Source: Paenibacillus jilunlii
GTDB taxonomy: Bacteria; Bacillota; Bacilli; Paenibacillales; Paenibacillaceae
Assembly: GCF_900102965.1 (NCBI RefSeq)
Contig: NZ_FNGM01000001.1
Coordinates: 726,294-790,293 of the forward strand
DNA length: 64,000 nucleotides
Reading direction: 5' to 3'
A program made the position numbers and the translations under genes. Below are positions 1-64,000 of the stretch, in pieces (within the stretch, counting starts at the first letter, position 1; every line of letters begins with the position of its first letter). A model generated the notes under the pieces. The model searched no databases. It saw only the letters and a program-made list of their open reading frames with translations, and was not told the DNA's origin.

Positions 1-102
1 AAACAACGGCAGAAATGCCGTTGTTGAGCCAGGGTGAGGCGGTGTGGCTGGAAACAACGGCAGAAATGCCGTTGTTGAGCCAAGGTGAGGTGATGTGGCT
101 GG
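1..102. repeat. 51-bp tandem repeat, two units, each with a perfect hairpin
   Basis: Two consecutive 51-bp units (1-51 and 52-102) differ at only a few positions. Each holds a perfect 10-bp inverted repeat, arms AACAACGGCA and TGCCGTTGTT, around a GAAA tetraloop, followed by a G/T-rich spacer. The array may continue to the left of the window. Because 51 is divisible by three, an open frame runs through it, but its product is only a repeated peptide and I do not call a gene. A related array lies at 30505-30646. Confidence 0.85.
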
Positions 103-129
103 GTTCTGGCGGGGCAGTTTGCCCCAAAC

Positions 130-336
130 TTATCTGTGTGCCCGATTTTGCTGCAAGGTTTCAGCAATCACCGGGTAACGCAGGTAAAGGACCGTACTCC
201 GGGTAAACCAAGTGAGAGCAAGTCCCGTCCAGATCAGCCATTCCTGGGACATGGAGCCAGGGAGTCCGTCCTGGAATACACACCGGATCAGGAAACGGCC
301 AAGCACAAGAATCACCCAAGCCAGCAAATACTGCAC
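130..336 (-). pseudogene. Possible remnant of a small membrane protein
   Basis: A GTG-initiated frame of 68 residues encodes two hydrophobic segments (about residues 2-20 and 30-50) separated by a short polar loop, ending in a basic tail. It has no convincing ribosome site, and an in-frame stop (358-360) lies just upstream, so no longer protein exists. The arrangement of helices with Arg residues near the membrane faintly recalls the C-terminal half of CcdC/DUF1453 membrane proteins, but I cannot confirm this by eye. It may equally be a chance frame. The neighbouring decayed regulator (615-720) makes general gene decay here plausible. Confidence 0.25.
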
Positions 337-614
337 GGCGTGGGAGCTAACCTGGGATTAGACTGTACAGCCTTCGGTAAATACTTCGGTCAAGAATGCC
401 TGTCATAATCCGATTCCGGCCGGTAACACCGCGGTTGCCGGTAATTCGGCTAGTGTGCCGGAGTCAAGGAATCAGGGCCTTTTTGAATAGTCTGTTTAGC
501 CAATAGGAGGGGCAGAATTAAAAATCCAGCCCGCGTGACCTGTTTTTTGCTGATTTGGCGGGTAATAAAAAAGATTACAAAAACAATGGTAATCATTATA
601 GTCATAACGTTTCA

Positions 615-720
615 GAAGGAACTGTCAAAACCCATGTGCACAGCATTTTGCAAAAAGTTTGACGCGGAGGACTGGACACAAGCAGTGGTTCTCGGCATCC
701 GCATGAAGCTGGTGAATTGA
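615..720 (+). pseudogene. Frameshifted C-terminal fragment of a LuxR/NarL-type response regulator
   Basis: Read in two frames, this stretch encodes the end of a GerE-type HTH: the recognition helix EGTVKTHVHSILQK (615-656), then KFDAEDWTQAVVLGIRMKLV (655-717) and a stop at 718-720. The two halves are out of frame by one base at an A-run (652-656); removing one A would restore a continuous reading through QKFD. Upstream only a short blurred match to the first HTH helix remains, and no receiver domain is present. It is therefore a dead remnant. A hairpin with a T-tract follows at 747-808, consistent with the original terminator. Confidence 0.75.
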
Positions 721-746
721 ATTTGCCAACAAGAGTTGATCACAAT

Positions 747-808
747 AATCCTTTATCTTAAGCGCTTGGCCTCTGGGCCGGGCGAACTCGGGATAGAGGA
801 TTTTTTTT
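747..808 (+). terminator. Rho-independent terminator behind the LuxR remnant
   Basis: AATCCTTTATC (747-757) pairs with GATAGAGGATT near 793-803, one G-T pair included, and runs into eight T residues. It insulates the MFS gene downstream. The following stretch (809-910) is very AT-rich and probably contains the promoter of the MFS gene, but no single -35/-10 pair stands out. Confidence 0.6.
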
Positions 809-923
809 GTGTTCAAAAAACAAACAACTTTGATATTTATCTAATTAAATATAGACAAAATAATAAATAATCTATATATTAATAAACGTAATAATAATTT
901 GTTTATTTTTTGGAGGGATTAAA

Positions 924-2135
924 GTGTTTAGGAACAAGTATGTACGGACGGTTGTGATGTCCAGGGTTTTACTGCAGCTGGGAGTGTGGGTACGCAACTT
1001 TGCCATTCTGCTGTATGTAACGGAAATCACAAATAACGACCCTTTTTATGTATCGCTGATCTCGGTCGTAGAATTTGCGCCAATATTTCTGTTTGCCATT
1101 GTAGGGGGAACCTTCGCTGACCGCTGGCGTCCGAAAAAAACAATGATTCTAAGTGATGCGCTCTCAGCGATATCTGTATTGATTGTGCTGCTGGTCGTTA
1201 TGGGTGGCTCATGGAAAGCCCTGCTGCTGGCAACCTTTGTATCTGCGGTGCTGTCGCAGTTTTCCCAGCCTTCGGCCATGAAGCTTTTCAAGCAGCATGT
1301 GCCGGAAGCACAGCTGCAAGGTGTGATGGCGATGTTCCAGTCTCTTACAGCGTTTTTTATGGTTATTGGACCAGTGCTGGGCGCGTTCATCTATCAGCAT
1401 TACGGAATTGAGGTTTCGCTTATCATCATGGCAGGAATGTTTGCCGGTTCGGCGCTTATTCTCAGTCTGCTGCCTAAGGATGATGCAGGCGAAACGGGAC
1501 TTATCCGCTCTGGGATCTATGCAGAAATCAAGGCAGGTCTAGGCTATGTGCGCGCAAGCAAAGTACTGAAGAATCTGGGGGCAGCTTTTGCTTTTGCCGG
1601 ATTGGCTGCCGGATTGATTCAACCGCTTGGGGTATTCGTGATTATTGAGAATCTGGGAAAAGACAAAAGTTTTCTGCAATGGGTGATGATGGCGAACGGA
1701 GCGGCGATGCTGCTTGGCGGAGCGGTCATTATGGGGATTGGCCGGAAGGTGAAGCCGCAAATGCTGCTGGCCGCAGGCCTGCTCGCGAGTGCCGCCGGTA
1801 CCATCGGGGTCGGCTGGTCACATGATACGGCGCTGACGATCACACTTCAGACGCTGTCGGGATTCTTTTACCCCTGTATCCACATTGGCATCAATACGCT
1901 GATCCTGCAAAATACCGAGACAGCCTATATGGGACGGGTAGGCGGGATTATGGGGCCGATGTTTATGGGGTTTATGGTCATTGGCATGACCCTCGCCGGA
2001 TATCTGAAAGAAGCCTTCTCGCTGTTTGGCGTATTTGCCGGAAGCGGTGTGCTGTTTCTGATCGCCACGCTCGTTCTGCTGCCGCTCCTCAGAAACAGGA
2101 ACAAGCAGACCATTCAGCCCTCATCCCTCTCGTGA
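924..2135 (+). CDS. MFS transporter, probable drug/metabolite exporter
   Basis: This 403-residue integral membrane protein has about twelve hydrophobic segments and belongs to the major facilitator superfamily, most like the MFS_3/DHA3 drug:proton antiporters. The conserved loop between helices 2 and 3 reads GGTFADRWRPKK (about residues 61-72), the A-type MFS motif. The GTG start at 924 is chosen because TGGAGGG (911-917) sits at the right distance. It stands alone, preceded by a remnant and followed by the desaturase promoter, so no substrate can be inferred from context. Export driven by the proton gradient is family knowledge. Confidence 0.8.
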   Translation: MFRNKYVRTVVMSRVLLQLGVWVRNFAILLYVTEITNNDPFYVSLISVVEFAPIFLFAIVGGTFADRWRPKKTMILSDALSAISVLIVLLVVMGGSWKALLLATFVSAVLSQFSQPSAMKLFKQHVPEAQLQGVMAMFQSLTAFFMVIGPVLGAFIYQHYGIEVSLIIMAGMFAGSALILSLLPKDDAGETGLIRSGIYAEIKAGLGYVRASKVLKNLGAAFAFAGLAAGLIQPLGVFVIIENLGKDKSFLQWVMMANGAAMLLGGAVIMGIGRKVKPQMLLAAGLLASAAGTIGVGWSHDTALTITLQTLSGFFYPCIHIGINTLILQNTETAYMGRVGGIMGPMFMGFMVIGMTLAGYLKEAFSLFGVFAGSGVLFLIATLVLLPLLRNRNKQTIQPSSLS

Positions 2136-2153
2136 GTATGACATATGTCATAC
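2136..2153. promoter_or_regulatory. Perfect 18-bp palindrome, putative DesR-binding site
   Basis: GTATGACAT followed by ATGTCATAC forms a perfect inverted repeat beginning immediately after the MFS stop codon and about 45 bp upstream of a TATAAT box whose -35 is poor. In B. subtilis, phosphorylated DesR activates the desaturase gene by binding next to a weak -35 region. The encoded DesR homologue lies 2.4 kb downstream. The assignment rests on position and symmetry; I cannot compare the exact consensus here. Confidence 0.55.
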
Positions 2154-2174
2154 TGTATCGTTGATGTTTGTGCC

Positions 2175-2204
2175 TTACTAGGGTGACATTTCCTCCTCTA
2201 TAAT
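2175..2204 (+). promoter_or_regulatory. Promoter of the desaturase gene
   Basis: A perfect TATAAT occupies 2199-2204. The -35 position holds only TTACTA (2175-2180, 18-bp spacer), a poor match to TTGACA, as expected for an activator-dependent promoter. Transcription would begin near 2211, which places the ATG at 2213 too close to the start point and supports initiation at 2258. Confidence 0.55.
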
Positions 2205-2257
2205 AAAGATAGATGAATGTATCCGTTACGGGGCACATCCAAGGAGGAAACAAGAAG

Positions 2258-3322
2258 ATGACGACCAACCAGACATCCCAGCTCTCCAGCCTGAAAAAAA
2301 GCATGGCTCCCTTTGAAAAAACAAACCAGCGTGCAAGCATTAGACAATTAATCAATACCCTCGTTCCGCTTGTGCTTCTGTGGACGGCTGCTTATTTCAG
2401 CCTGCAGGTATCCTATGGGCTTACGCTTCTATTCGCGGTCCCCGCGGCGGGGTTTGTGATCCGCACGTTTATTATTTTTCATGACTGCTGCCACGGTTCG
2501 TTCTTCAAAAACCGCAAAGCCAATGATATCATCGGCACTATCACGGGAGTCTTGACGCTTGTCCCATACCGCCAGTGGAAGCACAGCCATTCTATCCATC
2601 ATGCCGGGAGCAGCAATCTCGACAAGCGGGGAATCGGCGATATCTGGATTATGACCGTAGAAGAATATATAGCCGCGAAACCATTGAAACGCCTGTACTA
2701 CCGCATATACCGCAATCCGCTGATTATGTTCGGAGTCGGTCCCATCGCCGTTTTCCTGATTCAATACCGGTTCAATGCCAAAGGGGCAAGACGCAAGGAA
2801 CGGATGAATACTTACTTGACGAATGTGTCTATAGCGTTACTTTACAGTACACTGATCTGGGCGATGGGCTGGCAGGCTTTTCTGCTGGTGCAGCTTCCGG
2901 TCGTATTCGTCTCCGGCTTTCTCGGCATCTGGCTGTTCTATGTGCAGCATCAGTTCGAGGATTCCTACTTCGAGCATGAAGAGGAATGGAGTTATGTTTC
3001 AGCCGCGGTAGAAGGAAGCTCGTATTACAAGCTGCCCAAGCTGCTGCAATGGATTACCGGCAACATCGGCTTCCACCATGTCCATCATTTGAGCCCGAAG
3101 GTGCCGAACTATAATCTGGAGCTGGCACATAATGCATCTGAACCGCTGCAGCATGCAACGACCATTACCATCGGAACCAGCCTGAAGGCGCTGCATTTCC
3201 GCTTATGGGATGAAGCGAACAAGGGGTTCGTCGGCTTTAAGGAAATCAAGGCCAGAATGAAGCAGCCGAAGCCGGCAGCGGATGGTCTGAAGGTGATCAA
3301 ACCCGGATTCCAAAGCAAGTAA
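2258..3322 (+). CDS. des: Acyl-lipid fatty acid desaturase (Des family)
   Basis: This 354-residue membrane enzyme introduces a cis double bond into phospholipid acyl chains to restore fluidity after cooling. All three histidine boxes of the di-iron desaturases are visible: HDCCH near residue 75, HSHSIHH near residue 110 and HHVHH near residue 270, interleaved with hydrophobic segments. The start at 2258 follows AAGGAGG (2241-2247); an upstream in-frame ATG at 2213 lies almost on the predicted transcription start. The B. subtilis homologue is a delta-5 desaturase, but regioselectivity cannot be read from sequence. The DesR-like palindrome upstream and desKR downstream fit cold induction. Confidence 0.9.
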   Translation: MTTNQTSQLSSLKKSMAPFEKTNQRASIRQLINTLVPLVLLWTAAYFSLQVSYGLTLLFAVPAAGFVIRTFIIFHDCCHGSFFKNRKANDIIGTITGVLTLVPYRQWKHSHSIHHAGSSNLDKRGIGDIWIMTVEEYIAAKPLKRLYYRIYRNPLIMFGVGPIAVFLIQYRFNAKGARRKERMNTYLTNVSIALLYSTLIWAMGWQAFLLVQLPVVFVSGFLGIWLFYVQHQFEDSYFEHEEEWSYVSAAVEGSSYYKLPKLLQWITGNIGFHHVHHLSPKVPNYNLELAHNASEPLQHATTITIGTSLKALHFRLWDEANKGFVGFKEIKARMKQPKPAADGLKVIKPGFQSK

Positions 3323-3332
3323 TATAGGGTTG

Positions 3333-3386
3333 GAGAAAGAAGCAGCCGGTGAACGTCAATGCCGGCGCTGCTCTTTCTCTTTTTTT
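3333..3386 (+). terminator. Terminator after the desaturase gene
   Basis: GAGAAAGAAGCAGCCGG and the opposing CCGGCGCTGCTCTTTCTC form a long, slightly imperfect stem followed by a run of seven T residues. It separates des from desKR, which has its own weak promoter (TTGCGG at 3395-3400, TAAAAT at 3420-3425). Confidence 0.85.
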
Positions 3387-3461
3387 GCGGGATATTGCGG
3401 GAACCTGAAGGGTTTATGCTAAAATGGGGGTACAATCTTGCTGGCTAAAAGGATGGCTGAC

Positions 3462-4610
3462 ATGCAGAAGTGGCATCATATTTTTCACAAAAGTACGGGT
3501 CTCAGCCCTTATGTATGGGTTGTTTTTTACATTTTGCCGTTTTATTTCATCTTCCGTTCCGCCTCGGTCAACCAAAACCAGTGGGTCTATGGAATCGTTA
3601 TGGTTGCAGTGTTTTTTACCTGTTATGTCCTCTCGTTCAAATCCAAAGGCTGGGTGGTTTACTTCTGGACCAGTGTACAGATTCTTGTCTCGATCACAAT
3701 GACGCTGCTGTTCGGGTATATGTATTTTGCGTTGTTTATTGCATTTTTTATCGGAAATATTCAGAAAAGAGCCGGTTTTTTCACTCTGTATTCGATTCAT
3801 CTGCTGACGACCATTGCTGCGATCAACTATGAGATGATTACCGGAAACCGGGTCTTCATTTCGCAGCTTCCATTCGTGCTGGTGAGCATGATCGCTGTAG
3901 TGCTGCTGCCCGCGACCACCTACAACCGCAATAACCAGGACAAGCTGCAGGGGCAGCTGGAGGATGCCAACAAGCGGATCTCCGAGCTGGTCATAATGGA
4001 GGAGCGGCAGCGGATAGCACGGGATCTGCATGATACGCTGGGACAGAAGCTGTCGCTCATTGGCCTCAAAAGCGATCTGGCCGGCAAATTGATCCACAAA
4101 AATCCGGCGCAGGCTGTGATTGAAATTAACGATGTCCGGCAGACTGCCAGAAGTGCGCTCAAGGAAGTCAGAGAGATGGTTACGCAAATGCGCGGAATCC
4201 GTCTGGAGGATGAGCTGATCCGGATCCGGCAATTGCTGGAGGCGGCAGAGATTGAGTTCCAGCTGGAGGGCAGCCCGAAGCTTGTCAATACCTCGTTAAT
4301 CACAGAGAACGTTCTGAGCATGTGCCTGAAGGAGGCCGTTACCAATGTAGTGAAACACAGCGGAGCGACACTCTGCCAGGTGCGGATTGAACCATCGCGG
4401 ACGGATCTGCTGATCAAGGTCAAAGATAATGGTACCGGGATTGAGGGAAGCAGCCTGTATGACAAGGGGCACGGGCTGCAGGGGATGCGGGAACGGCTCG
4501 AATTCGTAAACGGCAGTATGGATGTCTTGCAGGATCAAGGAACAACGCTCATTATTAGGGTGCCAAATGTTTTTAAGCAGCCGGAACTGGAGGAGGTAAA
4601 GGGGCTATGA
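3462..4610 (+). CDS. desK: Membrane thermosensor histidine kinase DesK
   Basis: DesK detects increased lipid order at low temperature and phosphorylates DesR; at higher temperature it acts as a phosphatase. The N-terminal half has about five hydrophobic segments, then a linker helix, a DHp motif ERQRIARDLHDTLGQK with the phospho-accepting His near residue 190, and a HATPase_c domain with NVVKHS (N box) and GHGLQGMRERL. Identity with B. subtilis DesK is obvious by eye along the whole chain. The ATG at 3462 is preceded by AAAAGGATGG and gives an N-terminus of similar length; a TTG at 3438 behind GGGGG is the alternative. The 3-prime end overlaps desR by four bases. Confidence 0.92.
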   Translation: MQKWHHIFHKSTGLSPYVWVVFYILPFYFIFRSASVNQNQWVYGIVMVAVFFTCYVLSFKSKGWVVYFWTSVQILVSITMTLLFGYMYFALFIAFFIGNIQKRAGFFTLYSIHLLTTIAAINYEMITGNRVFISQLPFVLVSMIAVVLLPATTYNRNNQDKLQGQLEDANKRISELVIMEERQRIARDLHDTLGQKLSLIGLKSDLAGKLIHKNPAQAVIEINDVRQTARSALKEVREMVTQMRGIRLEDELIRIRQLLEAAEIEFQLEGSPKLVNTSLITENVLSMCLKEAVTNVVKHSGATLCQVRIEPSRTDLLIKVKDNGTGIEGSSLYDKGHGLQGMRERLEFVNGSMDVLQDQGTTLIIRVPNVFKQPELEEVKGL

Positions 4611-5209
4611 TTAATATTGTAATCGCTGAGGATCAGCGCATGCTGCTGGGGGCTCTCGCCTCCCTGCTCGACCTGGAGGATGACATGAAGGTTGTGGGCC
4701 GGGCGGGGAACGGGGAGGAGGCCGTCAGGCTGGTGCAGCAGCATCAGCCGGATATTTGCATCATGGATATTGAAATGCCGGCCATGAGCGGCCTCGAAGC
4801 GGCTGAAGCCCTGAAGGATTCAGACTGTAAAATCATGATTCTGACCACCTTCGCCCGGGCGGGTTATTTTGAGCGCGCCGTTAAAGCAGGAGTCGGTGCT
4901 TATCTGCTGAAAGACAGTCCGAGCGAGGAGCTTGCGCTCTCGATCCGCAGTGTGATGGCCGGCAAACGGCTCTATGCTCCAGAGCTGATGGATGAGGCTT
5001 ACAGCGGTGAAGCCAACCCCCTGACCCAGCGGGAGAAGGAAGTGCTGGGGCTGATCGCCGACGGTAAAAATACGAAAGAGATCGCCAGCCAGCTGTATAT
5101 CACAACCGGAACCGTACGCAACTATATTTCGGTTATTCTTGACAAGCTGGATGTCGGCAACCGGATAGAGGCCATCACCCGCTTTAAGGAGAAGGGCTGG
5201 TTTAAATAG
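4607..5209 (+). CDS. desR: Response regulator DesR
   Basis: This 200-residue NarL-family regulator has a receiver domain with the acidic pair ED at residues 8-9, phospho-acceptor Asp54 within CIMDIEMP, a conserved Lys in LLKDSPSEE, and a C-terminal GerE HTH (NPLTQREKEVLGLIADG, then GTVRNYISVILDKL). Phosphorylated DesR dimerises and activates the desaturase gene. Its ATG overlaps the desK stop (ATGA), so the two are translationally coupled. The likely target is the palindrome at 2136-2153. Confidence 0.93.
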   Translation: MINIVIAEDQRMLLGALASLLDLEDDMKVVGRAGNGEEAVRLVQQHQPDICIMDIEMPAMSGLEAAEALKDSDCKIMILTTFARAGYFERAVKAGVGAYLLKDSPSEELALSIRSVMAGKRLYAPELMDEAYSGEANPLTQREKEVLGLIADGKNTKEIASQLYITTGTVRNYISVILDKLDVGNRIEAITRFKEKGWFK

Positions 5210-5232
5210 AAATGTGTATATTGAGGACATGA

Positions 5233-5258
5233 AGAGGCTCTGCGGGAGTCTCTTTTTT
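5233..5258 (+). terminator. Terminator after desKR
   Basis: AGAGGCTC pairs with GAGTCTCT (one G-T pair) around a five-base loop and is followed by six T residues. The remaining 200 bases before the next gene hold no recognisable RNA gene; a TATACT at 5414-5419 could be a -10 box, but its -35 is not convincing. Confidence 0.8.
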
Positions 5259-5467
5259 ATGAATGTCAAGACTATTCCCTTTACAAGACTTTATTCCTGT
5301 TTTTCCCACCTGGGCATCCGCCGGATTGGAACCAGAGAGCATTTTTGCTAAGATAAATGCAAACATGTGATCTTATCCCCGGATTTGGGTAATGAGAAGC
5401 ATGTGCGCTTTTCTATACTTTTATTTCAGCTGTGCGGCCACCTAATACAGTCGGGAGGAAACCTAAT

Positions 5468-6907
5468 TTGCCTGAACTTACAACATCTTATGTAGATTCA
5501 CTCGCACCCAATGCGGCTGCCATCAAGAATGGCCAGGGCCTGGTGCGTAAGAAGAGCTTTGTCAAGCTGCATACCTCTGAGAATGGAGAGCTGCTCTTTG
5601 GACAATGCGCCGGGAGCGGGAAAACCCCTTACGAGTGCTCCGTAGATTTTATTACACCGGATAATCCTGTGTTCCGCTGCACCTGCCCCAGCCGGCAATT
5701 TCCCTGCAAGCACGCATTAGGCCTGCTCTATGCTTACGTGGAAGGACAGCCTTTCACGCCTGCCCCTGTGCCGGAGGATATTTCCTCCAAGCGTGAAAAG
5801 GCGGAGAAACGGGAAGAAAACAAAGCCAAGCAAGCTGCCGAAGGCACGGAGAGCAAGCCCAAGAAGGTCAACAAATCTGCCTTGAAGAAAAAAATCAACG
5901 CACAGCTCGAAGGTCTGGACCTCCTGGAAAAGCTGGTGCTGTCTCTGATCCGCGGCGGCTTGTCCACCATCGACAGCAAAACGATTAAGACCGTTCAGGA
6001 GCATGTGAAGCAGCTGGGCAACTACTATTTATCGGGAGCGCAGACTGAGCTGCGCCGCTTCGCCCTGCTTCTGGGAAAGGGAGAAGACCGGGAAGAAAGC
6101 TATACATATGCCATGGAGCAGCTGACACGGCTTCATGCTTTTATTAAGAAAGCCCGGGTCTATTTGACCACAAGAGCCGGGGACCCCGAGCTTGCCCTCG
6201 ATCATGAATCCACTATCGACGAATGGCTGGGGCATGCCTGGCAGCTGTCTGAGCTGAAGGAATATAGCCTGGTCAAAGAATCCGTTGAACTTCTGCAGCT
6301 GGCATTTTACAGCTACGATGATCCGGCCCGTCAGGAGTACGTGGATCTTGGCTATTGGCTGGAGTTGGCAAGCGGCGAGGTTCACCGCACCGTAAGCTAC
6401 CGCCCTTACAAGGCCGCGAAGCTGATGCGGGAGGAGGACAGCTTTTTTGAGCTGGCACAGATTCCGCTGCTGTACACCTATCCCGGCGATATGAATGTCC
6501 GGGTGCGGTATGAAGAAATGATATCCCGGGCTGTTGAAGATAAAGACCTGGAGCGGGTTGCGGCAAGCGCAAGCCGTTCATATGGAGAAGCGCTTAAGAA
6601 GGTCAAAAATCAGTTGAAAAATCCGCTCAGCGATAAAACGCCTGTCATGCTGCTGCATGCGGCCAGCCTGGGAGTGACGGAGAACGGCCAGTATGTGATC
6701 ACTGATGATGCCGGAGTCCAATTGGTCCTGGGCGACATTCCTTCGCTGCCTCAGGGTACGCTTGAGCTGCTGCCGTTCCTGCCTGCCTCTGTGCTGAAGG
6801 ATTGCTGCGTGCTGGTGATGTTCGAGCATCTTCTGGATCAGGGGCGGCTGGTTGCCCAGCCTTTGACAATTATCCAGGGCGGAGCCATTACCCGGCTTCT
6901 GTACTAG
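5468..6907 (+). CDS. SWIM zinc finger protein, first gene of the MoxR-VWA operon
   Basis: This 479-residue protein opens a five-gene operon. A SWIM zinc finger is plain: Cys71-x-Cys73-x6-Cys80-x-His82 in the context CTCPSRQFPCKH. SWIM domains bind nucleic acid or protein. A highly charged Lys/Glu/Ala linker (about residues 110-150) follows, then a mostly helical region of no recognised fold. A TTG start at 5468 is chosen because GGGAGG lies just upstream (5453-5458); the longer GTG-started frame from 5432 has no ribosome site. SWIM proteins of this type are commonly found beside MoxR and VWA genes, and all five genes here are consecutive. Its exact role is unknown. Confidence 0.85.
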   Translation: MPELTTSYVDSLAPNAAAIKNGQGLVRKKSFVKLHTSENGELLFGQCAGSGKTPYECSVDFITPDNPVFRCTCPSRQFPCKHALGLLYAYVEGQPFTPAPVPEDISSKREKAEKREENKAKQAAEGTESKPKKVNKSALKKKINAQLEGLDLLEKLVLSLIRGGLSTIDSKTIKTVQEHVKQLGNYYLSGAQTELRRFALLLGKGEDREESYTYAMEQLTRLHAFIKKARVYLTTRAGDPELALDHESTIDEWLGHAWQLSELKEYSLVKESVELLQLAFYSYDDPARQEYVDLGYWLELASGEVHRTVSYRPYKAAKLMREEDSFFELAQIPLLYTYPGDMNVRVRYEEMISRAVEDKDLERVAASASRSYGEALKKVKNQLKNPLSDKTPVMLLHAASLGVTENGQYVITDDAGVQLVLGDIPSLPQGTLELLPFLPASVLKDCCVLVMFEHLLDQGRLVAQPLTIIQGGAITRLLY

Positions 6908-6955
6908 CATGCACATACGAATACGTTCTTATATATACCTATAGGGGGACAGCCC

Positions 6956-8809
6956 ATGAGTACAGCATTATTGCAAGAGCTTCATCAAGAAGTCCGAAGA
7001 CTATATATCGCCGGCAGTGACCTGGCCGCAGGAGATTTCCGCCTGAAACGGCTGCTGCCGCAGTTTCAGCAGCTTGGTGAGCGGGCGGCAGTCTTCAAAC
7101 GGCTCGGAGAAGGCATCACCTCTCTGGTGGAACCGGGTGCAGGTGACGGAGCACCTGCCGCAGTGCGGCTGCAGGAGCTGACGCTGCTATTGGAATCGGT
7201 GTTGTATACCCAAGGGGTCAGCGCACCTGATGAAGCTCCCGGTGAACTTCGCAGCCGAAACTTCACTCTCGACACCAGGCTCCCGTACCGGAAGCTGGCC
7301 GCTGTGCGGCAGGCCTTGACCACAACAGGCAGCGGCAGGTATGAGATTGTAATTGAAGCCTTTAAGGATGGCATGTTTCAGGACCTGCGCCTGCTTCCGC
7401 TGGCCATTGCAGCTTTGAATGATCCTTATTCGGAGATCGCCGAATTTGCCATGACCGCCATTCTTCCGTCCTACGGTCCTGCCATCACCGGTTACTTGAT
7501 CGAAACACTCAATCTGGCGGGCGGTAAAAGCGAAGTCCGCAAGCTGAAGGTTATCGCCAAGGCAGGCGGAACGGAAGTGCTCGAAGAGATCTTCAAGGCT
7601 GCTGAAGAGGGCAGCGACGATATCCGGGCAGCAGCGATCGAATGCCTCGGGGGGCATGACGCGTACCTCCCTGTCCTGCTGGAGTGGAGCAAAGACAAGA
7701 AAAAAGTCATCCGTGAAGCGGCATATAAAGCGCTGGCGACAGGCGGATCATCACAAGGCGAAGACCGGCTGTATGAAGCCTTTGCAGCGAAGAAGGACCG
7801 GGAGCTGGTGGCGGATGCTCTGGCATATAGTTCTTCTGCACCGCTTATGGAGAGGCTGTCCGCTCTATATATGCAGGAGCTTCGTGAAGCTCCGCAGAAA
7901 AATGAGGACAAGAAAAAGACGGAACAGGTGTGGAACAGTATCCGGCCGTTTACGACCGTGTTATCCGGGCAGCAGAATCCGCTGCTGGATGAGCTATACA
8001 GCTATGTGATCCAGGATCATGGGCGCTTTTCGTCCCTGGGCTTCACGACTGTAATGAATGAAGCGGCTTGGTACAAACAGAGAGCAGGTACGGAAGCAGC
8101 CTTTGAAGAGCTGCAGCACCTGGAAAAACTCGACTCCCGCTATTTTCCTCACTTATTCCGGGCAGCACAACAGCTGATGTCAGCGGAGGAGCTGTACAAG
8201 CAGTTTGGCGGTACGCTGATTAACAAGCTCAAAGCTGTTGTCACCAAGGATTCTGCGCAGCGTAATAAACTGCTTATGGATACGATCAAAGAGCAGGTTA
8301 TGAATGCAGAGGAGATATGGTATGACGCAGCCTGGGATCCGCAGAGGGACCGGCAGTATCGTGAAACGGCTATGCTTGCTCCTGATAAAATTGCAGCAGC
8401 CTGGGACCCGCGCTGGCTGGATTTGTTCATTCACAGGGATGTGCCGGAGCTGGTATGCGCCTTTGCCCGTCCGGACCACGCGGAATCCCGCCGCTATCTG
8501 CTGAACAAGCTGAGCGGGCAGAAGGAATTGCAGCGGATGCTGCGGAATCATGACGTTCTTCCGAACCTATTTACGGGGCTTGCGCGGTCGGGAATGCCGG
8601 ACCATGATCTGCATGAACTGCTGATATCCGTACTGGAGAATGGAAAGAGCTATCTTCCCTACAGATTTGATTATTTTCTGTTCCAGCTTATGCTGGGTTT
8701 TCCGGCAAGCTACCACAGCCGGCTGGAGGCCCTTGTTCCTAATCAAAGATATTACGAAAGCCGGGCTCAGCTGGAATATGTGATCCATCATCTTAAGGGT
8801 CAGGAATAA
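6956..8809 (+). CDS. HEAT-like helical repeat protein of the MoxR-VWA operon
   Basis: This 617-residue soluble protein is almost wholly alpha-helical. HEAT-like repeats can be seen around residues 140-300, for example helices ending in EIAEFAMTAI, DIRAAAIECLGG and VIREAAYKALA, each about 35-40 residues apart. HEAT repeats are scaffolds for protein-protein contacts. No catalytic motif was seen. The ATG follows AGGGGGAC and starts 48 bases after the SWIM gene; the MoxR gene begins 39 bases after its stop. It probably bridges the SWIM protein and the AAA+ ATPase, which is inference from gene order. Confidence 0.75.
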   Translation: MSTALLQELHQEVRRLYIAGSDLAAGDFRLKRLLPQFQQLGERAAVFKRLGEGITSLVEPGAGDGAPAAVRLQELTLLLESVLYTQGVSAPDEAPGELRSRNFTLDTRLPYRKLAAVRQALTTTGSGRYEIVIEAFKDGMFQDLRLLPLAIAALNDPYSEIAEFAMTAILPSYGPAITGYLIETLNLAGGKSEVRKLKVIAKAGGTEVLEEIFKAAEEGSDDIRAAAIECLGGHDAYLPVLLEWSKDKKKVIREAAYKALATGGSSQGEDRLYEAFAAKKDRELVADALAYSSSAPLMERLSALYMQELREAPQKNEDKKKTEQVWNSIRPFTTVLSGQQNPLLDELYSYVIQDHGRFSSLGFTTVMNEAAWYKQRAGTEAAFEELQHLEKLDSRYFPHLFRAAQQLMSAEELYKQFGGTLINKLKAVVTKDSAQRNKLLMDTIKEQVMNAEEIWYDAAWDPQRDRQYRETAMLAPDKIAAAWDPRWLDLFIHRDVPELVCAFARPDHAESRRYLLNKLSGQKELQRMLRNHDVLPNLFTGLARSGMPDHDLHELLISVLENGKSYLPYRFDYFLFQLMLGFPASYHSRLEALVPNQRYYESRAQLEYVIHHLKGQE

Positions 8810-8848
8810 ATATTAATGAAGAGTGATCTGTTCAAAGGAGAGATGTCC

Positions 8849-9952
8849 ATGTCAACGGAACAAGAACAGCTTAAGGATTATATGCGGCTGCCGGCAGAGG
8901 TATTGTATCAGGAAGAGCTGGAGGCGCTGCGCAAGGAGGACAAAGGAAATATCCCGGCTGGCTGGCAGATGTCTCCGCGTGCGGTGCTGACATTTATCGC
9001 AGGCGGCAAGGCTGGCAAAAAGGTGATTACGCCTAAATACATCGGCAACACGCGCCTGATCGAAATGGCGGTTGCTACGCTGGTCACGGACCGGGCGCTG
9101 CTGCTGATCGGCGAGCCGGGGACGGCCAAGTCCTGGCTGTCGGAGAATCTGGCTGCGGCGATTTACGGCAACTCGGGGCTGGTCGTCCAGGGAACTGCGG
9201 GCACCAGTGAAGAGCATGTGCGTTATTCCTGGAATTACGCCATGCTGCTGGCGAACGGGCCGACTCCTGAAGCGCTGGTCAAAAGCCCGATTATGAGGGC
9301 CATGGAGGACGGCGGAATCGCCCGGTTTGAAGAGATTTCACGCTGCGCCTCTGAAGTGCAGGATGCGCTGATCTCCATCCTGTCGGAGAAGACCATCTCC
9401 GTACCGGAGCTTGGCAAGGAGGCGGGAGCGCGCAAGGGCTTCTCCATCATCGCCACTGCCAATACCAGAGACCGCGGAGTCAATGAAATGTCGGCTGCGC
9501 TGAAGCGGCGCTTCAATATTATTGTGCTGCCAGCGCCGACCGATATCGAAACGGAACTCTCCATTGTGAAAAAACGGGTGGCAGAGATTGCATCGTCCTA
9601 TAATCTGGGGGCAGCCGTTCCGGCAGATGAAGCGCTGCTTAAGGTTGTGACCATCTTCCGCGAGCTGCGCAGCGGCATGACGCTGGACAAGAAGGAGAAG
9701 GTGAAAACTCCTGCAGGGGTTATCTCCACCGCCGAGGCCATCTCGCTGCTGACGAACAGCATGGCGCTAGCGGCCAGCTTCGGGGACGGCGAGCTGACGG
9801 ACCGTGACCTTGCCGCCGGGCTTCAAGGGGCAGTTGTCAAGGATGATGACAAGGATAAGCTGGTCTGGAAGGAATATCTGGATAATGTGATGAAGAAAAA
9901 AGGAGCGGAATGGCGCGGTCTCTACCAGGCCTGTAAGGAGATGAACGAGTGA
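8849..9952 (+). CDS. MoxR-family AAA+ ATPase
   Basis: A 367-residue AAA+ ATPase. Walker A is GEPGTAKS (residues 88-95), Walker B is ARFEEISRC, sensor 1 is IIATANTRDRG, and the arginine-finger region is SAALKRRFN. MoxR ATPases work as hexameric chaperones that act with VWA-domain partners, often inserting metal or remodelling a target complex. The start at 8849 follows AAAGGAGAG; an upstream in-frame ATG at 8816 would add eleven residues. The 3-prime end overlaps the DUF5682-like gene by four bases, so the two are coupled. Its VWA partner is the last gene of the operon. Confidence 0.9.
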   Translation: MSTEQEQLKDYMRLPAEVLYQEELEALRKEDKGNIPAGWQMSPRAVLTFIAGGKAGKKVITPKYIGNTRLIEMAVATLVTDRALLLIGEPGTAKSWLSENLAAAIYGNSGLVVQGTAGTSEEHVRYSWNYAMLLANGPTPEALVKSPIMRAMEDGGIARFEEISRCASEVQDALISILSEKTISVPELGKEAGARKGFSIIATANTRDRGVNEMSAALKRRFNIIVLPAPTDIETELSIVKKRVAEIASSYNLGAAVPADEALLKVVTIFRELRSGMTLDKKEKVKTPAGVISTAEAISLLTNSMALAASFGDGELTDRDLAAGLQGAVVKDDDKDKLVWKEYLDNVMKKKGAEWRGLYQACKEMNE

Positions 9953-12297
9953 ACGCGACTGCTGAAGCCGGGGTACATATTTTCGGAGTGCGGCACCTGT
10001 CTCCGGGCGGCGCGAAGCATCTGCTGGAATACCTGAATGAGCTTCAGCCGACGGCGGTGCTGATCGAAGGCCCAAGCGATGCCACGGATGAAATCCGCCA
10101 TTTGACACATCGCTCTACGCAACCTCCGGTGGCCATCTTGGCTTTTACGGAGGATTTGCCGGTACGTACTGCCCTGTGGCCGTTAGCGGTCTATTCACCG
10201 GAATACCAGGGCATGAAATGGGCCAGGGACAATGGGGCGGAGGCGGCGTTTATTGATCTTCCCTCCTCGGTCATTTTAAGCCTGCAGGATGTTATGCGCC
10301 GGGAAGGCACCTCCGGCAGGGGGGAAGTGAAGCCGGAAGCGGATGAGGCGGGCGAGCCGTCCACAGAAGAGGCAGAGCAGCAGGAATCGGTGTACAGCCG
10401 GATTGCCCGGCTTGCCGGTGAGCATGACTATGATATGTATTGGGAACGCAATTACGAGCATAACGCAAATGCCGGAGCGTACCGTGCGGCCATTCTTTCG
10501 TTCTCCGCCGAAATGCGCCTGCTCTCCGAGAGCAGGGAGCAGCTGGAGCAGCCGAAGGAGCATGCGTACAACACCCTGCGCGAGGCGTATATGCGGCGGC
10601 AGATCCGGAAGACAATCGCAGCCGGACACGCACCGGACAAAATCGTGGTTATCTGTGGCGCGTACCATGCCTCAGCGCTTGCCGATCTGTCGGATGTCCT
10701 GGCTGACAAGGAGCTGGCGGGTCTGCCCTCGCGCAGCACCAAGCTGACGCTGATGCCGTATTCCTACTACAAGCTCTCTACCATGTCAGGTTATGGGGCG
10801 GGGAATGGAGCCCCGCACTACTTTGAGATGATGTGGGAGACGATGGCCTCCGGAAGGCCGGAGGAGCTGGCACATCTCTATCTGTCTACAGTGGCGGGCT
10901 ATCTGCGCAGCAGCGGGACACACCGCTCTACCGCCGAGGTGATCGAGGCGGTGCGGCTGGCGGAGTCGCTGGCTGCACTGCATGGTGGAAGCGCGCCTAC
11001 CCTGCGCGATTTGCGGGATGCCGCGCAGACGCTGCTGGGCCACGGCGATTTGTCCGTGATCGCCGACGCCCTGGTGCGGGTGGATGTGGGGACGGCCATC
11101 GGCCATCTGGCCGATGGCGTCAGCCAGACACCCATACAGGATGATCTGAACCGGCTGCTCAAGCGGTATAAGCTGGAGAAGTATAAATCGACCGTAGCCA
11201 GCGAGCTGCCGCTCGATCTTCGCGAGAACCGCAGAGTGTCCAGCGAGGAAGCTGCCTATCTGGATCTGCACCGGTCGATATTGTTCCACAGGCTGAAGCT
11301 GCTGGGCATTACTTTTGCCAAGAACAGGCCCAGTGGACAAGACGCGGCGACCTGGGCGGAATACTGGATCATCCAGTGGTCGCCGGAGGTGGAAATCCAG
11401 GTCGTCGAATCGACCCTGCTCGGGGAGACGATTGAAGTAGCGGCTGCATATATGCTGCGTGAGAAGCTGCAGGCCTGCCGTTCCATCGCAGAGGCCTCGC
11501 TGCTCATCCGGGTCGCCTGCGAGTGCGGAATGACGGCACAGATGGAGGAGGCCAGCCGGGTGCTGCAGGGGCTGGCGGTGGACAGCCGCGATGTAGTCGG
11601 CATTGCCGCTGCTGCCCGTGAGCTGGCAACCATCATCGGCTTCGGTGACATCCGCAAGGTGGACACCGTGCCGCTCACGCCGCTGCTGGAAGAGCTGTTC
11701 CGGCGCGGCTGCCTGTTCCTGCCGGATGCCAGCGGCTGCAATGACGAGGCCGCAGGCCAGATGATTGTGGCGATGAATGAGCTGAACGCCATTTCGCTGG
11801 ACCACAGCGAAACGGTAGACGAAGCACTGTGGCTGCAGGAACTGCTGCATTTGTCAGAGCGGGATGACCGCAATCCGCGGTTGTCCGGCTTCGCCTGTGC
11901 CATTCTGATGGAGCGTGGAGCGGTCTCTGCTGAGGAGGTTGCATCCGAAGTTTCGCGCCGTTTGTCTCCCGGCATCCCGGCCGATCTCGGGGCGGGCTGG
12001 TTTGAAGGCCTGTCGATGCGCAACCGGTATGGACTGCTGTCCAGAATGAGCCTCTGGGAGCAGCTTAACGATTATATCAATGCGCTTGAGGATGATGAAT
12101 TCAAGCGGGCGCTGGTGTTTCTGCGCCGGGCGTTCAGCACCTTCTCGCCAAGAGAGAAAACGATGATCTCCGAGCTGCTCGGTGAGCTGTGGGGTGTAGA
12201 TAGTGAGCAGGCGGCAGAGATCCTTACCGGAGAACTGAAGGAGGATGAAGCCAAAATGCTGGATGATTTGAATGATTTTGACTTCGGGGATTTATAG
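9949..12297 (+). CDS. DUF5682-like protein of the MoxR-VWA operon
   Basis: A 782-residue protein matching what I know of the DUF5682 family, which occurs beside MoxR and VWA genes. The N-terminal third has HIFGVRHLSPGGAKHL (about residues 9-24), AVLIEGPSDA (near 36-45) and VVICGAYHASAL (near 230). The spaced HxxGxRH, Glu and GxYH signatures recall the Tiki/TraB/ChaN/erythromycin-esterase superfamily, so a metal-dependent hydrolase-like fold is my inference. Residues 125-145 are an acidic, low-complexity insert. The C-terminal two thirds are helical, without a recognised domain. A GTG start overlaps the MoxR stop (GTGA), behind AAGGAG. It ends directly before the VWA gene. Confidence 0.75.
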   Translation: MNATAEAGVHIFGVRHLSPGGAKHLLEYLNELQPTAVLIEGPSDATDEIRHLTHRSTQPPVAILAFTEDLPVRTALWPLAVYSPEYQGMKWARDNGAEAAFIDLPSSVILSLQDVMRREGTSGRGEVKPEADEAGEPSTEEAEQQESVYSRIARLAGEHDYDMYWERNYEHNANAGAYRAAILSFSAEMRLLSESREQLEQPKEHAYNTLREAYMRRQIRKTIAAGHAPDKIVVICGAYHASALADLSDVLADKELAGLPSRSTKLTLMPYSYYKLSTMSGYGAGNGAPHYFEMMWETMASGRPEELAHLYLSTVAGYLRSSGTHRSTAEVIEAVRLAESLAALHGGSAPTLRDLRDAAQTLLGHGDLSVIADALVRVDVGTAIGHLADGVSQTPIQDDLNRLLKRYKLEKYKSTVASELPLDLRENRRVSSEEAAYLDLHRSILFHRLKLLGITFAKNRPSGQDAATWAEYWIIQWSPEVEIQVVESTLLGETIEVAAAYMLREKLQACRSIAEASLLIRVACECGMTAQMEEASRVLQGLAVDSRDVVGIAAAARELATIIGFGDIRKVDTVPLTPLLEELFRRGCLFLPDASGCNDEAAGQMIVAMNELNAISLDHSETVDEALWLQELLHLSERDDRNPRLSGFACAILMERGAVSAEEVASEVSRRLSPGIPADLGAGWFEGLSMRNRYGLLSRMSLWEQLNDYINALEDDEFKRALVFLRRAFSTFSPREKTMISELLGELWGVDSEQAAEILTGELKEDEAKMLDDLNDFDFGDL

Positions 12298-13509
12298 ATG
12301 ATGAACGACAACAAGCAAGAAAGCACAGTGACCCGTTGGCGGCTGATTCTGGGCCAGGAAGCCGAAGCTTCACTAGCAGGTTATGGTGAAGGCGGCCAGC
12401 TCCATCTGACTGAAGAGGAAATGATCATGGATTCAGCGCTTGCCGCCATCTATGATGAGACAGGCGGGGGAAGCAGCTCCGGCAATTCTCCCGGCGGCAG
12501 AGGCAAAGGGGCAGGGACCGGCCATGCTGCCCTGCATCTCTCCAAATGGCTGGGCGATGTGCGCAGTTATTTCCCTGAAGATGTGGTCTCGATCATCCAG
12601 AGCGATGCCATGGAACGCCGGGGCTGGAAGCAGCTGCTGTTCGAGCCGGAGCTGCTGGCGGCGGTGAAGCCGGATATCCAGCTGGTAGGCACACTTTTGT
12701 CACTCAAGGGCAAAATCCCGGAGAAGACCAAAGACACCGCAAGAATGCTGGTCAAGGCGCTGGTGGATGACCTGGTCAAGCTGCTGGAGACCGATATCCG
12801 CCGTGCTGTTACCGGAGCGCTGAACAAGCGGCAGCATTCTCCGCTGCCCTCGCTCAGCGGGCTGGACTGGAAGCTGACCATCCAGCGGAATCTCAAGCAT
12901 TACAATCAGGAGCGGCGGAAGATTATCCCCGAACGCTTTTATTATTTTGACCGGGCGCGCCGCAGCAAGGAATGGACCGTTATTGTCGATATTGACCAGA
13001 GCGGTTCGATGGCCAGCTCGATTATCTGGGCTTCGGTCATCGGGTCCATCTTCGCCAGCATTCCGGCGCTGAATACCCGTGTAGTGGTCTTCGATACCGA
13101 AGTAGTGGATTTGACTGAACAGTGTGCGAATGATCCGGTGGATATGCTTTTCGGGATTCAGCTTGGCGGGGGAACGGACATCCACAAATCGGTGAAATAC
13201 TGCGAGCAGTTCATTGAAGAACCGAAGAAGACGTTGTTCATTATCGTCTCGGATCTGTATGAGAACGGCAACCAGGCCGGGCTGGTCCGGCGGATGCGCG
13301 AACTGCGCGAATCGGGTGTCCGCACGATGACGCTGCTGGCGCTGTCGGATGAAGGGAAGCCCTCCTATGATGAGCGTCTGGCCGGACAGCTGTCCCGTGA
13401 CGGCACACCATGCTTCGCCTGTACGCCGGCCCTGCTGCCCGTGCTTGTAGAAGGGGCGCTCAAAGGCCAGGATCTCGGCGGGCTGGCCAAACGTCTCGGG
13501 GCTTCATGA
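12298..13509 (+). CDS. VWA-domain (CoxE-like) protein, partner of the MoxR ATPase
   Basis: This 403-residue protein has a disordered Gly/Ser-rich segment near residues 55-75, a helical middle, and a C-terminal von Willebrand factor A domain. The metal-ion-dependent adhesion site is intact: IDQSGSM (DxSxS, near residue 234), the Thr in GGGTDIHKS, and the Asp in IVSDLYENG. There is no signal peptide, so it is cytosolic. VWA proteins of this kind bind MoxR ATPases and recruit their substrates. The ATG (12298, or 12301) begins on the stop of the DUF5682-like gene, implying strict co-expression. No terminator follows; the next 45 bases carry a new promoter. Confidence 0.87.
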   Translation: MMNDNKQESTVTRWRLILGQEAEASLAGYGEGGQLHLTEEEMIMDSALAAIYDETGGGSSSGNSPGGRGKGAGTGHAALHLSKWLGDVRSYFPEDVVSIIQSDAMERRGWKQLLFEPELLAAVKPDIQLVGTLLSLKGKIPEKTKDTARMLVKALVDDLVKLLETDIRRAVTGALNKRQHSPLPSLSGLDWKLTIQRNLKHYNQERRKIIPERFYYFDRARRSKEWTVIVDIDQSGSMASSIIWASVIGSIFASIPALNTRVVVFDTEVVDLTEQCANDPVDMLFGIQLGGGTDIHKSVKYCEQFIEEPKKTLFIIVSDLYENGNQAGLVRRMRELRESGVRTMTLLALSDEGKPSYDERLAGQLSRDGTPCFACTPALLPVLVEGALKGQDLGGLAKRLGAS

Positions 13510-13553
13510 CAGCCGATATTTTTTTCCAAATGCCGCTTCTTTACAATCACATA

Positions 13554-13582
13554 TTGTGTAAGCTGCATATATCATTTATAAT
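13554..13582 (+). promoter_or_regulatory. Sigma-A-type promoter of asd
   Basis: TTGTGT (13554-13559) and a perfect TATAAT (13577-13582) are separated by 17 bp, 55 bp before the asd ATG. A GAAAGGAAATG ribosome region follows at 13619-13629. Confidence 0.65.
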
Positions 13583-13636
13583 CGGTTATTAAAAAGCACC
13601 TATCGATGGGCGCGGCTTGAAAGGAAATGAATTCTT

Positions 13637-14722
13637 ATGTCAAGTAAGTTGAGAGCGGGTATCGTCGGGGGTACCGGTATGGTGGGCCAGCGTTTTATTG
13701 CACTGCTTGAGAATCATCCATGGTTTCAGGTAACGGCTATTGCTGCAAGTGCAAACTCGGCAGGCAAGACTTATGAAGAATCGGTCAAAAACAGATGGAA
13801 GCTGTCCACTCCTATGCCTGAAGCTGTCAAAAGTATCATGGTGCAGGATGCCTCCAAGGTTGAGGAAGTGGCTAAGGATGTCGATCTGATTTTCTGTGCC
13901 GTTGATATGAAAAAAGAAGAAATTAAGGCACTGGAAGAGGCCTATGCGCGCACAGGAACTCCGGTCATTTCCAATAACTCCGCGCACCGCTGGACGCCGG
14001 ATGTTCCTATGGTGATCCCTGAGATCAACCCGGAGCATCTGGAAGTGATTGCCCAGCAGCGTAAACGTCTGGGTACGGAAACCGGCTTTATCGCCGTGAA
14101 GCCCAACTGCTCGATTCAGAGCTATATGCCTACACTGCATGCGCTTCAGGATTTCAAGCCTTCGAAGGTTGTAGTTACAACCTACCAGGCGATTTCCGGA
14201 GCAGGCAAGACGTTTGCCGATTGGCCGGAAATGGTCGATAACGTCATCCCTTATATTGGCGGCGAAGAAGAGAAGAGCGAGCAGGAGCCGCTGCGGATCT
14301 GGGGCAATGTGACCGATGAAGGCATCGTAAAAAGCGAGCAGCCTGTCATTACGACCCAGTGTATCCGTGTTCCGGTTGCAGACGGCCATATGGCCGCCGT
14401 ATTCGCCTCCTTTGAGCAAAAGCCTTCCAAGGAAGAGATTCTGGAACGCTGGAACAGCTTTCAAGGCCGTCCGCAGGCGCTCGGCCTGCCAAGCGCACCT
14501 AAGCAGTTCATTACCTATTTCGCAGAGGAAAACCGTCCGCAGACGCAGCTGGACCGTGACATCGAGAACGGCATGGGCATCTCGGCGGGAAGACTCCGCG
14601 AGGATTCGCTGTACGATTATAAATTTGTCAGCCTGTCCCATAATACGGTAAGAGGCGCCGCCGGCGGAGCGGTGCTGATCGCCGAGCTGCTCAAAGCCGA
14701 AGGCTATATCCAGCCGAAATAA
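13637..14722 (+). CDS. asd: Aspartate-semialdehyde dehydrogenase, archaeal/fungal type
   Basis: This 361-residue enzyme reduces aspartyl-4-phosphate to aspartate semialdehyde with NADPH, a branch-point step for lysine, diaminopimelate, threonine and methionine. It shows the Rossmann motif GIVGGTGMVGQRF (residues 8-20), the catalytic Cys158 in KPNCSIQSYMPTL, and the second-domain stretch ISGAGKTFADW. These motifs and the overall length follow the archaeal/fungal (TIGR00978-type) subfamily rather than the usual bacterial USG-1/Asd type. It has its own promoter and is followed by a strong hairpin, so it is monocistronic. Whether a classical asd also exists elsewhere cannot be seen. Confidence 0.88.
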   Translation: MSSKLRAGIVGGTGMVGQRFIALLENHPWFQVTAIAASANSAGKTYEESVKNRWKLSTPMPEAVKSIMVQDASKVEEVAKDVDLIFCAVDMKKEEIKALEEAYARTGTPVISNNSAHRWTPDVPMVIPEINPEHLEVIAQQRKRLGTETGFIAVKPNCSIQSYMPTLHALQDFKPSKVVVTTYQAISGAGKTFADWPEMVDNVIPYIGGEEEKSEQEPLRIWGNVTDEGIVKSEQPVITTQCIRVPVADGHMAAVFASFEQKPSKEEILERWNSFQGRPQALGLPSAPKQFITYFAEENRPQTQLDRDIENGMGISAGRLREDSLYDYKFVSLSHNTVRGAAGGAVLIAELLKAEGYIQPK

Positions 14723-14744
14723 TTCCTTATAATGATTTGGCGAA

Positions 14745-14779
14745 CAACAGCCTGCCGGAGGATCTCCGGCAGGCTGTTG
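14745..14779 (+). terminator. Strong 15-bp hairpin after asd
   Basis: CAACAGCCTGCCGGA (14745-14759) and TCCGGCAGGCTGTTG (14765-14779) form a perfect stem around a five-base loop. No T-tract follows on the plus strand, so it may terminate poorly or protect the asd transcript's 3-prime end. Confidence 0.6.
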
Positions 14780-14789
14780 GCGTATGAAC

Positions 14790-14818
14790 CTGACATATTG
14801 TACATGAAATGGTAAGAT
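14790..14818 (+). promoter_or_regulatory. Promoter of the small basic protein gene
   Basis: CTGACA (14790-14795) and TAAGAT (14813-14818) are spaced by exactly 17 bp, 45 bp ahead of the GTG start at 14863. Confidence 0.55.
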
Positions 14819-14862
14819 AGATGATGGCAGGACGAAAACTAAATACCGGGTGGAGTGATAGA

Positions 14863-15042
14863 GTGGCAAAAAGTAAAGGCGGCGGCACAGGCAGAGGCAC
14901 AGGGAGCAAAGGCTGGACCCGCTGGAACAAAACGGCTAAGCCTGTGAAGGCGGTCAAAGGAAGAACTGCCGGGGGAACTGGCGGCAAAAGCGCGTCCGCG
15001 GCAAAGGGCGGCAGTGCAAAACAAACCGGGAGCAGCAAGTAA
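14863..15042 (+). CDS. Small basic Gly/Lys-rich protein of unknown function
   Basis: A 59-residue, strongly basic, low-complexity protein (MAKSKGGGTGRGTGSKGW at the start, then alternating Lys, Gly, Ala and Ser). It has no hydrophobic segment and no cysteine. The GTG at 14863 is preferred because GGGTGGAG lies seven bases upstream; an earlier ATG at 14821 would place the start almost on the promoter. The composition suggests nucleic-acid binding or a disordered spore- or ribosome-associated peptide, but this is speculation. I do not recognise the family. A promoter of its own supports expression. Confidence 0.6.
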   Translation: MAKSKGGGTGRGTGSKGWTRWNKTAKPVKAVKGRTAGGTGGKSASAAKGGSAKQTGSSK

Positions 15043-15150
15043 AATAGCCGGTTGCTCATAAATCATCATTAAATAGCATCTGACTTGGACCTGTAGGGAT
15101 AACACGCGCCGGTCAGATGTTGTCCATTAAGTAAGAGAGCGGAGCCAGAC

Positions 15151-15858
15151 ATGAGAATCAACAAATACATAAGCGGGAGCGGGCTTTATCCGCGCCGGGA
15201 GACCGACAGATTAATTGCTGCCGGGCGGATTACGATCAATGGGCAGCCTTGTGACAAAGGTGCGCAAGTGGAGCCGGGCGACCTTGTAGCTGTCGACGGA
15301 GAGCCGGTCACAACGGTCACCAAGAAGCTGGTTTACCTGGCACTTAACAAGCCTGCAGGCATTACCTGCACATCCTCCCGTGAGGTAGAAGGGAATATCA
15401 TTGATTTTGTGGGATACCCGTCCCGGATATTTGCGGTGGGCAGGCTCGATAAATATTCGGAAGGCTTAATCCTTCTTACCAATGACGGCTCCATCGTAAA
15501 CCGGATGATGCGTGCAGAGAACGGGCATGAGAAGGAATATTCGGTTGCTGTAGACAAACCCGTGACCGATGAGTTTTTGCACAGAATGGCTGCTGGCATG
15601 GATATCCTGGGCACCCGGACTCTGCCATGCGAGACAGGCAGAATCAGCGATAATGAATTTCGGATTGTGCTCAAGCAAGGGTTGAATCTGCAAATCCGCC
15701 GCATGTGCAAGGAGCTGGGTTACCGGGTGCTCCGGCTGGAGCGGATCAGGATTATGAATATTGTACTCAGCGGGCTGGAGAGAGGGCAGTGGAGGCATCT
15801 GGAGCAGACCGAACTGGCGGAACTTTTTGCAAAGCTAAGCCATTCTGAGGATTTGTAG
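15151..15858 (+). CDS. rluF: 23S rRNA pseudouridine synthase, RluF type
   Basis: This 235-residue RsuA-family enzyme isomerises uridine to pseudouridine in 23S rRNA (position 2604 in E. coli numbering for RluF). An N-terminal S4 RNA-binding domain (RINKYISGSGLYPRRETDRLI, residues about 2-22 onwards) precedes the catalytic domain, whose motif GRLDKYSEGL places the nucleophilic Asp at residue 100. The C-terminal LNLQIRRMCKELGYRVLRL stretch and the RIRIMNI motif favour RluF over RluB or RsuA. It starts with ATG behind GAGAGCGGAG. Upstream, inverted repeat arms CATCTGAC and GTCAGATG (15077-15084, 15112-15119) could form a weak leader hairpin. Confidence 0.85.
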   Translation: MRINKYISGSGLYPRRETDRLIAAGRITINGQPCDKGAQVEPGDLVAVDGEPVTTVTKKLVYLALNKPAGITCTSSREVEGNIIDFVGYPSRIFAVGRLDKYSEGLILLTNDGSIVNRMMRAENGHEKEYSVAVDKPVTDEFLHRMAAGMDILGTRTLPCETGRISDNEFRIVLKQGLNLQIRRMCKELGYRVLRLERIRIMNIVLSGLERGQWRHLEQTELAELFAKLSHSEDL

Positions 15859-15889
15859 AAATAGAGAATGTTGGAGGAGGACTACGCTC

Positions 15890-16849
15890 ATGCGGATTGT
15901 CAGTATTTTGATCATCTTATTGGTTCTTGCCGGTTGTTCATCAAATGGGGGTACAGGGGATTCCAGCAATAAAGACACGAGCGAGGCTACTGCGGCTGCT
16001 GTATTGACATCACCATCGCCGCCGGCTTCACCGGCTGTAACGCCAATTCCCTCGCCGGAAGGTTCTGCTGCGGCATCATCCCGGATTGAGGATCAATATA
16101 CAGGTTTTGTTCACAAAGACTCTATAGTGCTTAACAGTGACAACTACGAGATTTACTACTGGAACAGCGGTGAATTCAATTACACGCAGTTTGTGGTTGC
16201 CAAGAACGGTGAGATCCTTTTTGACAGTAAAAAGAAGGGATTGGTTTTTGAAGGAGGGTACAGCTTTGATGAGGCCAAGAAGGTTTGGGCAGAAGCGCTC
16301 CTGCAAAATGACCGGCCGACGCTGCTGTTCAGCCTGGCGGACAACCGGCCGGAATCGGCGTATATTGTTCTTGAGGAAATAAACGGTGCGCTGCAGGTTA
16401 CTGTACACGATAATGTTCTCCTGAAATATGAGGATGCCGATCAGGACGGCAAGCTGGAGCTGTTAGCCAGCCCTTATTCCGGCCAGATGCCGCTGGGTCC
16501 TGCTTTGTTTGCGGTTTATGAACTCAAGGATAACCAATATGTCCCGAACACTGCCGGAACATTGCAATATTATAAAGACCAGCTGCCGCTGAAGGAACAG
16601 GAATATAAGTCAGCTCCCACAGAAAATAATTTTGAGGCATTGATCGATGTTTATCTGCTCCTGGACCGGCTGGATGAAGCTAAGGCGAAATTCCCCGAGT
16701 TCTATAAGTGGGCGGGACAAACGGCCGGAGACGGCGGCTTTGTGGACACCTACAGCCAGCTAATCCAAAATGGTTCATACGAACCGGTTAACGGATGGAT
16801 GGATAAACTCAAACCCCTGGAACATGGCCTCGCCCAAATGCCAAAGTAA
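15890..16849 (+). CDS. Putative lipoprotein of unknown function
   Basis: This 319-residue protein starts with a classical lipoprotein signal: MRIVSILIILLVLAGC with the lipobox LAGC placing the acylated Cys at residue 16. A Ser/Thr/Pro/Ala-rich linker (about residues 17-65) should extend the mature part away from the membrane. The rest contains a stretch DADQDGKLELLASPYSG that resembles an EF-hand-like or FG-GAP-like calcium loop (DxDxDG), and C-terminal helices. I recognise no enzyme motif. The ATG follows TGGAGGAGG. It lies 31 bases behind rluF and may be co-transcribed with it; a strong terminator follows. Confidence 0.7.
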   Translation: MRIVSILIILLVLAGCSSNGGTGDSSNKDTSEATAAAVLTSPSPPASPAVTPIPSPEGSAAASSRIEDQYTGFVHKDSIVLNSDNYEIYYWNSGEFNYTQFVVAKNGEILFDSKKKGLVFEGGYSFDEAKKVWAEALLQNDRPTLLFSLADNRPESAYIVLEEINGALQVTVHDNVLLKYEDADQDGKLELLASPYSGQMPLGPALFAVYELKDNQYVPNTAGTLQYYKDQLPLKEQEYKSAPTENNFEALIDVYLLLDRLDEAKAKFPEFYKWAGQTAGDGGFVDTYSQLIQNGSYEPVNGWMDKLKPLEHGLAQMPK

Positions 16850-16852
16850 AAG

Positions 16853-16901
16853 AAAATCCGTATTGTGCCGCTCCCTGCATTGGCGCAATACGGATTTTTT
16901 T
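16853..16901 (+). terminator. Terminator after the lipoprotein gene
   Basis: AAATCCGTATTGTGCC and GGCGCAATACGGATTT form a long stem with a 13-base loop, followed by a run of seven T residues. Confidence 0.9.
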
Positions 16902-16969
16902 CAGGAAATGAATATTTTATCAATTAGCTGTTGCAATAAAGCCGGTGAGCAAGCACAAGTTGGAATAAG

Positions 16970-17143
16970 GAAACTTATTTCTCCACAAAATCAAGAATCT
17001 TGAGAATTAAGTGGAAAGGAAACTTAATTGGGCCAAATTACTTCGACGCAGGCGTTATAAGCTGAATTAGTGCAACTTTTTCCACCTAAACTACCGGTGC
17101 ACAGGGTGCTCGATGAAATTAGTGTACCTTTTTCCACTTGAAA
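16970..17143. repeat. Cluster of degenerate ~28-bp repeats
   Basis: Two direct copies, 17063-17090 and 17115-17143, share AATTAGTG, then CTTTTTCCAC. A third, divergent copy in opposite orientation lies at 17004-17030 (AATTAAGTGGAAA, then CTTAATT), and a small hairpin, AATAAG, GAAA, CTTATT, lies near 16975. The rest of the 16902-17187 gap holds no gene or terminator that I can see. The copies look like an interspersed intergenic repeat rather than an operator array. Confidence 0.6.
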
Positions 17144-17187
17144 ATGTAGATAGGGAAATAAACCGAACGGTTTAGCCTTCCTTACTG

Positions 17188-18981
17188 CTAAGTCAGCACC
17201 TTGGGCTCGTACTGCTTATCGTATAAATCCCGGTATACTCCGTGCTGCTCCAGGAGCGACTGATGCGTCCCTTCCTCGACAATGGTCCCGGCCTGCACGA
17301 CGAGAATCTGATCCGCCGCCATGATGGTGGAGAGCCGATGGGCGATCACGATGCTGGTCTTCCCCTGCAGCAGGGAATGCATAGCTTGCTGGATATAATA
17401 TTCCGAGGCGGTATCGAGGGAAGAGGTCGCTTCATCCATAATGATGACCGGCGGATTCTTCAGCAGCACACGGGCGATGGAGATCCGCTGCTTCTCGCCT
17501 CCGGACAGCTTGACGCCCCGGTTGCCCACCACGGTATCGTACCCTTCAGGCAGACTCATAATAAAATCATGGATATATGCAGCCTGGCAGGCGGCAATAA
17601 TCCGGGCTTCGCTGGCTCCGGGGTCTGCGTACAGCAGATTCTCCCGGATCGTCCCGTTGAACAGATACGTGTCCTGCGTCACCAGGCCGATCTGCGCACG
17701 AAGCGATTCCAGTGTAAAGTCCCGGATATTACTGTCTCCAATCGTGATGATACCTGAATCTGTTTCATAGAGGCGCGGGATGAGATTGGTAATAGTCGTT
17801 TTGCCTGCTCCGCTGGGGCCGACCAGTGCGGTGAGAGTGCCGGCAGCGGCGGTGAACGAGATTCCGTGCAGCGCTGTTTTATCCGGCTGATAGGCAAAAG
17901 AAACCCCGTGAAAGGCGATATCTCTGCCCGCAGCGCTGATGTGCCGGGCTTCCGGCTTGTCAACAATCAACGGCTTCATGTCAAAATAGTCAAAGATCCG
18001 TTCAAACAGCGCGGCGGAGCGCTTAATATCCACATAGAGATTTGTCATCTGCAGCACAGGTCCGTAAAGTCTGCCCAGCAGAGCGACAAATGCTACGATA
18101 GCCCCTATAGAAAGCTCTCCCCGGATGAACAGATACCCGCCATACAAGTAGATCAGAAGCGGACCGATGCTGGTAAACGTGGACAGAACCATCATGAACC
18201 AGCGGCCGGCCATGGATTGCCGGATTTGCAGGCTGGTGGCCTCCGAGTTGACCGTTTGGAATTTGGTGTACTCTGCAGATTCTTTAGTGAACAGCTTCAT
18301 TAACAGATATCCGCTGATGCTGAGAGTTTCCTGGATGATCTGATTCTGTTCGGAGATTTTTTCCTGGGTCTGCTTAGCCAGCTTCCAGCTGATATTGCCC
18401 ATTTTGCGGGTAGGGACAACGAACAAAGGGATCACAAGAATTCCGAGCAGGGCCAGCTTCCAGTTCATAATGAACAGCGTTACAGTAGTGGAGACGAGAA
18501 TGAACAGATTGCTGGCAAAATTGACCACCGTGTTGCTGAATACGCCCTGGACACCTGAAATATCGCTGGTCATCCGCGTGATCACTTCTCCCTGCTGGAC
18601 CCCGGAGTAGAACTGCAGCGGCATCTTTTGCAGATGGCGGTACATTTGGTTTTTCATATCATAGACAATATGCAGTGAGATGAAAGAATTCAAATAATTC
18701 TGCAGCACACCTAACAGGCCGGAAATGACCGTCGTCCCCAGTGATGCAAGAACAAGCAGAACGAGGAGCCGCATATTTTTATCCGGCAGCGCCTGGTCAA
18801 TAATCTGCTGAATGAACAAGGGGGGCAGAAGGCCAAGGACTGCAGTCATAATCAGCACCGCCATCACGAGCAGGGTCTGCTTCCAATAGGGGATGAAATA
18901 TCCCGCTATGCGCAGCAATAGCGCTTTGCTCAGATTAGCTTTTTTGTTGTCGTCGTCGAATTTCATGCGACCTCGGGACAT
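17188..18981 (-). CDS. ABC-type multidrug exporter, fused TMD-NBD half transporter
   Basis: This 597-residue protein has six predicted membrane helices (residues about 25-310, ABC_membrane type 1 exporter) and a nucleotide-binding domain with Walker A GPSGAGKT (388-395), signature LSGGEKQR, Walker B VIIMDEAT and the H-loop IAHRLS. It should act as a homodimer exporting lipids or hydrophobic drugs, like BmrA or MsbA. It starts 22 bases after the MarR-family regulator and is co-transcribed with it from the promoter at 19489-19517. The MarR partner suggests induction by the exported compound. Confidence 0.88.
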   Translation of the reverse strand: MSRGRMKFDDDNKKANLSKALLLRIAGYFIPYWKQTLLVMAVLIMTAVLGLLPPLFIQQIIDQALPDKNMRLLVLLVLASLGTTVISGLLGVLQNYLNSFISLHIVYDMKNQMYRHLQKMPLQFYSGVQQGEVITRMTSDISGVQGVFSNTVVNFASNLFILVSTTVTLFIMNWKLALLGILVIPLFVVPTRKMGNISWKLAKQTQEKISEQNQIIQETLSISGYLLMKLFTKESAEYTKFQTVNSEATSLQIRQSMAGRWFMMVLSTFTSIGPLLIYLYGGYLFIRGELSIGAIVAFVALLGRLYGPVLQMTNLYVDIKRSAALFERIFDYFDMKPLIVDKPEARHISAAGRDIAFHGVSFAYQPDKTALHGISFTAAAGTLTALVGPSGAGKTTITNLIPRLYETDSGIITIGDSNIRDFTLESLRAQIGLVTQDTYLFNGTIRENLLYADPGASEARIIAACQAAYIHDFIMSLPEGYDTVVGNRGVKLSGGEKQRISIARVLLKNPPVIIMDEATSSLDTASEYYIQQAMHSLLQGKTSIVIAHRLSTIMAADQILVVQAGTIVEEGTHQSLLEQHGVYRDLYDKQYEPKVLT

Positions 18982-19003
18982 CCTATCACCAGCTTCTATA
19001 GAT

Positions 19004-19441
19004 TTAGGGGTTCAGATGCAGCAGCAGCAGCTTGTTCATGTGGATCAGCTGGTTCAGCTCCTGCGCCGAAAATTGCTCCAGGGCTTCGCCCAGCACCTTA
19101 TGGGACCAAGCTTCCTCGTTATACCGCAGGCATAACGCCTCGCCTTCATCCGTGAGATACAGTCTTGTCTCCCTGCGGTCCAGCTCGGAAACTGCGCGGG
19201 TAACCAGCCCCTTAAGCGCGAGGGCGTCGATTTGCAGACTGACCCGGCTTTTGTTGTACACAAGACGTTCCGTAACCTCTTTTTGGGTCTGGCCCGGATG
19301 CTGCCTCAGGAAATTCAGAATGCCGATCTGATGAACAGTCAGCCCAAGGTTGGCCGCACTTTGATGGGCGAGCCGCTTTAGCTGGCGGGCTACCGCAAAA
19401 AACGATTGATACACTTCTATGGTGTGTTCCCGATCCGCCAT
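19004..19441 (-). CDS. MarR-family transcriptional regulator
   Basis: A 145-residue winged-helix protein. The DNA-binding core is GILNFLRQHPGQTQKEVTERL, with the recognition helix near YNKSRVSLQIDAL and the wing around VSELDRRETRLYLTDEGEAL. MarR proteins usually repress their own operon and release DNA on binding a ligand. Here the gene is immediately upstream of the ABC exporter, and an inverted repeat, GTTTA and TAAAC spaced by five bases, overlaps the -10 region of its promoter, which supports autorepression. Confidence 0.88.
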   Translation of the reverse strand: MADREHTIEVYQSFFAVARQLKRLAHQSAANLGLTVHQIGILNFLRQHPGQTQKEVTERLVYNKSRVSLQIDALALKGLVTRAVSELDRRETRLYLTDEGEALCLRYNEEAWSHKVLGEALEQFSAQELNQLIHMNKLLLLHLNP

Positions 19442-19482
19442 GCTGCACCTTCCTTTACTAAAAAAAGTTACCGCTGTAAACT

Positions 19483-19517
19483 GTTTATAAAGTAAACTAA
19501 TCAGGCTGCAATGTCAA
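19483..19517 (-). promoter_or_regulatory. Promoter and probable MarR operator of the exporter operon
   Basis: On the minus strand TTGACA (19517-19512) and TACTTT (19494-19489) are spaced by 17 bp. The palindrome GTTTA, five bases, TAAAC (19483-19497) covers the -10 box, so binding there would block RNA polymerase. The repeated TTTAC-like halves nearby (19476-19480) may form a second site. Confidence 0.65.
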
Positions 19518-19588
19518 GGCTGTATCTGACGGAAAGTACTATAATACCGTTGTGATGGGCAGATGGCGCTGAGGGGATTTGGATGTTA

Positions 19589-19635
19589 GAAAAAAAGCAC
19601 AGCGCCGTACCGTAAGCGGCAGCTGTGCTTTTTTG
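19589..19635 (-). terminator. Terminator of the thi operon
   Basis: AAAAGCACAGC (19593-19603) and GCTGTGCTTTT (19622-19632) form a stem flanked by an A-run on one side and a T-run on the other. It lies just beyond the thiE stop and can act in both directions. Confidence 0.85.
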
Positions 19636-19657
19636 TTATGGGAACCCGACTTCGCTG

Positions 19658-20314
19658 CTACTGCTGAATTACCCGCAGAAAATTCCGGGCAGCTTCCCTA
19701 ATGTCGGCGGCTCCGGCGATTGCGGAGATCACAGAGATTCCGTCAGCACCCGCCTGGATTACTGGCCGCGCATTGTCCACCGTGATTCCGCCGATGCCAA
19801 CGAGTGGAATGGTAAGTCCGCTGCGGCGCAGCTCCTCAATCACTCCTGTTCCTTGAACTGCTTCAGCATCGTCCTTGGAGGAAGTAGGATACACCGGCCC
19901 GACTCCCAAGTAGTCCGCCCCGTCGGCAATGGCCTGCTGTGCTTCCTTCAGGTTATGGGCGGAGACACCGATGATTTTGTGCGCTCCCATCCGCTCCCGG
20001 AGGGAACGTGCCGGGGCATCATTCTGTCCCATATGCACACCGTCTGCATCCAGGGCAACGGCCAGTTCGATGTCATCGTTTACGATAAAAGGTATCTTGC
20101 GCTCCCGGCACTTCTGCTGGAGCTGCTGGGCAAGCTCAACATATGCCTGCCCGGAGAATGCTGCGCTGCCTTTTTCACGGTACTGGAACAAAGTGATCCC
20201 GCCGTCCATCGCTTCAGCGAGTGTCTCCAGTGGAGTTCTCTTGCAGTTCACACTGCCCATGATGAAGTACAGCTTTAGCAGTCTGCGCACATGCTCGCTA
20301 TCCATACGCTGCAT
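19658..20314 (-). CDS. thiE: Thiamine-phosphate synthase
   Basis: ThiE joins hydroxymethylpyrimidine diphosphate to hydroxyethylthiazole phosphate to make thiamine monophosphate. The 218-residue TIM barrel shows the family motifs FQYREKGSAAFSG (near residues 43-55), FIVNDDIELA, DADGVHMGQNDAPA, GVSAHN, YLGVGPVYPTSSKDDA, VGIGGITVDNA and the phosphate-binding GADGISVISAI. It is the last gene of the operon; its ATG overlaps the thiD stop by one base, behind AAGGGGGC. Confidence 0.95.
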   Translation of the reverse strand: MQRMDSEHVRRLLKLYFIMGSVNCKRTPLETLAEAMDGGITLFQYREKGSAAFSGQAYVELAQQLQQKCRERKIPFIVNDDIELAVALDADGVHMGQNDAPARSLRERMGAHKIIGVSAHNLKEAQQAIADGADYLGVGPVYPTSSKDDAEAVQGTGVIEELRRSGLTIPLVGIGGITVDNARPVIQAGADGISVISAIAGAADIREAARNFLRVIQQ

Positions 20315-21144
20315 TAGCGCTGCCCCCTTAGTCTGTTCTGATAGGCAAAGTGATTCGTCGGACCGTGTCCGGCACCTATATTGAGTCCGTCTTCAATAGC
20401 TGCCTGGATAAAAGCCTTGGCGGTATGAACCGCCTGCGGAACTAAATGGCCTAGTGCCAATCCGGCCGCGAGAGCTGCGGAAAAGGTGCAGCCGGTTCCA
20501 TGCGTGTGCCTGGTAGCAATCCGGGGACTCTGTAAATAAATGAACTGTTCACCATCATATAGAAGGTCAGTCACCTGTGCTCCTTCCTCATCGTGACCGC
20601 CCTTGAGGATCACATACCGCGGTCCCATGGCGTGGACAAGCCTGGCTGCGGCTTCCCGGTCAGCCATGCCGGAGATCTTCATCCCGGTCAGAATTTCTGC
20701 TTCAGGGATATTGGGAGTGATAACTAAGGATAACGGCAGCAGATGGGCAATCAAAGCCTGAACGGCTTCCTGCTGAAGCAGGGGAGAACCTCCTTTGGCA
20801 ACCATGACCGGATCGACTACCAGCTTAGTCCAGCCATATTGCCGGAATTTTTGGGCAACGGTGCGGATGAGCCCGCTGCTGAACAGCATGCCGGTTTTAA
20901 CGGCATCGGGTGTAAGATCCGCCCCGATGGAATCGAGCTGTGCGGCAACGGCTTCCGCTTCCAGCGGATACACGCCTTGGACCCCCAGGGTGTTCTGGGC
21001 GGTCACTGCGGTGAGCGCAGACATGCCATATACACCCAGCTCCTGAAAGGTTTTGAGATCCGCCTGGATACCGGCGCCGCCTCCGCTGTCAGAGCCGGCG
21101 ACCGTCAAAGCCTTAATAACTTTAGTTCTATTTGAGTCTGTCAT
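20314..21144 (-). CDS. thiD: Hydroxymethylpyrimidine/phosphomethylpyrimidine kinase
   Basis: ThiD phosphorylates HMP twice to give HMP diphosphate, the pyrimidine substrate of ThiE. This 276-residue ribokinase-fold protein begins with KALTVAGSDSGGGAGIQADL and has the kinase motif THGTGCTFSAALAAGLALG with the catalytic region near residue 220. The start at 21144 follows AAAGGAGAC; a longer in-frame extension to 21231 would run into the thiM coding region and has no ribosome site. It sits 31 bases after thiM and overlaps thiE by one base. Confidence 0.94.
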   Translation of the reverse strand: MTDSNRTKVIKALTVAGSDSGGGAGIQADLKTFQELGVYGMSALTAVTAQNTLGVQGVYPLEAEAVAAQLDSIGADLTPDAVKTGMLFSSGLIRTVAQKFRQYGWTKLVVDPVMVAKGGSPLLQQEAVQALIAHLLPLSLVITPNIPEAEILTGMKISGMADREAAARLVHAMGPRYVILKGGHDEEGAQVTDLLYDGEQFIYLQSPRIATRHTHGTGCTFSAALAAGLALGHLVPQAVHTAKAFIQAAIEDGLNIGAGHGPTNHFAYQNRLRGQR

Positions 21145-21175
21145 CGCGAAGTCTCCTTTGGTGAAGCTGTGGTGA

Positions 21176-21973
21176 TTAATGTTCCAGCCGCTGAATACGG
21201 GAGCGTGCAGCATATACTTCTGGAGTAACAAGGGCTAATTGATTCAGGAATTCAACCTGGAAGCTGCCCGGCCCCTGCATGCGGCTCCGTTCTTCGGCGA
21301 TTTCCGCAGCTACACCATAGAAGGAGAGAGCTTCGGCAGCAGCTTCCAGCCAGGCCCCTTCGCTGGCTGCGAGGAACGCGCCCACGACTGCACTGAGCAG
21401 GCAGCCGGTGCCGGTAACCTTTGTCAGAACCGGATGGCCGTTGCTGACCACATAGGTGGTGCTGCCATCCGTGATAACATCTTCCTTGCCGGTGACAATC
21501 ACCACGCACTTCAGCTTCAGCGCGGCTTGTACAGCCAAAGCGGCCACATCGCCGTCACCGGCTCCGGCATCCACGCCTTTGATGCTCCAGCTCTCGCCGA
21601 CGACATGGGCCACTTCCGCGACATTGCCGCGCAGCGCGGTAATCTGCATATGGTTGACCAGCTTATGGGTAACGTCGGTGCGGTAAGCAGTGGCTCCTGC
21701 ACCCACGGGGTCAAGCACGACCGGCACGTTATGGCGGTTCGCAGCCTTGCCTGCCAGCAGCATGGATTCAATGGCATAATCATTCAATGTGCCGATGTTC
21801 AGCACAACCGCGCCCGACATGGCGGCGATATCCGCGACTTCTTCATGCGCGTCAGCCATAAAAGGTGAAGCCCCCAGCGCCAGCAGCCCGTTGGCGCTGA
21901 AATTCGCGACTACAATATTAGTAATGTTGTGCACCAGCGGATTGCTGGCCCGCACTTTGGATAAGAAAGACAT
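21176..21973 (-). CDS. thiM: Hydroxyethylthiazole kinase
   Basis: ThiM phosphorylates hydroxyethylthiazole (THZ), a salvage step that supplies the thiazole half of thiamine. The 265-residue protein carries the family motifs [21 protein letters not shown] (near residues 11-31), [13 protein letters not shown] and [15 protein letters not shown]. It starts with ATG behind AGGAGG (21981-21986). It is preceded by 128 bases after thiY that hold no gene; a secondary promoter there is possible. The presence of ThiM, and the absence of thiazole synthesis genes in this operon, points to salvage. Confidence 0.94.
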
Positions 21974-22101
21974 GAAGATTCCTCCTAAAAGTTATGTGAT
22001 TGCAGACTTCTTCGATTACACTTCGTATAAAGATGGCTTCGCAAGCATACGGCTTTTTTTGCCTAACTTTAAGCAATCAAATGTATAAAATGCAACACAC
22101 T

Positions 22102-23154
22102 TCACAAATTAATAAAAGCCTCCTGCGCCTTGAAATCGCCATTCAGCAGTCCGTTCTCATTCAGCCAGGTCTTAACCTTCTCCCATGATGCAGGGTCCTG
22201 ATAGCCAAACGGTTCATCGCCGGCATCCATCAGGGGAAGCAGCAGCTCAAGGCTTTTGGTTTCGATGTCTTTGTCCAGGGGAGCAGTAGCATCCTCATGA
22301 GCCATCAGAAGGTCCAGCGCCTCCTGCGGGTGCTCGGCAACAAATTGCTGTCCTTTGCGTGCCGCTGCTATGAACTTCCCGATGTATCCTTCAGAATTTT
22401 GCAAGCCCAGATCGCTTGCAACCAGAACCAGTTCGTAGTAGTCGGGAACGCCGTAATCCGTAGGGTCCAGCGAAATGACCGGATGCCCTTCCTTTTCCAG
22501 AATCAGCTGCTCATGGTTAATAAATCCGCCGATAATTCCGTCCACCCGTCCGGTCGAAAGGGCCGGAATCAGGTCAAAACCCACATCGGTCAGCTTCACT
22601 GCGGACGGATCGCCGCCATCGCTTTTGACCATTGTTTTCAGCATAGCTTCGTACAAGGGGATCGAAGAATATCCGGCATTTTTCCCTGCCAGCTCTTTCG
22701 GGCTTTTGATCCCGCTGTCCGCCGGTACCATCAGATGGTTCAGCGGATGCCGGACGATTGCGGCGACAGCCTTCACCGGGATCTGTTCTCCACGGGCCAT
22801 CAGCACCTGCGGCTGGTAGCTTAAGGCCAGATCGGCTTTGCCGGCAGCTACCAGCTTCAGGGCATCATTGCTGTCTGCGGGCATCTGGATATCAACATCC
22901 AGGCCTTCCTCTTCGAAATAGCCCTTCTGCTGTGCAGCGTACAGGAAGGAGTGAACGGCGTTCGGATACCAGTCGAGCATAATCGTCAGCTTGTGGGGCT
23001 GCTGGGCGTGATCTGCTGAAGCGGAGCTGGCTGGAGCAGCATTGCTGCCGCCTCCACAGCCGCTTACAGCAAGGGTAAGGCATAGAAGCAGCGATAGGGA
23101 GAGCAAGGAGAGCTTCGTTTTACTAACAGAATGTCCTGAGGGAAAGATGTTCAT
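22102..23154 (-). CDS. thiY: Thiamine-precursor ABC transporter, substrate-binding lipoprotein
   Basis: A 350-residue NMT1/THI5-like binding protein. After a signal segment, the lipobox VSGC gives the acylated Cys at about residue 33. The mature part starts KLTIMLDWYPNAVHSFLYAAQQKGYFEEEGLDV, the typical pyrimidine-binding fold, with FINHEQLILEKEG and DYGVPDYYELVLVAS further on. In B. subtilis ThiY binds formylaminopyrimidine, a salvageable thiamine breakdown product. It overlaps thiX by four bases and belongs to the riboswitch-controlled operon. The exact pyrimidine ligand here is inferred. Confidence 0.9.
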   Translation of the reverse strand: MNIFPSGHSVSKTKLSLLSLSLLLCLTLAVSGCGGGSNAAPASSASADHAQQPHKLTIMLDWYPNAVHSFLYAAQQKGYFEEEGLDVDIQMPADSNDALKLVAAGKADLALSYQPQVLMARGEQIPVKAVAAIVRHPLNHLMVPADSGIKSPKELAGKNAGYSSIPLYEAMLKTMVKSDGGDPSAVKLTDVGFDLIPALSTGRVDGIIGGFINHEQLILEKEGHPVISLDPTDYGVPDYYELVLVASDLGLQNSEGYIGKFIAAARKGQQFVAEHPQEALDLLMAHEDATAPLDKDIETKSLELLLPLMDAGDEPFGYQDPASWEKVKTWLNENGLLNGDFKAQEAFINL

Positions 23155-23927
23155 CGGTGAATGCCTCTTTTCTGCAATATAATGTTTTCGAGCAGCTTAA
23201 TACTTAAGAACAGAATGATACCGAGTGCGGATAAAAGAAATACAGCGGCGAACATCTCTGCACTTTGCAGATTGCCCGCCATCCGGCGGCTGAAATACCC
23301 GAGCCCCCGGCTGCCGCCCAGCCATTCCCCAATCGTTGCGCCAATCACACAGTAGACCATAGAGAGCTTGAGTCCCGAAAAGAGCGAGGGCAGTGCCGGA
23401 GGAATCTGGGTTTTCCGCAGAATCTGCCAGCGGTTCGCACCAAGTGTGAGCAGCAGCTCTTTGTACACCGCTCCGCTCTTGTGCAAACCGTCATAAGTGC
23501 CGATGACGACCGGAAAAAAAGCAGTCAGAAAGACCACCGCCACCTTGCTCCACAGCGTATAACCAAACCACATTATAAAAATGGGGGAGAGCGCGATCAG
23601 CGGAATCGTCTGGCTGATGACCAGTATAGGGTACAGCGCCTTCTCCAGCGGAGAGAACATATGCATTCCGGTACCCAGCAGCACACCGCAGCACACGGAC
23701 AGCACAAACCCCAGCAGCACCTCCTGCAGCGTAGCGGGCAAATGTTCTCTAAAGAGCAGCAGTCTCTGCTCCAACATTGCCGTCCATATGGCCGTAGGGG
23801 CCGGAAGAATGAAGGCAGGGACAAGCTTCAGCCGGGCGGCGCTTTCCCAGACGGCAAGAGTCAGCAGTACCAGCAGGGCAAAGGGGCCATATTCGTGCAA
23901 AAACTTTTTAAGATATGTACGTGTCAT
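23151..23927 (-). CDS. thiX: Thiamine-precursor ABC transporter, permease
   Basis: This 258-residue inner-membrane protein has about six helices and the permease motif with an EAA-like loop: YKELLLTLGANRWQILRKTQIPPALP. It forms the channel for ThiY-delivered pyrimidine. The ATG at 23927 follows GGAGG six bases upstream and overlaps the end of thiZ by 20 bases; an upstream ATG at 23975 would lie deep inside thiZ. Its stop overlaps the thiY start. Confidence 0.9.
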   Translation of the reverse strand: MTRTYLKKFLHEYGPFALLVLLTLAVWESAARLKLVPAFILPAPTAIWTAMLEQRLLLFREHLPATLQEVLLGFVLSVCCGVLLGTGMHMFSPLEKALYPILVISQTIPLIALSPIFIMWFGYTLWSKVAVVFLTAFFPVVIGTYDGLHKSGAVYKELLLTLGANRWQILRKTQIPPALPSLFSGLKLSMVYCVIGATIGEWLGGSRGLGYFSRRMAGNLQSAEMFAAVFLLSALGIILFLSIKLLENIILQKRGIHR

Positions 23928-24675
23928 ACAGCCTCCGCTCCAAATCCGCCCGTAAAGCAGCAAAATGCGGTTCATAGTTCATGCGGTAATGCCTGGGTCG
24001 CGGAAGATCCACCAGGAATTCCTGTACACCGCCGCCAGCACCGCCGGACATTAGATAGATCCGGTCACTGAGCAGGAGTGCCTCCTCCAGATCGTGGGTG
24101 ATGAACAGCACAGTCTGTTCCAGACTGCCCCACAGCTCCAGCAGCCAGCGGTGGAGCCCGCGTTTGGTGATGGCATCCAGTGCTCCGAAGGGTTCATCCA
24201 AAAGCATAAGCTTATGGCCGGCAGCCAGCGTCCGCAGCATAGCGGTCCGCTGGCGCATTCCGCCGGACAGCTCGTGCGGATAACGCTGCTCTGTACCTTC
24301 CAGGCCAAAACGCTCCAGCATATTGCGGATATTCCTTACCGCTTCCGTTTTGCTGCCTGTTCTGTTCAGCTCCCAGGGCAGCAGGCAGTTGTCCAGCACA
24401 GTTCTCCAGGGAAGCAGCAGATCCTGCTGTGGCATATAGGCAATCCGGCCCAGGCGTAGGGATGGATCGGAGGATATCGTTCCGAGAACATTAAGGTCAC
24501 CGCCGGTGTGCTGAAGCAATCCGGCGATGATTTTAAATAGTGTGCTTTTGCCGCAGCCGCTGGCACCAACCAGAGAAACGAATTCCCCTTGGCGCACATT
24601 CATTGACAGTCCGCTGAATACCGGAGCCTCTGGAGATGTGCTGAAAGAATAGGACAGGTTCGTCATTGAGATCAT
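23908..24675 (-). CDS. thiZ: Thiamine-precursor ABC transporter, ATPase
   Basis: A 255-residue ABC ATPase with Walker A GASGCGKST, Q-loop PQQDLLLPW, signature LSGGMRQR, Walker B LMLLDEPFGALD and His-switch ITHD. It powers ThiXY uptake. The start is uncertain: ATG at 24675 lies 16 bases after AAGGAGG, and 24666 is also possible, but the frame open up to 24810 runs back through the leader terminator and must be noncoding there. It is the first gene behind the TPP riboswitch. Confidence 0.88.
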   Translation of the reverse strand: MISMTNLSYSFSTSPEAPVFSGLSMNVRQGEFVSLVGASGCGKSTLFKIIAGLLQHTGGDLNVLGTISSDPSLRLGRIAYMPQQDLLLPWRTVLDNCLLPWELNRTGSKTEAVRNIRNMLERFGLEGTEQRYPHELSGGMRQRTAMLRTLAAGHKLMLLDEPFGALDAITKRGLHRWLLELWGSLEQTVLFITHDLEEALLLSDRIYLMSGGAGGGVQEFLVDLPRPRHYRMNYEPHFAALRADLERRLYDTYIS

Positions 24676-24715
24676 ATTCGTATGTGCTAAGCCTCCTTTC
24701 ATATGCACGGCAACA

Positions 24716-24758
24716 CAATAAAGACCCATCCGTCTCCGAGTGGAGACAAATGGGTCTG
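24716..24758 (-). terminator. Leader terminator of the thi operon
   Basis: On the minus strand GACCCATT, then GTCTCC, pairs with GGAGAC, then GATGGGTC (24758-24723) around ACTC, followed by TTTATT. It lies between the TPP aptamer and thiZ and is the expected expression platform: TPP binding favours this hairpin and stops transcription. Confidence 0.8.
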
Positions 24759-24803
24759 AAAGGTTCAGGCAGTAGACGTATAGCGGCACCGCTGATCGTT
24801 TCT

Positions 24804-24896
24804 GTTCCACTTCCCTCCGCTGGTATGATCCAGATCAGGTTCCAAGGGTCCGAAGCTTCACGCTTCGTCTCAGTCGGCAGACTCCCCTAGTGAAAT
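24804..24896 (-). promoter_or_regulatory. TPP (THI-box) riboswitch
   Basis: The minus strand carries the diagnostic THI elements in order: CTAGGGGAG (from 24890), CTGAGAC, an optional hairpin GAAGCGTGAAGCTTC, then GGACCCTTGGAACCTGATC, TGGATCATACCAGCG and GAGGGAAGTG. These are the pyrimidine- and pyrophosphate-sensing halves of the thiamine pyrophosphate aptamer. It controls thiZ-thiX-thiY-thiM-thiD-thiE through the terminator just downstream. Confidence 0.96.
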
Positions 24897-25034
24897 AGCA
24901 GGTCAATATTGAATTTGCAATTGCTAATTAATATAGCATATTCAGGCGTGTTGTCAAAGCATCTAACCTCAGGAAGGCCGGGTTCGCTGTTTGCATGATT
25001 CGGACTCAAGCGCGTTAAAACGGTTACATTATAA

Positions 25035-25055
25035 TTCCGATGTTTATAATCGGAA
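25035..25055. promoter_or_regulatory. Inverted repeat upstream of the cystine transporter promoter
   Basis: TTCCGAT and ATCGGAA are exact inverted repeats separated by seven bases, ending seven bases before the -35 box. The flanking ATAATTCC and GGAA ends resemble the CymR-type (Rrf2-family) sites that govern cystine uptake in Bacillus, but I cannot run a motif comparison. Confidence 0.45.
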
Positions 25056-25061
25056 AAGTTC

Positions 25062-25091
25062 TTGACTCCGCTGACATGACGGTGTTACTAT
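25062..25091 (+). promoter_or_regulatory. Promoter of the tcyABC-like operon
   Basis: TTGACT (25062-25067) and TACTAT (25086-25091) with an 18-bp spacer, 56 bp before the start codon of the binding protein. Confidence 0.6.
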
Positions 25092-25146
25092 TCAACTTGC
25101 CGGGACAGCCGGAATATACAGAGATGATGAGAGGGGTTAACTATTA

Positions 25147-25998
25147 ATGAAAAAACTAAGTCTGACAATCCTGATGCTGCTTACGGTGGTACTGGTAGCG
25201 GCATGTGGCAATAATACCAAGAATGCAGCAGGAAATAATACAACAGCCGAGTCCTCCGCGGCTCCGACAGCAGAAGCTTCAGCTCCTGCGGAACAGAACA
25301 GTCTGGATGCGATCAAAGCAAGCGGCAAGCTCCGTATCGGAACCGAGGGTACCTATGCGCCGTTTACTTTCCATGATGCCTCAGGCAAACTTACCGGATT
25401 TGATGTGGAGATCGCTGAAGAGGTGGCCAAGCGGCTGGGAGTGAAAGCGGAATTTTTCGAAACCCAATGGGACGGGATTTTTGCCGGGATGGATGCCAAG
25501 CGCTTTGATGTTATTTTCAATGAAGTTTCGATTACGGATGAGCGTAAGGTGAAATATGATTTCTCCGATCCGTACATTGTCTCCAAGGCGGTATTGATCG
25601 TTGGCGAGAAGAATGAAGACATCAAGACTTTTGCGGATCTGAAAGGCAAGAAAGCCGGCCAGTCTCTTACCAGCAATCTGTCCGATATCGCCCGTGAGAA
25701 CGGTGCGGAGCTTGTGGTCACCGACGGCTTCAACCAGGCGATTGACCTGTTGACCTCCGGCCGGATTGATGCAACTGTGAATGACGGACTGTCCTACCTG
25801 GATCTGAAGAAGCAGAAGCCGGATGTTAAAATTAAGGTTGTCGACGAAATCGCCGAGGGTTCCCAGAGCGCCGCTGTCTTCCTTAAGGGCAACGATGAGC
25901 TGGTAGCTGCAGTGAGTGAAGCATTGACAGCTATGAAAAGCGACGGCACGTACCTGAAGATTTCCGAGAAATATTTCGGTGCTGACGTTTCCAAATAA
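25147..25998 (+). CDS. tcyA: Cystine-type ABC transporter substrate-binding lipoprotein
   Basis: A 283-residue solute-binding protein of family 3. The signal peptide ends with the lipobox VAAC (Cys at about residue 20), followed by a Ser/Ala/Glu linker. The core KLRIGTEGTYAPFTF, LTGFDVEIAEEVAKRLG, ETQWDGIFAGMDAKRFDV, YDFSDPY and GQSLTSN closely parallels B. subtilis TcyA, which binds L-cystine. A ribosome site GAGAGGGG precedes the ATG. The permease and ATPase follow in order. Confidence 0.85.
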   Translation: MKKLSLTILMLLTVVLVAACGNNTKNAAGNNTTAESSAAPTAEASAPAEQNSLDAIKASGKLRIGTEGTYAPFTFHDASGKLTGFDVEIAEEVAKRLGVKAEFFETQWDGIFAGMDAKRFDVIFNEVSITDERKVKYDFSDPYIVSKAVLIVGEKNEDIKTFADLKGKKAGQSLTSNLSDIARENGAELVVTDGFNQAIDLLTSGRIDATVNDGLSYLDLKKQKPDVKIKVVDEIAEGSQSAAVFLKGNDELVAAVSEALTAMKSDGTYLKISEKYFGADVSK

Positions 25999-26057
25999 TA
26001 ACGGATGGACCAGGCGGCTGCGGCCGCCCGAAGTCCGAAGAAGGATGTCTGATCGCA

Positions 26058-26726
26058 ATGGATGACCGTAAAATACAAATTTTCCTCGATTCCTTGCTGC
26101 CCCTGCTCAAAGCCGGGGTGGCTTTTACCATTCCGCTGGCAGTAGTCTCCTTTATTCTGGGCCTGCTGCTGGCTATTTTTACCGCACTTATCCGGCTCTC
26201 GCCTTGGACTTTGCCGAAGCTGATCGCCCGCTTCTACGTCTGGATTATCCGTGGAACGCCTTTGCTTGTACAGCTGTTTATTATTTTCTACGGCCTGCCG
26301 GCGGTGGGGATTATCCTTGATCCGTTTATTGCTGCGACCATCGGGTTCACGCTCAGTGTAGGAGCTTATTCCTCCGAGATTGTGCGGGCTGCAATTCTGT
26401 CCATACATAAAGGCCAGTGGGAAGCCGCATTCTCCGTAGGGATGACCCGGGCACAAGCGCTGCGGAGAGTCATTCTCCCCCAGGCAGCACGTGTTTCGGT
26501 TCCGCCTCTGTCGAACTCTTTTATCAGCCTGGTCAAAGACACCTCGCTTGCCGCGACTATCACTTATGTGGAAATTTTCAAAACAGCCCAACAGATTACG
26601 GCTACCTCCTATGAACCGCTGCTGCTCTATAGTGAAGCCGCTTTGTTCTACCTGCTGTTCTGTTCCGTGCTGTCGGTTCTGCAAAATTACCTGGAGAAGC
26701 GGCTTGACCGTTACTCGGCAAGATAA
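26058..26726 (+). CDS. tcyB: Cystine-type ABC transporter permease
   Basis: A 222-residue polar amino acid permease (HisM/GlnP type) with about five membrane helices. The family motif RGTPLLVQLFIIFYGLP is near residue 67, and the EAA loop reads GQWEAAFSVGMTRAQALRRVILPQA. The gene starts 59 bases after tcyA and ends 12 bases before tcyC. A short out-of-frame ATG at 26045 precedes it but stops after six codons. Confidence 0.9.
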   Translation: MDDRKIQIFLDSLLPLLKAGVAFTIPLAVVSFILGLLLAIFTALIRLSPWTLPKLIARFYVWIIRGTPLLVQLFIIFYGLPAVGIILDPFIAATIGFTLSVGAYSSEIVRAAILSIHKGQWEAAFSVGMTRAQALRRVILPQAARVSVPPLSNSFISLVKDTSLAATITYVEIFKTAQQITATSYEPLLLYSEAALFYLLFCSVLSVLQNYLEKRLDRYSAR

Positions 26727-26738
26727 GGAGGAGTACCT

Positions 26739-27491
26739 GTGATTGAAATTCGTGACTTGCATAAATCCTTTGGTCCCCTCCAGGTGCTGAAGGGTGTCGA
26801 TCTTACCGTGGAGCCCGGCAAGGTACTGGTTATTATCGGTCCTTCAGGCTCCGGAAAAACAACCCTGCTGCGCTGCTTCAATCTTCTGGAACAGCCTGAC
26901 AGGGGGAGCCTGACACTGGGCGATATGAAGCTGGAATTCACAGCGGGAGGGAAAATTCCGCAGCGTTCTGTGCTGGCCCTGCGCCAGCGGACCGGGATGG
27001 TCTTCCAGTCGTACAACCTTTTCCCGCATATGACGGCTCTGGGCAACGTGATGGAGGGCCAGATTACCGTACAAAAACGCTCCAAGGAGGAGGCGCGCCA
27101 GCGGGCTATCGGGCTGCTGGCGAAGGTTGGCCTTGCGGACAAGGCGGATGCCTATCCGCATCAATTATCCGGCGGCCAGCAGCAACGCGTAGCCATAGCG
27201 CGGGCGATGGCCGTGGAGCCGGAAGTGCTGCTGTTTGACGAGCCCACCTCGGCGCTTGATCCAGAGCTGGTGGGTGAGGTGCTGAAGGTAATCAAGCAGC
27301 TTGCCTCGGAAGGCATGACGATGGTCATCGTCACCCATGAGATGAAATTCGCTGCGGATGTGGCGGATCAGATCATTTTGATGGATGGCGGTGTGATTCT
27401 GGAGCAGGGCAGACCGGAGCAGGTGCTGGAGCATACAACCAATCCGCGCGCGCTGCAGTTCCTGAACCGGATTAGCGGTGAGGAAATATAA
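26739..27491 (+). CDS. tcyC: Cystine-type ABC transporter ATPase
   Basis: A 250-residue ABC ATPase of the polar amino acid class: Walker A GPSGSGKTT (near residue 33), Q-loop VFQSYNLFPHMTALGN, signature LSGGQQQR, Walker B VLLFDEPTSALDPELVGEV and H-loop VTHEM. The GTG start follows AAGGAGG. It completes a three-gene importer; a perfect terminator follows. Confidence 0.9.
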   Translation: MIEIRDLHKSFGPLQVLKGVDLTVEPGKVLVIIGPSGSGKTTLLRCFNLLEQPDRGSLTLGDMKLEFTAGGKIPQRSVLALRQRTGMVFQSYNLFPHMTALGNVMEGQITVQKRSKEEARQRAIGLLAKVGLADKADAYPHQLSGGQQQRVAIARAMAVEPEVLLFDEPTSALDPELVGEVLKVIKQLASEGMTMVIVTHEMKFAADVADQIILMDGGVILEQGRPEQVLEHTTNPRALQFLNRISGEEI

Positions 27492-27511
27492 CTTTAATCT
27501 ATAGAAACACC

Positions 27512-27549
27512 AAAAAGGCAGTCCGGGGGGAATTCCGGACTGCCTTTTT
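27512..27549 (+). terminator. Perfect 15-bp terminator after tcyABC
   Basis: AAAAAGGCAGTCCGG (27512-27526) and CCGGACTGCCTTTTT (27535-27549) pair perfectly around an eight-base loop. The A-run and T-run let it also terminate the leftward SLH gene transcript that ends at 27608. Confidence 0.93.
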
Positions 27550-27607
27550 GAATTGCCAATCCGCCATTCCATACTCAGGGGAGGGAGTGTGGAATGACGA
27601 GCCTCGT

Positions 27608-28282
27608 CTAGCTCTGTGGCGCGGTATTTGTTTTGGAGTTCAGGTAATCCAGTGCGTTGTAGAGCATAACGGCCGCTTCGGCGCGGGTGATTTCTTTTTT
27701 CGGATTGAATTTGCCGTTAGCATCCAGTGTGTTGATGTTGTATTTCAGCGAGCGCTGGATGCTGCCCTGGAAAGAAGGCTCTAAGGTGTCAGCGTCGGCT
27801 ATATCTGCAGGAACAATATTGATCATCGGCAGATTGCCAACCTTTTCAATGCCCTGGACCAGCAGGTTGGTGAATAATTCCTTGGTCATTGGCTTCGAGG
27901 GATCAATATCCGCAGCGATTTCGATCCCGTTGTAATGGGCGTTGACAAAAGCTTCCGCGTACCAGGCATTGTCTTTCACCTTGCTAAAGGTGCCGCTGGC
28001 GAGTGGAGCCTTGTTGAAGTCGATAGCCGCCAGGCTCAGTTGAAGGCCTCCGGCGATAAACTGGACTCCCTGAGCGGTTGTTACTTTGGAGCCGGGGAGG
28101 AACTGGGTGTCGGAGATGCCTTTGATCAAACCTTGCTCCTTCAGGGAATTAATTTTGTCTTTGCCGGTTACGTTGTTGATATCCTTGAAGCTGCTGTCTG
28201 CGGCAAAGATGGGACCGGCAAGTGAAAAAGTAAGAAGCGATACGCTGGTAATCGCTGCAAAAGCGCTCTTTTTGAAGTTCAT
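27608..28282 (-). CDS. Secreted SLH-domain protein
   Basis: A 224-residue exported protein with a Sec signal peptide (positive MNFKK start, hydrophobic core, cleavage near IFAAD at residues 25-28). S-layer homology-like repeats are visible: SFKDIN, then DKINSLKEQGLIKGISDTQF, and at the C-terminus YNINTLDANGKFNP, then EITRAEAAVMLYNAL, the canonical SLH end motif. SLH domains bind pyruvylated wall polymers. There is no further catalytic domain, so it is likely a surface-associated structural or regulatory protein. It stands alone, convergent with the tcy operon. Confidence 0.82.
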   Translation of the reverse strand: MNFKKSAFAAITSVSLLTFSLAGPIFAADSSFKDINNVTGKDKINSLKEQGLIKGISDTQFLPGSKVTTAQGVQFIAGGLQLSLAAIDFNKAPLASGTFSKVKDNAWYAEAFVNAHYNGIEIAADIDPSKPMTKELFTNLLVQGIEKVGNLPMINIVPADIADADTLEPSFQGSIQRSLKYNINTLDANGKFNPKKEITRAEAAVMLYNALDYLNSKTNTAPQS

Positions 28283-28600
28283 AGTATTTCCACCTTTGTC
28301 TGTAGGATTCAGGCTGCTTAGCCTTGTTCAACACCTCAGACGGCTCAGAATATGGAAAGGTTGCAGGCAATTAAATTTTAGATCTAAGAAAGTTTAACCC
28401 TTACCTTGATTTTTGAAACAGCACTTTGCGGCACGGTTGCTAGCCCGATATGTTTTTTTGATGGTTTGTGCTGATTTTTGATGGGGAATGTTATAATGGT
28501 GTCAGGCTCTTTTCTTTGGTGGATATTTTTGTTATGCTTATATCGTAACGATTACTAATTATAACTCAGTTTGCGCTTCCGGAAAGGTGGGAGACTACAA

Positions 28601-29074
28601 GTGAACCCGATTGCTAATATCAGTCAGCAGTTTGCTGCGCATCATTATAAATTAACGCCACAGCGCGAGGCCATCGTCAGAGTTCTGCTTGATAATGAGA
28701 AGGATCATTTAAGTGTGGAAGAGGTCTACATGCTGGTGAAGAACAGCTATCCGCATCTTGGGCTTGCAACGGTATACCGTACCCTGGAGCTGCTGTGTGA
28801 GCTTCATATTGTAGAGAAGATGATTTTTGGGGATGGCGTGGCCCGCTATGATTTGCGGGGGGATGATCATGCCCATATGCACCATCACCTGATATGCAAT
28901 GTATGCGGCAGGCTGGAGGAAATCAAGGACGATTGGCTCCTTGAGCTGGAGCTGCGGCTGGAACGTGAATACGGCTTCAACGTCACCGATCACCGGCTGG
29001 ATTTCAAAGGCACCTACAATTCATGCAAACGGAGCGGCTGCAAAGGGGAAAAGTCATGCCAGGCTGTCTCCTAG
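28601..29074 (+). CDS. fur: Fur-family metalloregulator
   Basis: A 157-residue Fur-family repressor. It shows the winged-helix region KLTPQREAIVRVLLDNEKDHLSVEEV, HLGLATVYRTLELL, the His-rich metal site HAHMHHHLIC and the structural zinc motif CNVC. The second Cys cluster is CKRSGCKGEKSC rather than a plain CxxC, a C-terminal variant. The GTG start follows GGTGGGAG; an upstream in-frame ATG at 28571 lacks a ribosome site. Fur versus Zur or PerR is not settled by sequence alone, but the HHHLIC region and length fit Fur. AT-rich bases at 28546-28570 (CGTAACGATTACTAATTATAAC) may include its own operator. Confidence 0.8.
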   Translation: MNPIANISQQFAAHHYKLTPQREAIVRVLLDNEKDHLSVEEVYMLVKNSYPHLGLATVYRTLELLCELHIVEKMIFGDGVARYDLRGDDHAHMHHHLICNVCGRLEEIKDDWLLELELRLEREYGFNVTDHRLDFKGTYNSCKRSGCKGEKSCQAVS

Positions 29075-29138
29075 AGCAACTGAAGGTTTGACGCCGGCGG
29101 ATGAAAGCGGAGAATGTAGACAGCAGCATGTACACACC

Positions 29139-29189
29139 ACAAAACGGCATTTCAAGAGCAGCATACTATGCTCTGGAATGCCGTTTTTA
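29139..29189 (+). terminator. Terminator between fur and the AIM24-family gene
   Basis: AAAACGGCATT, then AAGAGCA, pairs with TGCTCT, then AATGCCGTTTT, with an internal two-base mismatch, and runs into T residues. Usable by both convergent genes. Confidence 0.88.
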
Positions 29190-29195
29190 TTAGGT

Positions 29196-29876
29196 CTAGG
29201 GTCTGGAAGGCACAAAAGATTTGATCCATGTTCCGAAGCTGCCCGGATTGCGGGATTGCACCAGCACTACGCCTTCGCCGCGGAACCGGCAGACCAGCGC
29301 TTCGCCGCTCGTCAAGCTGTTCAGCCAGCCGGAGGCGGCTTTTTCCACCTTGTAGTCCATATAATCCGGCCAGGCCACCAGATGCCCGTTATCGATGATC
29401 ATTTCTTCGCCCGGCTCCAGATTGATGGCATGAATTGCCCCGAACGATGAGAGGAACACGGTGCCGCTGCCGCTGATTTCAATAATGAAAAATCCTTCCC
29501 CGGAGAACAGTCCCCGCGTCAGGTTTTGCATCTTCGTGTTGACCTGAATGCCGTGGGTTCCGGCGAGGAAGCCGTCCTTCTGCACATACAGCTTGTACGA
29601 TCCGTCGAGCTCAATGGCCTGGATGTCACCGATGGCTCCGGGAGAGAGCAGCACTTCACTTTGTCCCCGCGTTGCCGTCAGCTCCTGGAAGAAAAATTTC
29701 TCGCCGCTGAGCATTCTGCCCAGCCCCCGCATCAGGCCGCCGTCCACGGTTCCCCGTAGCTCCACACCCGGTGACATGGCGACCATGGCCCCCATCTCTG
29801 CTTTAACACTTTCACCCGGATTCAAATGCACCTTAAGCATGGCAAAAGCACCTTCGTATAAAACGTCGTATTTCAT
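29196..29876 (-). CDS. AIM24/TIGR00266-family beta-barrel protein
   Basis: A 226-residue protein of the AIM24 family, built of repeated beta-strands without signal peptide or membrane helix. Recognisable family stretches are MKYDVLYEGAFAMLKVHL, GAMVAMSPGVELRGTVDGGL, FFFQELTA, LSPGAIGDIQAIEL, GEGFFIIEISGSGTVFLSS and VDNGHLVAWPD-like IIDNGHLVAWPD. The family's biochemical role is not established in bacteria. The start at 29876 lies right behind GGAGGGAAA; the open frame continues to 30080 without ribosome site or family similarity. Confidence 0.85.
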   Translation of the reverse strand: MKYDVLYEGAFAMLKVHLNPGESVKAEMGAMVAMSPGVELRGTVDGGLMRGLGRMLSGEKFFFQELTATRGQSEVLLSPGAIGDIQAIELDGSYKLYVQKDGFLAGTHGIQVNTKMQNLTRGLFSGEGFFIIEISGSGTVFLSSFGAIHAINLEPGEEMIIDNGHLVAWPDYMDYKVEKAASGWLNSLTSGEALVCRFRGEGVVLVQSRNPGSFGTWIKSFVPSRP

Positions 29877-30283
29877 TGATTTCCCTCCGCATCCATAAGT
29901 TACAGTTACAGTTACAGGCTCTCCCGGTATTCCACTGTTTTGCCCGCCAGCCGGGCGTATTCGATCTCCTAGGATGTGCAAAACACGATCACTCTCTGCA
30001 TTGGCAGGTTGGTTCGAATTGTTGCTTGAACGGGTGGAGCCGCATAAGGTAATATTTCCCGGATGATCGCAATGTTCCATGGAACCTTCCTATTGAAAGG
30101 GATGCTTGTATCCATCAAGAATACTGTACCCGCAGCTGCTTGTGCAAGCGTACACCGTCAGGCGAGAAGATTATAGTCAACTTTACCGGGCCATTCACAT
30201 GAGGTTATGTTAAAATTGAACTGTCAGCACGTTCAGAAAAGGGCATGCTGATCTAATTCACAAAAGAAGAGGAGTGTAGCCCC
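29877..30283. other. 407-bp intergenic region without recognised gene
   Basis: The divergent gap between the AIM24-family gene and the small basic gene contains GTTACA in three tandem copies (29899-29916) but no RNA gene or longer repeat. A TTAAAAT near 30207-30215 may be the -10 box of the rightward gene. I see no other structure. Confidence 0.4.
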
Positions 30284-30511
30284 ATGGCACGCACAAAAAC
30301 ACAAAAAACCCTGCTTAAGGCAGAACGCTCCGGCACCTGGTGCGCGGAACGAAACCGCAGACTCAATGATCATTACGGAGCCATTTCCCAGCATGTCCGG
30401 GTTACCCCGAGCAAGCAGCAAAAACTGAATAAGATCAAACACAAGGAGCGGATCTTCCAGGATGGCGCTCCTTTTGCATATCCGGGGGAGCGGGTGCCGG
30501 CTTTAAGGTAA
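30284..30511 (+). CDS. Small basic protein of unknown function
   Basis: A 75-residue, Arg/Lys-rich protein (MARTKTQKTLLKAERSGTW at the start; CAERNRRLND, then VTPSKQQKLNKIKHKERI). It is predicted soluble and helical, with one Cys. The ATG follows GAAGAGGAG. The gene is bounded by its own leader region and by the repeat array, the first hairpin of which supplies its TAA stop codon. The basic composition resembles short Bacillus proteins of unknown function. I cannot assign a role. Confidence 0.65.
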   Translation: MARTKTQKTLLKAERSGTWCAERNRRLNDHYGAISQHVRVTPSKQQKLNKIKHKERIFQDGAPFAYPGERVPALR

Positions 30512-30646
30512 AAATACCTTTGATTGGGCAGTGTAGGCGCAGAAGAGCGAAATCAAAGGTAAAAATACCTTTGATTGGTTAGTGTAGGCGCAGAAAAGCA
30601 AAATCAAAGGTAAAAATACCTTTGATTGGGCAGTCTAAGCGCAGAG
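30505..30646. repeat. 51-bp tandem repeat array with perfect hairpins, about 2.7 units
   Basis: GGTAAAAATACC recurs at 30507, 30558 and 30609, a strict 51-bp period. In the second and third units the full 11-bp stem is present: AATCAAAGGTA, loop AAAA, TACCTTTGATT, followed by a G-rich spacer. The array fills the gap between the 3-prime ends of the small basic gene and the AraC gene; the first unit overlaps the stop codon of the former and the last ends eight bases from the stop of the latter. It could act as a two-way terminator. It is related to the array at 1-102. Confidence 0.88.
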
Positions 30647-30653
30647 GGTTATA

Positions 30654-31487
30654 TTAAGGCAGCGAGGCCGTTTCTGCTTGCCGGCTGTACGCGCGGTACT
30701 GCTTGGGGGACATTCCGAACCGGCTCCGGAACAAGCGGTGAAAATAAGTGTAGTTGGCGAAGCCGCAGGTCTCGGAGACATGCTCCAGCGGCATTGGGCT
30801 GAAGGTAATCCGCTCCCGCGCCATATCCAGCCTGACGTCGTTGACATATTTGACAATGGTGGTGCCAAAAGCCTCCTTGAACAGATGAACCGCCCGGGAG
30901 ACACTGATATCCACATGCCCGGCCACATCCTCCAGACGGAACGGATACGCGGCATGCTCCTCTACATATTGCTTCATACGGTAAGCCAGATAGCCTTTGG
31001 GTGAAACTGCGGGCTGTTCAGACATCAGCCGGTCAATTTCCAGGCATAATATCTGCAGATAACAGGCTGAAATTTCCGGCGAGGAGTTGGCCAGGCGGCG
31101 CTGCTCCAGCACGATTTGCCGGAAGAGGCCAAGAAAATAGTCGCTCAGCGGCATAGGAAGTACCAGCGGCCGCTGCTTGCGCGTCCACCATTCCTCAATC
31201 CAGGGTCCTCCGCAAAAGATATGATAATCACCGCTTTCAATCCGCGGTTTGCCTACAGGATAGCTCTCTTTGTCGATACTAAGGTAATAGGGATCGCTCG
31301 GAGCGAACAGCATCAGGTCGCCGCTCTCCACTGTGGTCAGAACACCGTTGACCATGGTCCGGCTGCGGCCTTCGGTCTGCAGGCGCAGAAGATAATAATA
31401 GACACTGTCTCCGCCCGTCATATGAAACGGTTTGCGGTGGACAGAAAATCCGGCGGATAGTACATGGCAGGGTGCAGTTTGTGTCAT
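30654..31487 (-). CDS. AraC-family transcriptional regulator
   Basis: A 277-residue regulator. The N-terminal cupin-like sensor region (residues about 20-140) precedes two HTH motifs: PFRLEDVAGHVDISVSRAVHLFKEAFG and MPLEHVSETCGFANYTYFHRLFRSRFGMSPKQYR. Such proteins commonly activate adjacent sugar catabolic genes in response to the sugar. It faces away from the isomerase/dehydrogenase cluster at 31817, so control of that cluster is likely but inferred. The ATG follows GGAGGATCT. Confidence 0.87.
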   Translation of the reverse strand: MTQTAPCHVLSAGFSVHRKPFHMTGGDSVYYYLLRLQTEGRSRTMVNGVLTTVESGDLMLFAPSDPYYLSIDKESYPVGKPRIESGDYHIFCGGPWIEEWWTRKQRPLVLPMPLSDYFLGLFRQIVLEQRRLANSSPEISACYLQILCLEIDRLMSEQPAVSPKGYLAYRMKQYVEEHAAYPFRLEDVAGHVDISVSRAVHLFKEAFGTTIVKYVNDVRLDMARERITFSPMPLEHVSETCGFANYTYFHRLFRSRFGMSPKQYRAYSRQAETASLP

Positions 31488-31816
31488 AGATCCTCCAGGG
31501 CATCATAATGTGAATTTAAAATGATAAGCAGATTGTTCATGTTTTAATCATATTCTTCATTTTATTATATACGCTTTCATATTACTATGTACCTGAGCAA
31601 AAAACGTATAAATGAAGTAAAGGGGGCTTTATAACGGCTCTGGAAGCTACATAGGCAATCTCAGTGGAAGCAGAGGGATAAAAATACAGATATTGGACAG
31701 CCAGATACTTGCAGCCCTTTTGTTCATGTGAGGTACATCATGTGGGTCCTTCAGGGACGATATGAAGCGTAATTCGAAGTGTAACTAAATCCAGACCTAC
31801 TAGGAGTGAGACGAAC
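31488..31816. promoter_or_regulatory. Divergent intergenic region of AraC and the sugar cluster
   Basis: About 330 bp, AT-rich in the half next to araC. Two TGTTCATGT copies (near 31533 and 31721) could be half-sites for a regulator. No RNA gene or strong hairpin is apparent, and I cannot assign a promoter with certainty. The ribosome site CTAGGAGTGAG precedes the first gene. Confidence 0.4.
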
Positions 31817-32584
31817 ATGCTTAAGATCGGCTTGCAGCTGTATACGCTGAGAGAAGAACTGGAACAGGATTTCGAAGGGACGATCCGCAAGGTCGCGGAG
31901 CTTGGATATGCCGGCGTGGAGTTTTTTCACTATTTTGGCCGGACAGCAGAGCAAGTGAATGCGCTGCTGCAGGAAACAGGACTCATCGCGCTCGGCGCGC
32001 ACCGTCCATATGATGCCATGCTGAATGACACGGAGCAGGAAATCAGCTTCAATCTGTCTATTGGCAACCGTAACCTGATCGTGCCTTACTTGACTGAAGA
32101 GCAGCGGAATTGGGAAGAGGTTGCCGCTAATCTGCGGAAGATCGGGGAGCAATGCAGCGCCCGCGGCGCCGTGCTTTCTTATCATAATCATGATTTTGAA
32201 TTCAAAGAGCAATTTGGCGGACGTACCGCGTTTGACGGCATTTTCGAGGAAGTGCCTGCAGATCTGCTGCAAGTGGAAATGGATACCTGCTGGGTGTATT
32301 ATGCGGGGTATGATCCGGTAGAGTATATTCACAAATACGCCGGGCGACTCCCGATTATCCATCTGAAGGATATGAGAAAACGGGAAGACGGCTCGGCTGA
32401 GACCGTTGTCCTGGGTGAAGGGGAAGTAAAGCTCGAAGCCATTCTGGAGGCGGCGGATGCAGCAGGAGCGGAGTGGGCTGTAGTGGAGCAGGATTTTTGC
32501 AGCCGTTCACCGCTTGAAAGTGTAGCAGACAGTATGAAATGGATTACAGCATATGCCAATCAAGGAGGAAAAGTTCATGTCTAA
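31817..32584 (+). CDS. Sugar phosphate isomerase/epimerase (xylose isomerase-like TIM barrel)
   Basis: A 255-residue AP_endonuc_2/xylose-isomerase-like protein. The N-terminus GLQLYTLREELEQDFEGTIRKVAELGYAGVEFF is typical; metal ligands probably include the His and Asp of YHNHDFEF, LQVEMDTCW and HLKDM, and the Glu of VVEQDF. Members isomerise or epimerise sugars, keto-inositols or dehydrated sugars. It overlaps the following oxidoreductase gene by eight bases, so the two are coupled. The true substrate is unknown. Confidence 0.85.
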   Translation: MLKIGLQLYTLREELEQDFEGTIRKVAELGYAGVEFFHYFGRTAEQVNALLQETGLIALGAHRPYDAMLNDTEQEISFNLSIGNRNLIVPYLTEEQRNWEEVAANLRKIGEQCSARGAVLSYHNHDFEFKEQFGGRTAFDGIFEEVPADLLQVEMDTCWVYYAGYDPVEYIHKYAGRLPIIHLKDMRKREDGSAETVVLGEGEVKLEAILEAADAAGAEWAVVEQDFCSRSPLESVADSMKWITAYANQGGKVHV

Positions 32585-33674
32585 CAAACTCAAAATTGCT
32601 ATTATCGGTTGCGGTGGTATCGCAAACGGCAAACATATGCCAAGCCTGTCCCGTCAGAACAATGCGGAAATGGTCGCTTTTTGCGACATCATAGAGGAAC
32701 GGGCACAGGAAGCGGCGAAAACTTATGGTACGGAGGATGCAGTCGTATACACAGATTTCCGTGAGATGCTGGCCGCTGGCGGATTCGATATTGTTCATGT
32801 ATGTACACCTAACGACAGCCATTCCGTAATTTCAATAGCTGCACTGGAAGCCGGCAATCACGTAATGTGCGAGAAGCCAATGGCCAAAACAACGGCACAG
32901 GCTCAGGAAATGCTCGACGCTGCCCGCCGTACAGGCAAAAAACTCTCGATAGCTTACCAGAACCGTTACCGTTCGGACAGTGAATATCTGAAGGGGCTCT
33001 GCGAAAGTGGCGAGCTAGGTGATATCTATTACGGCAAGGCGATTGCGCTGCGCCGCCGTGCAGTTCCGACATGGGGGGTATTTCTGGATGAAGAGAAACA
33101 GGGCGGCGGCCCGCTGATTGATATCGGGACACACGCGCTTGATCTTACGCTGTGGCTGATGGACAACTATAAACCGCGTATGGTTGTCGGTTCCACATTC
33201 CACAAGCTGGGACAAAAGAAAAACGCAGCAAATGCCTTCGGTCCATGGGACCCGGAGCAATTCAAGGTGGAAGACTCTGCCTTTGGCTTCATTACGATGG
33301 AAAATGGGGCTACAATCTCCCTGGAATCCAGCTGGGCGCTGAATGTATCGGAGTTTCGTGAAGCCCAAACCCTCCTCGCCGGTACTGAGGGCGGTGCGGA
33401 TATGAAGGACGGATTGCGTCTGAACGGAGAACGTGCCGGCCGTCTGTACGAAACCAAAGTAGATCTATCCTCCGGCGGCGTTGCCTTCTACAGCGGAGGG
33501 ACGGAGAGTGAATCTGATCGTGAAGCCCGCCTTTGGCTGGAAGCCGTAAGCGAAGACAAGGAACCGGTCGTTAAGCCGGAGCAGGCATTAGTAGTTACAC
33601 AAATTCTTGAAGCAATCTATGAATCCGCGCGCACGGGCCGTGCGGTGTACTTCGACGGAAGCTCAGACAAATAA
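32577..33674 (+). CDS. Gfo/Idh/MocA-family oxidoreductase
   Basis: A 365-residue NAD(P)-dependent sugar or inositol dehydrogenase. The Rossmann motif is IAIIGCGGIANGKHM (near residue 6), then VHVCTPNDSHSVISIAALEAGNHVMCEKPMAKT, where Lys of EKP is catalytic, and GGGPLIDIGTHALDL, the family's metal- or substrate-adjacent motif. The ATG at 32577 follows AAGGAGG (32562-32568) inside the previous gene. Together with the adjacent isomerase it suggests oxidation followed by isomerisation of a sugar. Confidence 0.88.
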   Translation: MSNKLKIAIIGCGGIANGKHMPSLSRQNNAEMVAFCDIIEERAQEAAKTYGTEDAVVYTDFREMLAAGGFDIVHVCTPNDSHSVISIAALEAGNHVMCEKPMAKTTAQAQEMLDAARRTGKKLSIAYQNRYRSDSEYLKGLCESGELGDIYYGKAIALRRRAVPTWGVFLDEEKQGGGPLIDIGTHALDLTLWLMDNYKPRMVVGSTFHKLGQKKNAANAFGPWDPEQFKVEDSAFGFITMENGATISLESSWALNVSEFREAQTLLAGTEGGADMKDGLRLNGERAGRLYETKVDLSSGGVAFYSGGTESESDREARLWLEAVSEDKEPVVKPEQALVVTQILEAIYESARTGRAVYFDGSSDK

Positions 33675-33687
33675 CAAGTGACAAAGT

Positions 33688-33735
33688 TATACAACTGAAC
33701 TGGAGAACCTGATTCATCTTCAGTTCGGTTGTATA
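33688..33735 (+). other. 15-bp hairpin between the two oxidoreductase genes
   Basis: TATACAACTGAACTG (33688-33702) pairs with CAGTTCGGTTGTATA (33721-33735), one G-T pair, around an 18-base loop. No T-tract follows. It may be a processing or stabilising element that sets differential expression within the operon. Confidence 0.6.
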
Positions 33736-33761
33736 GATCTATCGAAACAGGAGTGGAGACC

Positions 33762-34826
33762 ATGAGTTCACACAAGCATACGATCGTCATCGTTGGTTAT
33801 GGCGGAATGGGAAGCTATCACACACATTTGATTGAGGAGAACGGCCGTCTGGAGGTGGCCGGAACATTCGACCTGCTGGAGGAACGGCGCAGTGCTTCCG
33901 AAGCAGCGGGGTATACAGCATATGCCAGCTATGAAGATGTTCTGGCAGATCCGAAGGTTGGGACCATACTGATTGCAACGCCTAACGATGTGCACAAGGA
34001 AATCGCTCTCGCTGCGTTCAGAGCAGGCAAGCATGTGATTTGCGAGAAGCCGGTCGCGATGTCCTCGGAAGAGTTCATTGAAATGACTCAGGCGGCCGAA
34101 TCAGCGGGACGTGTGCTGATGGTCCATCAGAACCGGCGGTGGGATGAGGACTTCAGGGTTATCAAGGAAATGTACGACCACGGGACGATTGGTTCATTGT
34201 TCCAGCTTGAATCCCGTGTCCACGGGGCCAATGGCATACCCGGCGACTGGCGCCATGTGAAAGCGCAGGGCGGCGGCATGCTGCTGGATTGGGGCGTTCA
34301 TCTTCTGGATCAGCTGCTGTTCATGATTGACAGCAAGGTGGCCAGTGTGAGCAGCAATTTAAGCTTCATTCTGGGGAATGAAGTGGACGACGGCTTCGAG
34401 GCCATCCTGCAGTTTGAGAATGGCGTCAAAGCTATCGTTGAAGTAGGTACGACGAATTTCATTACCCTGCCTAGATGGTATGTCAAGGGGACGGAAGGCA
34501 CAGGAGTTATTGAGGATTGGTCTTTAACGGGACGGATCGTCACCCGCAACCAGGAAAGCGAAAAGCTGGAGCCTACTCCAATCCGTGCCGGTGTGGGTCT
34601 GACCAAAACCATGGCGCCTCCGTCAGAGGGAGCAACGATAACTGAAGCTTTGCCGCCAGCGGCAGAGCTGGCCTCCAGCTTCTATACCAATTTTGCCGAT
34701 GTCATTGAAGGTACGGCTGAGCCCATTGTCAAAAATCCCGAGGTGCTGCGCGTGCTGAAGCTGATCGAAGCGATATTTGCGGCAGCGGAAACCAATCAGA
34801 CCATTAAGGATTTCGATTTGTATTGA
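33762..34826 (+). CDS. Gfo/Idh/MocA-family oxidoreductase
   Basis: A second, paralogous-type dehydrogenase of 354 residues. It has TIVIVGYGGMGSYHTHLI at the nucleotide site, ILIATPNDVHKEIALAAFRAGKHVICEKPVAMS with the catalytic Lys, and GGGMLLDWGVHLLDQLL. The start at 33762 follows AGGAGTGGAG; an in-frame upstream ATG at 33729 lies in the hairpin region. The pair of dehydrogenases could act on successive carbons or interconvert keto and hydroxy forms, as in inositol or levoglucosan-like pathways; this is inference. Confidence 0.87.
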   Translation: MSSHKHTIVIVGYGGMGSYHTHLIEENGRLEVAGTFDLLEERRSASEAAGYTAYASYEDVLADPKVGTILIATPNDVHKEIALAAFRAGKHVICEKPVAMSSEEFIEMTQAAESAGRVLMVHQNRRWDEDFRVIKEMYDHGTIGSLFQLESRVHGANGIPGDWRHVKAQGGGMLLDWGVHLLDQLLFMIDSKVASVSSNLSFILGNEVDDGFEAILQFENGVKAIVEVGTTNFITLPRWYVKGTEGTGVIEDWSLTGRIVTRNQESEKLEPTPIRAGVGLTKTMAPPSEGATITEALPPAAELASSFYTNFADVIEGTAEPIVKNPEVLRVLKLIEAIFAAAETNQTIKDFDLY

Positions 34827-34863
34827 AATGGACCCATTATCATGAACGAGAGGCGGCAGATCA

Positions 34864-35832
34864 ATGAAACTTGGCGTATTTATGGTGCTTTTCGGCGGTC
34901 GCAAGCTGGAGGACGCGCTGGATTATGTAGCTTCCAAAGGACTAAAGGCAGTGGAGATCGGCACGGGGGGCAACCCCGGCAACAGCCATTGCGATCCTAA
35001 GCTGCTGCTGGAGAATGAGGCAGCACTGAAGGAGTTCAAGCACGCTGTAGAGTCACGCGGGTTGATGATCAGTGCCCTGAGCTGCCACGGCAATGCGCTG
35101 CACCCGCAGAAAGAGCTTGCCCGCAAGGATCACGAGGATTTTGTAAACTCGGTAAAATTGGCGCAGAAGCTTGGTGTTCCGGTAGTTAACACATTCTCCG
35201 GCTGCCCTGGCGACCATGAAGATGCCAAATACCCGAACTGGCCGGTAGCTCCCTGGCCTAACGACTACCAGGAAATTCTGGCATGGCAATGGGAGAACAA
35301 AGTGATTCCATACTGGACGGAGTGGGGCGCATTCGCAGCACAGCATGACGTGAAGATTGGCCTTGAGCTGCATGGAGGCTTCTCGGTGCATACACCGGCT
35401 ACTCTGCTCCGCCTGAGAGAGGCTGCAGGTGAGGTGATCGGTGCAAATCTGGACCCGAGCCATATGTGGTGGCAGGGGATTGATCCGGTGCAGGCGATTC
35501 ATATCCTTGGACGCCAAGGCGCAATTCATCACTTCCACGCCAAGGATACGGTGATTGATCCGGTAAATGTGAATATGTACGGATTGACCGACATGCAGTC
35601 CTACACCAATATGCTGGACCGTGCCTGGCAGTTCCGTTCGGTAGGCTACGGCCATGAGGTGAAGGTGTGGGCAGATATTATCAGCGCCCTGCGGCTTGTC
35701 GGTTATGACTATGTGGTCAGCATTGAGCATGAGGACGGGCTGATGTCAATCGAAGAAGGATTCTCCAAAGCAGTGAATAATCTTCGCCAGGTGCTGATTG
35801 AAGAACCGCTCGCCGATATGTGGTGGGTTTAG
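34864..35832 (+). CDS. Sugar phosphate isomerase/epimerase (xylose isomerase-like TIM barrel)
   Basis: A 322-residue TIM-barrel protein of the same superfamily as the gene at 31817 but larger. Visible motifs are KLGVFMVLFGGRKLEDALDYV, LSCHGNALHP, GLELHGGFSVHTP, GANLDPSHMWWQG (with metal-binding Glu, Asp and His) and VSIEHEDG. It resembles IolE/IolI-like or dehydro-sugar isomerases. The ATG follows GAGAGGCGG. The next gene starts within eight bases of its stop, so they are co-transcribed. Confidence 0.86.
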   Translation: MKLGVFMVLFGGRKLEDALDYVASKGLKAVEIGTGGNPGNSHCDPKLLLENEAALKEFKHAVESRGLMISALSCHGNALHPQKELARKDHEDFVNSVKLAQKLGVPVVNTFSGCPGDHEDAKYPNWPVAPWPNDYQEILAWQWENKVIPYWTEWGAFAAQHDVKIGLELHGGFSVHTPATLLRLREAAGEVIGANLDPSHMWWQGIDPVQAIHILGRQGAIHHFHAKDTVIDPVNVNMYGLTDMQSYTNMLDRAWQFRSVGYGHEVKVWADIISALRLVGYDYVVSIEHEDGLMSIEEGFSKAVNNLRQVLIEEPLADMWWV

Positions 35833-35837
35833 AGCCA

Positions 35838-36824
35838 ATGGAGAGCTTCACTAAGGTCAAATTGGATGATCAGCAGCTTAGAGCCTTAGCAGCAAGTACA
35901 TTTGGAACAGACACAGCCATTATCAGCAGCAAGGAGCTGACGGGCGGTTTTTTTAATTCAGCTTATGATCTTGAACTATCAGACGGCAGATCTGTAATAT
36001 TGAAGATTGCGCCCGCAGCAGAGACGGAGACGCTGAGCTACGAAAAAGACATTATGCGCGCCGAGGTAGAGGCACTGCGCCTGGTTCTCGCTGCGGGCAC
36101 TGTGCCCGTTCCGGCGGTTTACGGCTTTGATGAGAGTCTGGAATTGATTCCAAGCCCGTATTTTTTCATGGAAAAGGTTGAAGGATATCCTTACATTGAA
36201 GTTAAAGATAATCTCCCGGACGAAGTGAAAATCTCCATTGAACGGGAACTGGGACGTTACCAGCGCCTGATCAACGGGATTAAGGGAGAGCGCTTTGGTC
36301 TTTTTGGACAGCCGCCGGATACCGCTGGTAGAACATGGCGCGAGACCTTCACCGCGATGATTCATAATGTGCTGGATGATGGACAAAGACTGGGGGCAGT
36401 ACTGCCGGCTTCTTATGACGAGATCAAGCAGGGCCTTGAGAAATATTTTCCGGCTCTCGACGAAGTGACCGAACCGCGTCTGATTCATTGGGATCTGTGG
36501 AACGGAAATATTTTTGTCAAGGATGGTGTGATCGTTTCAATCATTGACTGGGAACGTGCGCTGTGGGGGGATGTGCTGATGGAGTACTACTTCCGGCACT
36601 TTGAGAATTCTCCGGCGTTCTTTGAGGGATACGGGGCCACGTTTGACAGTCCGAATGAGCGGCTTCGCATCAAACTGTATGACTTGTATCTTGACCTGAT
36701 TCTGGTTATTGAGTGCTACTCCCGGCAATACAAAGATGAGAATCATGTACGCTGGGCCTTTGAGAACCTGCAGGAGACATTGAAGGAGTTTGTGGGCAAC
36801 GATAACATAAATTATAATGATTAG
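35838..36824 (+). CDS. APH-family (aminoglycoside phosphotransferase-like) kinase
   Basis: A 328-residue small-molecule kinase. It has a Gly-rich start ELTGGFFNSAYDLEL, a Lys in VILKIAP for ATP, the catalytic loop LIHWDLWNGNIFV (Asp and Asn of HxDxxxxN) and the metal Asp in IIDWERALWGD. Despite the family name, most such proteins phosphorylate sugars, amino sugars or choline-like compounds. Placement at the end of the sugar cluster makes a sugar substrate more likely than drug resistance. The ATG at 35838 is preferred; GTG at 35820 lies within the previous gene. Confidence 0.8.
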   Translation: MESFTKVKLDDQQLRALAASTFGTDTAIISSKELTGGFFNSAYDLELSDGRSVILKIAPAAETETLSYEKDIMRAEVEALRLVLAAGTVPVPAVYGFDESLELIPSPYFFMEKVEGYPYIEVKDNLPDEVKISIERELGRYQRLINGIKGERFGLFGQPPDTAGRTWRETFTAMIHNVLDDGQRLGAVLPASYDEIKQGLEKYFPALDEVTEPRLIHWDLWNGNIFVKDGVIVSIIDWERALWGDVLMEYYFRHFENSPAFFEGYGATFDSPNERLRIKLYDLYLDLILVIECYSRQYKDENHVRWAFENLQETLKEFVGNDNINYND

Positions 36825-36827
36825 AGT

Positions 36828-36863
36828 CGAAGGCCGGTTCTCCGTGGAGACGCCGGTCTTCTT
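36828..36863 (+). terminator. Hairpin after the sugar cluster
   Basis: GAAGGCCGG (36828-36836 region) and GCCGGTCTTC pair over about eight bases, then CTTGCC follows without a real T-tract. It may be a weak terminator or a transcript end. Confidence 0.45.
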
Positions 36864-36932
36864 GCCTGTACTTTGCAGCAGTGAATCTGCCGTTTAGCAG
36901 GCTGCAATGGTGAAAGGAGACGTGGTGCAACG

Positions 36933-37472
36933 GTGATCCACTGGTTGAATCTGCATATCGATCAAGTTAGCTTATTATGGCTGCTGCCCATTTTGTTCAT
37001 GTTTCATGACTTCGAAGAAATCCTTACGGTAGAGTCCTGGGGGATCAAGTATGGCCCGAAAGTGAAGGCTGCTCTTCCTCCTGGAAAGTGGAACCCATAT
37101 CGTTCTATGCTGCGTATGACAACCAGAAATTTTGCGGCAGACGTGCTGTTTGTGTATATTGTGGTGGTTGCGGCCACCTGTACCGCAGTCTTTTTTTCTT
37201 TTTACTGGCTGTATCTGGCTGTGCTAGCCGTTTTTTTGCTGCATGTGTTTACGCATTTGGGACAAAGTATAATTTTGAAAATATACACACCAGGTGTGGT
37301 TACGGCGGTGCTGATCGCACTCCCTTACTCATCGTATGCTTTCTACCGTCTGCTAAAAGAAAATACTGTGAGCTGGGTGGATGTCTACTGGTCTCTGCTG
37401 ATGATGGCCCTGCTGGCCCCACCGATCGTCTGGGGGTTGGTGAAGAGCAGGCAACGCCGTAAGCCGGAATGA
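36933..37472 (+). CDS. HXXEE-domain membrane protein
   Basis: A 179-residue membrane protein with four or five hydrophobic segments. The defining HxxEE motif is HDFEE (residues 25-29), and a second conserved His pair lies in HVFTHLGQS. These residues suggest a metal site within the membrane; the function of the family is unknown. A GTG start is preceded by AAAGGAG. The gene stands alone. Confidence 0.82.
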   Translation: MIHWLNLHIDQVSLLWLLPILFMFHDFEEILTVESWGIKYGPKVKAALPPGKWNPYRSMLRMTTRNFAADVLFVYIVVVAATCTAVFFSFYWLYLAVLAVFLLHVFTHLGQSIILKIYTPGVVTAVLIALPYSSYAFYRLLKENTVSWVDVYWSLLMMALLAPPIVWGLVKSRQRRKPE

Positions 37473-37510
37473 TAACGTTTGCTGCGGAAGCGCCAGCTTT
37501 CAGAAAATTC

Positions 37511-37540
37511 TTGACGTATGGATACAAAGATAGATAAAAT
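37511..37540 (+). promoter_or_regulatory. Promoter of the oppD-like gene
   Basis: TTGACG (37511-37516) and TAAAAT (37535-37540) with an 18-bp spacer, about 75 bp before the start codon. Confidence 0.6.
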
Positions 37541-37614
37541 AATACTTATTGCGTGTTTTTTTAAGTATTGAGAATTGTTATCGGAATTTGAAAAGAAATT
37601 GAGAGGGTGACAGG

Positions 37615-38685
37615 ATGGAGCGCCTTTTAGAGGTAAAAGATCTGGCTATATCATTCAGAACACGCGGAGGCGAGGTTCAAGCGATCCGTGGTGTAAGCTT
37701 TCATGTCAATAAAGGAGAAACACTGGCCATCGTGGGCGAATCCGGTTCCGGTAAGAGCGTAACTTCGCAGGCCGTGATGAAGCTGGTTCCCCAGCCCATG
37801 GGTGAATATAAGCGCGGACAGATTCTGTTCGAAGGGCAGGATCTGATCGGTAAAAATGAGAAGCAAATGCAGAAGATCCGCGGGAAAGAGATCGGGATGA
37901 TTTTCCAGGACCCGATGACCTCGCTGAATCCGATGATGAAGGTCGGCAAGCAAATTACTGAAGTGCTGTTCAAGCATGAAAAAATCTCCAAAGATGCGGC
38001 GTACAAACGTGCCATCGAGCTGCTCAATCTGGTGGGTATTCCTTCACCGGAGCGGCGCTTCCAGCAGTATCCGCATGAGTTCAGCGGCGGGATGCGCCAA
38101 CGTGTGGTTATTGCCATGGCGCTGGCAGCCAACCCCAAGCTGCTGATTGCCGATGAGCCGACTACCGCGCTCGACGTGACCATTCAGGCGCAAATCCTGG
38201 ATCTGATGAAGGATATTCAGAAGAAAATCGACACCGCGATTATCTTCATTACCCATGACCTTGGGGTTGTGGCCCGAATGGCAGACCGTGTAGCTGTTAT
38301 GTACGCCGGCCAAATTGTTGAAATGGGAACAGCTGAAGAAATTTTCTATGATCCGAGACATCCGTATACCTGGGGTTTGCTGGCTTCAATGCCAAGTCTG
38401 GAGAGCAAAGGCTCTCTGCTGACTGCCATTCCGGGAACGCCGCCAGATCTGATCAAGCCGCCGAAGGGCGATGCTTTTGCACTCCGCAGTACTTATGCAA
38501 TGCAAATCGATATGGAGAAAGAGCCTCCAATGTACAAGGTATCGGATACGCATATGGTGAAATCCTGGCTGATGCACCCGATGGCACCTGCAGTGGAGCC
38601 GCCGGAAGTGGTCAAAAAGAGACATCGTGTGCTGAGCAATGTATATTCTGAGCCAGTACTGGTGAACAACCCCAGCGAGTATTAA
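37615..38685 (+). CDS. oppD: Oligopeptide ABC transporter ATPase OppD-like, orphan
   Basis: A 356-residue ATPase of the OppD/DppD class with Walker A GESGSGKS, Q-loop IFQDPMTSLNPMMKVG, signature FSGGMRQR, Walker B LLIADEPTTALDVTIQAQ and H-loop ITHDLG, plus the C-terminal oligopeptide-HPY region, residues about 235-340, ending with the sequence SDTHMVKSWLMHPMAP typical of OppD. No permease, binding protein or OppF is adjacent. It could energise a transporter encoded elsewhere. The GAGAGGGTG site precedes the ATG. Confidence 0.85.
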   Translation: MERLLEVKDLAISFRTRGGEVQAIRGVSFHVNKGETLAIVGESGSGKSVTSQAVMKLVPQPMGEYKRGQILFEGQDLIGKNEKQMQKIRGKEIGMIFQDPMTSLNPMMKVGKQITEVLFKHEKISKDAAYKRAIELLNLVGIPSPERRFQQYPHEFSGGMRQRVVIAMALAANPKLLIADEPTTALDVTIQAQILDLMKDIQKKIDTAIIFITHDLGVVARMADRVAVMYAGQIVEMGTAEEIFYDPRHPYTWGLLASMPSLESKGSLLTAIPGTPPDLIKPPKGDAFALRSTYAMQIDMEKEPPMYKVSDTHMVKSWLMHPMAPAVEPPEVVKKRHRVLSNVYSEPVLVNNPSEY

Positions 38686-38713
38686 TACGCTGCTGGTGCA
38701 TAATAGAGGAATC

Positions 38714-38747
38714 AGCGTCAAGCCGTTTACTGGCTTGGCGCTTTTTT
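38714..38747 (+). terminator. Terminator after oppD
   Basis: AGCGTCAAGCC and GGCTTGGCGCT form a stem with one T-G pair, followed by six T residues. Confidence 0.85.
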
Positions 38748-38758
38748 AATATTTTTTT

Positions 38759-38967
38759 CGGAAGAGGGTCCGAGGCTGATGGGCAGCTTCCAATTCATGA
38801 ATACACTGGATGACCTGGAGGCCAGCGGTACAGTGTATGTCTCCCCAGGCCACAATTCAGCCTATTACGATGACAAGAGCGGACAATATTATCTAATTTT
38901 CCATACCCGTTTTCGGCAATTTCGGCGGCAGGGGTCTCCCTGTGGGGAAGTCATGCGGCTGTGGTGA
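38759..38967 (+). pseudogene. Fragment of a GH43 arabinanase-like gene
   Basis: The frame reads GPRLMGSFQFMNTLDD and then GTVYVSPGHNSAYYDD, SGQYYLIFHTRF, which matches the fifth-blade region of GH43 endo-1,5-alpha-L-arabinanases (the family's SPGHNSAYYD and LIFHTRF motifs). After HTRF the sequence departs from the family (frameshift or rearrangement), and neither the N-terminal catalytic blades nor the C-terminal domain is present. It has no ribosome site. It is a clear remnant, suggesting the loss of an arabinan locus here. Confidence 0.75.
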
Positions 38968-39041
38968 AGAAATAAGCAAGAACAGGGAATAGCAGGGGAA
39001 AGTTTATTTAATTCAGGCAAAATCAGCTTTAAAGGGCAATC

Positions 39042-39084
39042 AAAAACGGGTACGCTGTCCAGTGGAGGACGGTGTACCTGTTTT
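39042..39084 (-). terminator. Terminator of fabF
   Basis: On the minus strand AAAACAGGTACACC and the opposing GCGTACCCGTTTTT form a stem with a T-run, 42 bases beyond the fabF stop. Confidence 0.75.
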
Positions 39085-39125
39085 GTTCAATATAAAACTG
39101 TATATGCTTGTGCTATAAAATTCTG

Positions 39126-40367
39126 TTATTCCTCTGTATACTTCCGCAGCACAATTACGGCATTATGGCCGCCAAAGCCAAAGGAATTGCTGATCCCGAT
39201 GTTAACGTCAGCCTGGCGGGCGGTGTTCGGCACATAATCCAGGTCACAGACTTCATCCGGATTTTCCAGATTAATAGTAGGAGGGATGATGCCTTCCTGA
39301 ATACTCTTAACCAAGGCAATGGCTTCCAAGCCCCCTGCTCCACCCAGGGCATGCCCGGTCATAGATTTATTGGCTGTTACGGGAATCCGGTAGGCCAGAT
39401 CTCCGAACAGTTTTTTGATCGCCAGTGTCTCGGACCGGTCACCGACAAGCGTGCTCGTGGCATGGGCGCTGATCACATCCACTTCTCCCGGCGTGACTCC
39501 AGCCTCATTCAACGCCAGTTTCATCGCCTGATAGGCTCCGATTCCTTCCGGATGGGTAGCTACCATGTGATAGGCATCCGAGCTTGCGCCATAGCCGATT
39601 ACCTCTCCATAAATTACGGCATTCCGCCGCAATGCATGGGACAAGGCCTCCAGAATAACTATGCCGCTGCCTTCCCCCATAACAAACCCGTCACGGTTCA
39701 TATCAAAAGGGCGGCTTGCTTTGTGCGGCTCATCATTAAGCGTGGACAGTGCTGTTGCATTTCCGAAGCTGGCCAGCGATATTTCGTTAATGGCCGCTTC
39801 AGCCCCTCCGGCTATCACCACATCGGCACCGCCGTAGCGGATCAGCCGGAATGCTTCACCTATGGCTGTATTGCCAATGGAACAGGCAGTCACTGGTGAG
39901 AGCGTAGGGCCGAGCGCTCCCAGCTTGATGCTGATCATCGCTGCTGCCATATTGGAGATGAGCATCGGGATCAGCGTGGGACTGACCCTTTCCGGCCCGC
40001 GGGAACGCAGCACATCGCCTTGCTCCATCAAGGTCTGAATCCCTCCGACCCCGGAGCCTACATACACGCCCAGACGCTCGCGGTCGACCTTATCCAACTG
40101 GAGCCCCGATTGGGCCCATGCATCTTCTGCAGCGGCTAATGCAAACTGGCTGAACCGGTCCATCCGCCGGGCCTCCTTGCGGCCGAACCGGCCCTCAGGA
40201 TCGAAATCCTGTACAGTTCCGGCGATTTTGGTCTTGAAATGTGCCGTATCAAATGAGGTAATGGGAGAAATCCCCGATTCACCTGCAGCCAAACGGTTCC
40301 AGAATTGATCTACTGTATTGCCAAGCGGCGAGGTCAAGCCCATACCGGTAATCACAACCCGTTCCAT
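39126..40367 (-). CDS. fabF: Beta-ketoacyl-ACP synthase II
   Basis: A 413-residue condensing enzyme that extends acyl-ACP with malonyl-ACP. The catalytic Cys162 lies in VTACSIGNTAIGEA, the two His in ISAHATSTLVGD and NKSMTGHALGGAGG, and the N-terminus is VVITGMGLTSPLGN. It stands outside any other fatty acid gene, divergent from an XRE/MmyB-type regulator. A dedicated copy of this kind may serve a specialised acyl or polyketide-like product, or be a second housekeeping FabF. The ATG follows AAGGAGG. Confidence 0.92.
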   Translation of the reverse strand: MERVVITGMGLTSPLGNTVDQFWNRLAAGESGISPITSFDTAHFKTKIAGTVQDFDPEGRFGRKEARRMDRFSQFALAAAEDAWAQSGLQLDKVDRERLGVYVGSGVGGIQTLMEQGDVLRSRGPERVSPTLIPMLISNMAAAMISIKLGALGPTLSPVTACSIGNTAIGEAFRLIRYGGADVVIAGGAEAAINEISLASFGNATALSTLNDEPHKASRPFDMNRDGFVMGEGSGIVILEALSHALRRNAVIYGEVIGYGASSDAYHMVATHPEGIGAYQAMKLALNEAGVTPGEVDVISAHATSTLVGDRSETLAIKKLFGDLAYRIPVTANKSMTGHALGGAGGLEAIALVKSIQEGIIPPTINLENPDEVCDLDYVPNTARQADVNIGISNSFGFGGHNAVIVLRKYTEE

Positions 40368-40458
40368 AATAATCCTCCTTAAATATACATGAAGCCAGCC
40401 TACCTGACTCCTATTGCGGTTTGGTTTACATGTTTATTTTTCCACTTTATTTATCCTA

Positions 40459-40487
40459 TTACAAGTTGTCGTTTATCATAGTATAAT
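40459..40487 (+). promoter_or_regulatory. Promoter of the XRE/MmyB regulator
   Basis: TTACAA (40459-40464) and TATAAT (40482-40487) spaced by 17 bp, 44 bp before the start codon, in the divergent region shared with fabF. Confidence 0.65.
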
Positions 40488-40530
40488 TACTACTATTCTA
40501 AACATCGGAGCAGAAAGAGGCGTATAGATC

Positions 40531-41379
40531 ATGTCTACCCAGACCAGGCTTCAGGCGTTATCGGATTTTCTAAAAGCCCGGCGTGCAGCGATATCACCGG
40601 CTGCTGCCGGATTGCCCCAGGGCACGCGCAGACGGACTCCCGGCTTGCGGAGGGAAGAGGTGGCCCAGCTGGCCGGAGTGAGCAATACCTGGTATACCTG
40701 GCTGGAGCAAGGCCGGGATATCAAGGTATCGCCATCTGTACTGGATTGTATTGCTGGCGCTTTGCAGCTGACCAAAGATGAGCGCAGCTATTTATTTGCC
40801 CTTGCGCTGGAGAACGGGTCCGGGGCGGCCCCTTATCCGCCGCAGGAGGAGCTCTCCGTAATCAACCCTTCCCTGCAGAAGATTCTCCACGAGCTGACCA
40901 CCTGCCCGACCATTATCTCGGACCGCCGCTGCAACATTGTCGGTTGGAATGATGCGGCGGCGCATGTGTTTTTGGACTTTGCCAAGCTGCCGCCGGAGGA
41001 GCGGAATATGATCTCTCTATTGTTCGTGCGGAAGGAGTTCAAGCGCCTGGCCGTGAACTGGCAGGAGTTCGTCAGAGGGTTTCTATCCATATTCCGGGCG
41101 TATTACGGCCAATATGTGGAGGACCGCTGGTATGATGACTTCATCGCAGAGATGAAGGAGCGGCATCCGGAGTTCCACCCGCTGTGGGAGGAGAGCCGGG
41201 TCAGCTCGGCCCCGGATGTTGTCCTTGAATTCCGTCACGCCAAAGCAGGGAAAATGCTGTTCCATCTGACCTCGCTTCAGGTTCACGGCAGTACGGATCT
41301 GCGTTGCAGCATCTATACTCCGGCAGGGGATTCCAATACCGAAGCCAAGCTCAGGCAGCTGATGGAACAACAGGTTTAA
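40531..41379 (+). CDS. XRE-family HTH regulator with MmyB-like ligand domain
   Basis: A 282-residue regulator. The N-terminal HTH has the MmyB signature RRRTPGLRREEVAQLAGVSNTWYTWLEQGRDI (residues about 31-62), and residues 105-270 form the PAS-like ligand-binding domain typical of MmyB-type proteins (IISDRRCNIVGWNDAAAHVF, then FRAYYGQYVEDRWYDDF). Such domains have been linked to fatty-acid-like ligands in actinobacterial homologues. Being divergent from fabF, it may control it. No clear operator is seen. Confidence 0.85.
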   Translation: MSTQTRLQALSDFLKARRAAISPAAAGLPQGTRRRTPGLRREEVAQLAGVSNTWYTWLEQGRDIKVSPSVLDCIAGALQLTKDERSYLFALALENGSGAAPYPPQEELSVINPSLQKILHELTTCPTIISDRRCNIVGWNDAAAHVFLDFAKLPPEERNMISLLFVRKEFKRLAVNWQEFVRGFLSIFRAYYGQYVEDRWYDDFIAEMKERHPEFHPLWEESRVSSAPDVVLEFRHAKAGKMLFHLTSLQVHGSTDLRCSIYTPAGDSNTEAKLRQLMEQQV

Positions 41380-41498
41380 CGCCAATAAAAATTATTTATG
41401 AATTCATAAAAAACTATAAATATGCAATATTGGGTTTGACGTTTATACTCCTAATATGATGATAAATTTTTATGGAACCGGAAAAGGAGCATAACATA

Positions 41499-42602
41499 AT
41501 GGCAAAAGTGACCGGATTAGAAGGCGTAGTTGCAGGGGAAACCGATATCGGTTTGGTAGATGGGGAAAGGGGGTATCTGGTATACCGCGGGTATTGGGCC
41601 AAAGAGCTTGCCGTGACACGTTGCTACGAAGAAGTCGCCTTTTTACTGTGGAACGGGTACTTGCCATCAGCGGAGGAGCTGGAGCAGTTGAAGAACGAGA
41701 TGGCCGCCTCCCGTAAGCTGCCTGAGTATGTCCGGCGGATCATTGAACTGCTGCCCGCTACCGTTCCGATGATGCTTGTGCTGCAGAGTACGGTCGCCGC
41801 CCTGGGAGAACAGGGGAATGCTGCTTGGCCGCCGGCACAAGGGGAGGCGGTAAGACTTGCAGCTATCCTGCCGACTATTATTGCTTACAGATACCGTACG
41901 CTGAACGGCTTGACACCTCTGGAACCGTTGCCGGAACTAGGTCATGCCGCCAATTACTTATACATGCTGACCGGACAAAAACCAACGGAGGCCCATGTGA
42001 AGGCACTCAGTGCTTATCAGATATTGTGCATGGAGCATGGCATGAATGCTTCAACCTTCGCTGCCCGCGTGGTGCTGTCTACCGAATCGGATATGTATGC
42101 ATCAGTCGCCGGAGCGATCGGCGCAATGAAAGGCCCGCTGCACGGAGGAGCGCCGTATGAGGTGATTTCCATGCTTGAAGCTATTGGAACCAAGGACCGG
42201 GCGGAGCCGTGGCTGCGCAATGCTCTGGAGAACGGAAATAAGCTCATGGGCTTCGGCCACCGGATCTACAAAACCAAAGACCCGCGTGCAGAAGCGCTTC
42301 AGATCGCAACGCAGGAAATGACCGGTACAGATCCTTCTTTTGATCTGGCACTGCATGTGGAGGCTGCGGCTATCCGTCTCCTTGAAGAATATAAGCCTGG
42401 ACGCCGGCTGTTCACCAATGTGGAATTTTATGCCGCCGCTATTCTGAAGGCACTGGAGCTTTCGCCGGATATTTTCACACCTACATTCACTGCCGGCAGA
42501 ATCGTCGGCTGGACCGCTCATATTATGGAGCAGGCCGCCAACAACCGGATTTTTCGTCCGCAATCGATCTACACGGGACCTATGCCCCAGAATGAATTCT
42601 AG
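41499..42602 (+). CDS. citA: Citrate synthase, CitA type
   Basis: A 367-residue citrate synthase condensing oxaloacetate with acetyl-CoA. The active-site regions are visible: MKGPLHGGAP (His), MGFGHRIYKTKDPRA (His and Arg), and TNVEFYAAAILKAL with the catalytic Asp/Glu region. It aligns along the whole chain with the minor B. subtilis citrate synthase CitA rather than the main CitZ. Whether it can also use propionyl-CoA (2-methylcitrate synthase activity) is not excluded. The ATG at 41499 follows AAAAGGAG; an upstream ATG at 41472 lies in front of it. Confidence 0.88.
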   Translation: MAKVTGLEGVVAGETDIGLVDGERGYLVYRGYWAKELAVTRCYEEVAFLLWNGYLPSAEELEQLKNEMAASRKLPEYVRRIIELLPATVPMMLVLQSTVAALGEQGNAAWPPAQGEAVRLAAILPTIIAYRYRTLNGLTPLEPLPELGHAANYLYMLTGQKPTEAHVKALSAYQILCMEHGMNASTFAARVVLSTESDMYASVAGAIGAMKGPLHGGAPYEVISMLEAIGTKDRAEPWLRNALENGNKLMGFGHRIYKTKDPRAEALQIATQEMTGTDPSFDLALHVEAAAIRLLEEYKPGRRLFTNVEFYAAAILKALELSPDIFTPTFTAGRIVGWTAHIMEQAANNRIFRPQSIYTGPMPQNEF

Positions 42603-42627
42603 GAATCTTTATATTTATTCATAAAAA

Positions 42628-42656
42628 CATCCCCGTCCGGCATGCGGACGGGGATG
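42628..42656 (-). terminator. Perfect 12-bp hairpin between citA and the small leftward gene
   Basis: CATCCCCGTCCG (42628-42639) and CGGACGGGGATG (42645-42656) pair perfectly. On the minus strand it is followed by five T residues, so it terminates the gene at 42711; on the plus strand it lacks a T-tract and may only slow citA readthrough. Confidence 0.85.
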
Positions 42657-42710
42657 CTTGAGCGGAGGAATGATAATGAGAGAGTATGAGGGGGATACTC
42701 TGGCGTTATC

Positions 42711-42998
42711 TTAGAAATCGGATGTTGCAATTTCAATAGTGCCGAAGACTGCACCGGCAGCTGTGCTCAGAAGAGCGGCAACCTGCAAAGCGTTAACGGT
42801 AATTGTGAGACTGTTCAATCCAGGAATAACATAAGTTACGGTTGGAGCATTGACCCGGTAAATAACAAGATTCACAGGGAATGCCGATGCATTGTTAACA
42901 GTTACAGACCCGTTAAGGATGCCATCCAGATTCTCGTAGTAGGATTTCCCTACAGAGGGTGCCAGGTTGAAGAATTGTTGCGGTAACAAGATAGACAT
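42711..42998 (-). CDS. Small beta-rich protein, possible spore-surface structural subunit
   Basis: A 95-residue protein without cysteines or signal peptide, made of alternating hydrophobic and Ser/Thr/Asn residues typical of a jelly-roll or beta-sandwich: GSVTVNNASAFPVNLVIYR, then VTYVIPGLNSLTITV and GTIEIATSDF. It recalls the DUF3992/Ena endospore-appendage subunits and other small exosporium proteins, though Ena proteins usually carry N-terminal Cys residues, which are absent. A very strong AAAAGGAGGT precedes the ATG and a sigma-K-like -10 box (43041-43049) precedes that, fitting late mother-cell expression. The identity is tentative. Confidence 0.6.
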   Translation of the reverse strand: MSILLPQQFFNLAPSVGKSYYENLDGILNGSVTVNNASAFPVNLVIYRVNAPTVTYVIPGLNSLTITVNALQVAALLSTAAGAVFGTIEIATSDF

Positions 42999-43040
42999 GG
43001 TAACGACCTCCTTTTCATTTGATAGAATATTCTATTCGGC

Positions 43041-43049
43041 TACTCTATG
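43041..43049 (-). promoter_or_regulatory. Sigma-K-like -10 element of the small spore-type gene
   Basis: CATAGAGTA on the minus strand matches the CATAnnnTA consensus of the mother-cell factor sigma-K exactly, 43 bases before the ATG; an AC dinucleotide about 15-16 bp upstream fits the loose -35 element. A 14-bp palindrome, ATAGAAT and ATTCTAT, lies just downstream (43022-43035). Confidence 0.45.
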
Positions 43050-43166
43050 ATTGCTTTGACGAATGTCATAGGAGATTAGCACAATTTAATAGCATACAGG
43101 CAGGCATCCAGATGCTTGTAATATGTTACACTGGTAGTAATTCTGTGAATAGTAAGGAGAATCAAG

Positions 43167-43925
43167 ATGACTAAGCTGGTGTCCTGGAATGTGAATGGGC
43201 TGAGAGCCTGCGTTAGCAAAGGCTTTATGAATTATTTCAAAGAGGCTGCGGCAGATATTTTCTGTGTGCAGGAGACTAAGCTTCAGGAGGGGCAGATTCT
43301 TCTGGATCTGGGAGAAGAGTATGAACAGTACTGGAACTATGCAGTGAAAAAAGGTTATTCGGGAACGGCGGTGTTCACCAGAATTAAGCCGCTCTCCGTA
43401 AGATACGGAATGGAAGAGGATTCGGAGCCAGAGGGACGGATGATTACCTTGGAATTCAGTGACTTTTATCTGGTCAATGTCTATACGCCGAATGCAAAAC
43501 GCGATCTGACAAGACTGGAATATAGAATGGAATGGGAAGACCGCTTCCGCAGCTATCTGAAGGAACTGGACAAACGTAAGCCCGTGCTGGTATGCGGAGA
43601 TTTGAATGTGGCCCATCAGGAGATCGATCTGAAGAATGCCAAGGCGAACCGTGGAAATTCAGGCTTCACAGATGAAGAGCGGGGGAAGATGACCGAACTC
43701 TTGGCGTCAGGCTTCATGGATACGTTCAGACACTTGCATCCCGATGAGGAAGGAGCTTACACCTGGTGGTCCTATATGCCCAAGATCAGGGAGCGGAACG
43801 TGGGCTGGCGCATCGACTACTTCCTGGCTTCATCGCGTCTTGCACCGCAGCTTAAGCTGGCGGGAATCGAGTGCAATGTAATGGGCAGCGATCATTGTCC
43901 GGTGGTTTTGCAGCTTGAGGATTAA
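43167..43925 (+). CDS. exoA: Exodeoxyribonuclease III / AP endonuclease
   Basis: A 252-residue Mg-dependent nuclease that cleaves at abasic sites and degrades 3-prime ends during base-excision repair. Active-site motifs are VSWNVNGLRA (metal Asn), CVQETKLQ (metal Glu), VYTPNAKRDLTRLEYRMEW, CGDLNVAHQEIDL (Asp and Asn), and MGSDHCPVVLQL with the final catalytic Asp-His pair. It matches B. subtilis ExoA throughout. AAGGAGAAT precedes the ATG; a bidirectional terminator follows. Confidence 0.93.
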   Translation: MTKLVSWNVNGLRACVSKGFMNYFKEAAADIFCVQETKLQEGQILLDLGEEYEQYWNYAVKKGYSGTAVFTRIKPLSVRYGMEEDSEPEGRMITLEFSDFYLVNVYTPNAKRDLTRLEYRMEWEDRFRSYLKELDKRKPVLVCGDLNVAHQEIDLKNAKANRGNSGFTDEERGKMTELLASGFMDTFRHLHPDEEGAYTWWSYMPKIRERNVGWRIDYFLASSRLAPQLKLAGIECNVMGSDHCPVVLQLED

Positions 43926-43948
43926 CGGAATAATCTGTATAAATGGAT

Positions 43949-43993
43949 AAAAAAGAGGACCGTGCCCCCGTAAAACAGAGCATGGTCCTTTTT
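43949..43993. terminator. Bidirectional terminator after exoA
   Basis: AGGACCGTGC (43956-43965) pairs with GCATGGTCCT (43980-43989), with an A-run before and T-run behind, serving exoA and the leftward serine hydrolase. Confidence 0.88.
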
Positions 43994-44014
43994 CAATTCC
44001 GCTGCTGTCCAGTC

Positions 44015-45481
44015 TCAAGCCAAGTGGCCAACGAATTCTGCTTCCAAATCGTCAGCGGACATGGATACATTAAATTGCTGTTTGACGGCAATGGAGGATT
44101 CGTGAACTTCAACTTCCAGGGTGAGACAAAAGGGAGTTTCCACGCATAACATTGTGATCTTAAGTTTGTTCTCCGCAGTCCAGGTGAAGCAGGACATGAT
44201 CAGATTCTTTTTGTGATCCAATATGTTAGCCGAGCTTTCTGCCCATTCACCCCGGCCGAGCATGACTGTCTGTTCACCGTACATGCCTTGTAAGGTTAAT
44301 ACAGCTTTTTCAGCATCAAATGAAACCATAAAGGCTTCCAGCTTATGCGAATTTTCTCCCAGCCGGTATACTTTTCCGTTCAAAACTGCCTCAAGTGCTG
44401 AAGTCTTCTGCACAAGCTCGGGTTGTATGCTTAATTGTTCAAGGATCAGGGAAAGCTCTGCATGAGCAGCAGGATCACTCTCTATAACCTTCGCTTCCAT
44501 GCTCATGGCAGGAAGGAGAATATTCCATACCCCGTTTATAATACTCTGCATGTCGCTGTTCCCGCTTGTTATGGCTACTACAGCATCCTGCTCCGGCATG
44601 ACGATACAGAACTGGCCAAAAGCTCCGTCCCCACGGTACGCGTTATGGCGGCATCTCCAGAACTGGTAGCCATAACCCTGAGACCAGTCGCTGCTGACTG
44701 CACCCGGACTGCCGTCATTATTGCCGATTTGCTTGGAGGTTGCGGCGGCGATCCATTCTTTGGGCAGCAGCCGCTGGTTATTCCACACACCTTGCTGCAA
44801 ATAGAGCTGTCCGAATGCTGCAATATCTTCGGTAGAGACACTTAATCCAAATCCGCCTTTATTGATTCCGCGAGGACAGGATTCCCAGGTGGGGTTGCGG
44901 ATGCCCAGCGGCACAAACAAGCGGGGCTCAAGGTATTCGAGCAAAGTGAGACCGCTTACTTTTTGCAGAATAGCAGACAGCATGTACGTGGCACCGGTGT
45001 TGTAAAGGAAATGGGTCCCTGGAGCCTTTCCGACCGGAAGCTGCAGGAACGCTTTGACCCAGTTGCCGTCCTTGCTATCCACCATATATGGAGTGGTGTC
45101 CTCCGTATGGCCGGTTCCCATTATCAACAGGTGGCTAATATCCATTATTGCCAGATTGGGACTGATGACGGCTGGCGCATCTTCAGGAAAAAAGGACACC
45201 ACCTTATCCTCTACCTTCAAAAGCCCCTCTGCCACCGCCAGCCCTATAGCTGTCGAGGTGAAGCTTTTGCTGAGTGAAAATAATGAATGCGGCAGCTCCG
45301 GCCGATAAGGCGACCACCAGCCTTCCGCTACGACAGCCCCATGACGCAGCAGCATGAAGCTGTGCAGACCCGATTGCTGTTCCTCCATGTGTTGGAGAAA
45401 AGCAGAGATTGCTGCTGACGTAATTCCTTGCGCTTCCGGCAGACTTCTTGGCAACGGTCTGGTGATTTGCACATTTTCCAT
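44015..45481 (-). CDS. Serine hydrolase, beta-lactamase class C / penicillin-binding family
   Basis: A 488-residue protein. The catalytic SxxK is SLSKSF (near residue 70) and the YxN motif is LYNTGAT-like YNT near residue 160; the C-terminal residues (about 330-488) form a beta-rich domain of the DUF3471 kind. There is no clear signal peptide, so it may be cytosolic. Family members include D-aminopeptidases and esterases. The start at 45481 follows AAGGGAGAA; a preceding ATG at 45487 is closer to that site. VanZ-RDD gene is upstream, separated by a hairpin. Confidence 0.82.
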   Translation of the reverse strand: MENVQITRPLPRSLPEAQGITSAAISAFLQHMEEQQSGLHSFMLLRHGAVVAEGWWSPYRPELPHSLFSLSKSFTSTAIGLAVAEGLLKVEDKVVSFFPEDAPAVISPNLAIMDISHLLIMGTGHTEDTTPYMVDSKDGNWVKAFLQLPVGKAPGTHFLYNTGATYMLSAILQKVSGLTLLEYLEPRLFVPLGIRNPTWESCPRGINKGGFGLSVSTEDIAAFGQLYLQQGVWNNQRLLPKEWIAAATSKQIGNNDGSPGAVSSDWSQGYGYQFWRCRHNAYRGDGAFGQFCIVMPEQDAVVAITSGNSDMQSIINGVWNILLPAMSMEAKVIESDPAAHAELSLILEQLSIQPELVQKTSALEAVLNGKVYRLGENSHKLEAFMVSFDAEKAVLTLQGMYGEQTVMLGRGEWAESSANILDHKKNLIMSCFTWTAENKLKITMLCVETPFCLTLEVEVHESSIAVKQQFNVSMSADDLEAEFVGHLA

Positions 45482-45550
45482 AATCATTTCTCCCTTAAAA
45501 GATAAGAATAAGAACTGGAACTACTATATTATACCAGTGCAGGACATGGA

Positions 45551-45577
45551 AAAGGGAGCCTTCATGAGGCTCCCTTT
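45551..45577 (-). terminator. Hairpin after the VanZ-RDD gene
   Basis: AAAGGGAGCC (45551-45560) pairs with GGCTCCCTTT (45568-45577). On the minus strand four T residues follow, directly behind the VanZ-RDD stop codon. Confidence 0.75.
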
Positions 45578-45581
45578 CAGC

Positions 45582-46715
45582 TTATATGGAATTATCCGCA
45601 AGGTTCTCTGCTGATGGCTGCTGTTTATCGGGCCAGGTAATCCGGTTAAGTGTCTTGCTCCACTGTTCATACACCAGCAGCGGATTTCGCTTGAAGACGC
45701 GGATGATGAGGTGAATGAGGAACATGAAGTCCAGAAGCATTACCAGGCTGTACGGTATTCCTGTCCATGGACTGGGCAGGCTGGTCAGCGGGGAAGGTGT
45801 AGTCAGAAAGACATTTGCTCCGATGAGAACCCCGTACTGAAGAACATATCTTACAATTAGGCCCCATAAGCGGCTGCGGCCGTCCTGGCTGCTGATGCGG
45901 ATGCGCACAACCCATTTGCCAAAGGTCCGCCCGCCCGTACAATAGGGCAGCAGAACAAAATACACAGCTGTCGTAATCCAGTAAGCCCCTTGCAGCTGCC
46001 AGGAATGAAGCGTCAGGAATGGTATCATCCAGATCGGCAGGTCCAGCATCCAGGCAATGCCTCTGCGTGTATATGTGACTCTTTTGGCAGAGTAATCCAC
46101 CTTGGAATCAAGCTGATCGATATGCGGCAGCAGTGCGGATATCCAGAGTGCGATCCGGTAACCTAAAATTCCCCCAAGGGTGTTGGTGATTAAATCGTCG
46201 ACATCGAAGATCCGGTAAGGATGATCAAAAAAGCCGTAGATTCCTGTAATCTGTGTCACCTCGAAGAGCAGGGAGAGCCCAAATGAGAGCAGGATGCACA
46301 TCACCCACCGTGTCCGGAAATAATAGCCCAGGAACAAGCCGAACGGGACAGTCAGCACCACGTTGAACGCAGCCAGAAGGAAATCAGGCTGACGGAAAAT
46401 ACTGAAATAGGAAAGGAAATTCCCCGGATCGATATTGGAATTCCGTCTGATTTCCTGGATGAATTGCAGCGGGACATGCTGAATAATACTGCCGGCAGGC
46501 GCTGCATTGTGCCTTGAAGCTGGCATTGGAAGCATAATCAGATAGAAGGCGTTCAGCAAATAGAGCAGCAGCAGATACAGGACAACCGCCCGGACCTTGT
46601 TGATATAGCCATGCCGCCTGTACTGAACTACAAGGAAGGGAAGCGTGAACACCAGCGCCGCCACCGGAAAAGACATGAATGCATATGAGATTGGGAAAAG
46701 ATAGGATTGAAACAT
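45582..46715 (-). CDS. VanZ-RDD fusion membrane protein
   Basis: A 377-residue integral membrane protein. Residues about 1-200 have the VanZ fold, with NVVLTVPFGLFLG, LSFGLSLLFEVTQ and FDVDDLITNTLGGILGY as family signatures. Residues about 215-350 form an RDD domain (three-helix family with Arg-Asp-Asp), seen in RRGIAWMLDLPIW and GRTFGKWVVRIRI. VanZ-type proteins give low-level teicoplanin tolerance in some hosts; RDD proteins are poorly characterised transport-like domains. The role of the fusion is unknown. Confidence 0.83.
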   Translation of the reverse strand: MFQSYLFPISYAFMSFPVAALVFTLPFLVVQYRRHGYINKVRAVVLYLLLLYLLNAFYLIMLPMPASRHNAAPAGSIIQHVPLQFIQEIRRNSNIDPGNFLSYFSIFRQPDFLLAAFNVVLTVPFGLFLGYYFRTRWVMCILLSFGLSLLFEVTQITGIYGFFDHPYRIFDVDDLITNTLGGILGYRIALWISALLPHIDQLDSKVDYSAKRVTYTRRGIAWMLDLPIWMIPFLTLHSWQLQGAYWITTAVYFVLLPYCTGGRTFGKWVVRIRISSQDGRSRLWGLIVRYVLQYGVLIGANVFLTTPSPLTSLPSPWTGIPYSLVMLLDFMFLIHLIIRVFKRNPLLVYEQWSKTLNRITWPDKQQPSAENLADNSI

Positions 46716-46933
46716 GGTCCACCTGCCGTGAATGAGATAATTGTTGCAAATGTTGAGCTTCGGGTGATCCTTACTTCGCGCTGCAGACCCCTTCTGGGAG
46801 TTAGACGATGCATATACTCGTAATCACTGCAAAACAGCACAATTCTGATATTATAATGTTCATTGAAGAGAAGCGCAACTAATGAATTGGACCTATCCGG
46901 CATACATATGTCTGGAGAGGAGCGTGAAGCAGT

Positions 46934-47281
46934 ATGGAAAAGAAGGTTCAGCAATATTACAAACTAAAAGCCAAGCAGAAGGAAATGGAAAAAGAGCTCA
47001 GCGAACTTCGGCAAGACATCCTGGCCTATTGCACGGAAAAAGGGGAGGCGGACAGTGAAATCGGCGGCTACAGGGTGAAGCTGATTACGCAAAACCGCAA
47101 AGAATACGATGACGAAAAACTGTTTCAGACATTAGCCGATCCGGAGGTCTGGCGGCTGCTCTCCAAAGCTGACCCGGCCAAGATCGCCAGCCTGGCCAAG
47201 CTGAACATTATCGATGAAGACAAAATCGCCCATACGTATGCACTTAAGACAGTTACTCTTCTGCAGGTGGATAAGAAGTAG
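46934..47281 (+). CDS. Small coiled-coil protein of unknown function
   Basis: A 115-residue soluble protein. Residues 1-40 are a heptad-rich coiled coil (QYYKLKAKQKEMEKELSEL), followed by an alpha/beta tail with IGGYRVKLITQNRKEYDDE. It has no signal peptide or metal ligands. A GGAGAGGAG ribosome site precedes the ATG and a TATAAT lies at 46852-46857. I do not recognise the family; it has the look of a conserved Paenibacillus protein. Confidence 0.65.
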   Translation: MEKKVQQYYKLKAKQKEMEKELSELRQDILAYCTEKGEADSEIGGYRVKLITQNRKEYDDEKLFQTLADPEVWRLLSKADPAKIASLAKLNIIDEDKIAHTYALKTVTLLQVDKK

Positions 47282-47397
47282 GAAGGATCAGTGCTGAGCA
47301 GGTGTGTGCAATCATATACTTTTTTCATATTTATCTCACAGAATATCCGTATCCAGTTGTTATTCTAAAATCACTTCAAAGGAAGAGGTGGTTCAAG

Positions 47398-47670
47398 ATG
47401 AATAACAAATGGACAAGAAAAGCAATCGCATTACTGGCTGTGATGAGTGTGGCGGGCGGCTCAGCCAGTGCATTCGCGGCATCGGCACCAGTCAAGTCAA
47501 CGATGGCGGCTGCACCTGCTGCCAAAACTCTCACTGCTGCAAAAGCTGCTGTACCTGCCCTGAAGCACTCCGCACCTGCCGTTGCCGCCGGCACCCCGGC
47601 AAAGACAACAGCCAAACCAGCGGTTAAGACAACAGCCGCCGCTCCGGCTGTGAAATCCAAGAAGAATTGA
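47398..47670 (+). CDS. Secreted Ala/Lys/Pro-rich low-complexity protein
   Basis: A 90-residue exported protein. The Sec signal (KWTRKAIALLAVMSVAGGSASAFAAS) is cleaved near residues 27-29, leaving about 60 residues almost only of Ala, Lys, Pro, Thr and Val, for example KTTAKPAVKTTAAAPAVK. Such Ala/Lys repeats bind anionic wall polymers. The start at 47398 follows GGAAGAGGTGG; an upstream frame from 47302 lacks this. Its stop codon abuts the histidine-kinase remnant, so the gene may have replaced or disrupted it. Confidence 0.7.
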   Translation: MNNKWTRKAIALLAVMSVAGGSASAFAASAPVKSTMAAAPAAKTLTAAKAAVPALKHSAPAVAAGTPAKTTAKPAVKTTAAAPAVKSKKN

Positions 47671-47884
47671 CGATGACGGCAATGGATTAAGTGAAGCGGA
47701 GCGGGAAGCGGTATTCCAGCGGTTTTACACCGGACCCAACGGAGTTACAGGCCTCGGCCTGGCGATTTGCCGGCAGATTGCCGCCAATTTGGATGGTGAA
47801 TTAACCTATTCAAGCTCCCCGCTCGGCGGCACCCGGTTCAGTCTGATTAAGCATGCCGGACGGTTATCCGGTCCGGGAGGATAG
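47669..47884 (+). pseudogene. C-terminal HATPase fragment of a sensor histidine kinase
   Basis: Directly behind the Ala-rich gene, an open frame without start codon reads DDDGNGLSEAEREAVFQRFY, then TGLGLAICRQIAANLDGEL and SPLGGTRFSL, ending at TAG (47882-47884). These are the G1 (DxGxG), F (QRFY) and G2 (GxGLA) boxes and the final strand of a HATPase_c domain. The DHp domain and N box are missing. About 70 residues remain, so this is a remnant of a two-component kinase whose partner regulator is not nearby. Confidence 0.8.
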
Positions 47885-48020
47885 AGAAGTTCCGGATTGG
47901 ACTCGCAACCCCGTGAATTTTACGTTAAAATGGCAATGGATATACATCCCCGGCTGCTTCGGACAACGGGGATGTTTCGCATGGGGCAACAGCAATTATA
48001 GATACGGAGGAAATGAAGCG

Positions 48021-49253
48021 ATGATGGATTTTGATGTGATGCTTGAGAAATATGCGGACCTGGTTGTCAGGGTCGGAGTGAATGTGCAGCCGGGCCAAGT
48101 GCTGATGATTCATGCGCCGCTGGAGACGGCAGAGCTTACGCGCCTGATTGTAGGCAAAGCCTATGACGCAGGAGCCAAATATGTGCTTGTGGATTGGGAC
48201 GACGAAAAAGTCACAAGAATTCGCTATGAGAAGGCAGCGGAGGACTCTTTTGGATATTACCCGCAGTGGCATGCCGATATGCTGGAGGGCTTCGCAGAAG
48301 AGGGCGGGGCCATTTTACATATTAAGGTGCCTGATCCGGAACTGTTCCGGGGCATTGATTCCGCCAAGGTGTCCACTGCAGTAAAAGCTGCAGCCGTTGC
48401 CCGCAAGAAGTACCAGAACTATACCCGCAATAACAAAATCAGCTGGTCGCTGATCAAGGCACCGACAAAAGCCTGGGCGGATAAGGTTTTTGCCGATCTT
48501 CCGGAGGAGGAGCGGGTAGCTGCGATGTGGAAAGCTGTATTCCAGATGAACCGTGTAGGCAGTGGGGACCCCGTAGCCGCCTGGCGCGAACATATAGCCG
48601 ACCTCAAGAAATCCCAGGACCGGATGAATGCCAAACGCTATAAAAGTCTGCACTACCGCGCTCCGGGAACAGATCTGCATGTGGAGCTTCCGGAAGGACA
48701 TCTCTGGCGCGGCGGTGGCGGCGAGAATGCAAGCGGTGTGTATTTTGTAGCCAATATGCCGACAGAAGAAATCTATACGATGCCGCACCGCAAGGGAGTT
48801 AACGGTACTGTCAGCAGTACACTTCCGCTTAATTTGAACGGACGGCTTGTGGATGGCATTACAATTACGTTTACGGATGGCAAAGTCACGGCCTATGATG
48901 CTGAATCCGGGCGGGAGCATCTGACTTCGCTGCTGGAAACGGATGAAGGAGCCTCTTATCTGGGTGAAGTGGCGCTGGTGCCGCATGATTCTCCTATTTC
49001 ACGTCTGAATACAGTATTTTATAACACCGGAATCGACGAAAATGCTTCCTGCCACTTTGCGCTCGGCAGCGCGTATCCTTCCAACATCGAAGGCGGAACG
49101 TCACTCAGCAGCGAAGAGCTGCTGGAACGGGGAGCCAATGTAAGCCTTACGCATGTTGACTTTATGGTCGGTTCCGCTGAGCTCGATATCGACGGCGAAT
49201 TGGCCGATGGCACCATCGAGCCGGTCTTCCGCAAAGGGAACTGGGTGCTGTAG
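48021..49253 (+). CDS. M29-family aminopeptidase (AmpS type)
   Basis: A 410-residue metallo-aminopeptidase. Family regions include YADLVVRVGVNVQPGQVLMIHAPLE near the N-terminus, LPEGHLWRGGGGENASGV, NMPTEEIYTMPHRKGVNGTVSSTLPL (metal Glu and His region) and SRLNTVFYNTGIDENASCHFALGSAYP with Glu/His ligands; TLVDFM-like LTHVDFMVGSAELDIDG ends the chain. Two Co or Zn ions are expected. The ATG at 48021 (or 48024) follows GGAGG. The longer frame from 47853 crosses the remnant and is not used. An 8-bp hairpin (47944-47975) lies in the leader. Confidence 0.88.
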   Translation: MMDFDVMLEKYADLVVRVGVNVQPGQVLMIHAPLETAELTRLIVGKAYDAGAKYVLVDWDDEKVTRIRYEKAAEDSFGYYPQWHADMLEGFAEEGGAILHIKVPDPELFRGIDSAKVSTAVKAAAVARKKYQNYTRNNKISWSLIKAPTKAWADKVFADLPEEERVAAMWKAVFQMNRVGSGDPVAAWREHIADLKKSQDRMNAKRYKSLHYRAPGTDLHVELPEGHLWRGGGGENASGVYFVANMPTEEIYTMPHRKGVNGTVSSTLPLNLNGRLVDGITITFTDGKVTAYDAESGREHLTSLLETDEGASYLGEVALVPHDSPISRLNTVFYNTGIDENASCHFALGSAYPSNIEGGTSLSSEELLERGANVSLTHVDFMVGSAELDIDGELADGTIEPVFRKGNWVL

Positions 49254-49284
49254 AGTAAATGTAATATTTTTTGTACGGGGCCAA

Positions 49285-49326
49285 GGCTGCAAAGTTCACC
49301 TGAGGGTGGGCTTTGCAGCCTTTTTT
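49285..49326 (+). terminator. Terminator after the aminopeptidase gene
   Basis: GGCTGCAAAG and CTTTGCAGCC pair perfectly around a 16-base loop and are followed by six T residues. Confidence 0.9.
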
Positions 49327-49444
49327 GGGGGATATGCTAGAATCGCATCTAATTCAGTTCAACAACAGTTTTATTACATCTCTGATGGTACCCGGCTAGC
49401 GGCTTGGCATCTTTCAAAGGAGTTGGTATTTAAAAATTTTATGT

Positions 49445-50482
49445 TTATTCATTCAGCATCATCTTTAAATTTTCGACTTCTCCTACATAAAAATCAACGG
49501 TCTTGCCTTCTGTAATCTGCCAATCTCTTTCCAAGCGTGCAATTATTTCCTGGAGCTTTTCAATGGCTTTATCATATTTTCCTTGAATTTCATATATATG
49601 ATAAATTGCAATCAATGAATCTATATATTTTGGATTTGGTTGTAGTTCGTAACCTTTGGTGTAATATTCTATTGCTTCGTCATATCTGCAAAGTTTTGCC
49701 ATGCAGTCTCCTCTTGAAGACCATGCAAGCCATTCGTGAGGATACAGTTGAGTCATCTGCTCCCAAAGAACCAATGCCTGGGGAAGGTTACTTTCTTCCT
49801 TGCATATCAGACCTCCATATAATTGATATAAATAACCTGGATGGATTTCGTTTAATCTTTCTAGAATTTCTCTTGCTTCAATACATCTGCCATCAGCAAT
49901 TAAGTAGTTCATAAGCCATACATAACCACGCCAGTAATCCGGATGCTCCGGCACAAAATTTTTATAATAATCTATGAGCTTATGGTGATTTGAGTAGTTC
50001 CAGTCAAAAAAGACTCCATTCTCTGCATCCCGCAAAACGTTATGATTACTTTTTTTATCTGGAGCCAATAACAGTGCTTCCTTGGCATAATGGGATGCCA
50101 ATTCACGGTGCTCATCTGAACGATGAATGTGTAACTGCGCCAGTAAGGTGATGCATTGTGACTTTTTTTGGTCATCATATAGTTTTTCTTTTAAAAATTG
50201 TTCAGCATAGTTAAAATCTTCTTCGGATATAAAATGTTCATTACTAATCATATTACCAATTCGCTCCAGATGAGTATCATCGGTTAATGCAAACAGCTCA
50301 TCAATGGTAACACCCAAAATCACAGATAAATCAGGAAGAATTTGAATATCAGGCATTGTTACATTGTTTTCCCATTTGGATACTGCTTGGGATGACATAT
50401 TCAGTTTTGCTGCAAGTTCTTCCTGAGTCTTTCCCTTTTGTAAACGTAGTGCTTTGATTTTTTTTCCTATCTCAATATTCAT
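49445..50482 (-). CDS. XRE-family HTH regulator with TPR repeats, AT-rich
   Basis: A 345-residue protein: an N-terminal HTH (GKKIKALRLQKGKTQEELAAKLNMSSQAVSKWENNVTMP, residues about 6-44) and a long helical region with TPR-like repeats (DYWRGYVWLMNYLIADGRCIEAREIL, YDEAIEYYTKGYELQPNPKYID). Such regulators often sense peptides. Codon use is visibly more AT-rich than all neighbours, including its flanks (49330-50640), suggesting acquisition. The start at 50482 follows GGAGG. No partner peptide gene is visible. Confidence 0.82.
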   Translation of the reverse strand: MNIEIGKKIKALRLQKGKTQEELAAKLNMSSQAVSKWENNVTMPDIQILPDLSVILGVTIDELFALTDDTHLERIGNMISNEHFISEEDFNYAEQFLKEKLYDDQKKSQCITLLAQLHIHRSDEHRELASHYAKEALLLAPDKKSNHNVLRDAENGVFFDWNYSNHHKLIDYYKNFVPEHPDYWRGYVWLMNYLIADGRCIEAREILERLNEIHPGYLYQLYGGLICKEESNLPQALVLWEQMTQLYPHEWLAWSSRGDCMAKLCRYDEAIEYYTKGYELQPNPKYIDSLIAIYHIYEIQGKYDKAIEKLQEIIARLERDWQITEGKTVDFYVGEVENLKMMLNE

Positions 50483-50701
50483 TTGGACAACCTCCAATTT
50501 TTATCATTTCGACTAGTCAATTGCATTATAACTTTTTGTATAAAACATCCTCAATGACCGCTTAGTTAAACGAATTAACTTACCAGTTACATTTGTAGTC
50601 TTAATGTGTGTACTTGAAACAAACATAAATTAGGTTTTGCAAAAACGGTTTGGCCCAGTTCCCCGTCTTAAACATATACAGAGAAGCAAGGAGGGGAATG
50701 A

Positions 50702-51238
50702 ATGGTCAGTCCCAACGCTGAAATGAAAAAGCTCACCGGCGCTGTAACGCGGGAGGATGACTCCTTTTATGATGCGGTAATGGAGCACAGCGATCAGCTG
50801 TACCGCATCGCCTACAGTTATTTGCGGAACCGGAGTGATGCGCTGGAGGCGGTGCAGGAGACAACCTGCCGGGCCTGGATTAAGCGGGCTACGCTGAAGG
50901 ACCCGCGGGCGTTCAAATCGTGGATAATCCGGATTCTGATCTATGTCTGCATCGACGAGCAAAGAAGGCGGAAAAGAACTGTCCCGACACCGGAGGAAGC
51001 GATGCGGGAACCCGTCATGCAGGACAGCAGCAGCAAGCTGGAAATGCTGTGGGCTGTGGAGCAGGTGAAGCCGAAGTACCGTCATGTGCTGCTGCTGAAA
51101 TACTACAACGATATGACCCTGACAGAAATCGCGGACTTGCTCGGGAAGCCGGAAGGAACAATCAAAACCTGGCAGCATAAAGGACTGAAGCAGCTTAGAA
51201 CGATTATGAAGAACCGGGGTGAATGGAATGATCAGTAG
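50702..51238 (+). CDS. ECF-type sigma factor
   Basis: A 178-residue sigma-70-family factor. Region 2 reads LYRIAYSYLRNRSDALEAVQETTCRAWIKRATL, and region 4 reads RHVLLLKYYNDMTLTEIADLLGKPEGTIKTWQHKGLKQLR. It directs RNA polymerase to stress genes and is held by the anti-sigma factor encoded next; the two genes overlap. It resembles SigV-like factors, but the group is not certain. AAGGAGGGG precedes the ATG. Confidence 0.88.
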   Translation: MVSPNAEMKKLTGAVTREDDSFYDAVMEHSDQLYRIAYSYLRNRSDALEAVQETTCRAWIKRATLKDPRAFKSWIIRILIYVCIDEQRRRKRTVPTPEEAMREPVMQDSSSKLEMLWAVEQVKPKYRHVLLLKYYNDMTLTEIADLLGKPEGTIKTWQHKGLKQLRTIMKNRGEWNDQ

Positions 51239-52364
51239 CAGCGAAGAGCATGCCTTGCAGGCCGATGCAGTGCGTATGCAGGCAGAGCCGGATAAGGATG
51301 TTAGCAATTCCGCCTTAAGGCTGGCAGTCCAAACGGGGATGGAGCGGGGGCAGCAGAGAATGAAAAAACGTGTATTCTCCAGAGGAATGGGACTAAGTGC
51401 CGCCGCAGCCGTGGTTGCCGCAGCAGTACTTTTTATCCTTCCTTATTTGCATTCCGCTCCGCAGCCTGTCAGCACCCGTCAGTCTGTGAACTGGGGTGAG
51501 CTTGAAGTGTTCAAAGGGAACGCCGTATCCAGTTTGGATGAGCCTACGCTAGATTCGGCAATTCGAAACGGGTACATTCAGATGGTGAATCAAAAGGCAG
51601 AAGCAAATGGATATGCGATTACATTAAATGCCATTACGGCAGACGAAAACAAGATTATGTTCTTATACACGGCAGCTACCGATGACAAGCAGGAGATTTA
51701 CAGCATTAACAGTGCCAAAATGAAAGACCGTATGACTAACAGCTATCTGAACACGACGACTCAGACGGGAGGCAATGTGACGATCCCGGAACCGGAGAAA
51801 AACCATGTATATTACGGGCGCGGCGTTGTGGAGCTGGATCGAACGGAGCCTTTTCCGCAGCAGCTGGAGGCAGAATTCAGGATCGCTTCAGTGAATCCCG
51901 GCAAGCTGGCCGACCGGAGAACAGGGACAATCATGGCAGACATGCATTATTCTCCGGTTTTGAAGGTCCGCTTTGCGCTTGATCCCAAATTTCAGGAATA
52001 CAAGACTCAGATCGAGAAGCCTAACCTGCCGTTCACCTTGAACGGGCATGAGGTGGTGCTCAGTCAGCTGGAAATGTCTCCACTCCTTATACGGGCAAGA
52101 GTAGCCTTGAAGAATCCGGGAGAGAACGATTGGAAAACCAGGGAAGGCATCATGGAGAATGCTCTTTTTCAGGGAATAACGTCGAAGGTTCAGGGGGAAT
52201 CCGTACAGCTCAGTCCGGTTTCAGGCAATGGTACGGAGGACGGTTTTGAATATGTGTTCGCCAGCAATTGGCTGAATGATCCGGAGTCGCTTGTGCTAAA
52301 GATCAAAGAGCGTGAGTCCATTAACAAACCGGCTATTCAGCTTGAAATGTACAATAAAAAGTAA
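51228..52364 (+). CDS. Membrane-bound anti-sigma factor, DUF4179 type
   Basis: A 378-residue protein with a short cytosolic part (about 50 residues), one membrane helix (LSAAAAVVAAAVLFILPYL, near residues 55-75) and a large extracellular domain of the DUF4179 kind with beta-strands. It should bind and inhibit the ECF sigma factor whose gene it overlaps by eleven bases. Release probably follows cleavage or ligand sensing at the outer domain; neither is visible in the sequence. The ATG at 51228 follows CGGGGTG. Confidence 0.82.
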   Translation: MISSSEEHALQADAVRMQAEPDKDVSNSALRLAVQTGMERGQQRMKKRVFSRGMGLSAAAAVVAAAVLFILPYLHSAPQPVSTRQSVNWGELEVFKGNAVSSLDEPTLDSAIRNGYIQMVNQKAEANGYAITLNAITADENKIMFLYTAATDDKQEIYSINSAKMKDRMTNSYLNTTTQTGGNVTIPEPEKNHVYYGRGVVELDRTEPFPQQLEAEFRIASVNPGKLADRRTGTIMADMHYSPVLKVRFALDPKFQEYKTQIEKPNLPFTLNGHEVVLSQLEMSPLLIRARVALKNPGENDWKTREGIMENALFQGITSKVQGESVQLSPVSGNGTEDGFEYVFASNWLNDPESLVLKIKERESINKPAIQLEMYNKK

Positions 52365-52406
52365 GGGCTGACGGCAGCCGCTCCGTCCAGACCGGGTTAA
52401 TGCTCT

Positions 52407-52428
52407 GCCGCCAGAAATGGCGGCTGTT
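52407..52428. terminator. Short GAAA-loop hairpin between the anti-sigma and GNAT genes
   Basis: GCCGCCA (52407-52413) and TGGCGGC (52418-52424) pair perfectly around GAAA, then TGTTTATTT follows. It can serve both convergent genes, though the stem is only seven pairs. Confidence 0.6.
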
Positions 52429-52982
52429 TATTTAATGTTTGCACTATCAAACCGGAATGACAGCTTATACCCGTCGAAGGTATCGCCGGCTTTTTCCTTA
52501 TAGATTCCGTTTGTATAACCAGAAACTGTTTTGCGCCAGAATTTCTGGCCGATAACATTCTTGTCCGCCGGGTTGGTGAACAGTTCCCATACGCCTGCGA
52601 AACGTCCGAAGACCTGGATTGCGGCCTGCTGCGCATAACCTTGGCCCCTATAAGGCTGCAGCACAAAGAAATCATTCATAAAATAATCAACACCCTTGGC
52701 GCAGTGGGGCGGCGTAGCCACCAGGGCGAAGCCCGCAGGCTGACCGTCAGCCCGGATCAGAAACGGATACAGGCATCCCGGCTTCTCCCACCATATGTTC
52801 TGTATATCATATTGTTCAGCCAACGTCCGCACTTCAGGGCTGTCCTCAAAAATGCCATGCCCATTAAGAAGAGGCCCGCCGGCAAGCCCGTAATGCCCGG
52901 ATAAGTCATGCAAATATAACGGATACATATTCTTGATGATATACGCATCTTCCAGTGTGGTGAGTGCTGTTTCAATGTTCAT
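52428..52982 (-). CDS. GNAT-family N-acetyltransferase
   Basis: A 184-residue acetyltransferase. Motif A, which binds the CoA pyrophosphate, is FVLQPYRGQGYAQQAAIQVF (Q/RxxGxG/A near residue 118). Strands before it (YPFLIRADGQPAGFALVAT) match the GNAT core. The acceptor substrate is unknown. It stands alone and is followed by 440 bases of regulatory DNA for the next locus. Confidence 0.82.
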   Translation of the reverse strand: MNIETALTTLEDAYIIKNMYPLYLHDLSGHYGLAGGPLLNGHGIFEDSPEVRTLAEQYDIQNIWWEKPGCLYPFLIRADGQPAGFALVATPPHCAKGVDYFMNDFFVLQPYRGQGYAQQAAIQVFGRFAGVWELFTNPADKNVIGQKFWRKTVSGYTNGIYKEKAGDTFDGYKLSFRFDSANIK

Positions 52983-53036
52983 CTCATTCCAACTTTCTTT
53001 TTCTGTCTGAGATCAATATTACAACTTTATAGCTGC

Positions 53037-53237
53037 ATGTATTGCTGCACAATAGAGAATTCCGGTATAAAAAGAGTTTGCTCTATCATTGATAGTGAAA
53101 AAGTCGTTGAACGCTTTAGCACCCCCGGACCTTTAGATGAAATGGAAGGGTTGATCGATATCAGCGTAATGGTCAATAAGAAGGGGAAAGAGAACGAAGA
53201 GGTCAGGGTTCGAATAACGGGATCTGTGTCCGTTTGA
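53037..53237 (+). CDS. Short unassigned frame, possible gene remnant
   Basis: A 66-residue frame with coding-like composition in its second half (STPGPLDEMEGLIDISVMV, then GKENEEVRVRITGSVSV) but no ribosome site before its ATG. The second half could be the C-terminal beta-strands of a larger lost protein. I do not recognise it, and no partner domain is found next to it. Confidence 0.3.
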   Translation: MYCCTIENSGIKRVCSIIDSEKVVERFSTPGPLDEMEGLIDISVMVNKKGKENEEVRVRITGSVSV

Positions 53238-53393
53238 CCGGAAGAATGGTCTAATGCACAGCAATAAGGGATCTCCCGTCCGCATCCCTTAGCGGGTGGA
53301 ACGTGAAACGGTTTCAAAATAATACGCTGTGGAACCTGGACGAAGCCCGTACGCATTTCTGCGTGTACGAAATAAATTTTTTTGGCGGCCTAC

Positions 53394-53443
53394 TTGAAAT
53401 CGCTAACAACAAGTCATATAATAGGGCTATCGAAACGATTCGA
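53394..53443 (+). promoter_or_regulatory. Promoter and primary LacI-type operator of the sophoro-oligosaccharide locus
   Basis: TTGAAA (53394-53399) and a perfect TATAAT (53417-53422) have a 17-bp spacer. The predicted start point lies within ATCGAAACGATTCGA (53429-53443), a near-palindrome that a LacI-family dimer would bind, blocking initiation. The leader to the first gene is about 250 bases. Confidence 0.7.
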
Positions 53444-53608
53444 CAACAAATTTCACGAACATCCGATTATTTTTAGAAAAGTTATTCCTTTTCGAGGAAA
53501 ATTGTAGAAAAAGTGGTTTCGGGTCTCCTAAATTGGGTAATTTAAGACTGTAGGCTCTGTAATCCATCCATAATTTCACAGCTGAACTCGAATTTTTTTT
53601 CGAAATTA

Positions 53609-53624
53609 ATCGAAACGTTTCGAT
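53609..53624. promoter_or_regulatory. Second LacI-type operator, perfect 16-bp palindrome
   Basis: ATCGAAAC followed by GTTTCGAT is a perfect inverted repeat in the transcribed leader, about 60 bases before the first gene. With the site at the promoter it allows looping or a roadblock. The same core, GAAACGTTTC, reappears at 57971-57980. Confidence 0.7.
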
Positions 53625-53684
53625 GTAAGGGCTTAATTCATAGTTTTTGAAATGATGCACACACTAAAACAGGGGTGAAAGAGA

Positions 53685-54929
53685 ATGAAGAAAAAAACAG
53701 GTTTAGTGATTACTTCCGCATTATTGGGATTCTCGTTGGTTGCTGCAGGCTGCGGGAACTCCAAAAATGAATCAGCATCAAGCGACAACAAAACATTGAA
53801 GGTTTGGTTCATGGGTACTGCGGACACCGTGACACCGATTGCCAAGATGTATGAAGAAAAAAATCCCGGCATCAAAGTGGAAGTACAAGCAATTCCTTGG
53901 GATAATGCACATGACAAATTGCTGACCGCCGTAGCTTCCAAGAACGGTCCGGACGTAGTTCAAATGGGTACAACCTGGATTCCTGAATTTGCGGCTGCCG
54001 GTGCGCTGAAGGATATGGCACCTTATATCGATAAATACCCAAGCATGAAAGCGGAAAACTTTTTCGACGGTGCTGTTCAAACGACCAAATATCAAGACAA
54101 GACGGTAGCTATTCCTTTCTATGTTGAAACTCGGGCAATGTTCTACCGCACAGATTTGCTGGGTGACGTTGGCTATCCTGAAGGTCCTAAGACTTGGGAT
54201 GAGCTGAAGGATGCGAGCAAGAAGCTGGTAGCCAAAGGCGGAGCCGGACATTATGCACTTCCAATCGAAGCGAAGGATTCGATCTACACCGCAATCTTTG
54301 CCTGGCAGAACGGAAGCGAACTGATTGACAGCAACCGTAAGCCGCAGTTCAATCAGCCGGCATATGTGGAAACTATTAATTTTCTGAAGAGCTTCTACGA
54401 TGAAGGGCTGTCCCCTAAAGGTACGGACCTGGATACCGTTGCCGCATTTAAGGATGGCACCATGGGGATGTTCATCAGCGGTCCTTGGATGATTCAGACT
54501 GTAAAAGAAAAAGCGCCGGAAATTGACGGCAAATGGGCTGTAACCACATTGCCTGCGAAGAAAACCAACACCTCCTCTATTGGCGGTGCGGACCTGTCCA
54601 TTTTCAACTACAGCAAGAATCCGGATGAAGCTGCAAAGTTCATTGCCTTCATGGCTGAACAGGATGCACAGCTGAAATTCTATGAAACCTCCAACTCCAT
54701 GCCTGCACTTAAGGCAGCTTGGACTAACGATGCTCTGAAGGACCCAATGATCCAAGCTTTCGGGAAACAGCTTGAGAATAGCCGTCCTGCTCCAATGGTT
54801 ACTGAATATGAAGAAATTGCAAAGGCTGCTATGGCTTCATTCGAACAGATCACGGTGGGCGGTGCCGATACGCAGACGGAACTCGATAAGTTGAACGCTA
54901 AGGCTAATGAACTACTCGGCAACAAGTAA
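53685..54929 (+). CDS. ABC transporter substrate-binding lipoprotein (beta-1,2-gluco-oligosaccharide)
   Basis: A 414-residue family-1 binding protein. The signal peptide ends in AAGC (lipobox; acylated Cys near residue 23). The mature part opens LKVWFMGTADTVTPIAKMYEEKNPGIKV, typical of carbohydrate binders, with the ligand-site aromatic residues in YVETRAMFYRTDLL and FAWQNGSEL. The order binding protein, two permeases, LacI, GH3, GH94 follows the Listeria innocua sophoro-oligosaccharide locus, so the ligand is probably beta-1,2-linked gluco-oligosaccharides; this is inferred from context. The ATPase must come from elsewhere (MsmX-like). Confidence 0.85.
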   Translation: MKKKTGLVITSALLGFSLVAAGCGNSKNESASSDNKTLKVWFMGTADTVTPIAKMYEEKNPGIKVEVQAIPWDNAHDKLLTAVASKNGPDVVQMGTTWIPEFAAAGALKDMAPYIDKYPSMKAENFFDGAVQTTKYQDKTVAIPFYVETRAMFYRTDLLGDVGYPEGPKTWDELKDASKKLVAKGGAGHYALPIEAKDSIYTAIFAWQNGSELIDSNRKPQFNQPAYVETINFLKSFYDEGLSPKGTDLDTVAAFKDGTMGMFISGPWMIQTVKEKAPEIDGKWAVTTLPAKKTNTSSIGGADLSIFNYSKNPDEAAKFIAFMAEQDAQLKFYETSNSMPALKAAWTNDALKDPMIQAFGKQLENSRPAPMVTEYEEIAKAAMASFEQITVGGADTQTELDKLNAKANELLGNK

Positions 54930-54960
54930 GTGACCGTATAGCATTAACCTTGCCAGGCAT

Positions 54961-54995
54961 ACTGCCGGAATCTCCCGATAAGAGGTCCCGGCAGT
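54961..54995 (+). other. Intercistronic hairpin after the binding-protein gene
   Basis: ACTGCCGG and CCGGCAGT pair perfectly around a 19-base loop, without a T-tract. Such stems between a binding protein and its permeases commonly stabilise the upstream mRNA and lower permease expression. Confidence 0.6.
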
Positions 54996-55054
54996 GTGTG
55001 TGTTCATACTTATCCGGGGAAGAAATGCAAGAAAGCGAAGGGATGTGAGCAATT

Positions 55055-55954
55055 GTGAGTTCATTTGTAAAGCAATGGCATAAAAATAAATACCCGTATA
55101 TGTTTATCGCACCTGCCGTAATCCTGCTGACCTTATTTTCCATTATTCCGATCATTATCGCGCTGGTCATCAGCTTTACCGATATGGATCTGGTCGGACT
55201 TGCGGATTATTCGAATATCAGCAGTGCGGGTTTTGCGAATTATATCAATATTTTCAAAGACCCGATTTTCTTGAAGTCCATGTACAATACGTTGATTTAT
55301 GTAGTTATTGGGGTACCGCTCGTGGTGCTCGCCTCCATGGGGGTTGCCCTGCTGCTCAATTACGGAACGAGCTGGTTGTTCAAAAGCTTCCGTGTCATCT
55401 ACTACATGCCGTCCATCACCAACATTGTGGCCGTGGCCGTGGTTTGGGGATACCTGTATAACGGCAGTTATGGGCTTTTCAACTATATTCTGTCGATATT
55501 TGGACTTCCTGCTCAGCAATGGCTTCAAGACCCGACACTGGCGAAATTATCATTGATCCTGCTGGCGTTCTGGAAATCCATCGGGCTTAATATGATTATT
55601 TTCCTGGCGGCACTGCAGGGCATTCCCCGCTCATACTATGAAGCGGCTGAGATTGACGGAGCGACCGGCTGGAAGAAGCTGCGCTATATCACCGTTCCTC
55701 TGCTGGGATTTGCTACTTTCTTTGTGACTATTACGACCTTGATTGGCTGGATTCAGTTCTTCGAAGAACCGCTGGTTATGACCAAGGGCGGACCGCTGAA
55801 TGCAACGATGTCGATGGCACTTTTCATTTACAACAACGGCTTCCAGCTCAGCAAGTTTGGTTATGCGGCTGCCGGATCGTTTGTGCTGTTCATCATCATC
55901 ATTATTGTGACGCTCATTCAATTCGCGGTCAAAAAGAAAGAAGTGGAATATTAA
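55055..55954 (+). CDS. Sugar ABC transporter permease (MalF type)
   Basis: A 299-residue permease with six predicted helices and the EAA loop YYEAAEIDGATGWKKLRYITVPLL near residue 200. It pairs with the MalG-type protein to form the channel. GTG start behind GAAGGGATG. No ATPase gene occurs in the locus, as is usual for Gram-positive CUT1 systems that share an MsmX-like ATPase. Confidence 0.9.
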   Translation: MSSFVKQWHKNKYPYMFIAPAVILLTLFSIIPIIIALVISFTDMDLVGLADYSNISSAGFANYINIFKDPIFLKSMYNTLIYVVIGVPLVVLASMGVALLLNYGTSWLFKSFRVIYYMPSITNIVAVAVVWGYLYNGSYGLFNYILSIFGLPAQQWLQDPTLAKLSLILLAFWKSIGLNMIIFLAALQGIPRSYYEAAEIDGATGWKKLRYITVPLLGFATFFVTITTLIGWIQFFEEPLVMTKGGPLNATMSMALFIYNNGFQLSKFGYAAAGSFVLFIIIIIVTLIQFAVKKKEVEY

Positions 55955-55996
55955 GCATCAGCTTGCGGGCTGCCAGCTTATAAGGAGGGAACAGGC

Positions 55997-56821
55997 ATGG
56001 CATTAAAAATGAAACATATCGAAAAGGGCCTGATGATCGCGCTGCTCATTATCGGAGGACTGCTGATGATGGTGCCGTTCATCTGGATGATCGGCTCGTC
56101 CTTTAAACCTGAGAATGAATTTACTGTAATTCCGCCAACACTTTTTCCGAGCCACCCGACATTCTCCAACTACCGGGATTTGTTCTTGAAAATGGATTTT
56201 ATGATCTATTTGAAAAATACACTGATTATCGTGCTCTGCTCTTTTGTGGGGCTGTTTCTGAACGCGATGGCCGGTTATGCTTTTGCTAAATTTGATTTTC
56301 CCGGTAAAAACAAGTTTTTCTATATCATTCTGGCGACGATGATGATCCCTGGACAGGTGACGATGATTCCAACCTATCTGATCATTAACCAGCTGCATTT
56401 GGTGAATACGATGGCGGGGATCGTATTGCCTGGTCTGGTGGGGGCGTTCGCAATTTTCCTGTTCCGTCAGTTCATGACGACGATTCCTATCGATTTATTG
56501 GAGGCGGCAAGATTGGACGGGGCGGGCGAGCTGCGGATTTTCTTCCAGCTGATGGTGCCGATCGTGAAGCCGGTTTTTGCCGTACAGGGTATCCTGACCT
56601 TTATTGGGGCATGGAACAGTTTCCTCTGGCCGCTGATTATTGCCAATGATGAGAGACTGTATACCTTATCCGTAGGGCTGTCGCTGCTCAAAGGCCAATA
56701 CGGAACCGAGTTCGGACTGCAGATGGCCGGAGCCGCGTTCATGGTCGTGCCGATTATTATTATATTTATCTTCTTCCAGAAGCATATCATAGAAGGATAT
56801 ACCATCTCCGGCATAAAATAA
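55997..56821 (+). CDS. Sugar ABC transporter permease (MalG type)
   Basis: A 274-residue permease with six helices and the EAA loop LLEAARLDGAGELRIFFQLMVPIVKP near residue 165. It forms the channel with the preceding permease. The ATG follows AAGGAGGG. The next gene, lacI type, begins 43 bases later. Confidence 0.9.
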   Translation: MALKMKHIEKGLMIALLIIGGLLMMVPFIWMIGSSFKPENEFTVIPPTLFPSHPTFSNYRDLFLKMDFMIYLKNTLIIVLCSFVGLFLNAMAGYAFAKFDFPGKNKFFYIILATMMIPGQVTMIPTYLIINQLHLVNTMAGIVLPGLVGAFAIFLFRQFMTTIPIDLLEAARLDGAGELRIFFQLMVPIVKPVFAVQGILTFIGAWNSFLWPLIIANDERLYTLSVGLSLLKGQYGTEFGLQMAGAAFMVVPIIIIFIFFQKHIIEGYTISGIK

Positions 56822-56864
56822 TATAGAGAAGCATATTTGCATGTCTAGGGAAGGATTGAATGAA

Positions 56865-57857
56865 ATGGCAACGATCAAGGATGTGGCCAAGCTGGCAGGG
56901 GTGGCCTTGTCAACCGCTTCATATGCTATGAGCGGCGACAGCAAGGTGAGTGCCAAGACAAGAGAAAAGGTGCTTGAGGCCGCAAGGCAGCTGAATTATC
57001 AGAAAAATGGCTTTGCCATGGATTTGAAAAGAAGCCGCACGAATACCATTGCCCTCATATTGACAGATTTATCCGGGCCGTATTATTCAGAACTTATCCG
57101 CAGCATTCAGGATGTGGCTCTATCTAATTCCTATGATCTTATAGCTTGCAGCTCTATGGGCGGTAAAGACTCTACGGCAGTAAGGTTCCTTCTGGAAAAA
57201 AGAGTGGATGGAGCTATAGTGCTGGCTCATAATATTACCGATGAAATTCTTCAGGCTGCTGGAAGCTCTAGGTTTCCGATTGTTGTGATGGACAGGCTGA
57301 TTGCCGGTGAAGGGCTTATCAATGTGGTGGTCGACGGAGAGCTGGGCGGTTATAGTGCTACCCGTTATCTGATCGATAAAGGCCATCAGCATATCGCCTA
57401 TATCAGCGGTCCGGCCAATTCCTATGACAATGCGCTGCGGTACAAGGGGTTCGTGCGTGCGATGCGCGAAGCCGGCCTTGAGGAGAAAACCAAGTGGAAG
57501 CTGAACGGCGGATTTATCCGTGAAGGCGGATATAAGTCCACTAAGATGATGCTGATGCAAGGGGAACTGCCTTCAGCCGTCTTTTATGCAAATGATGAAA
57601 TGGCTGTGGGAGGAATGAAAGCCCTGGAGGAAGGCGGAATTTCCGTGCCGGATGATATTTCGGTGATCGGTTTTGACGATATCCAGCTGGCTGAATACAT
57701 CCAGCCTCCGCTGACCACGATCCGGCAGCCGATGTACGAATCCGGTTCTCTGGCGGGGCATCTGCTGTTTCAAATGCTCAATGGAGACACCGTGAACGAT
57801 TTCTATAAGCTTAAGATTGAGCTGGTGGAACGCCAGTCGGTCCTGCCCCAGAAATAA
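56865..57857 (+). CDS. LacI-family transcriptional regulator
   Basis: A 330-residue repressor. The HTH reads ATIKDVAKLAGVALSTASYAMSG (residues 2-24) followed by the hinge; the periplasmic-binding-like core has NTIALILTDLSGPYYSELI, DGAIVLAHNI, VVMDRLI and ISVIGFDDIQLAEYIQPPLTTIRQP. It should bind ATCGAAACGTTTCGAT-type sites at 53429, 53609 and 57971 and release them on binding sophorose or a related sugar. The ATG at 56865 follows AAGGATTGA; an earlier ATG at 56841 would extend the HTH unusually. Confidence 0.9.
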   Translation: MATIKDVAKLAGVALSTASYAMSGDSKVSAKTREKVLEAARQLNYQKNGFAMDLKRSRTNTIALILTDLSGPYYSELIRSIQDVALSNSYDLIACSSMGGKDSTAVRFLLEKRVDGAIVLAHNITDEILQAAGSSRFPIVVMDRLIAGEGLINVVVDGELGGYSATRYLIDKGHQHIAYISGPANSYDNALRYKGFVRAMREAGLEEKTKWKLNGGFIREGGYKSTKMMLMQGELPSAVFYANDEMAVGGMKALEEGGISVPDDISVIGFDDIQLAEYIQPPLTTIRQPMYESGSLAGHLLFQMLNGDTVNDFYKLKIELVERQSVLPQK

Positions 57858-57970
57858 TATTGCCAGGTTTCCCGCAAATAGCAGCGGGTTATCGAAACAA
57901 AGTGAAACGTTTATGATTTATTAGAATGATATAAGATATTAAGCCATATTACAAAAGAGATATAGTAAGA

Positions 57971-57980
57971 GAAACGTTTC
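57971..57980. promoter_or_regulatory. LacI-type operator in front of the GH3 gene
   Basis: GAAACGTTTC is a perfect 10-bp palindrome next to a TATAGT (57961-57966) that may be a -10 box; a degenerate copy, GAAACGTTTA, lies at 57904-57913. The core equals that of the 53609 operator, so the enzyme genes probably have their own LacI-controlled promoter. Confidence 0.6.
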
Positions 57981-58003
57981 GTTTCATTGGAGGGGAACAA
58001 CCC

Positions 58004-60169
58004 ATGACTGAACATCTGTACCACAAATATGTGAAACATATGACTCTCGAAGAGAAGATCGCCCAGCTGCTGCAGCTGGCAGCCCCTTTTTATGACAAGC
58101 CGGGGGATGAATCGGAGATTACGGGACCCATGGAAGAGCTGGGCATTGAATATGACACCAAACGTGCAGTTGGCTCAGTACTAGGGATCGCAGGTGCCGA
58201 AAAAATGATGGCTGTGCAGAAAGAACATCTGGCCAGCAACAGACTCGGTATTCCGCTGCTGTTCATGGCTGATATTGTGCATGGCTTCAAGACGATTTTT
58301 CCGATTCCGCTGGCGGTTGGTTGCTCATGGGACCCTGAGCTTGCTGAACAAAGCGCCGAGATTGCAGCGCGTGAGTCAGCGGTATCCGGGCTTCATGTGA
58401 CCTTTGCCCCGATGGTTGATTTGGTCCGCGATGCCCGCTGGGGCCGTGTTATGGAATCCACCGGAGAAGATCCCTATTTGAATGCTGTATTTGCGAAGGC
58501 GTTTGTCCAAGGGTTTCAAGGGGATAATCTTAAGGAAGATGTATCCCGTGTAGCGGCCTGTGTGAAGCACTTTGCGGCGTACGGACTGGCTGAAGGCGGC
58601 CGTGAGTACAACACGGTTGATCTCTCGGAGCGCCAGCTGCGGGAATATTATTTGCCCGCCTACAAAGCAGCGGTCGACGCAGGCGTTGAAATGGTAATGA
58701 CCTCGTTTAATACCGTGAATGGGATTCCGGCTACCGGCAACCGCAGCCTAATGCGCGGCATACTGCGTGATGAATGGGGCTTCGACGGTGTCGTGATCTC
58801 CGACTGGGCAGCAATCAAGGAGATCATTGCCCATGGCGCAGCGGAAGATGAAAAAGAAGCTGCCTTCAAAGCGATATACAGCGGTGTCGACATTGATATG
58901 ATGACCACCAGCTACGTGAACCATTTGCCTGAGCTTGTGGCTGAGGGGCTGGTGGATGAAGCGCTGATCGATGAAGCTGTACTGCGGATTCTGGTACTGA
59001 AAGAAAAGCTGGGCTTGTTCGAGAACCCGATGCGCGGGGCAGATCCTGAGCTGGAGCAGCAAATCGTGTACAGTCAAGAACACCGGAAAGTCTCTCAGAG
59101 ACTGGCTGAGAAATCAAGCGTACTGCTCAAGAATGATGGTGTTCTGCCGCTTCAGGCTGACCAGCAGGTTGCACTGATTGGCCCGTTCGCTGCCAGCGGC
59201 GATATTCTCGGCTGGTGGTCCTGGCAGGGTTCCCAAGAGACTGCGGTGCAGCTTGGCGAATCCATGCAAAAAGTCAGCGGTGATCCCGGCAAAGTGGTGA
59301 TTTCGGAAGGCTGCAGCATTGACACAATTACTGAAGCAGGACTGGCAGAGGCAGTGAAGGCTGCTTCGGCAGCAGAGATCATTGTGCTGGCGCTTGGTGA
59401 AGCGTCCGAAATGAGCGGAGAAGGCGGCAGCCGCAGTGATATCCGGCTCCCGGCAGCGCAGCTTGAGCTGGTCCGTGAGATGAAGAAGCTGGGTAAGCCG
59501 GTTGTGGCCGTTCTGTTCAACGGGCGTCCGCTTGATCTGCATGGCGTGTATGATGAGGCGGATGCGGTGCTGGAGGCCTGGTTCCCGGGGAGTGAAGGCG
59601 GGGCGGCACTGGCGGATATTTTATATGGCAAGGTGAATCCATCCGGACGGTTATCCATGTCTTTCCCGTATTCTGTAGGTCAGATTCCTGTATACTACAA
59701 TGCTTACAATACGGGCCGTCCAAAACCTGCTGAACACACGGACAACCGCTATATTTCACAATATACCGATATTCCCAACGAACCGCTGCTGCCCTTCGGT
59801 TTTGGCTTAAGCTATACCACCTTTGCCTTTGAAGGTTTCTCTCTGTCTTCAGACCGTATGTCAGCGGACCGTCCGCTTGAAGCCAGAGTAACTGTAACGA
59901 ACACCGGAAACATGGCGGGAACCGAGACAGTTCAGCTGTACATCCGTGATATGTCCGGCGAGACCGTACGCCCCGTCAAGGAGCTTAAGGACTTCAGGCA
60001 GGTGCAGCTGCATCCTGGAGAGAGCAGGGAGGTTGTCTTCCAAATTGAAGAGTCCCAGCTCCGCTATCACCACAGTGATCTGACATTCAGCAGTGATCCC
60101 GGTATGTTCACCGTATATGTCGGTGCCAATAGCCGTGACACCCAGTCAGCCGCTTTCCGCTTAGTATAA
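58004..60169 (+). CDS. GH3 beta-glucosidase, probable sophorose hydrolase
   Basis: A 721-residue cytosolic GH3 enzyme with no signal peptide. The TIM-barrel domain holds the nucleophile Asp267 in GVVISDWAAIKE; the alpha/beta sandwich (about residues 370-580) supplies the acid/base Glu in MSGEGGSRSDI; a C-terminal Fn3-like domain (about 640-710) completes the usual three. Its neighbour encodes a 1,2-beta-oligoglucan phosphorylase, and the Listeria orthologue next to that enzyme is a sophorose-active beta-glucosidase, so the same role is inferred here. GGAGGGG precedes the ATG. Confidence 0.9.
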   Translation: MTEHLYHKYVKHMTLEEKIAQLLQLAAPFYDKPGDESEITGPMEELGIEYDTKRAVGSVLGIAGAEKMMAVQKEHLASNRLGIPLLFMADIVHGFKTIFPIPLAVGCSWDPELAEQSAEIAARESAVSGLHVTFAPMVDLVRDARWGRVMESTGEDPYLNAVFAKAFVQGFQGDNLKEDVSRVAACVKHFAAYGLAEGGREYNTVDLSERQLREYYLPAYKAAVDAGVEMVMTSFNTVNGIPATGNRSLMRGILRDEWGFDGVVISDWAAIKEIIAHGAAEDEKEAAFKAIYSGVDIDMMTTSYVNHLPELVAEGLVDEALIDEAVLRILVLKEKLGLFENPMRGADPELEQQIVYSQEHRKVSQRLAEKSSVLLKNDGVLPLQADQQVALIGPFAASGDILGWWSWQGSQETAVQLGESMQKVSGDPGKVVISEGCSIDTITEAGLAEAVKAASAAEIIVLALGEASEMSGEGGSRSDIRLPAAQLELVREMKKLGKPVVAVLFNGRPLDLHGVYDEADAVLEAWFPGSEGGAALADILYGKVNPSGRLSMSFPYSVGQIPVYYNAYNTGRPKPAEHTDNRYISQYTDIPNEPLLPFGFGLSYTTFAFEGFSLSSDRMSADRPLEARVTVTNTGNMAGTETVQLYIRDMSGETVRPVKELKDFRQVQLHPGESREVVFQIEESQLRYHHSDLTFSSDPGMFTVYVGANSRDTQSAAFRLV

Positions 60170-60249
60170 TAACCGTGACAAAGATAGGACTGTGAACTTC
60201 AAATATAACAGCGGTTTATTACCGCAGCAGATAAGGAAGTGAATAGAAA

Positions 60250-63200
60250 TTGACAACTGCACCAAATACCAAGCTGTCGATTCAAAAGGGAGACTTAACC
60301 TTTACATTTTTGGAGAGCGGTGACCTGTATCAGGCTTTCGGCGGCAAAATGATGATCAATCAGCTGTTGGCCAGCAGCGTAGATGGAGCCCCGGGCAATC
60401 TATATGCAAGGCTTCATCTGGCCGATGGAATCCAGGCGTTTCCGCTGCTCGGCGTAAAATCTGCCAGCAGGTTCCGCCAGGATGGCGGCCGCCTGCTGTG
60501 GCAGGGTGAGATTGCAGCGGATCAGGCTGGAACAGGCCTGGAGAATGCGATCCGGTATCAGGTTGTTTTTTCAATGGCGGATAACGGGGTATGGTTCTGG
60601 GATGTCGCCATCGACGGGGCCGGAGTGCCTTTGGATGTGATCTATACCCAGGATGTAGGGATAGCCTCCCCCGGCGCTGTTACCAGTAATGAGGCCTATC
60701 TGTCCCAATATATTGACCACACCGTTTTTGAAGATAAAGCTAAAGGATATGTGGTATGTTCCCGCCAGAACCAGCCGCAGGACGGAAAGTTTCCGTATCT
60801 TCAGCAGGGACTGCTGAGCGGCGCTGCGGGTTATTCCACCGATGGCTTCCAGTTTTTCGGCCTTTCCTACAAAGAGACCAATGAGCCGGAAGCCTTGTCC
60901 CAGGCCAAGCTTGCAAATGAAGTATACCAGTATGAATTTGCCTTCACTGCGCTGCAGTCTCCGCAGGTTCAGCTGGAAGGGCAGGCCCGGTTCACTTTCT
61001 ACGGACTGTTCCGGGAGGATCACCCGGCTGCAATTACGGAAATGGAGTATGAAGCTTCTGTGCAGGAGGCTTGGCAGCAGGTCCAGTCTCTGGGCAGTGT
61101 CTCTGCTGAGGGGCAATGGCTGAACCGTGTATCCGTAAATCCCCGGATTGGTGCTCCGCTGCAGACATTGCCGCTGACCGAAGCCGAGCTGGATTCACTG
61201 TTCCCGCACAAGTTCCAAGAGGAACGGGACGGGGGCAAGCTTCTGGCCTTCTTCACCGGGGGCTATGAGCATGTCGTGCTGAAGGATAAAGAGCTGCTTG
61301 TGGAGCGTCCGCACGGCCATATTCTGATGAGCGGGGATAATGCGCGTCTGAACCCGGAAGTCATAACCACAACCTCCTACATGTATGGTATCTTCAATTC
61401 ACAAGTGGTCATCGGCAATACCAATTTTAATAAAATGATGTCCAATGCCCGTAGTGCATTGAATATCTTCAAAACTTCGGGACAGCGCATTTATGTGTAT
61501 ACGGAGGATCAATATCATCTGCTGACCATGCCTTCCCTGTACGAGATCGGCTTCAATTATGTGCGCTGGTATTACAAAACAGCCTCGGATACCCTGGTGA
61601 TTACCAATTACACTACCATGGATGAACCTGAGATTAGACTGCATGTCCGTTCTGTTAGCGGCATCGCTTACCGCTTCCTGATCACGAACCAGATTACTAT
61701 GAATGTAGCGGAATATGAGGTTCCTTATGAAGTGTCACAAGATGCCGCAGAGGGAACATTGACCTTCCGCGCGGCGAAGTCGGGGACAAGTGCGGAAGTA
61801 TACCCTGAGCTGTCCTACCGGATGCATTTGAACGGTGCGGTGTACCGCCTGGGAGATGAGTCCTTCCTGGTGGATGGTCCCGCTCAGGGCAGCGCATCAC
61901 TTGTGGTTATGGAGCTGGAGGAGAGCAAGGAATGGACTCTGGCGCTGCAGGGTCTGCTGGATGGCAAGGAACGTCCGCTTAGCCCGGCATCTTTTGAAAC
62001 AGAGGTTGCACGGTACCGCGAATTTTTTGCCGGAGTGATGAATGGCTTCAAGCTGACGCAGCCCGGCGGCGGAGAAGGGGAGCTGTTCAAGGTGAACGCG
62101 CTGGCCTGGTGGTATACCCATAATATGCTCGTTCACTATTCTGTGCCTCATGGTCTGGAACAGTACGGCGGTGCTGCATGGGGAACCCGCGACGTCTGTC
62201 AGGGTCCTGTGGAATATTTCCTGGCCACCCACAAATATGAGCAGGTGCGGGAAATCCTGCTGACGGTATTTGCCCATCAGTATGAGGATGACGGCAGCTG
62301 GCCGCAATGGTTCATGTTCGACAAGTATACGCATGTCCAGCAGGAGGAGAGCCACGGGGATATCATCGTTTGGCCGCTGAAAGTGTTGGGCGATTATCTG
62401 CGGGCCACACAAGATTACGCCGTTCTGGATGTGCAGCTTCCGTATACCCGCAGGCACAGTTTCGATTTTACGGAACAAACTGCTTCGCTGCGTGAACATG
62501 CGCTCAAAGAGCTGAATTATATCAAAACTAACTTCCTGCATGATACCTATCTGTCCTCCTACGGCGACGGGGACTGGGACGATACGCTGCAGCCGGCCAA
62601 TGCCCAGCTTAAGCAATACATGGTCAGCAGCTGGACGGTGGCCTTGACGTATCAGACCGTGCTTGGGCTGTCAAACGTTCTTCAGAATGTGGACGCTGCA
62701 TGGTCTGGAGAACTGCGTCAACTGGCGGAAGGCATCAAGGGAGACTTCAACCGTTATATGCTGGGTACCGATGTGATTCCCGGCTTCCTGTACTTCGAAG
62801 ATCCGGCCGATGCCAAGCTGCTGCTGCATCCTGAAGATAAGGAGACCGGCATCCAGTACCGTCTGCTGCCCATGACCCGCAGCATGATTGGCGAGCTGCT
62901 GACTCCGGAGCAGATGGAAGAGCACTATAAGCTGATCCAGGAGCAGTTCCTCTGTCCGGACGGAGTGCGTCTGATGAATCATCCGGCACAGTATGCCGGA
63001 GGTGTCAGCCTGCACTTCAAACGTGCGGAGCAGGCGGCGAATTTCGGCCGCGAGATTGGTCTGCAATATGTGCATGCCCATATCCGCTTTGTAGAGGCGA
63101 TGGCCAAGATCGGCAAACGGGATCAGGTATGGAAAGGGCTGGCCGTCATTAACCCGATCGGCATCCGTGATGCGGTGCCGAATGCGGAGCTGCGGCAGAG

Positions 63201-63636
63201 CAATGCTTATTTCAGCAGCTCGGACGGTAAATTCGCCAACCGGTATGAGGCGCAGGAGCGCTTTGCCGAGCTGCGTGACGGTTCCGTTCCGGTCAAAGGC
63301 GGCTGGAGAATTTATTCCAGCGGTCCGGGGATTTACATGAACCAGCTGATCGCAAATGTACTGGGCATCCGCGAAGACAGCGGGGATCTAATCATCGATC
63401 CGGTATTGCCGGACGAACTGGACGGTACCCGTCTGGACTTCGATTACGCCGGGGCACCAACGGCATTTGTCTACCATTGCTCCCAAGGCGGACTCCGATC
63501 CGTCAAGGTGAACGGCCAGGAGGTTCAGGCAGAACGGCTGAACAATCCGTACCGCTTGGGCGGACTGCGGATCAAGCGGGCTGACTTTGACCGTCTGCGC
63601 AGCACAGAAGACACGGTTGTAGACATTTATATGTAA
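60250..63636 (+). CDS. GH94 1,2-beta-oligoglucan phosphorylase
   Basis: A 1128-residue GH94 phosphorylase of the size and architecture of the sophoro-oligosaccharide phosphorylases (Listeria SOGP), which cleave beta-1,2-glucan oligomers with phosphate to glucose 1-phosphate. An N-terminal beta-sandwich (about 1-280), linker and alpha-barrel domain (about 600-1000) follow. The catalytic-acid region is GDGDWDDTLQP with Asp775 to Asp778; ALAWWYTHNMLVHYSVPHGLEQYGG and RPHGHILMSGDNA are family regions, and the phosphate site likely uses the His/Thr near 62100-62300. It starts with TTG behind AAGGAAGTG. The specificity is inferred from synteny. Confidence 0.87.
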   Translation: MTTAPNTKLSIQKGDLTFTFLESGDLYQAFGGKMMINQLLASSVDGAPGNLYARLHLADGIQAFPLLGVKSASRFRQDGGRLLWQGEIAADQAGTGLENAIRYQVVFSMADNGVWFWDVAIDGAGVPLDVIYTQDVGIASPGAVTSNEAYLSQYIDHTVFEDKAKGYVVCSRQNQPQDGKFPYLQQGLLSGAAGYSTDGFQFFGLSYKETNEPEALSQAKLANEVYQYEFAFTALQSPQVQLEGQARFTFYGLFREDHPAAITEMEYEASVQEAWQQVQSLGSVSAEGQWLNRVSVNPRIGAPLQTLPLTEAELDSLFPHKFQEERDGGKLLAFFTGGYEHVVLKDKELLVERPHGHILMSGDNARLNPEVITTTSYMYGIFNSQVVIGNTNFNKMMSNARSALNIFKTSGQRIYVYTEDQYHLLTMPSLYEIGFNYVRWYYKTASDTLVITNYTTMDEPEIRLHVRSVSGIAYRFLITNQITMNVAEYEVPYEVSQDAAEGTLTFRAAKSGTSAEVYPELSYRMHLNGAVYRLGDESFLVDGPAQGSASLVVMELEESKEWTLALQGLLDGKERPLSPASFETEVARYREFFAGVMNGFKLTQPGGGEGELFKVNALAWWYTHNMLVHYSVPHGLEQYGGAAWGTRDVCQGPVEYFLATHKYEQVREILLTVFAHQYEDDGSWPQWFMFDKYTHVQQEESHGDIIVWPLKVLGDYLRATQDYAVLDVQLPYTRRHSFDFTEQTASLREHALKELNYIKTNFLHDTYLSSYGDGDWDDTLQPANAQLKQYMVSSWTVALTYQTVLGLSNVLQNVDAAWSGELRQLAEGIKGDFNRYMLGTDVIPGFLYFEDPADAKLLLHPEDKETGIQYRLLPMTRSMIGELLTPEQMEEHYKLIQEQFLCPDGVRLMNHPAQYAGGVSLHFKRAEQAANFGREIGLQYVHAHIRFVEAMAKIGKRDQVWKGLAVINPIGIRDAVPNAELRQSNAYFSSSDGKFANRYEAQERFAELRDGSVPVKGGWRIYSSGPGIYMNQLIANVLGIREDSGDLIIDPVLPDELDGTRLDFDYAGAPTAFVYHCSQGGLRSVKVNGQEVQAERLNNPYRLGGLRIKRADFDRLRSTEDTVVDIYM

Positions 63637-63666
63637 GCATAGATAAACCATAAGCAACACAATTAC

Positions 63667-63728
63667 AAAAAAAGCGGTCAGTGATGCGGGCATCCCATAG
63701 GATGCCAGGCGCTCACTGGCCGCTTTTT
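63667..63728. terminator. Bidirectional terminator between GH94 and trpS
   Basis: AAAAGCGGTCAGTGA and TCACTGGCCGCTTTT form a stem with an inner GGCATCC, GGATGCC hairpin. A-run and T-run lie on the two sides, serving the GH94 gene and the leftward trpS. Confidence 0.9.
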
Positions 63729-63772
63729 ATTTTATTTTCTTCTTAAGAATAAGAGCTCCGGCAGAGTCAGCA

Positions 63773-64000
63773 TCAGAGGACACCTCTTTCCATTACAGAG
63801 TGGCTGAAATAATCGAGCTTCATCGCTTCACGGACTTCCTTCATCGTCTCTTTGGCGATCCCCTGGGCGCGCTGTGTTCCGGTAATCAGTATTTCGTTCA
63901 CCAGATGCGGCCGTACGGCATAATAGGCCCGGCGTTCCCGCATCGGTGAAATCAGCTGCTCCAATGCCATGGTGATCCGTTCCTTACAGGCTGAGCAGCC
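63773..64000 (-). CDS. trpS: Tryptophanyl-tRNA synthetase, C-terminal part (continues beyond window)
   Basis: Only the last 75 residues are present; the gene enters the window from the right. The frame reads GCSACKERITMALEQLISPMRERRAYY, then PHLVNEILITGTQRAQGIAKETMKEVREAMKL, which is the helical C-terminus of bacterial TrpS, with GC-x2-CKE and PMRERR as typical landmarks. TrpS charges tRNA-Trp with tryptophan. A T-box leader or start cannot be seen. It ends on a terminator shared with the GH94 gene. Confidence 0.8.
   Translation of the reverse strand, partial: GCSACKERITMALEQLISPMRERRAYYAVRPHLVNEILITGTQRAQGIAKETMKEVREAMKLDYFSHSVMERGVL

Follow-up and report, generated by a model that had tools for sequence, protein, structure and literature searches.

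The window, i.e. the whole stretch of 64,000 nucleotides of Paenibacillus DNA analysed here, contains five co-directional, close-packed genes on the forward strand (positions 5468–13509), which encode, in order, a SWIM zinc-finger protein, a HEAT-repeat scaffold, a MoxR AAA+ ATPase, a DUF5682 protein, and a CoxE-type VWA protein. The SWIM and HEAT genes are separated by 48 bp and the HEAT and MoxR genes by 6 bp, the MoxR and DUF5682 genes overlap by 4 bp, and the distance between the DUF5682 and VWA genes is 0 bp. An ORF check bore out the reading frames and junctions of the original prediction, including the GTGA overlap at 9949 and the VWA gene abutting the DUF5682 gene; the five genes are confirmed as one real, tight gene set in this Paenibacillus. 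Promoter and terminator scans of the operon yielded no excess over shuffled sequence.

The SWIM protein (479 aa, TTG start; 5468–6907; Pfam PF04434, E = 9e-6) carries a finger of the CxCx(n)CxH form, here CxCx6CxH (5678–5713), and the residues previously proposed to form it (Cys71, Cys73, Cys80, and His82) are unvarying in 39 of 39 aligned rows, an alignment that is also compatible with the TTG start at 5468. SWIM fingers bind nucleic acids or proteins. The second protein (617 aa; 6956–8809) matches Pfam PF13646 and PF02985 (HEAT_2, E = 3.4e-8), and homologues occupy the same place in related loci, in agreement with its description as a HEAT scaffold. Its assignment as a diverged DUF5691 or DUF4132 protein was considered and is not shown, because the hhalign probabilities were 25.8 and 0.4, respectively.

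The MoxR protein (378 aa; 8816–9952; AAA_5, E = 2.3e-37) has intact Walker motifs, as had been claimed: Gly99 and Lys105 of Walker A (GEPGTAKS, 9110–9133) and Glu172 and Glu173 of the Walker B region (IARFEEISR, 9317–9343) are invariant in 83 MoxR rows (the window protein counted, rows of <250 or >520 aa excluded), as are the sensor-1 residue Asn216 and Arg231/Arg232. With Walker A and B, sensor 1, an arginine finger, and 43% identity to Escherichia coli YehL over 370 columns, its motifs and similarity place it in the YehL subfamily. A PDB sequence search with this protein returned midasin only. The VWA protein (403 aa; 12298–13509; 32% identity to E. coli YehP) was assigned to the CoxE type by the VWA_CoxE profile (E = 6.6e-47) and a full MIDAS, composed of DxSxS (DQSGS, residues 233–237; 12994–13008), Thr293 (13174–13176), and Asp319 (13252–13254). 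The five MIDAS residues are retained in 76–78 of 78 VWA rows, in line with the complete MIDAS first reported; a PDB sequence search with the VWA protein found nothing at E = 0.01.

Predicted fold and conserved residues of the DUF5682 protein

The DUF5682 protein (782 aa; 9949–12297; Pfam E = 1.4e-152; 25% identity to E. coli YehM) is predicted to comprise a TIKI/Ere/ChaN-like N-terminal domain with a putative hydrolase fold (residues 8–300; 9970–10848), followed by a long, mostly helical C-terminal part. The model of the N-terminal domain has a pLDDT of 87.0 and a pTM of 0.84. When this model was compared by VIA, the top 15 rows had Z scores of 11.3–6.4, after which the scores dropped to 4.8 and lower, and most of the 15 lay below 8, values that may mean a common arrangement. 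Twelve of the 15 were ChaN, HopBA1, EreC, BcR135-type, PMT, or RRSP chains, the best named match being ChaN (Z = 9.4). Pfam ChaN gives a weak independent hint of the same fold (E = 0.042, under its cut-off). Foldseek searches against the PDB found nothing at E = 0.001 for the whole model (best E = 0.033, a helical-repeat protein) and no significant match for the N-terminal domain alone (best E = 0.15), and PDB sequence searches with the protein and with the N-domain profile gave no useful match. The likeness to Tiki and esterase folds anticipated in the original prediction was thus recovered by VIA as a predicted similarity; as modelled, the N-terminal domain resembles the TIKI/erythromycin-esterase/ChaN fold, a resemblance that is new here.

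Conservation and the model together suggest three catalytic residues, namely His16 (9994–9996), directly past strand 1; Glu40 (10066–10068), within strand 2; and His240 (10666–10668), past the strand at residues 232–237. These positions at or beside model strands correspond to the catalytic layout of the TIKI group (His at strand 1, Glu at strand 2, and a later His). Arg211 (10579–10581) is, from its conservation and spacing, the candidate counterpart of EreC Arg261 and RRSP Arg4001. All four residues are invariant in 72 of 72 rows drawn from the best 80 of 571 relatives (62 loci represented after removal of rows that were fused, cut, or near-duplicates) and in 13 of 13 rows chosen without a motif pattern. 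The invariance of Arg15, His16, and Pro19 among the 80 loci is partly built in, because the pattern used to retrieve these loci contained GxRHxxP. Of the signature first proposed (HxxGxRH, Glu, and GxYH), GxRH, Glu, and GxxH are conserved, but the first histidine (His10) is not.

The His-Glu-Arg-His set is alike in order and spacing to the key residues of EreC (H50/E78/R261/H289; PMC7979712) and RRSP (H3902/E3930/R4001/H4030; PMC6254334). The glutamate located two or three residues ahead of the first histidine in these proteins (RRSP E3900 and EreC E47) is absent in DUF5682, which has Gly13/Val14 there; another acidic residue of DUF5682 could stand in for it. The fold may also exist without hydrolase activity, as reported for ChaN and PMT (PMC6254334, PMC7979712). 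DUF5682 has the predicted fold and the His-Glu-Arg-His set in common with the TIKI/Ere/ChaN group (EreC, BcR135, RRSP, HopBA1, ChaN, and PMT), to which it shows no significant similarity in sequence or by Foldseek, and it differs from the group in its long helical C-terminal part and its usual MoxR/VWA neighbours.

Conservation of the gene set and its counterpart in E. coli

Among the best 80 of 571 DUF5682 relatives, 59 loci had sufficient flanking sequence for gene content to be counted (21 with short flanks were excluded), and all five parts, with HEAT or DUF5691 taken as one, are present in 53 of them, a part being missing in six. The order SWIM, HEAT/DUF5691, MoxR, DUF5682, and VWA is kept in 51 of the 53 complete loci. 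One of the short-flank loci, from a Planctomycete (L084), has no SWIM or HEAT gene within ~7 kb upstream. In Paenibacillaceae (295 genomes searched), the SWIM gene is present in all 113 genomes with a window-like DUF5682 (E = 1.2e-115 or better), and the two genes lie on one contig, at most 14 kb apart, in 112; thirteen genomes whose SWIM matches were all weak (E = 3e-7 to 9.5e-4) had been excluded from the count. This co-occurrence is beyond chance. Even in the four genomes in which DUF5682 is isolated (L094 and L101–L103), MoxR, VWA, and SWIM genes were found elsewhere, with identities of 54–57% for MoxR and 46–47% for VWA (the MoxR frame in G503 holds a stop). The expectation that the five genes would recur together was thus upheld. 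In two loci (L006 and L035), DUF5682 and VWA are fused, which favours coupling of the two proteins.

In class B operons, which also occur in other Paenibacillaceae, DUF4132 replaces HEAT. A quick tree, with long branches flagged, groups mostly by host phylum. Out of the best 80 of 571 relatives, only P. phytohabitans and P. agri show synteny in the operon flanks. A 'phage' match (MT835988) groups with Lachnospiraceae and is probably bacterial DNA. In a control set of 14 well-known genomes, the DUF5682 family was detected in two, E. coli and Deinobacterium chartae.

The E. coli yehLMPQ genes share with the window the MoxR-DUF5682-VWA core, homologous and in the same relative order, and a SWIM gene. 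However, the SWIM gene is last in E. coli and first in the window, and the BLAST alignment of the two proteins is at chance level (E = 0.30). In addition, E. coli has DUF4132 proteins (yehI/DUF4132) where the window has HEAT, with no profile similarity between them (hhalign probability 0.4), and the window operon lacks the adjacent DUF4132 gene of yehLMPQ. The yehM region was matched in 5284 of 5426 E. coli genomes (at least 80% covered in 5166), and at the one E. coli locus examined the operon is flanked by metG and btsRS. YehL has been described as a MoxR subfamily separate from RavA and CGN (PMC3893208). In the portions of the literature searched, no assigned function was found for yehLMPQ or for the YehL branch, which is near-universal in E. 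coli and yet an orphan there.

Possible functions of the operon

Taken together, we tentatively propose, with a probability of roughly 0.4, that the operon encodes a five-protein, MoxR/VWA-driven machine built around a TIKI-type hydrolase, whose likeliest role would lie in processing proteins or controlling their quality rather than in phage defence. In this proposed machine, assumed to be cytoplasmic, the VWA protein would dock on the MoxR ring, and the two would remodel DUF5682 or a substrate bound to it. The remodelling would let the predicted TIKI-type site hydrolyse its substrate at a peptide bond, or at an ester or amide, and the SWIM and HEAT proteins may recruit or hold that substrate. 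It is plausible, as originally suggested, that DUF5682 is the catalytic part and MoxR/VWA its control. If true, this would be a MoxR/VWA machine driving a hydrolase, and the TIKI-type link and the named four-residue set make the orphan yeh operon directly testable. A bolder version appears unlikely. In it, the operon would represent a novel kind of intracellular protease gated by ATP: DUF5682/YehM would be a TIKI-fold peptidase fed or switched by a MoxR ring with a VWA adaptor, and the SWIM and HEAT (or DUF5691 or DUF4132) proteins would select its substrates. Such a protease would occur across numerous phyla and in almost every E. coli, and would work beside Clp/Hsp33 quality control.

The downstream neighbours are a weak hint of protein quality control, one of the roles initially considered. 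The clpS-clpA-aat genes lie directly 3' of the VWA gene in four loci (gaps of 4–60 bp), and this clpS is the sole ClpS detected in each of three such genomes searched; hsp33 is found 3' of the VWA gene in three loci on a different branch. However, each link is limited to one clade: the two arrangements belong to two Lachnospiraceae lineages, and close relatives (L085, L057, and L060) are without clpS or hsp33 beside the operon. ClpS and DUF5682 are both present in six of 200 sampled Lachnospiraceae genomes versus 1.8 expected (P = 0.004, or 0.013 minus the seed genome; kinship uncorrected), but are together in the seed genome only, the other five being draft assemblies with the two on separate contigs.

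An alternative that we consider improbable, though the strongest of those weighed, is maturation of the NorQ/NorD or CoxD/CoxE kind, in which the MoxR/VWA pair would insert a metal or cofactor, with DUF5682 as the client or as a ChaN-like ligand carrier, not a working hydrolase. The CoxE type of the VWA protein (Pfam) is consistent with this, as is the precedent of NorQD, in which MoxR and VWA open the target for metal insertion (PMC13036017, PMC9976466). The best named fold match, ChaN, is a haem binder (PMC7979712), Tiki is metal-dependent (PMC6254334), and yehM mutations are listed in one copper-evolution study (PMC12409786). On the other hand, the conserved DUF5682 residues follow EreC and RRSP, which are reported to be metal-independent (PMC7979712, PMC6254334), and the 25 Pfam families listed (of 132) for 98 flanking proteins include no respiratory or molybdo-enzyme family. 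These flanking proteins are the closest ones of ≥130 aa to either side of 49 loci (both downstream for L104; L033, L053, L107, and L108 removed by hand) and are not always true first neighbours, because the source lists were limited to 700 or 900 aa. A MoxR AAA+ protein with a MIDAS-bearing VWA partner is common to NorQ/NorD, RavA/ViaA, and the window; in the window the pair is accompanied by a TIKI-like and a SWIM protein.

The defence role raised in the original prediction, i.e. an anti-phage or conflict system with a DUF5682 effector, a MoxR/VWA switch, and a SWIM/HEAT sensor, is not supported and seems very unlikely. It has precedents in the described MoxR-vWA conflict systems (PMC7159879) and in effectors with a TIKI fold (PMC6254334), and the bpMoxR profile gives the MoxR protein 28.2 bits (Pfam cut-off, 27). 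Thirty-six plasmid-collection records were matched (four typed conjugative and five mobilizable), but some are whole chromosomes; some copies have genes for a recombinase, a transposase, or restriction nearby (L004, L007, and L010). Against this stand the core distribution and house-keeping flanks in E. coli, the phylum-wise tree, and the absence of relatives among viral_contigs (three patterns). PADLOC gave mad8 alone for the operon proteins (MoxR, E = 0.0027), no PADLOC family matched more than four of the 98 flanking proteins at E = 1e-10, and the surroundings did not have the character of a defence island. The ATP-driven MoxR and VWA core is common to the MoxR-vWA-VMAP ternary systems, but neither a VMAP nor an effector-associated domain turned up in the window operon (Pfam up to E = 1 in the five proteins), and its gene content is conserved rather than variable. 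A role in cell maintenance is more likely than one in fighting viruses.

Repair, also among the roles first considered, or regulation linked to DNA or RNA, with the SWIM protein as the nucleic-acid binder, likewise seems very unlikely. In its favour are the ability of such fingers to bind nucleic acids and a D. radiodurans operon containing DUF4132, the family that occupies the HEAT position in class B operons, which is upregulated when DdrO is depleted (PMC8533742). Against it, the window operon is without DUF4132, and the 25 Pfam families listed (of 132) for the 98 neighbours show no recurrent nuclease, helicase, or polymerase (TatD once). On visual inspection, one unannotated cluster, present in three loci at a distance of ~10 kb, resembles a DNA polymerase III alpha gene.

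Organization and conservation of the five-gene operon

The SWIM (5468-6907), HEAT (6956-8809), MoxR AAA+ (8816-9952), DUF5682 (9949-12297) and VWA (12298-13509) genes lie on the forward strand of the window as the five-gene set originally predicted, and that observation is sound; the successive intergenic gaps are 48, 6, -4 and 0 bp. DUF5682 is a single-copy gene in the 7.03-Mb genome. The flanking genes are ordinary. Those upstream encode an MFS transporter, a fatty-acid desaturase, and a response regulator with its DesK-type kinase; those downstream encode a semialdehyde dehydrogenase and a pseudouridine synthase. The desaturase, kinase and regulator genes (2213-5209) adjoin the operon on its upstream side.

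Relatives were scanned in genome contigs, and the best 80 of at least 571 were taken, among which Paenibacillus phytohabitans is the nearest named relative (85% in the best DUF5682 segment). Enough flanking sequence was available to judge 59 of the 80 loci. SWIM, HEAT or DUF5691, MoxR, DUF5682 and VWA are all present in 53 of the 59, in that order in 51; in some of these 53 loci, SWIM or HEAT is present twice or a DUF4132 gene is added. The six exceptions are L035, a Paenibacillus locus with a DUF5682-VWA fusion and no SWIM or HEAT gene; L093, where SWIM was not detected, though Pfam matches a DUF5691 gene; L095, L097 and L099, where HEAT/DUF5691 was not detected; and L101, where DUF5682 stands alone. 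No other operon gene was seen next to DUF5682 on four MAG contigs (L094, L101, L102 and L103), two of which (L094 and L103) start near DUF5682. All four genomes encode homologues of VWA (46-47% identity), MoxR (54-57%) and SWIM (E 1e-54 or better) elsewhere, and no MoxR, DUF5682 or SWIM gene was found within about 1.5 kb of the distant VWA genes; the parts are thus retained even if scattered.

A DUF5682 match was found in 156 of 295 Paenibacillaceae genomes. The SWIM gene is present in all 113 of those with a stronger, window-like DUF5682, and the two genes lie within 14 kb on one contig in 112, the remaining pair being located at two contig ends; in four further genomes, SWIM is present and the DUF5682 match is weaker or broken. 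DUF5682 is not universal, being matched in 2 of the 14 genomes taken as controls and, among Lachnospiraceae, in 21 of 200.

The operons were classified into class A1 with HEAT (Bacillota and Fusobacterium), class A2 with DUF5691 (Bacteroidota, Cyanobacteria, Chloroflexota, Deinococcota, Proteobacteria and one Acidobacterium) and class B with DUF4132 (E. coli, Iodobacter, Streptomyces and Allorhizobium). MoxR, DUF5682, VWA and SWIM are common to all classes; in class B, the SWIM gene lies at or near the cluster end where identified, and none was identified in Streptomyces. Comparison of the HEAT, DUF5691 and DUF4132 scaffolds gave no demonstrated homology among the three. Class B also occurs in Paenibacillaceae (loci L117 and L118 in the two genomes examined), one genome (G195) carries both operon classes, and three class A2 operons (L092, L096 and L105) have an adjoining DUF4132 gene. 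In the DUF5682 tree (86 rows), A1, A2 and B are separate, and grouping mostly follows host phylum. On an Allorhizobium plasmid, the class B operon is closely preceded by an annotated adenylosuccinate synthetase gene (L011:7394-8572).

Fold and key residues of the DUF5682 protein

AlphaFold gave confident models for the whole DUF5682 protein (pLDDT 90.5, pTM 0.83) and for residues 8-300 alone (pLDDT 87.0, pTM 0.84; model residues 270-282 weak). Foldseek returned no significant match for the whole protein or the N-terminal domain. In a second look at the Foldseek candidates with VIA-align, the top 15 rows had Z scores of 11.3-6.4 and the next row 4.8. Twelve of these rows are ChaN (9.4), HopBA1 (8.6), EreC (7.3 and 6.8), succinoglycan-biosynthesis proteins (two, at 7.0 and 6.8, one of them titled BcR135), PMT (three chains, 6.8-6.7) and chains numbered as in RRSP (three, 6.6-6.4, one of them titled RRSP); the other three are chains from a complex IV subunit of Tetrahymena. 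ChaN, HopBA1, BcR135 and PMT are reported to share one fold group with RRSP or EreC (PMC6254334, PMC7979712). The Pfam ChaN match to DUF5682 is sub-threshold (E 0.042), and the C-terminal part matched helical-repeat proteins in the whole-protein structure search.

His16, Glu40, Arg211 and His240 are invariant in the DUF5682 alignments. In the predicted model, strands precede both histidines and Glu40 lies on strand 2. Arg211 and His240 are 29 residues apart, compared with 29 in RRSP (R4001-H4030) and 28 in EreC (R261-H289), whereas the His16-Glu40 spacing is 24 residues versus 28 in both. From order, spacing and topology, we infer that these residues correspond to the key residues of EreC and RRSP. 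R261 of EreC has been proposed to steady the transition state (PMC7979712), and R4001 of RRSP, the loss of which abolishes activity, to bind substrate (PMC6254334). Unlike EreC and RRSP, DUF5682 lacks an extra Glu ahead of the first His. EreC and RRSP are reported to be metal-independent (PMC6254334, PMC7979712), and Tiki metal-dependent (PMC6254334). The fold matches and conserved residues together strengthen the earlier suggestion that DUF5682 is a hydrolase.

'DUF5682' was not mentioned in the literature searched, nor was MoxR or VWA joined with TIKI or erythromycin esterase among the matches listed, preprints and most subscription journals lying outside the scope of both searches; the TIKI assignment may have been made in such sources. 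As far as seen, the gene set is a known operon, uncharacterised in the literature found, and its proposed tie between MoxR/VWA and a TIKI-type fold appears to be the new element.

Proposed function and the question of defence

The operon most likely encodes a MoxR/VWA-driven hydrolase of predicted TIKI type acting in protein maintenance. In NorQD, a VWA finger is reported to insert into the MoxR pore, a linker twist opens the target, and activity requires the MIDAS residues (PMC13036017, PMC9976466); if the MoxR/VWA pair described here works in an analogous way, the protein remodelled would be DUF5682 or the substrate of DUF5682. Contact between DUF5682 and VWA is supported by their fusion in Streptomyces (L006) and in the Paenibacillus locus (L035:9908-13471, one 1187-aa frame), although the latter may reflect a local deletion, as the DUF5682 end and VWA start are missing from it.

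Gene neighbours hint at the process. In one Lachnospiraceae clade, clpS-clpA-aat lies directly 3' of VWA (L051:13461-16782, checked by Pfam; L053:13440-16843; L056:8995-12280; L086:13619-16943) at gaps of 17, 4, 6 and 60 bp, respectively, and searches of three of these genomes (L051, L053 and L086) found no ClpS besides the operon-linked one. ClpS occurs in 17 and DUF5682 in 21 of the 200 Lachnospiraceae sampled, and both in 6 versus 1.8 expected; the two share a contig only in the seed genome among these six. In a second, separate branch, hsp33 follows VWA directly (L050:13542-14417, L052:13508-14416 and L062:13675-14565). Neither neighbour was found in the close relatives L085, L057 and L060. 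Because the link is confined to two lineages, it is only suggestive.

A defence role, also raised in the original prediction, is not supported. The MoxR protein has a borderline bpMoxR score and some plasmid copies lie near mobile or restriction genes, but no relative was found in viral contigs, the tree groups mostly by phylum, and PADLOC gave only a marginal match for the five window proteins (mad8, E 0.0027) and, for 98 neighbours, no family in more than four (mad3 in four, AriA in two, others in one, with 25 of 38 families listed). The operon is, moreover, near-universal in E. coli: among 5426 complete genomes, 5284 match the yehM region, and in 5166 the match covers 80% or more of the query. 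MT835988.1 (L008), labelled bacteriophage (unverified), carries MoxR-DUF5682-VWA, groups with Lachnospiraceae and is probably bacterial DNA.

E. coli yehL, yehM and yehP are 43, 25 and 32% identical to the window MoxR, DUF5682 and VWA, respectively; DUF4132 genes lie upstream of them, and yehQ, after yehP, is a SWIM gene (BLAST E 0.30 against the window SWIM protein). The yeh region is reported absent from the genome-reduced strain DGF-298 and is thus dispensable in the laboratory (PMC10652928). Other reports describe yehM mutations upon copper exposure (PMC12409786) and the construction of a yehQ deletion strain for work on butanol tolerance (PMC6442406); yehM is also listed with biofilm genes that are expressed in colonic fluid (PMC12114223), and CRP-SELEX gave yehP as a target (PMC3105977).
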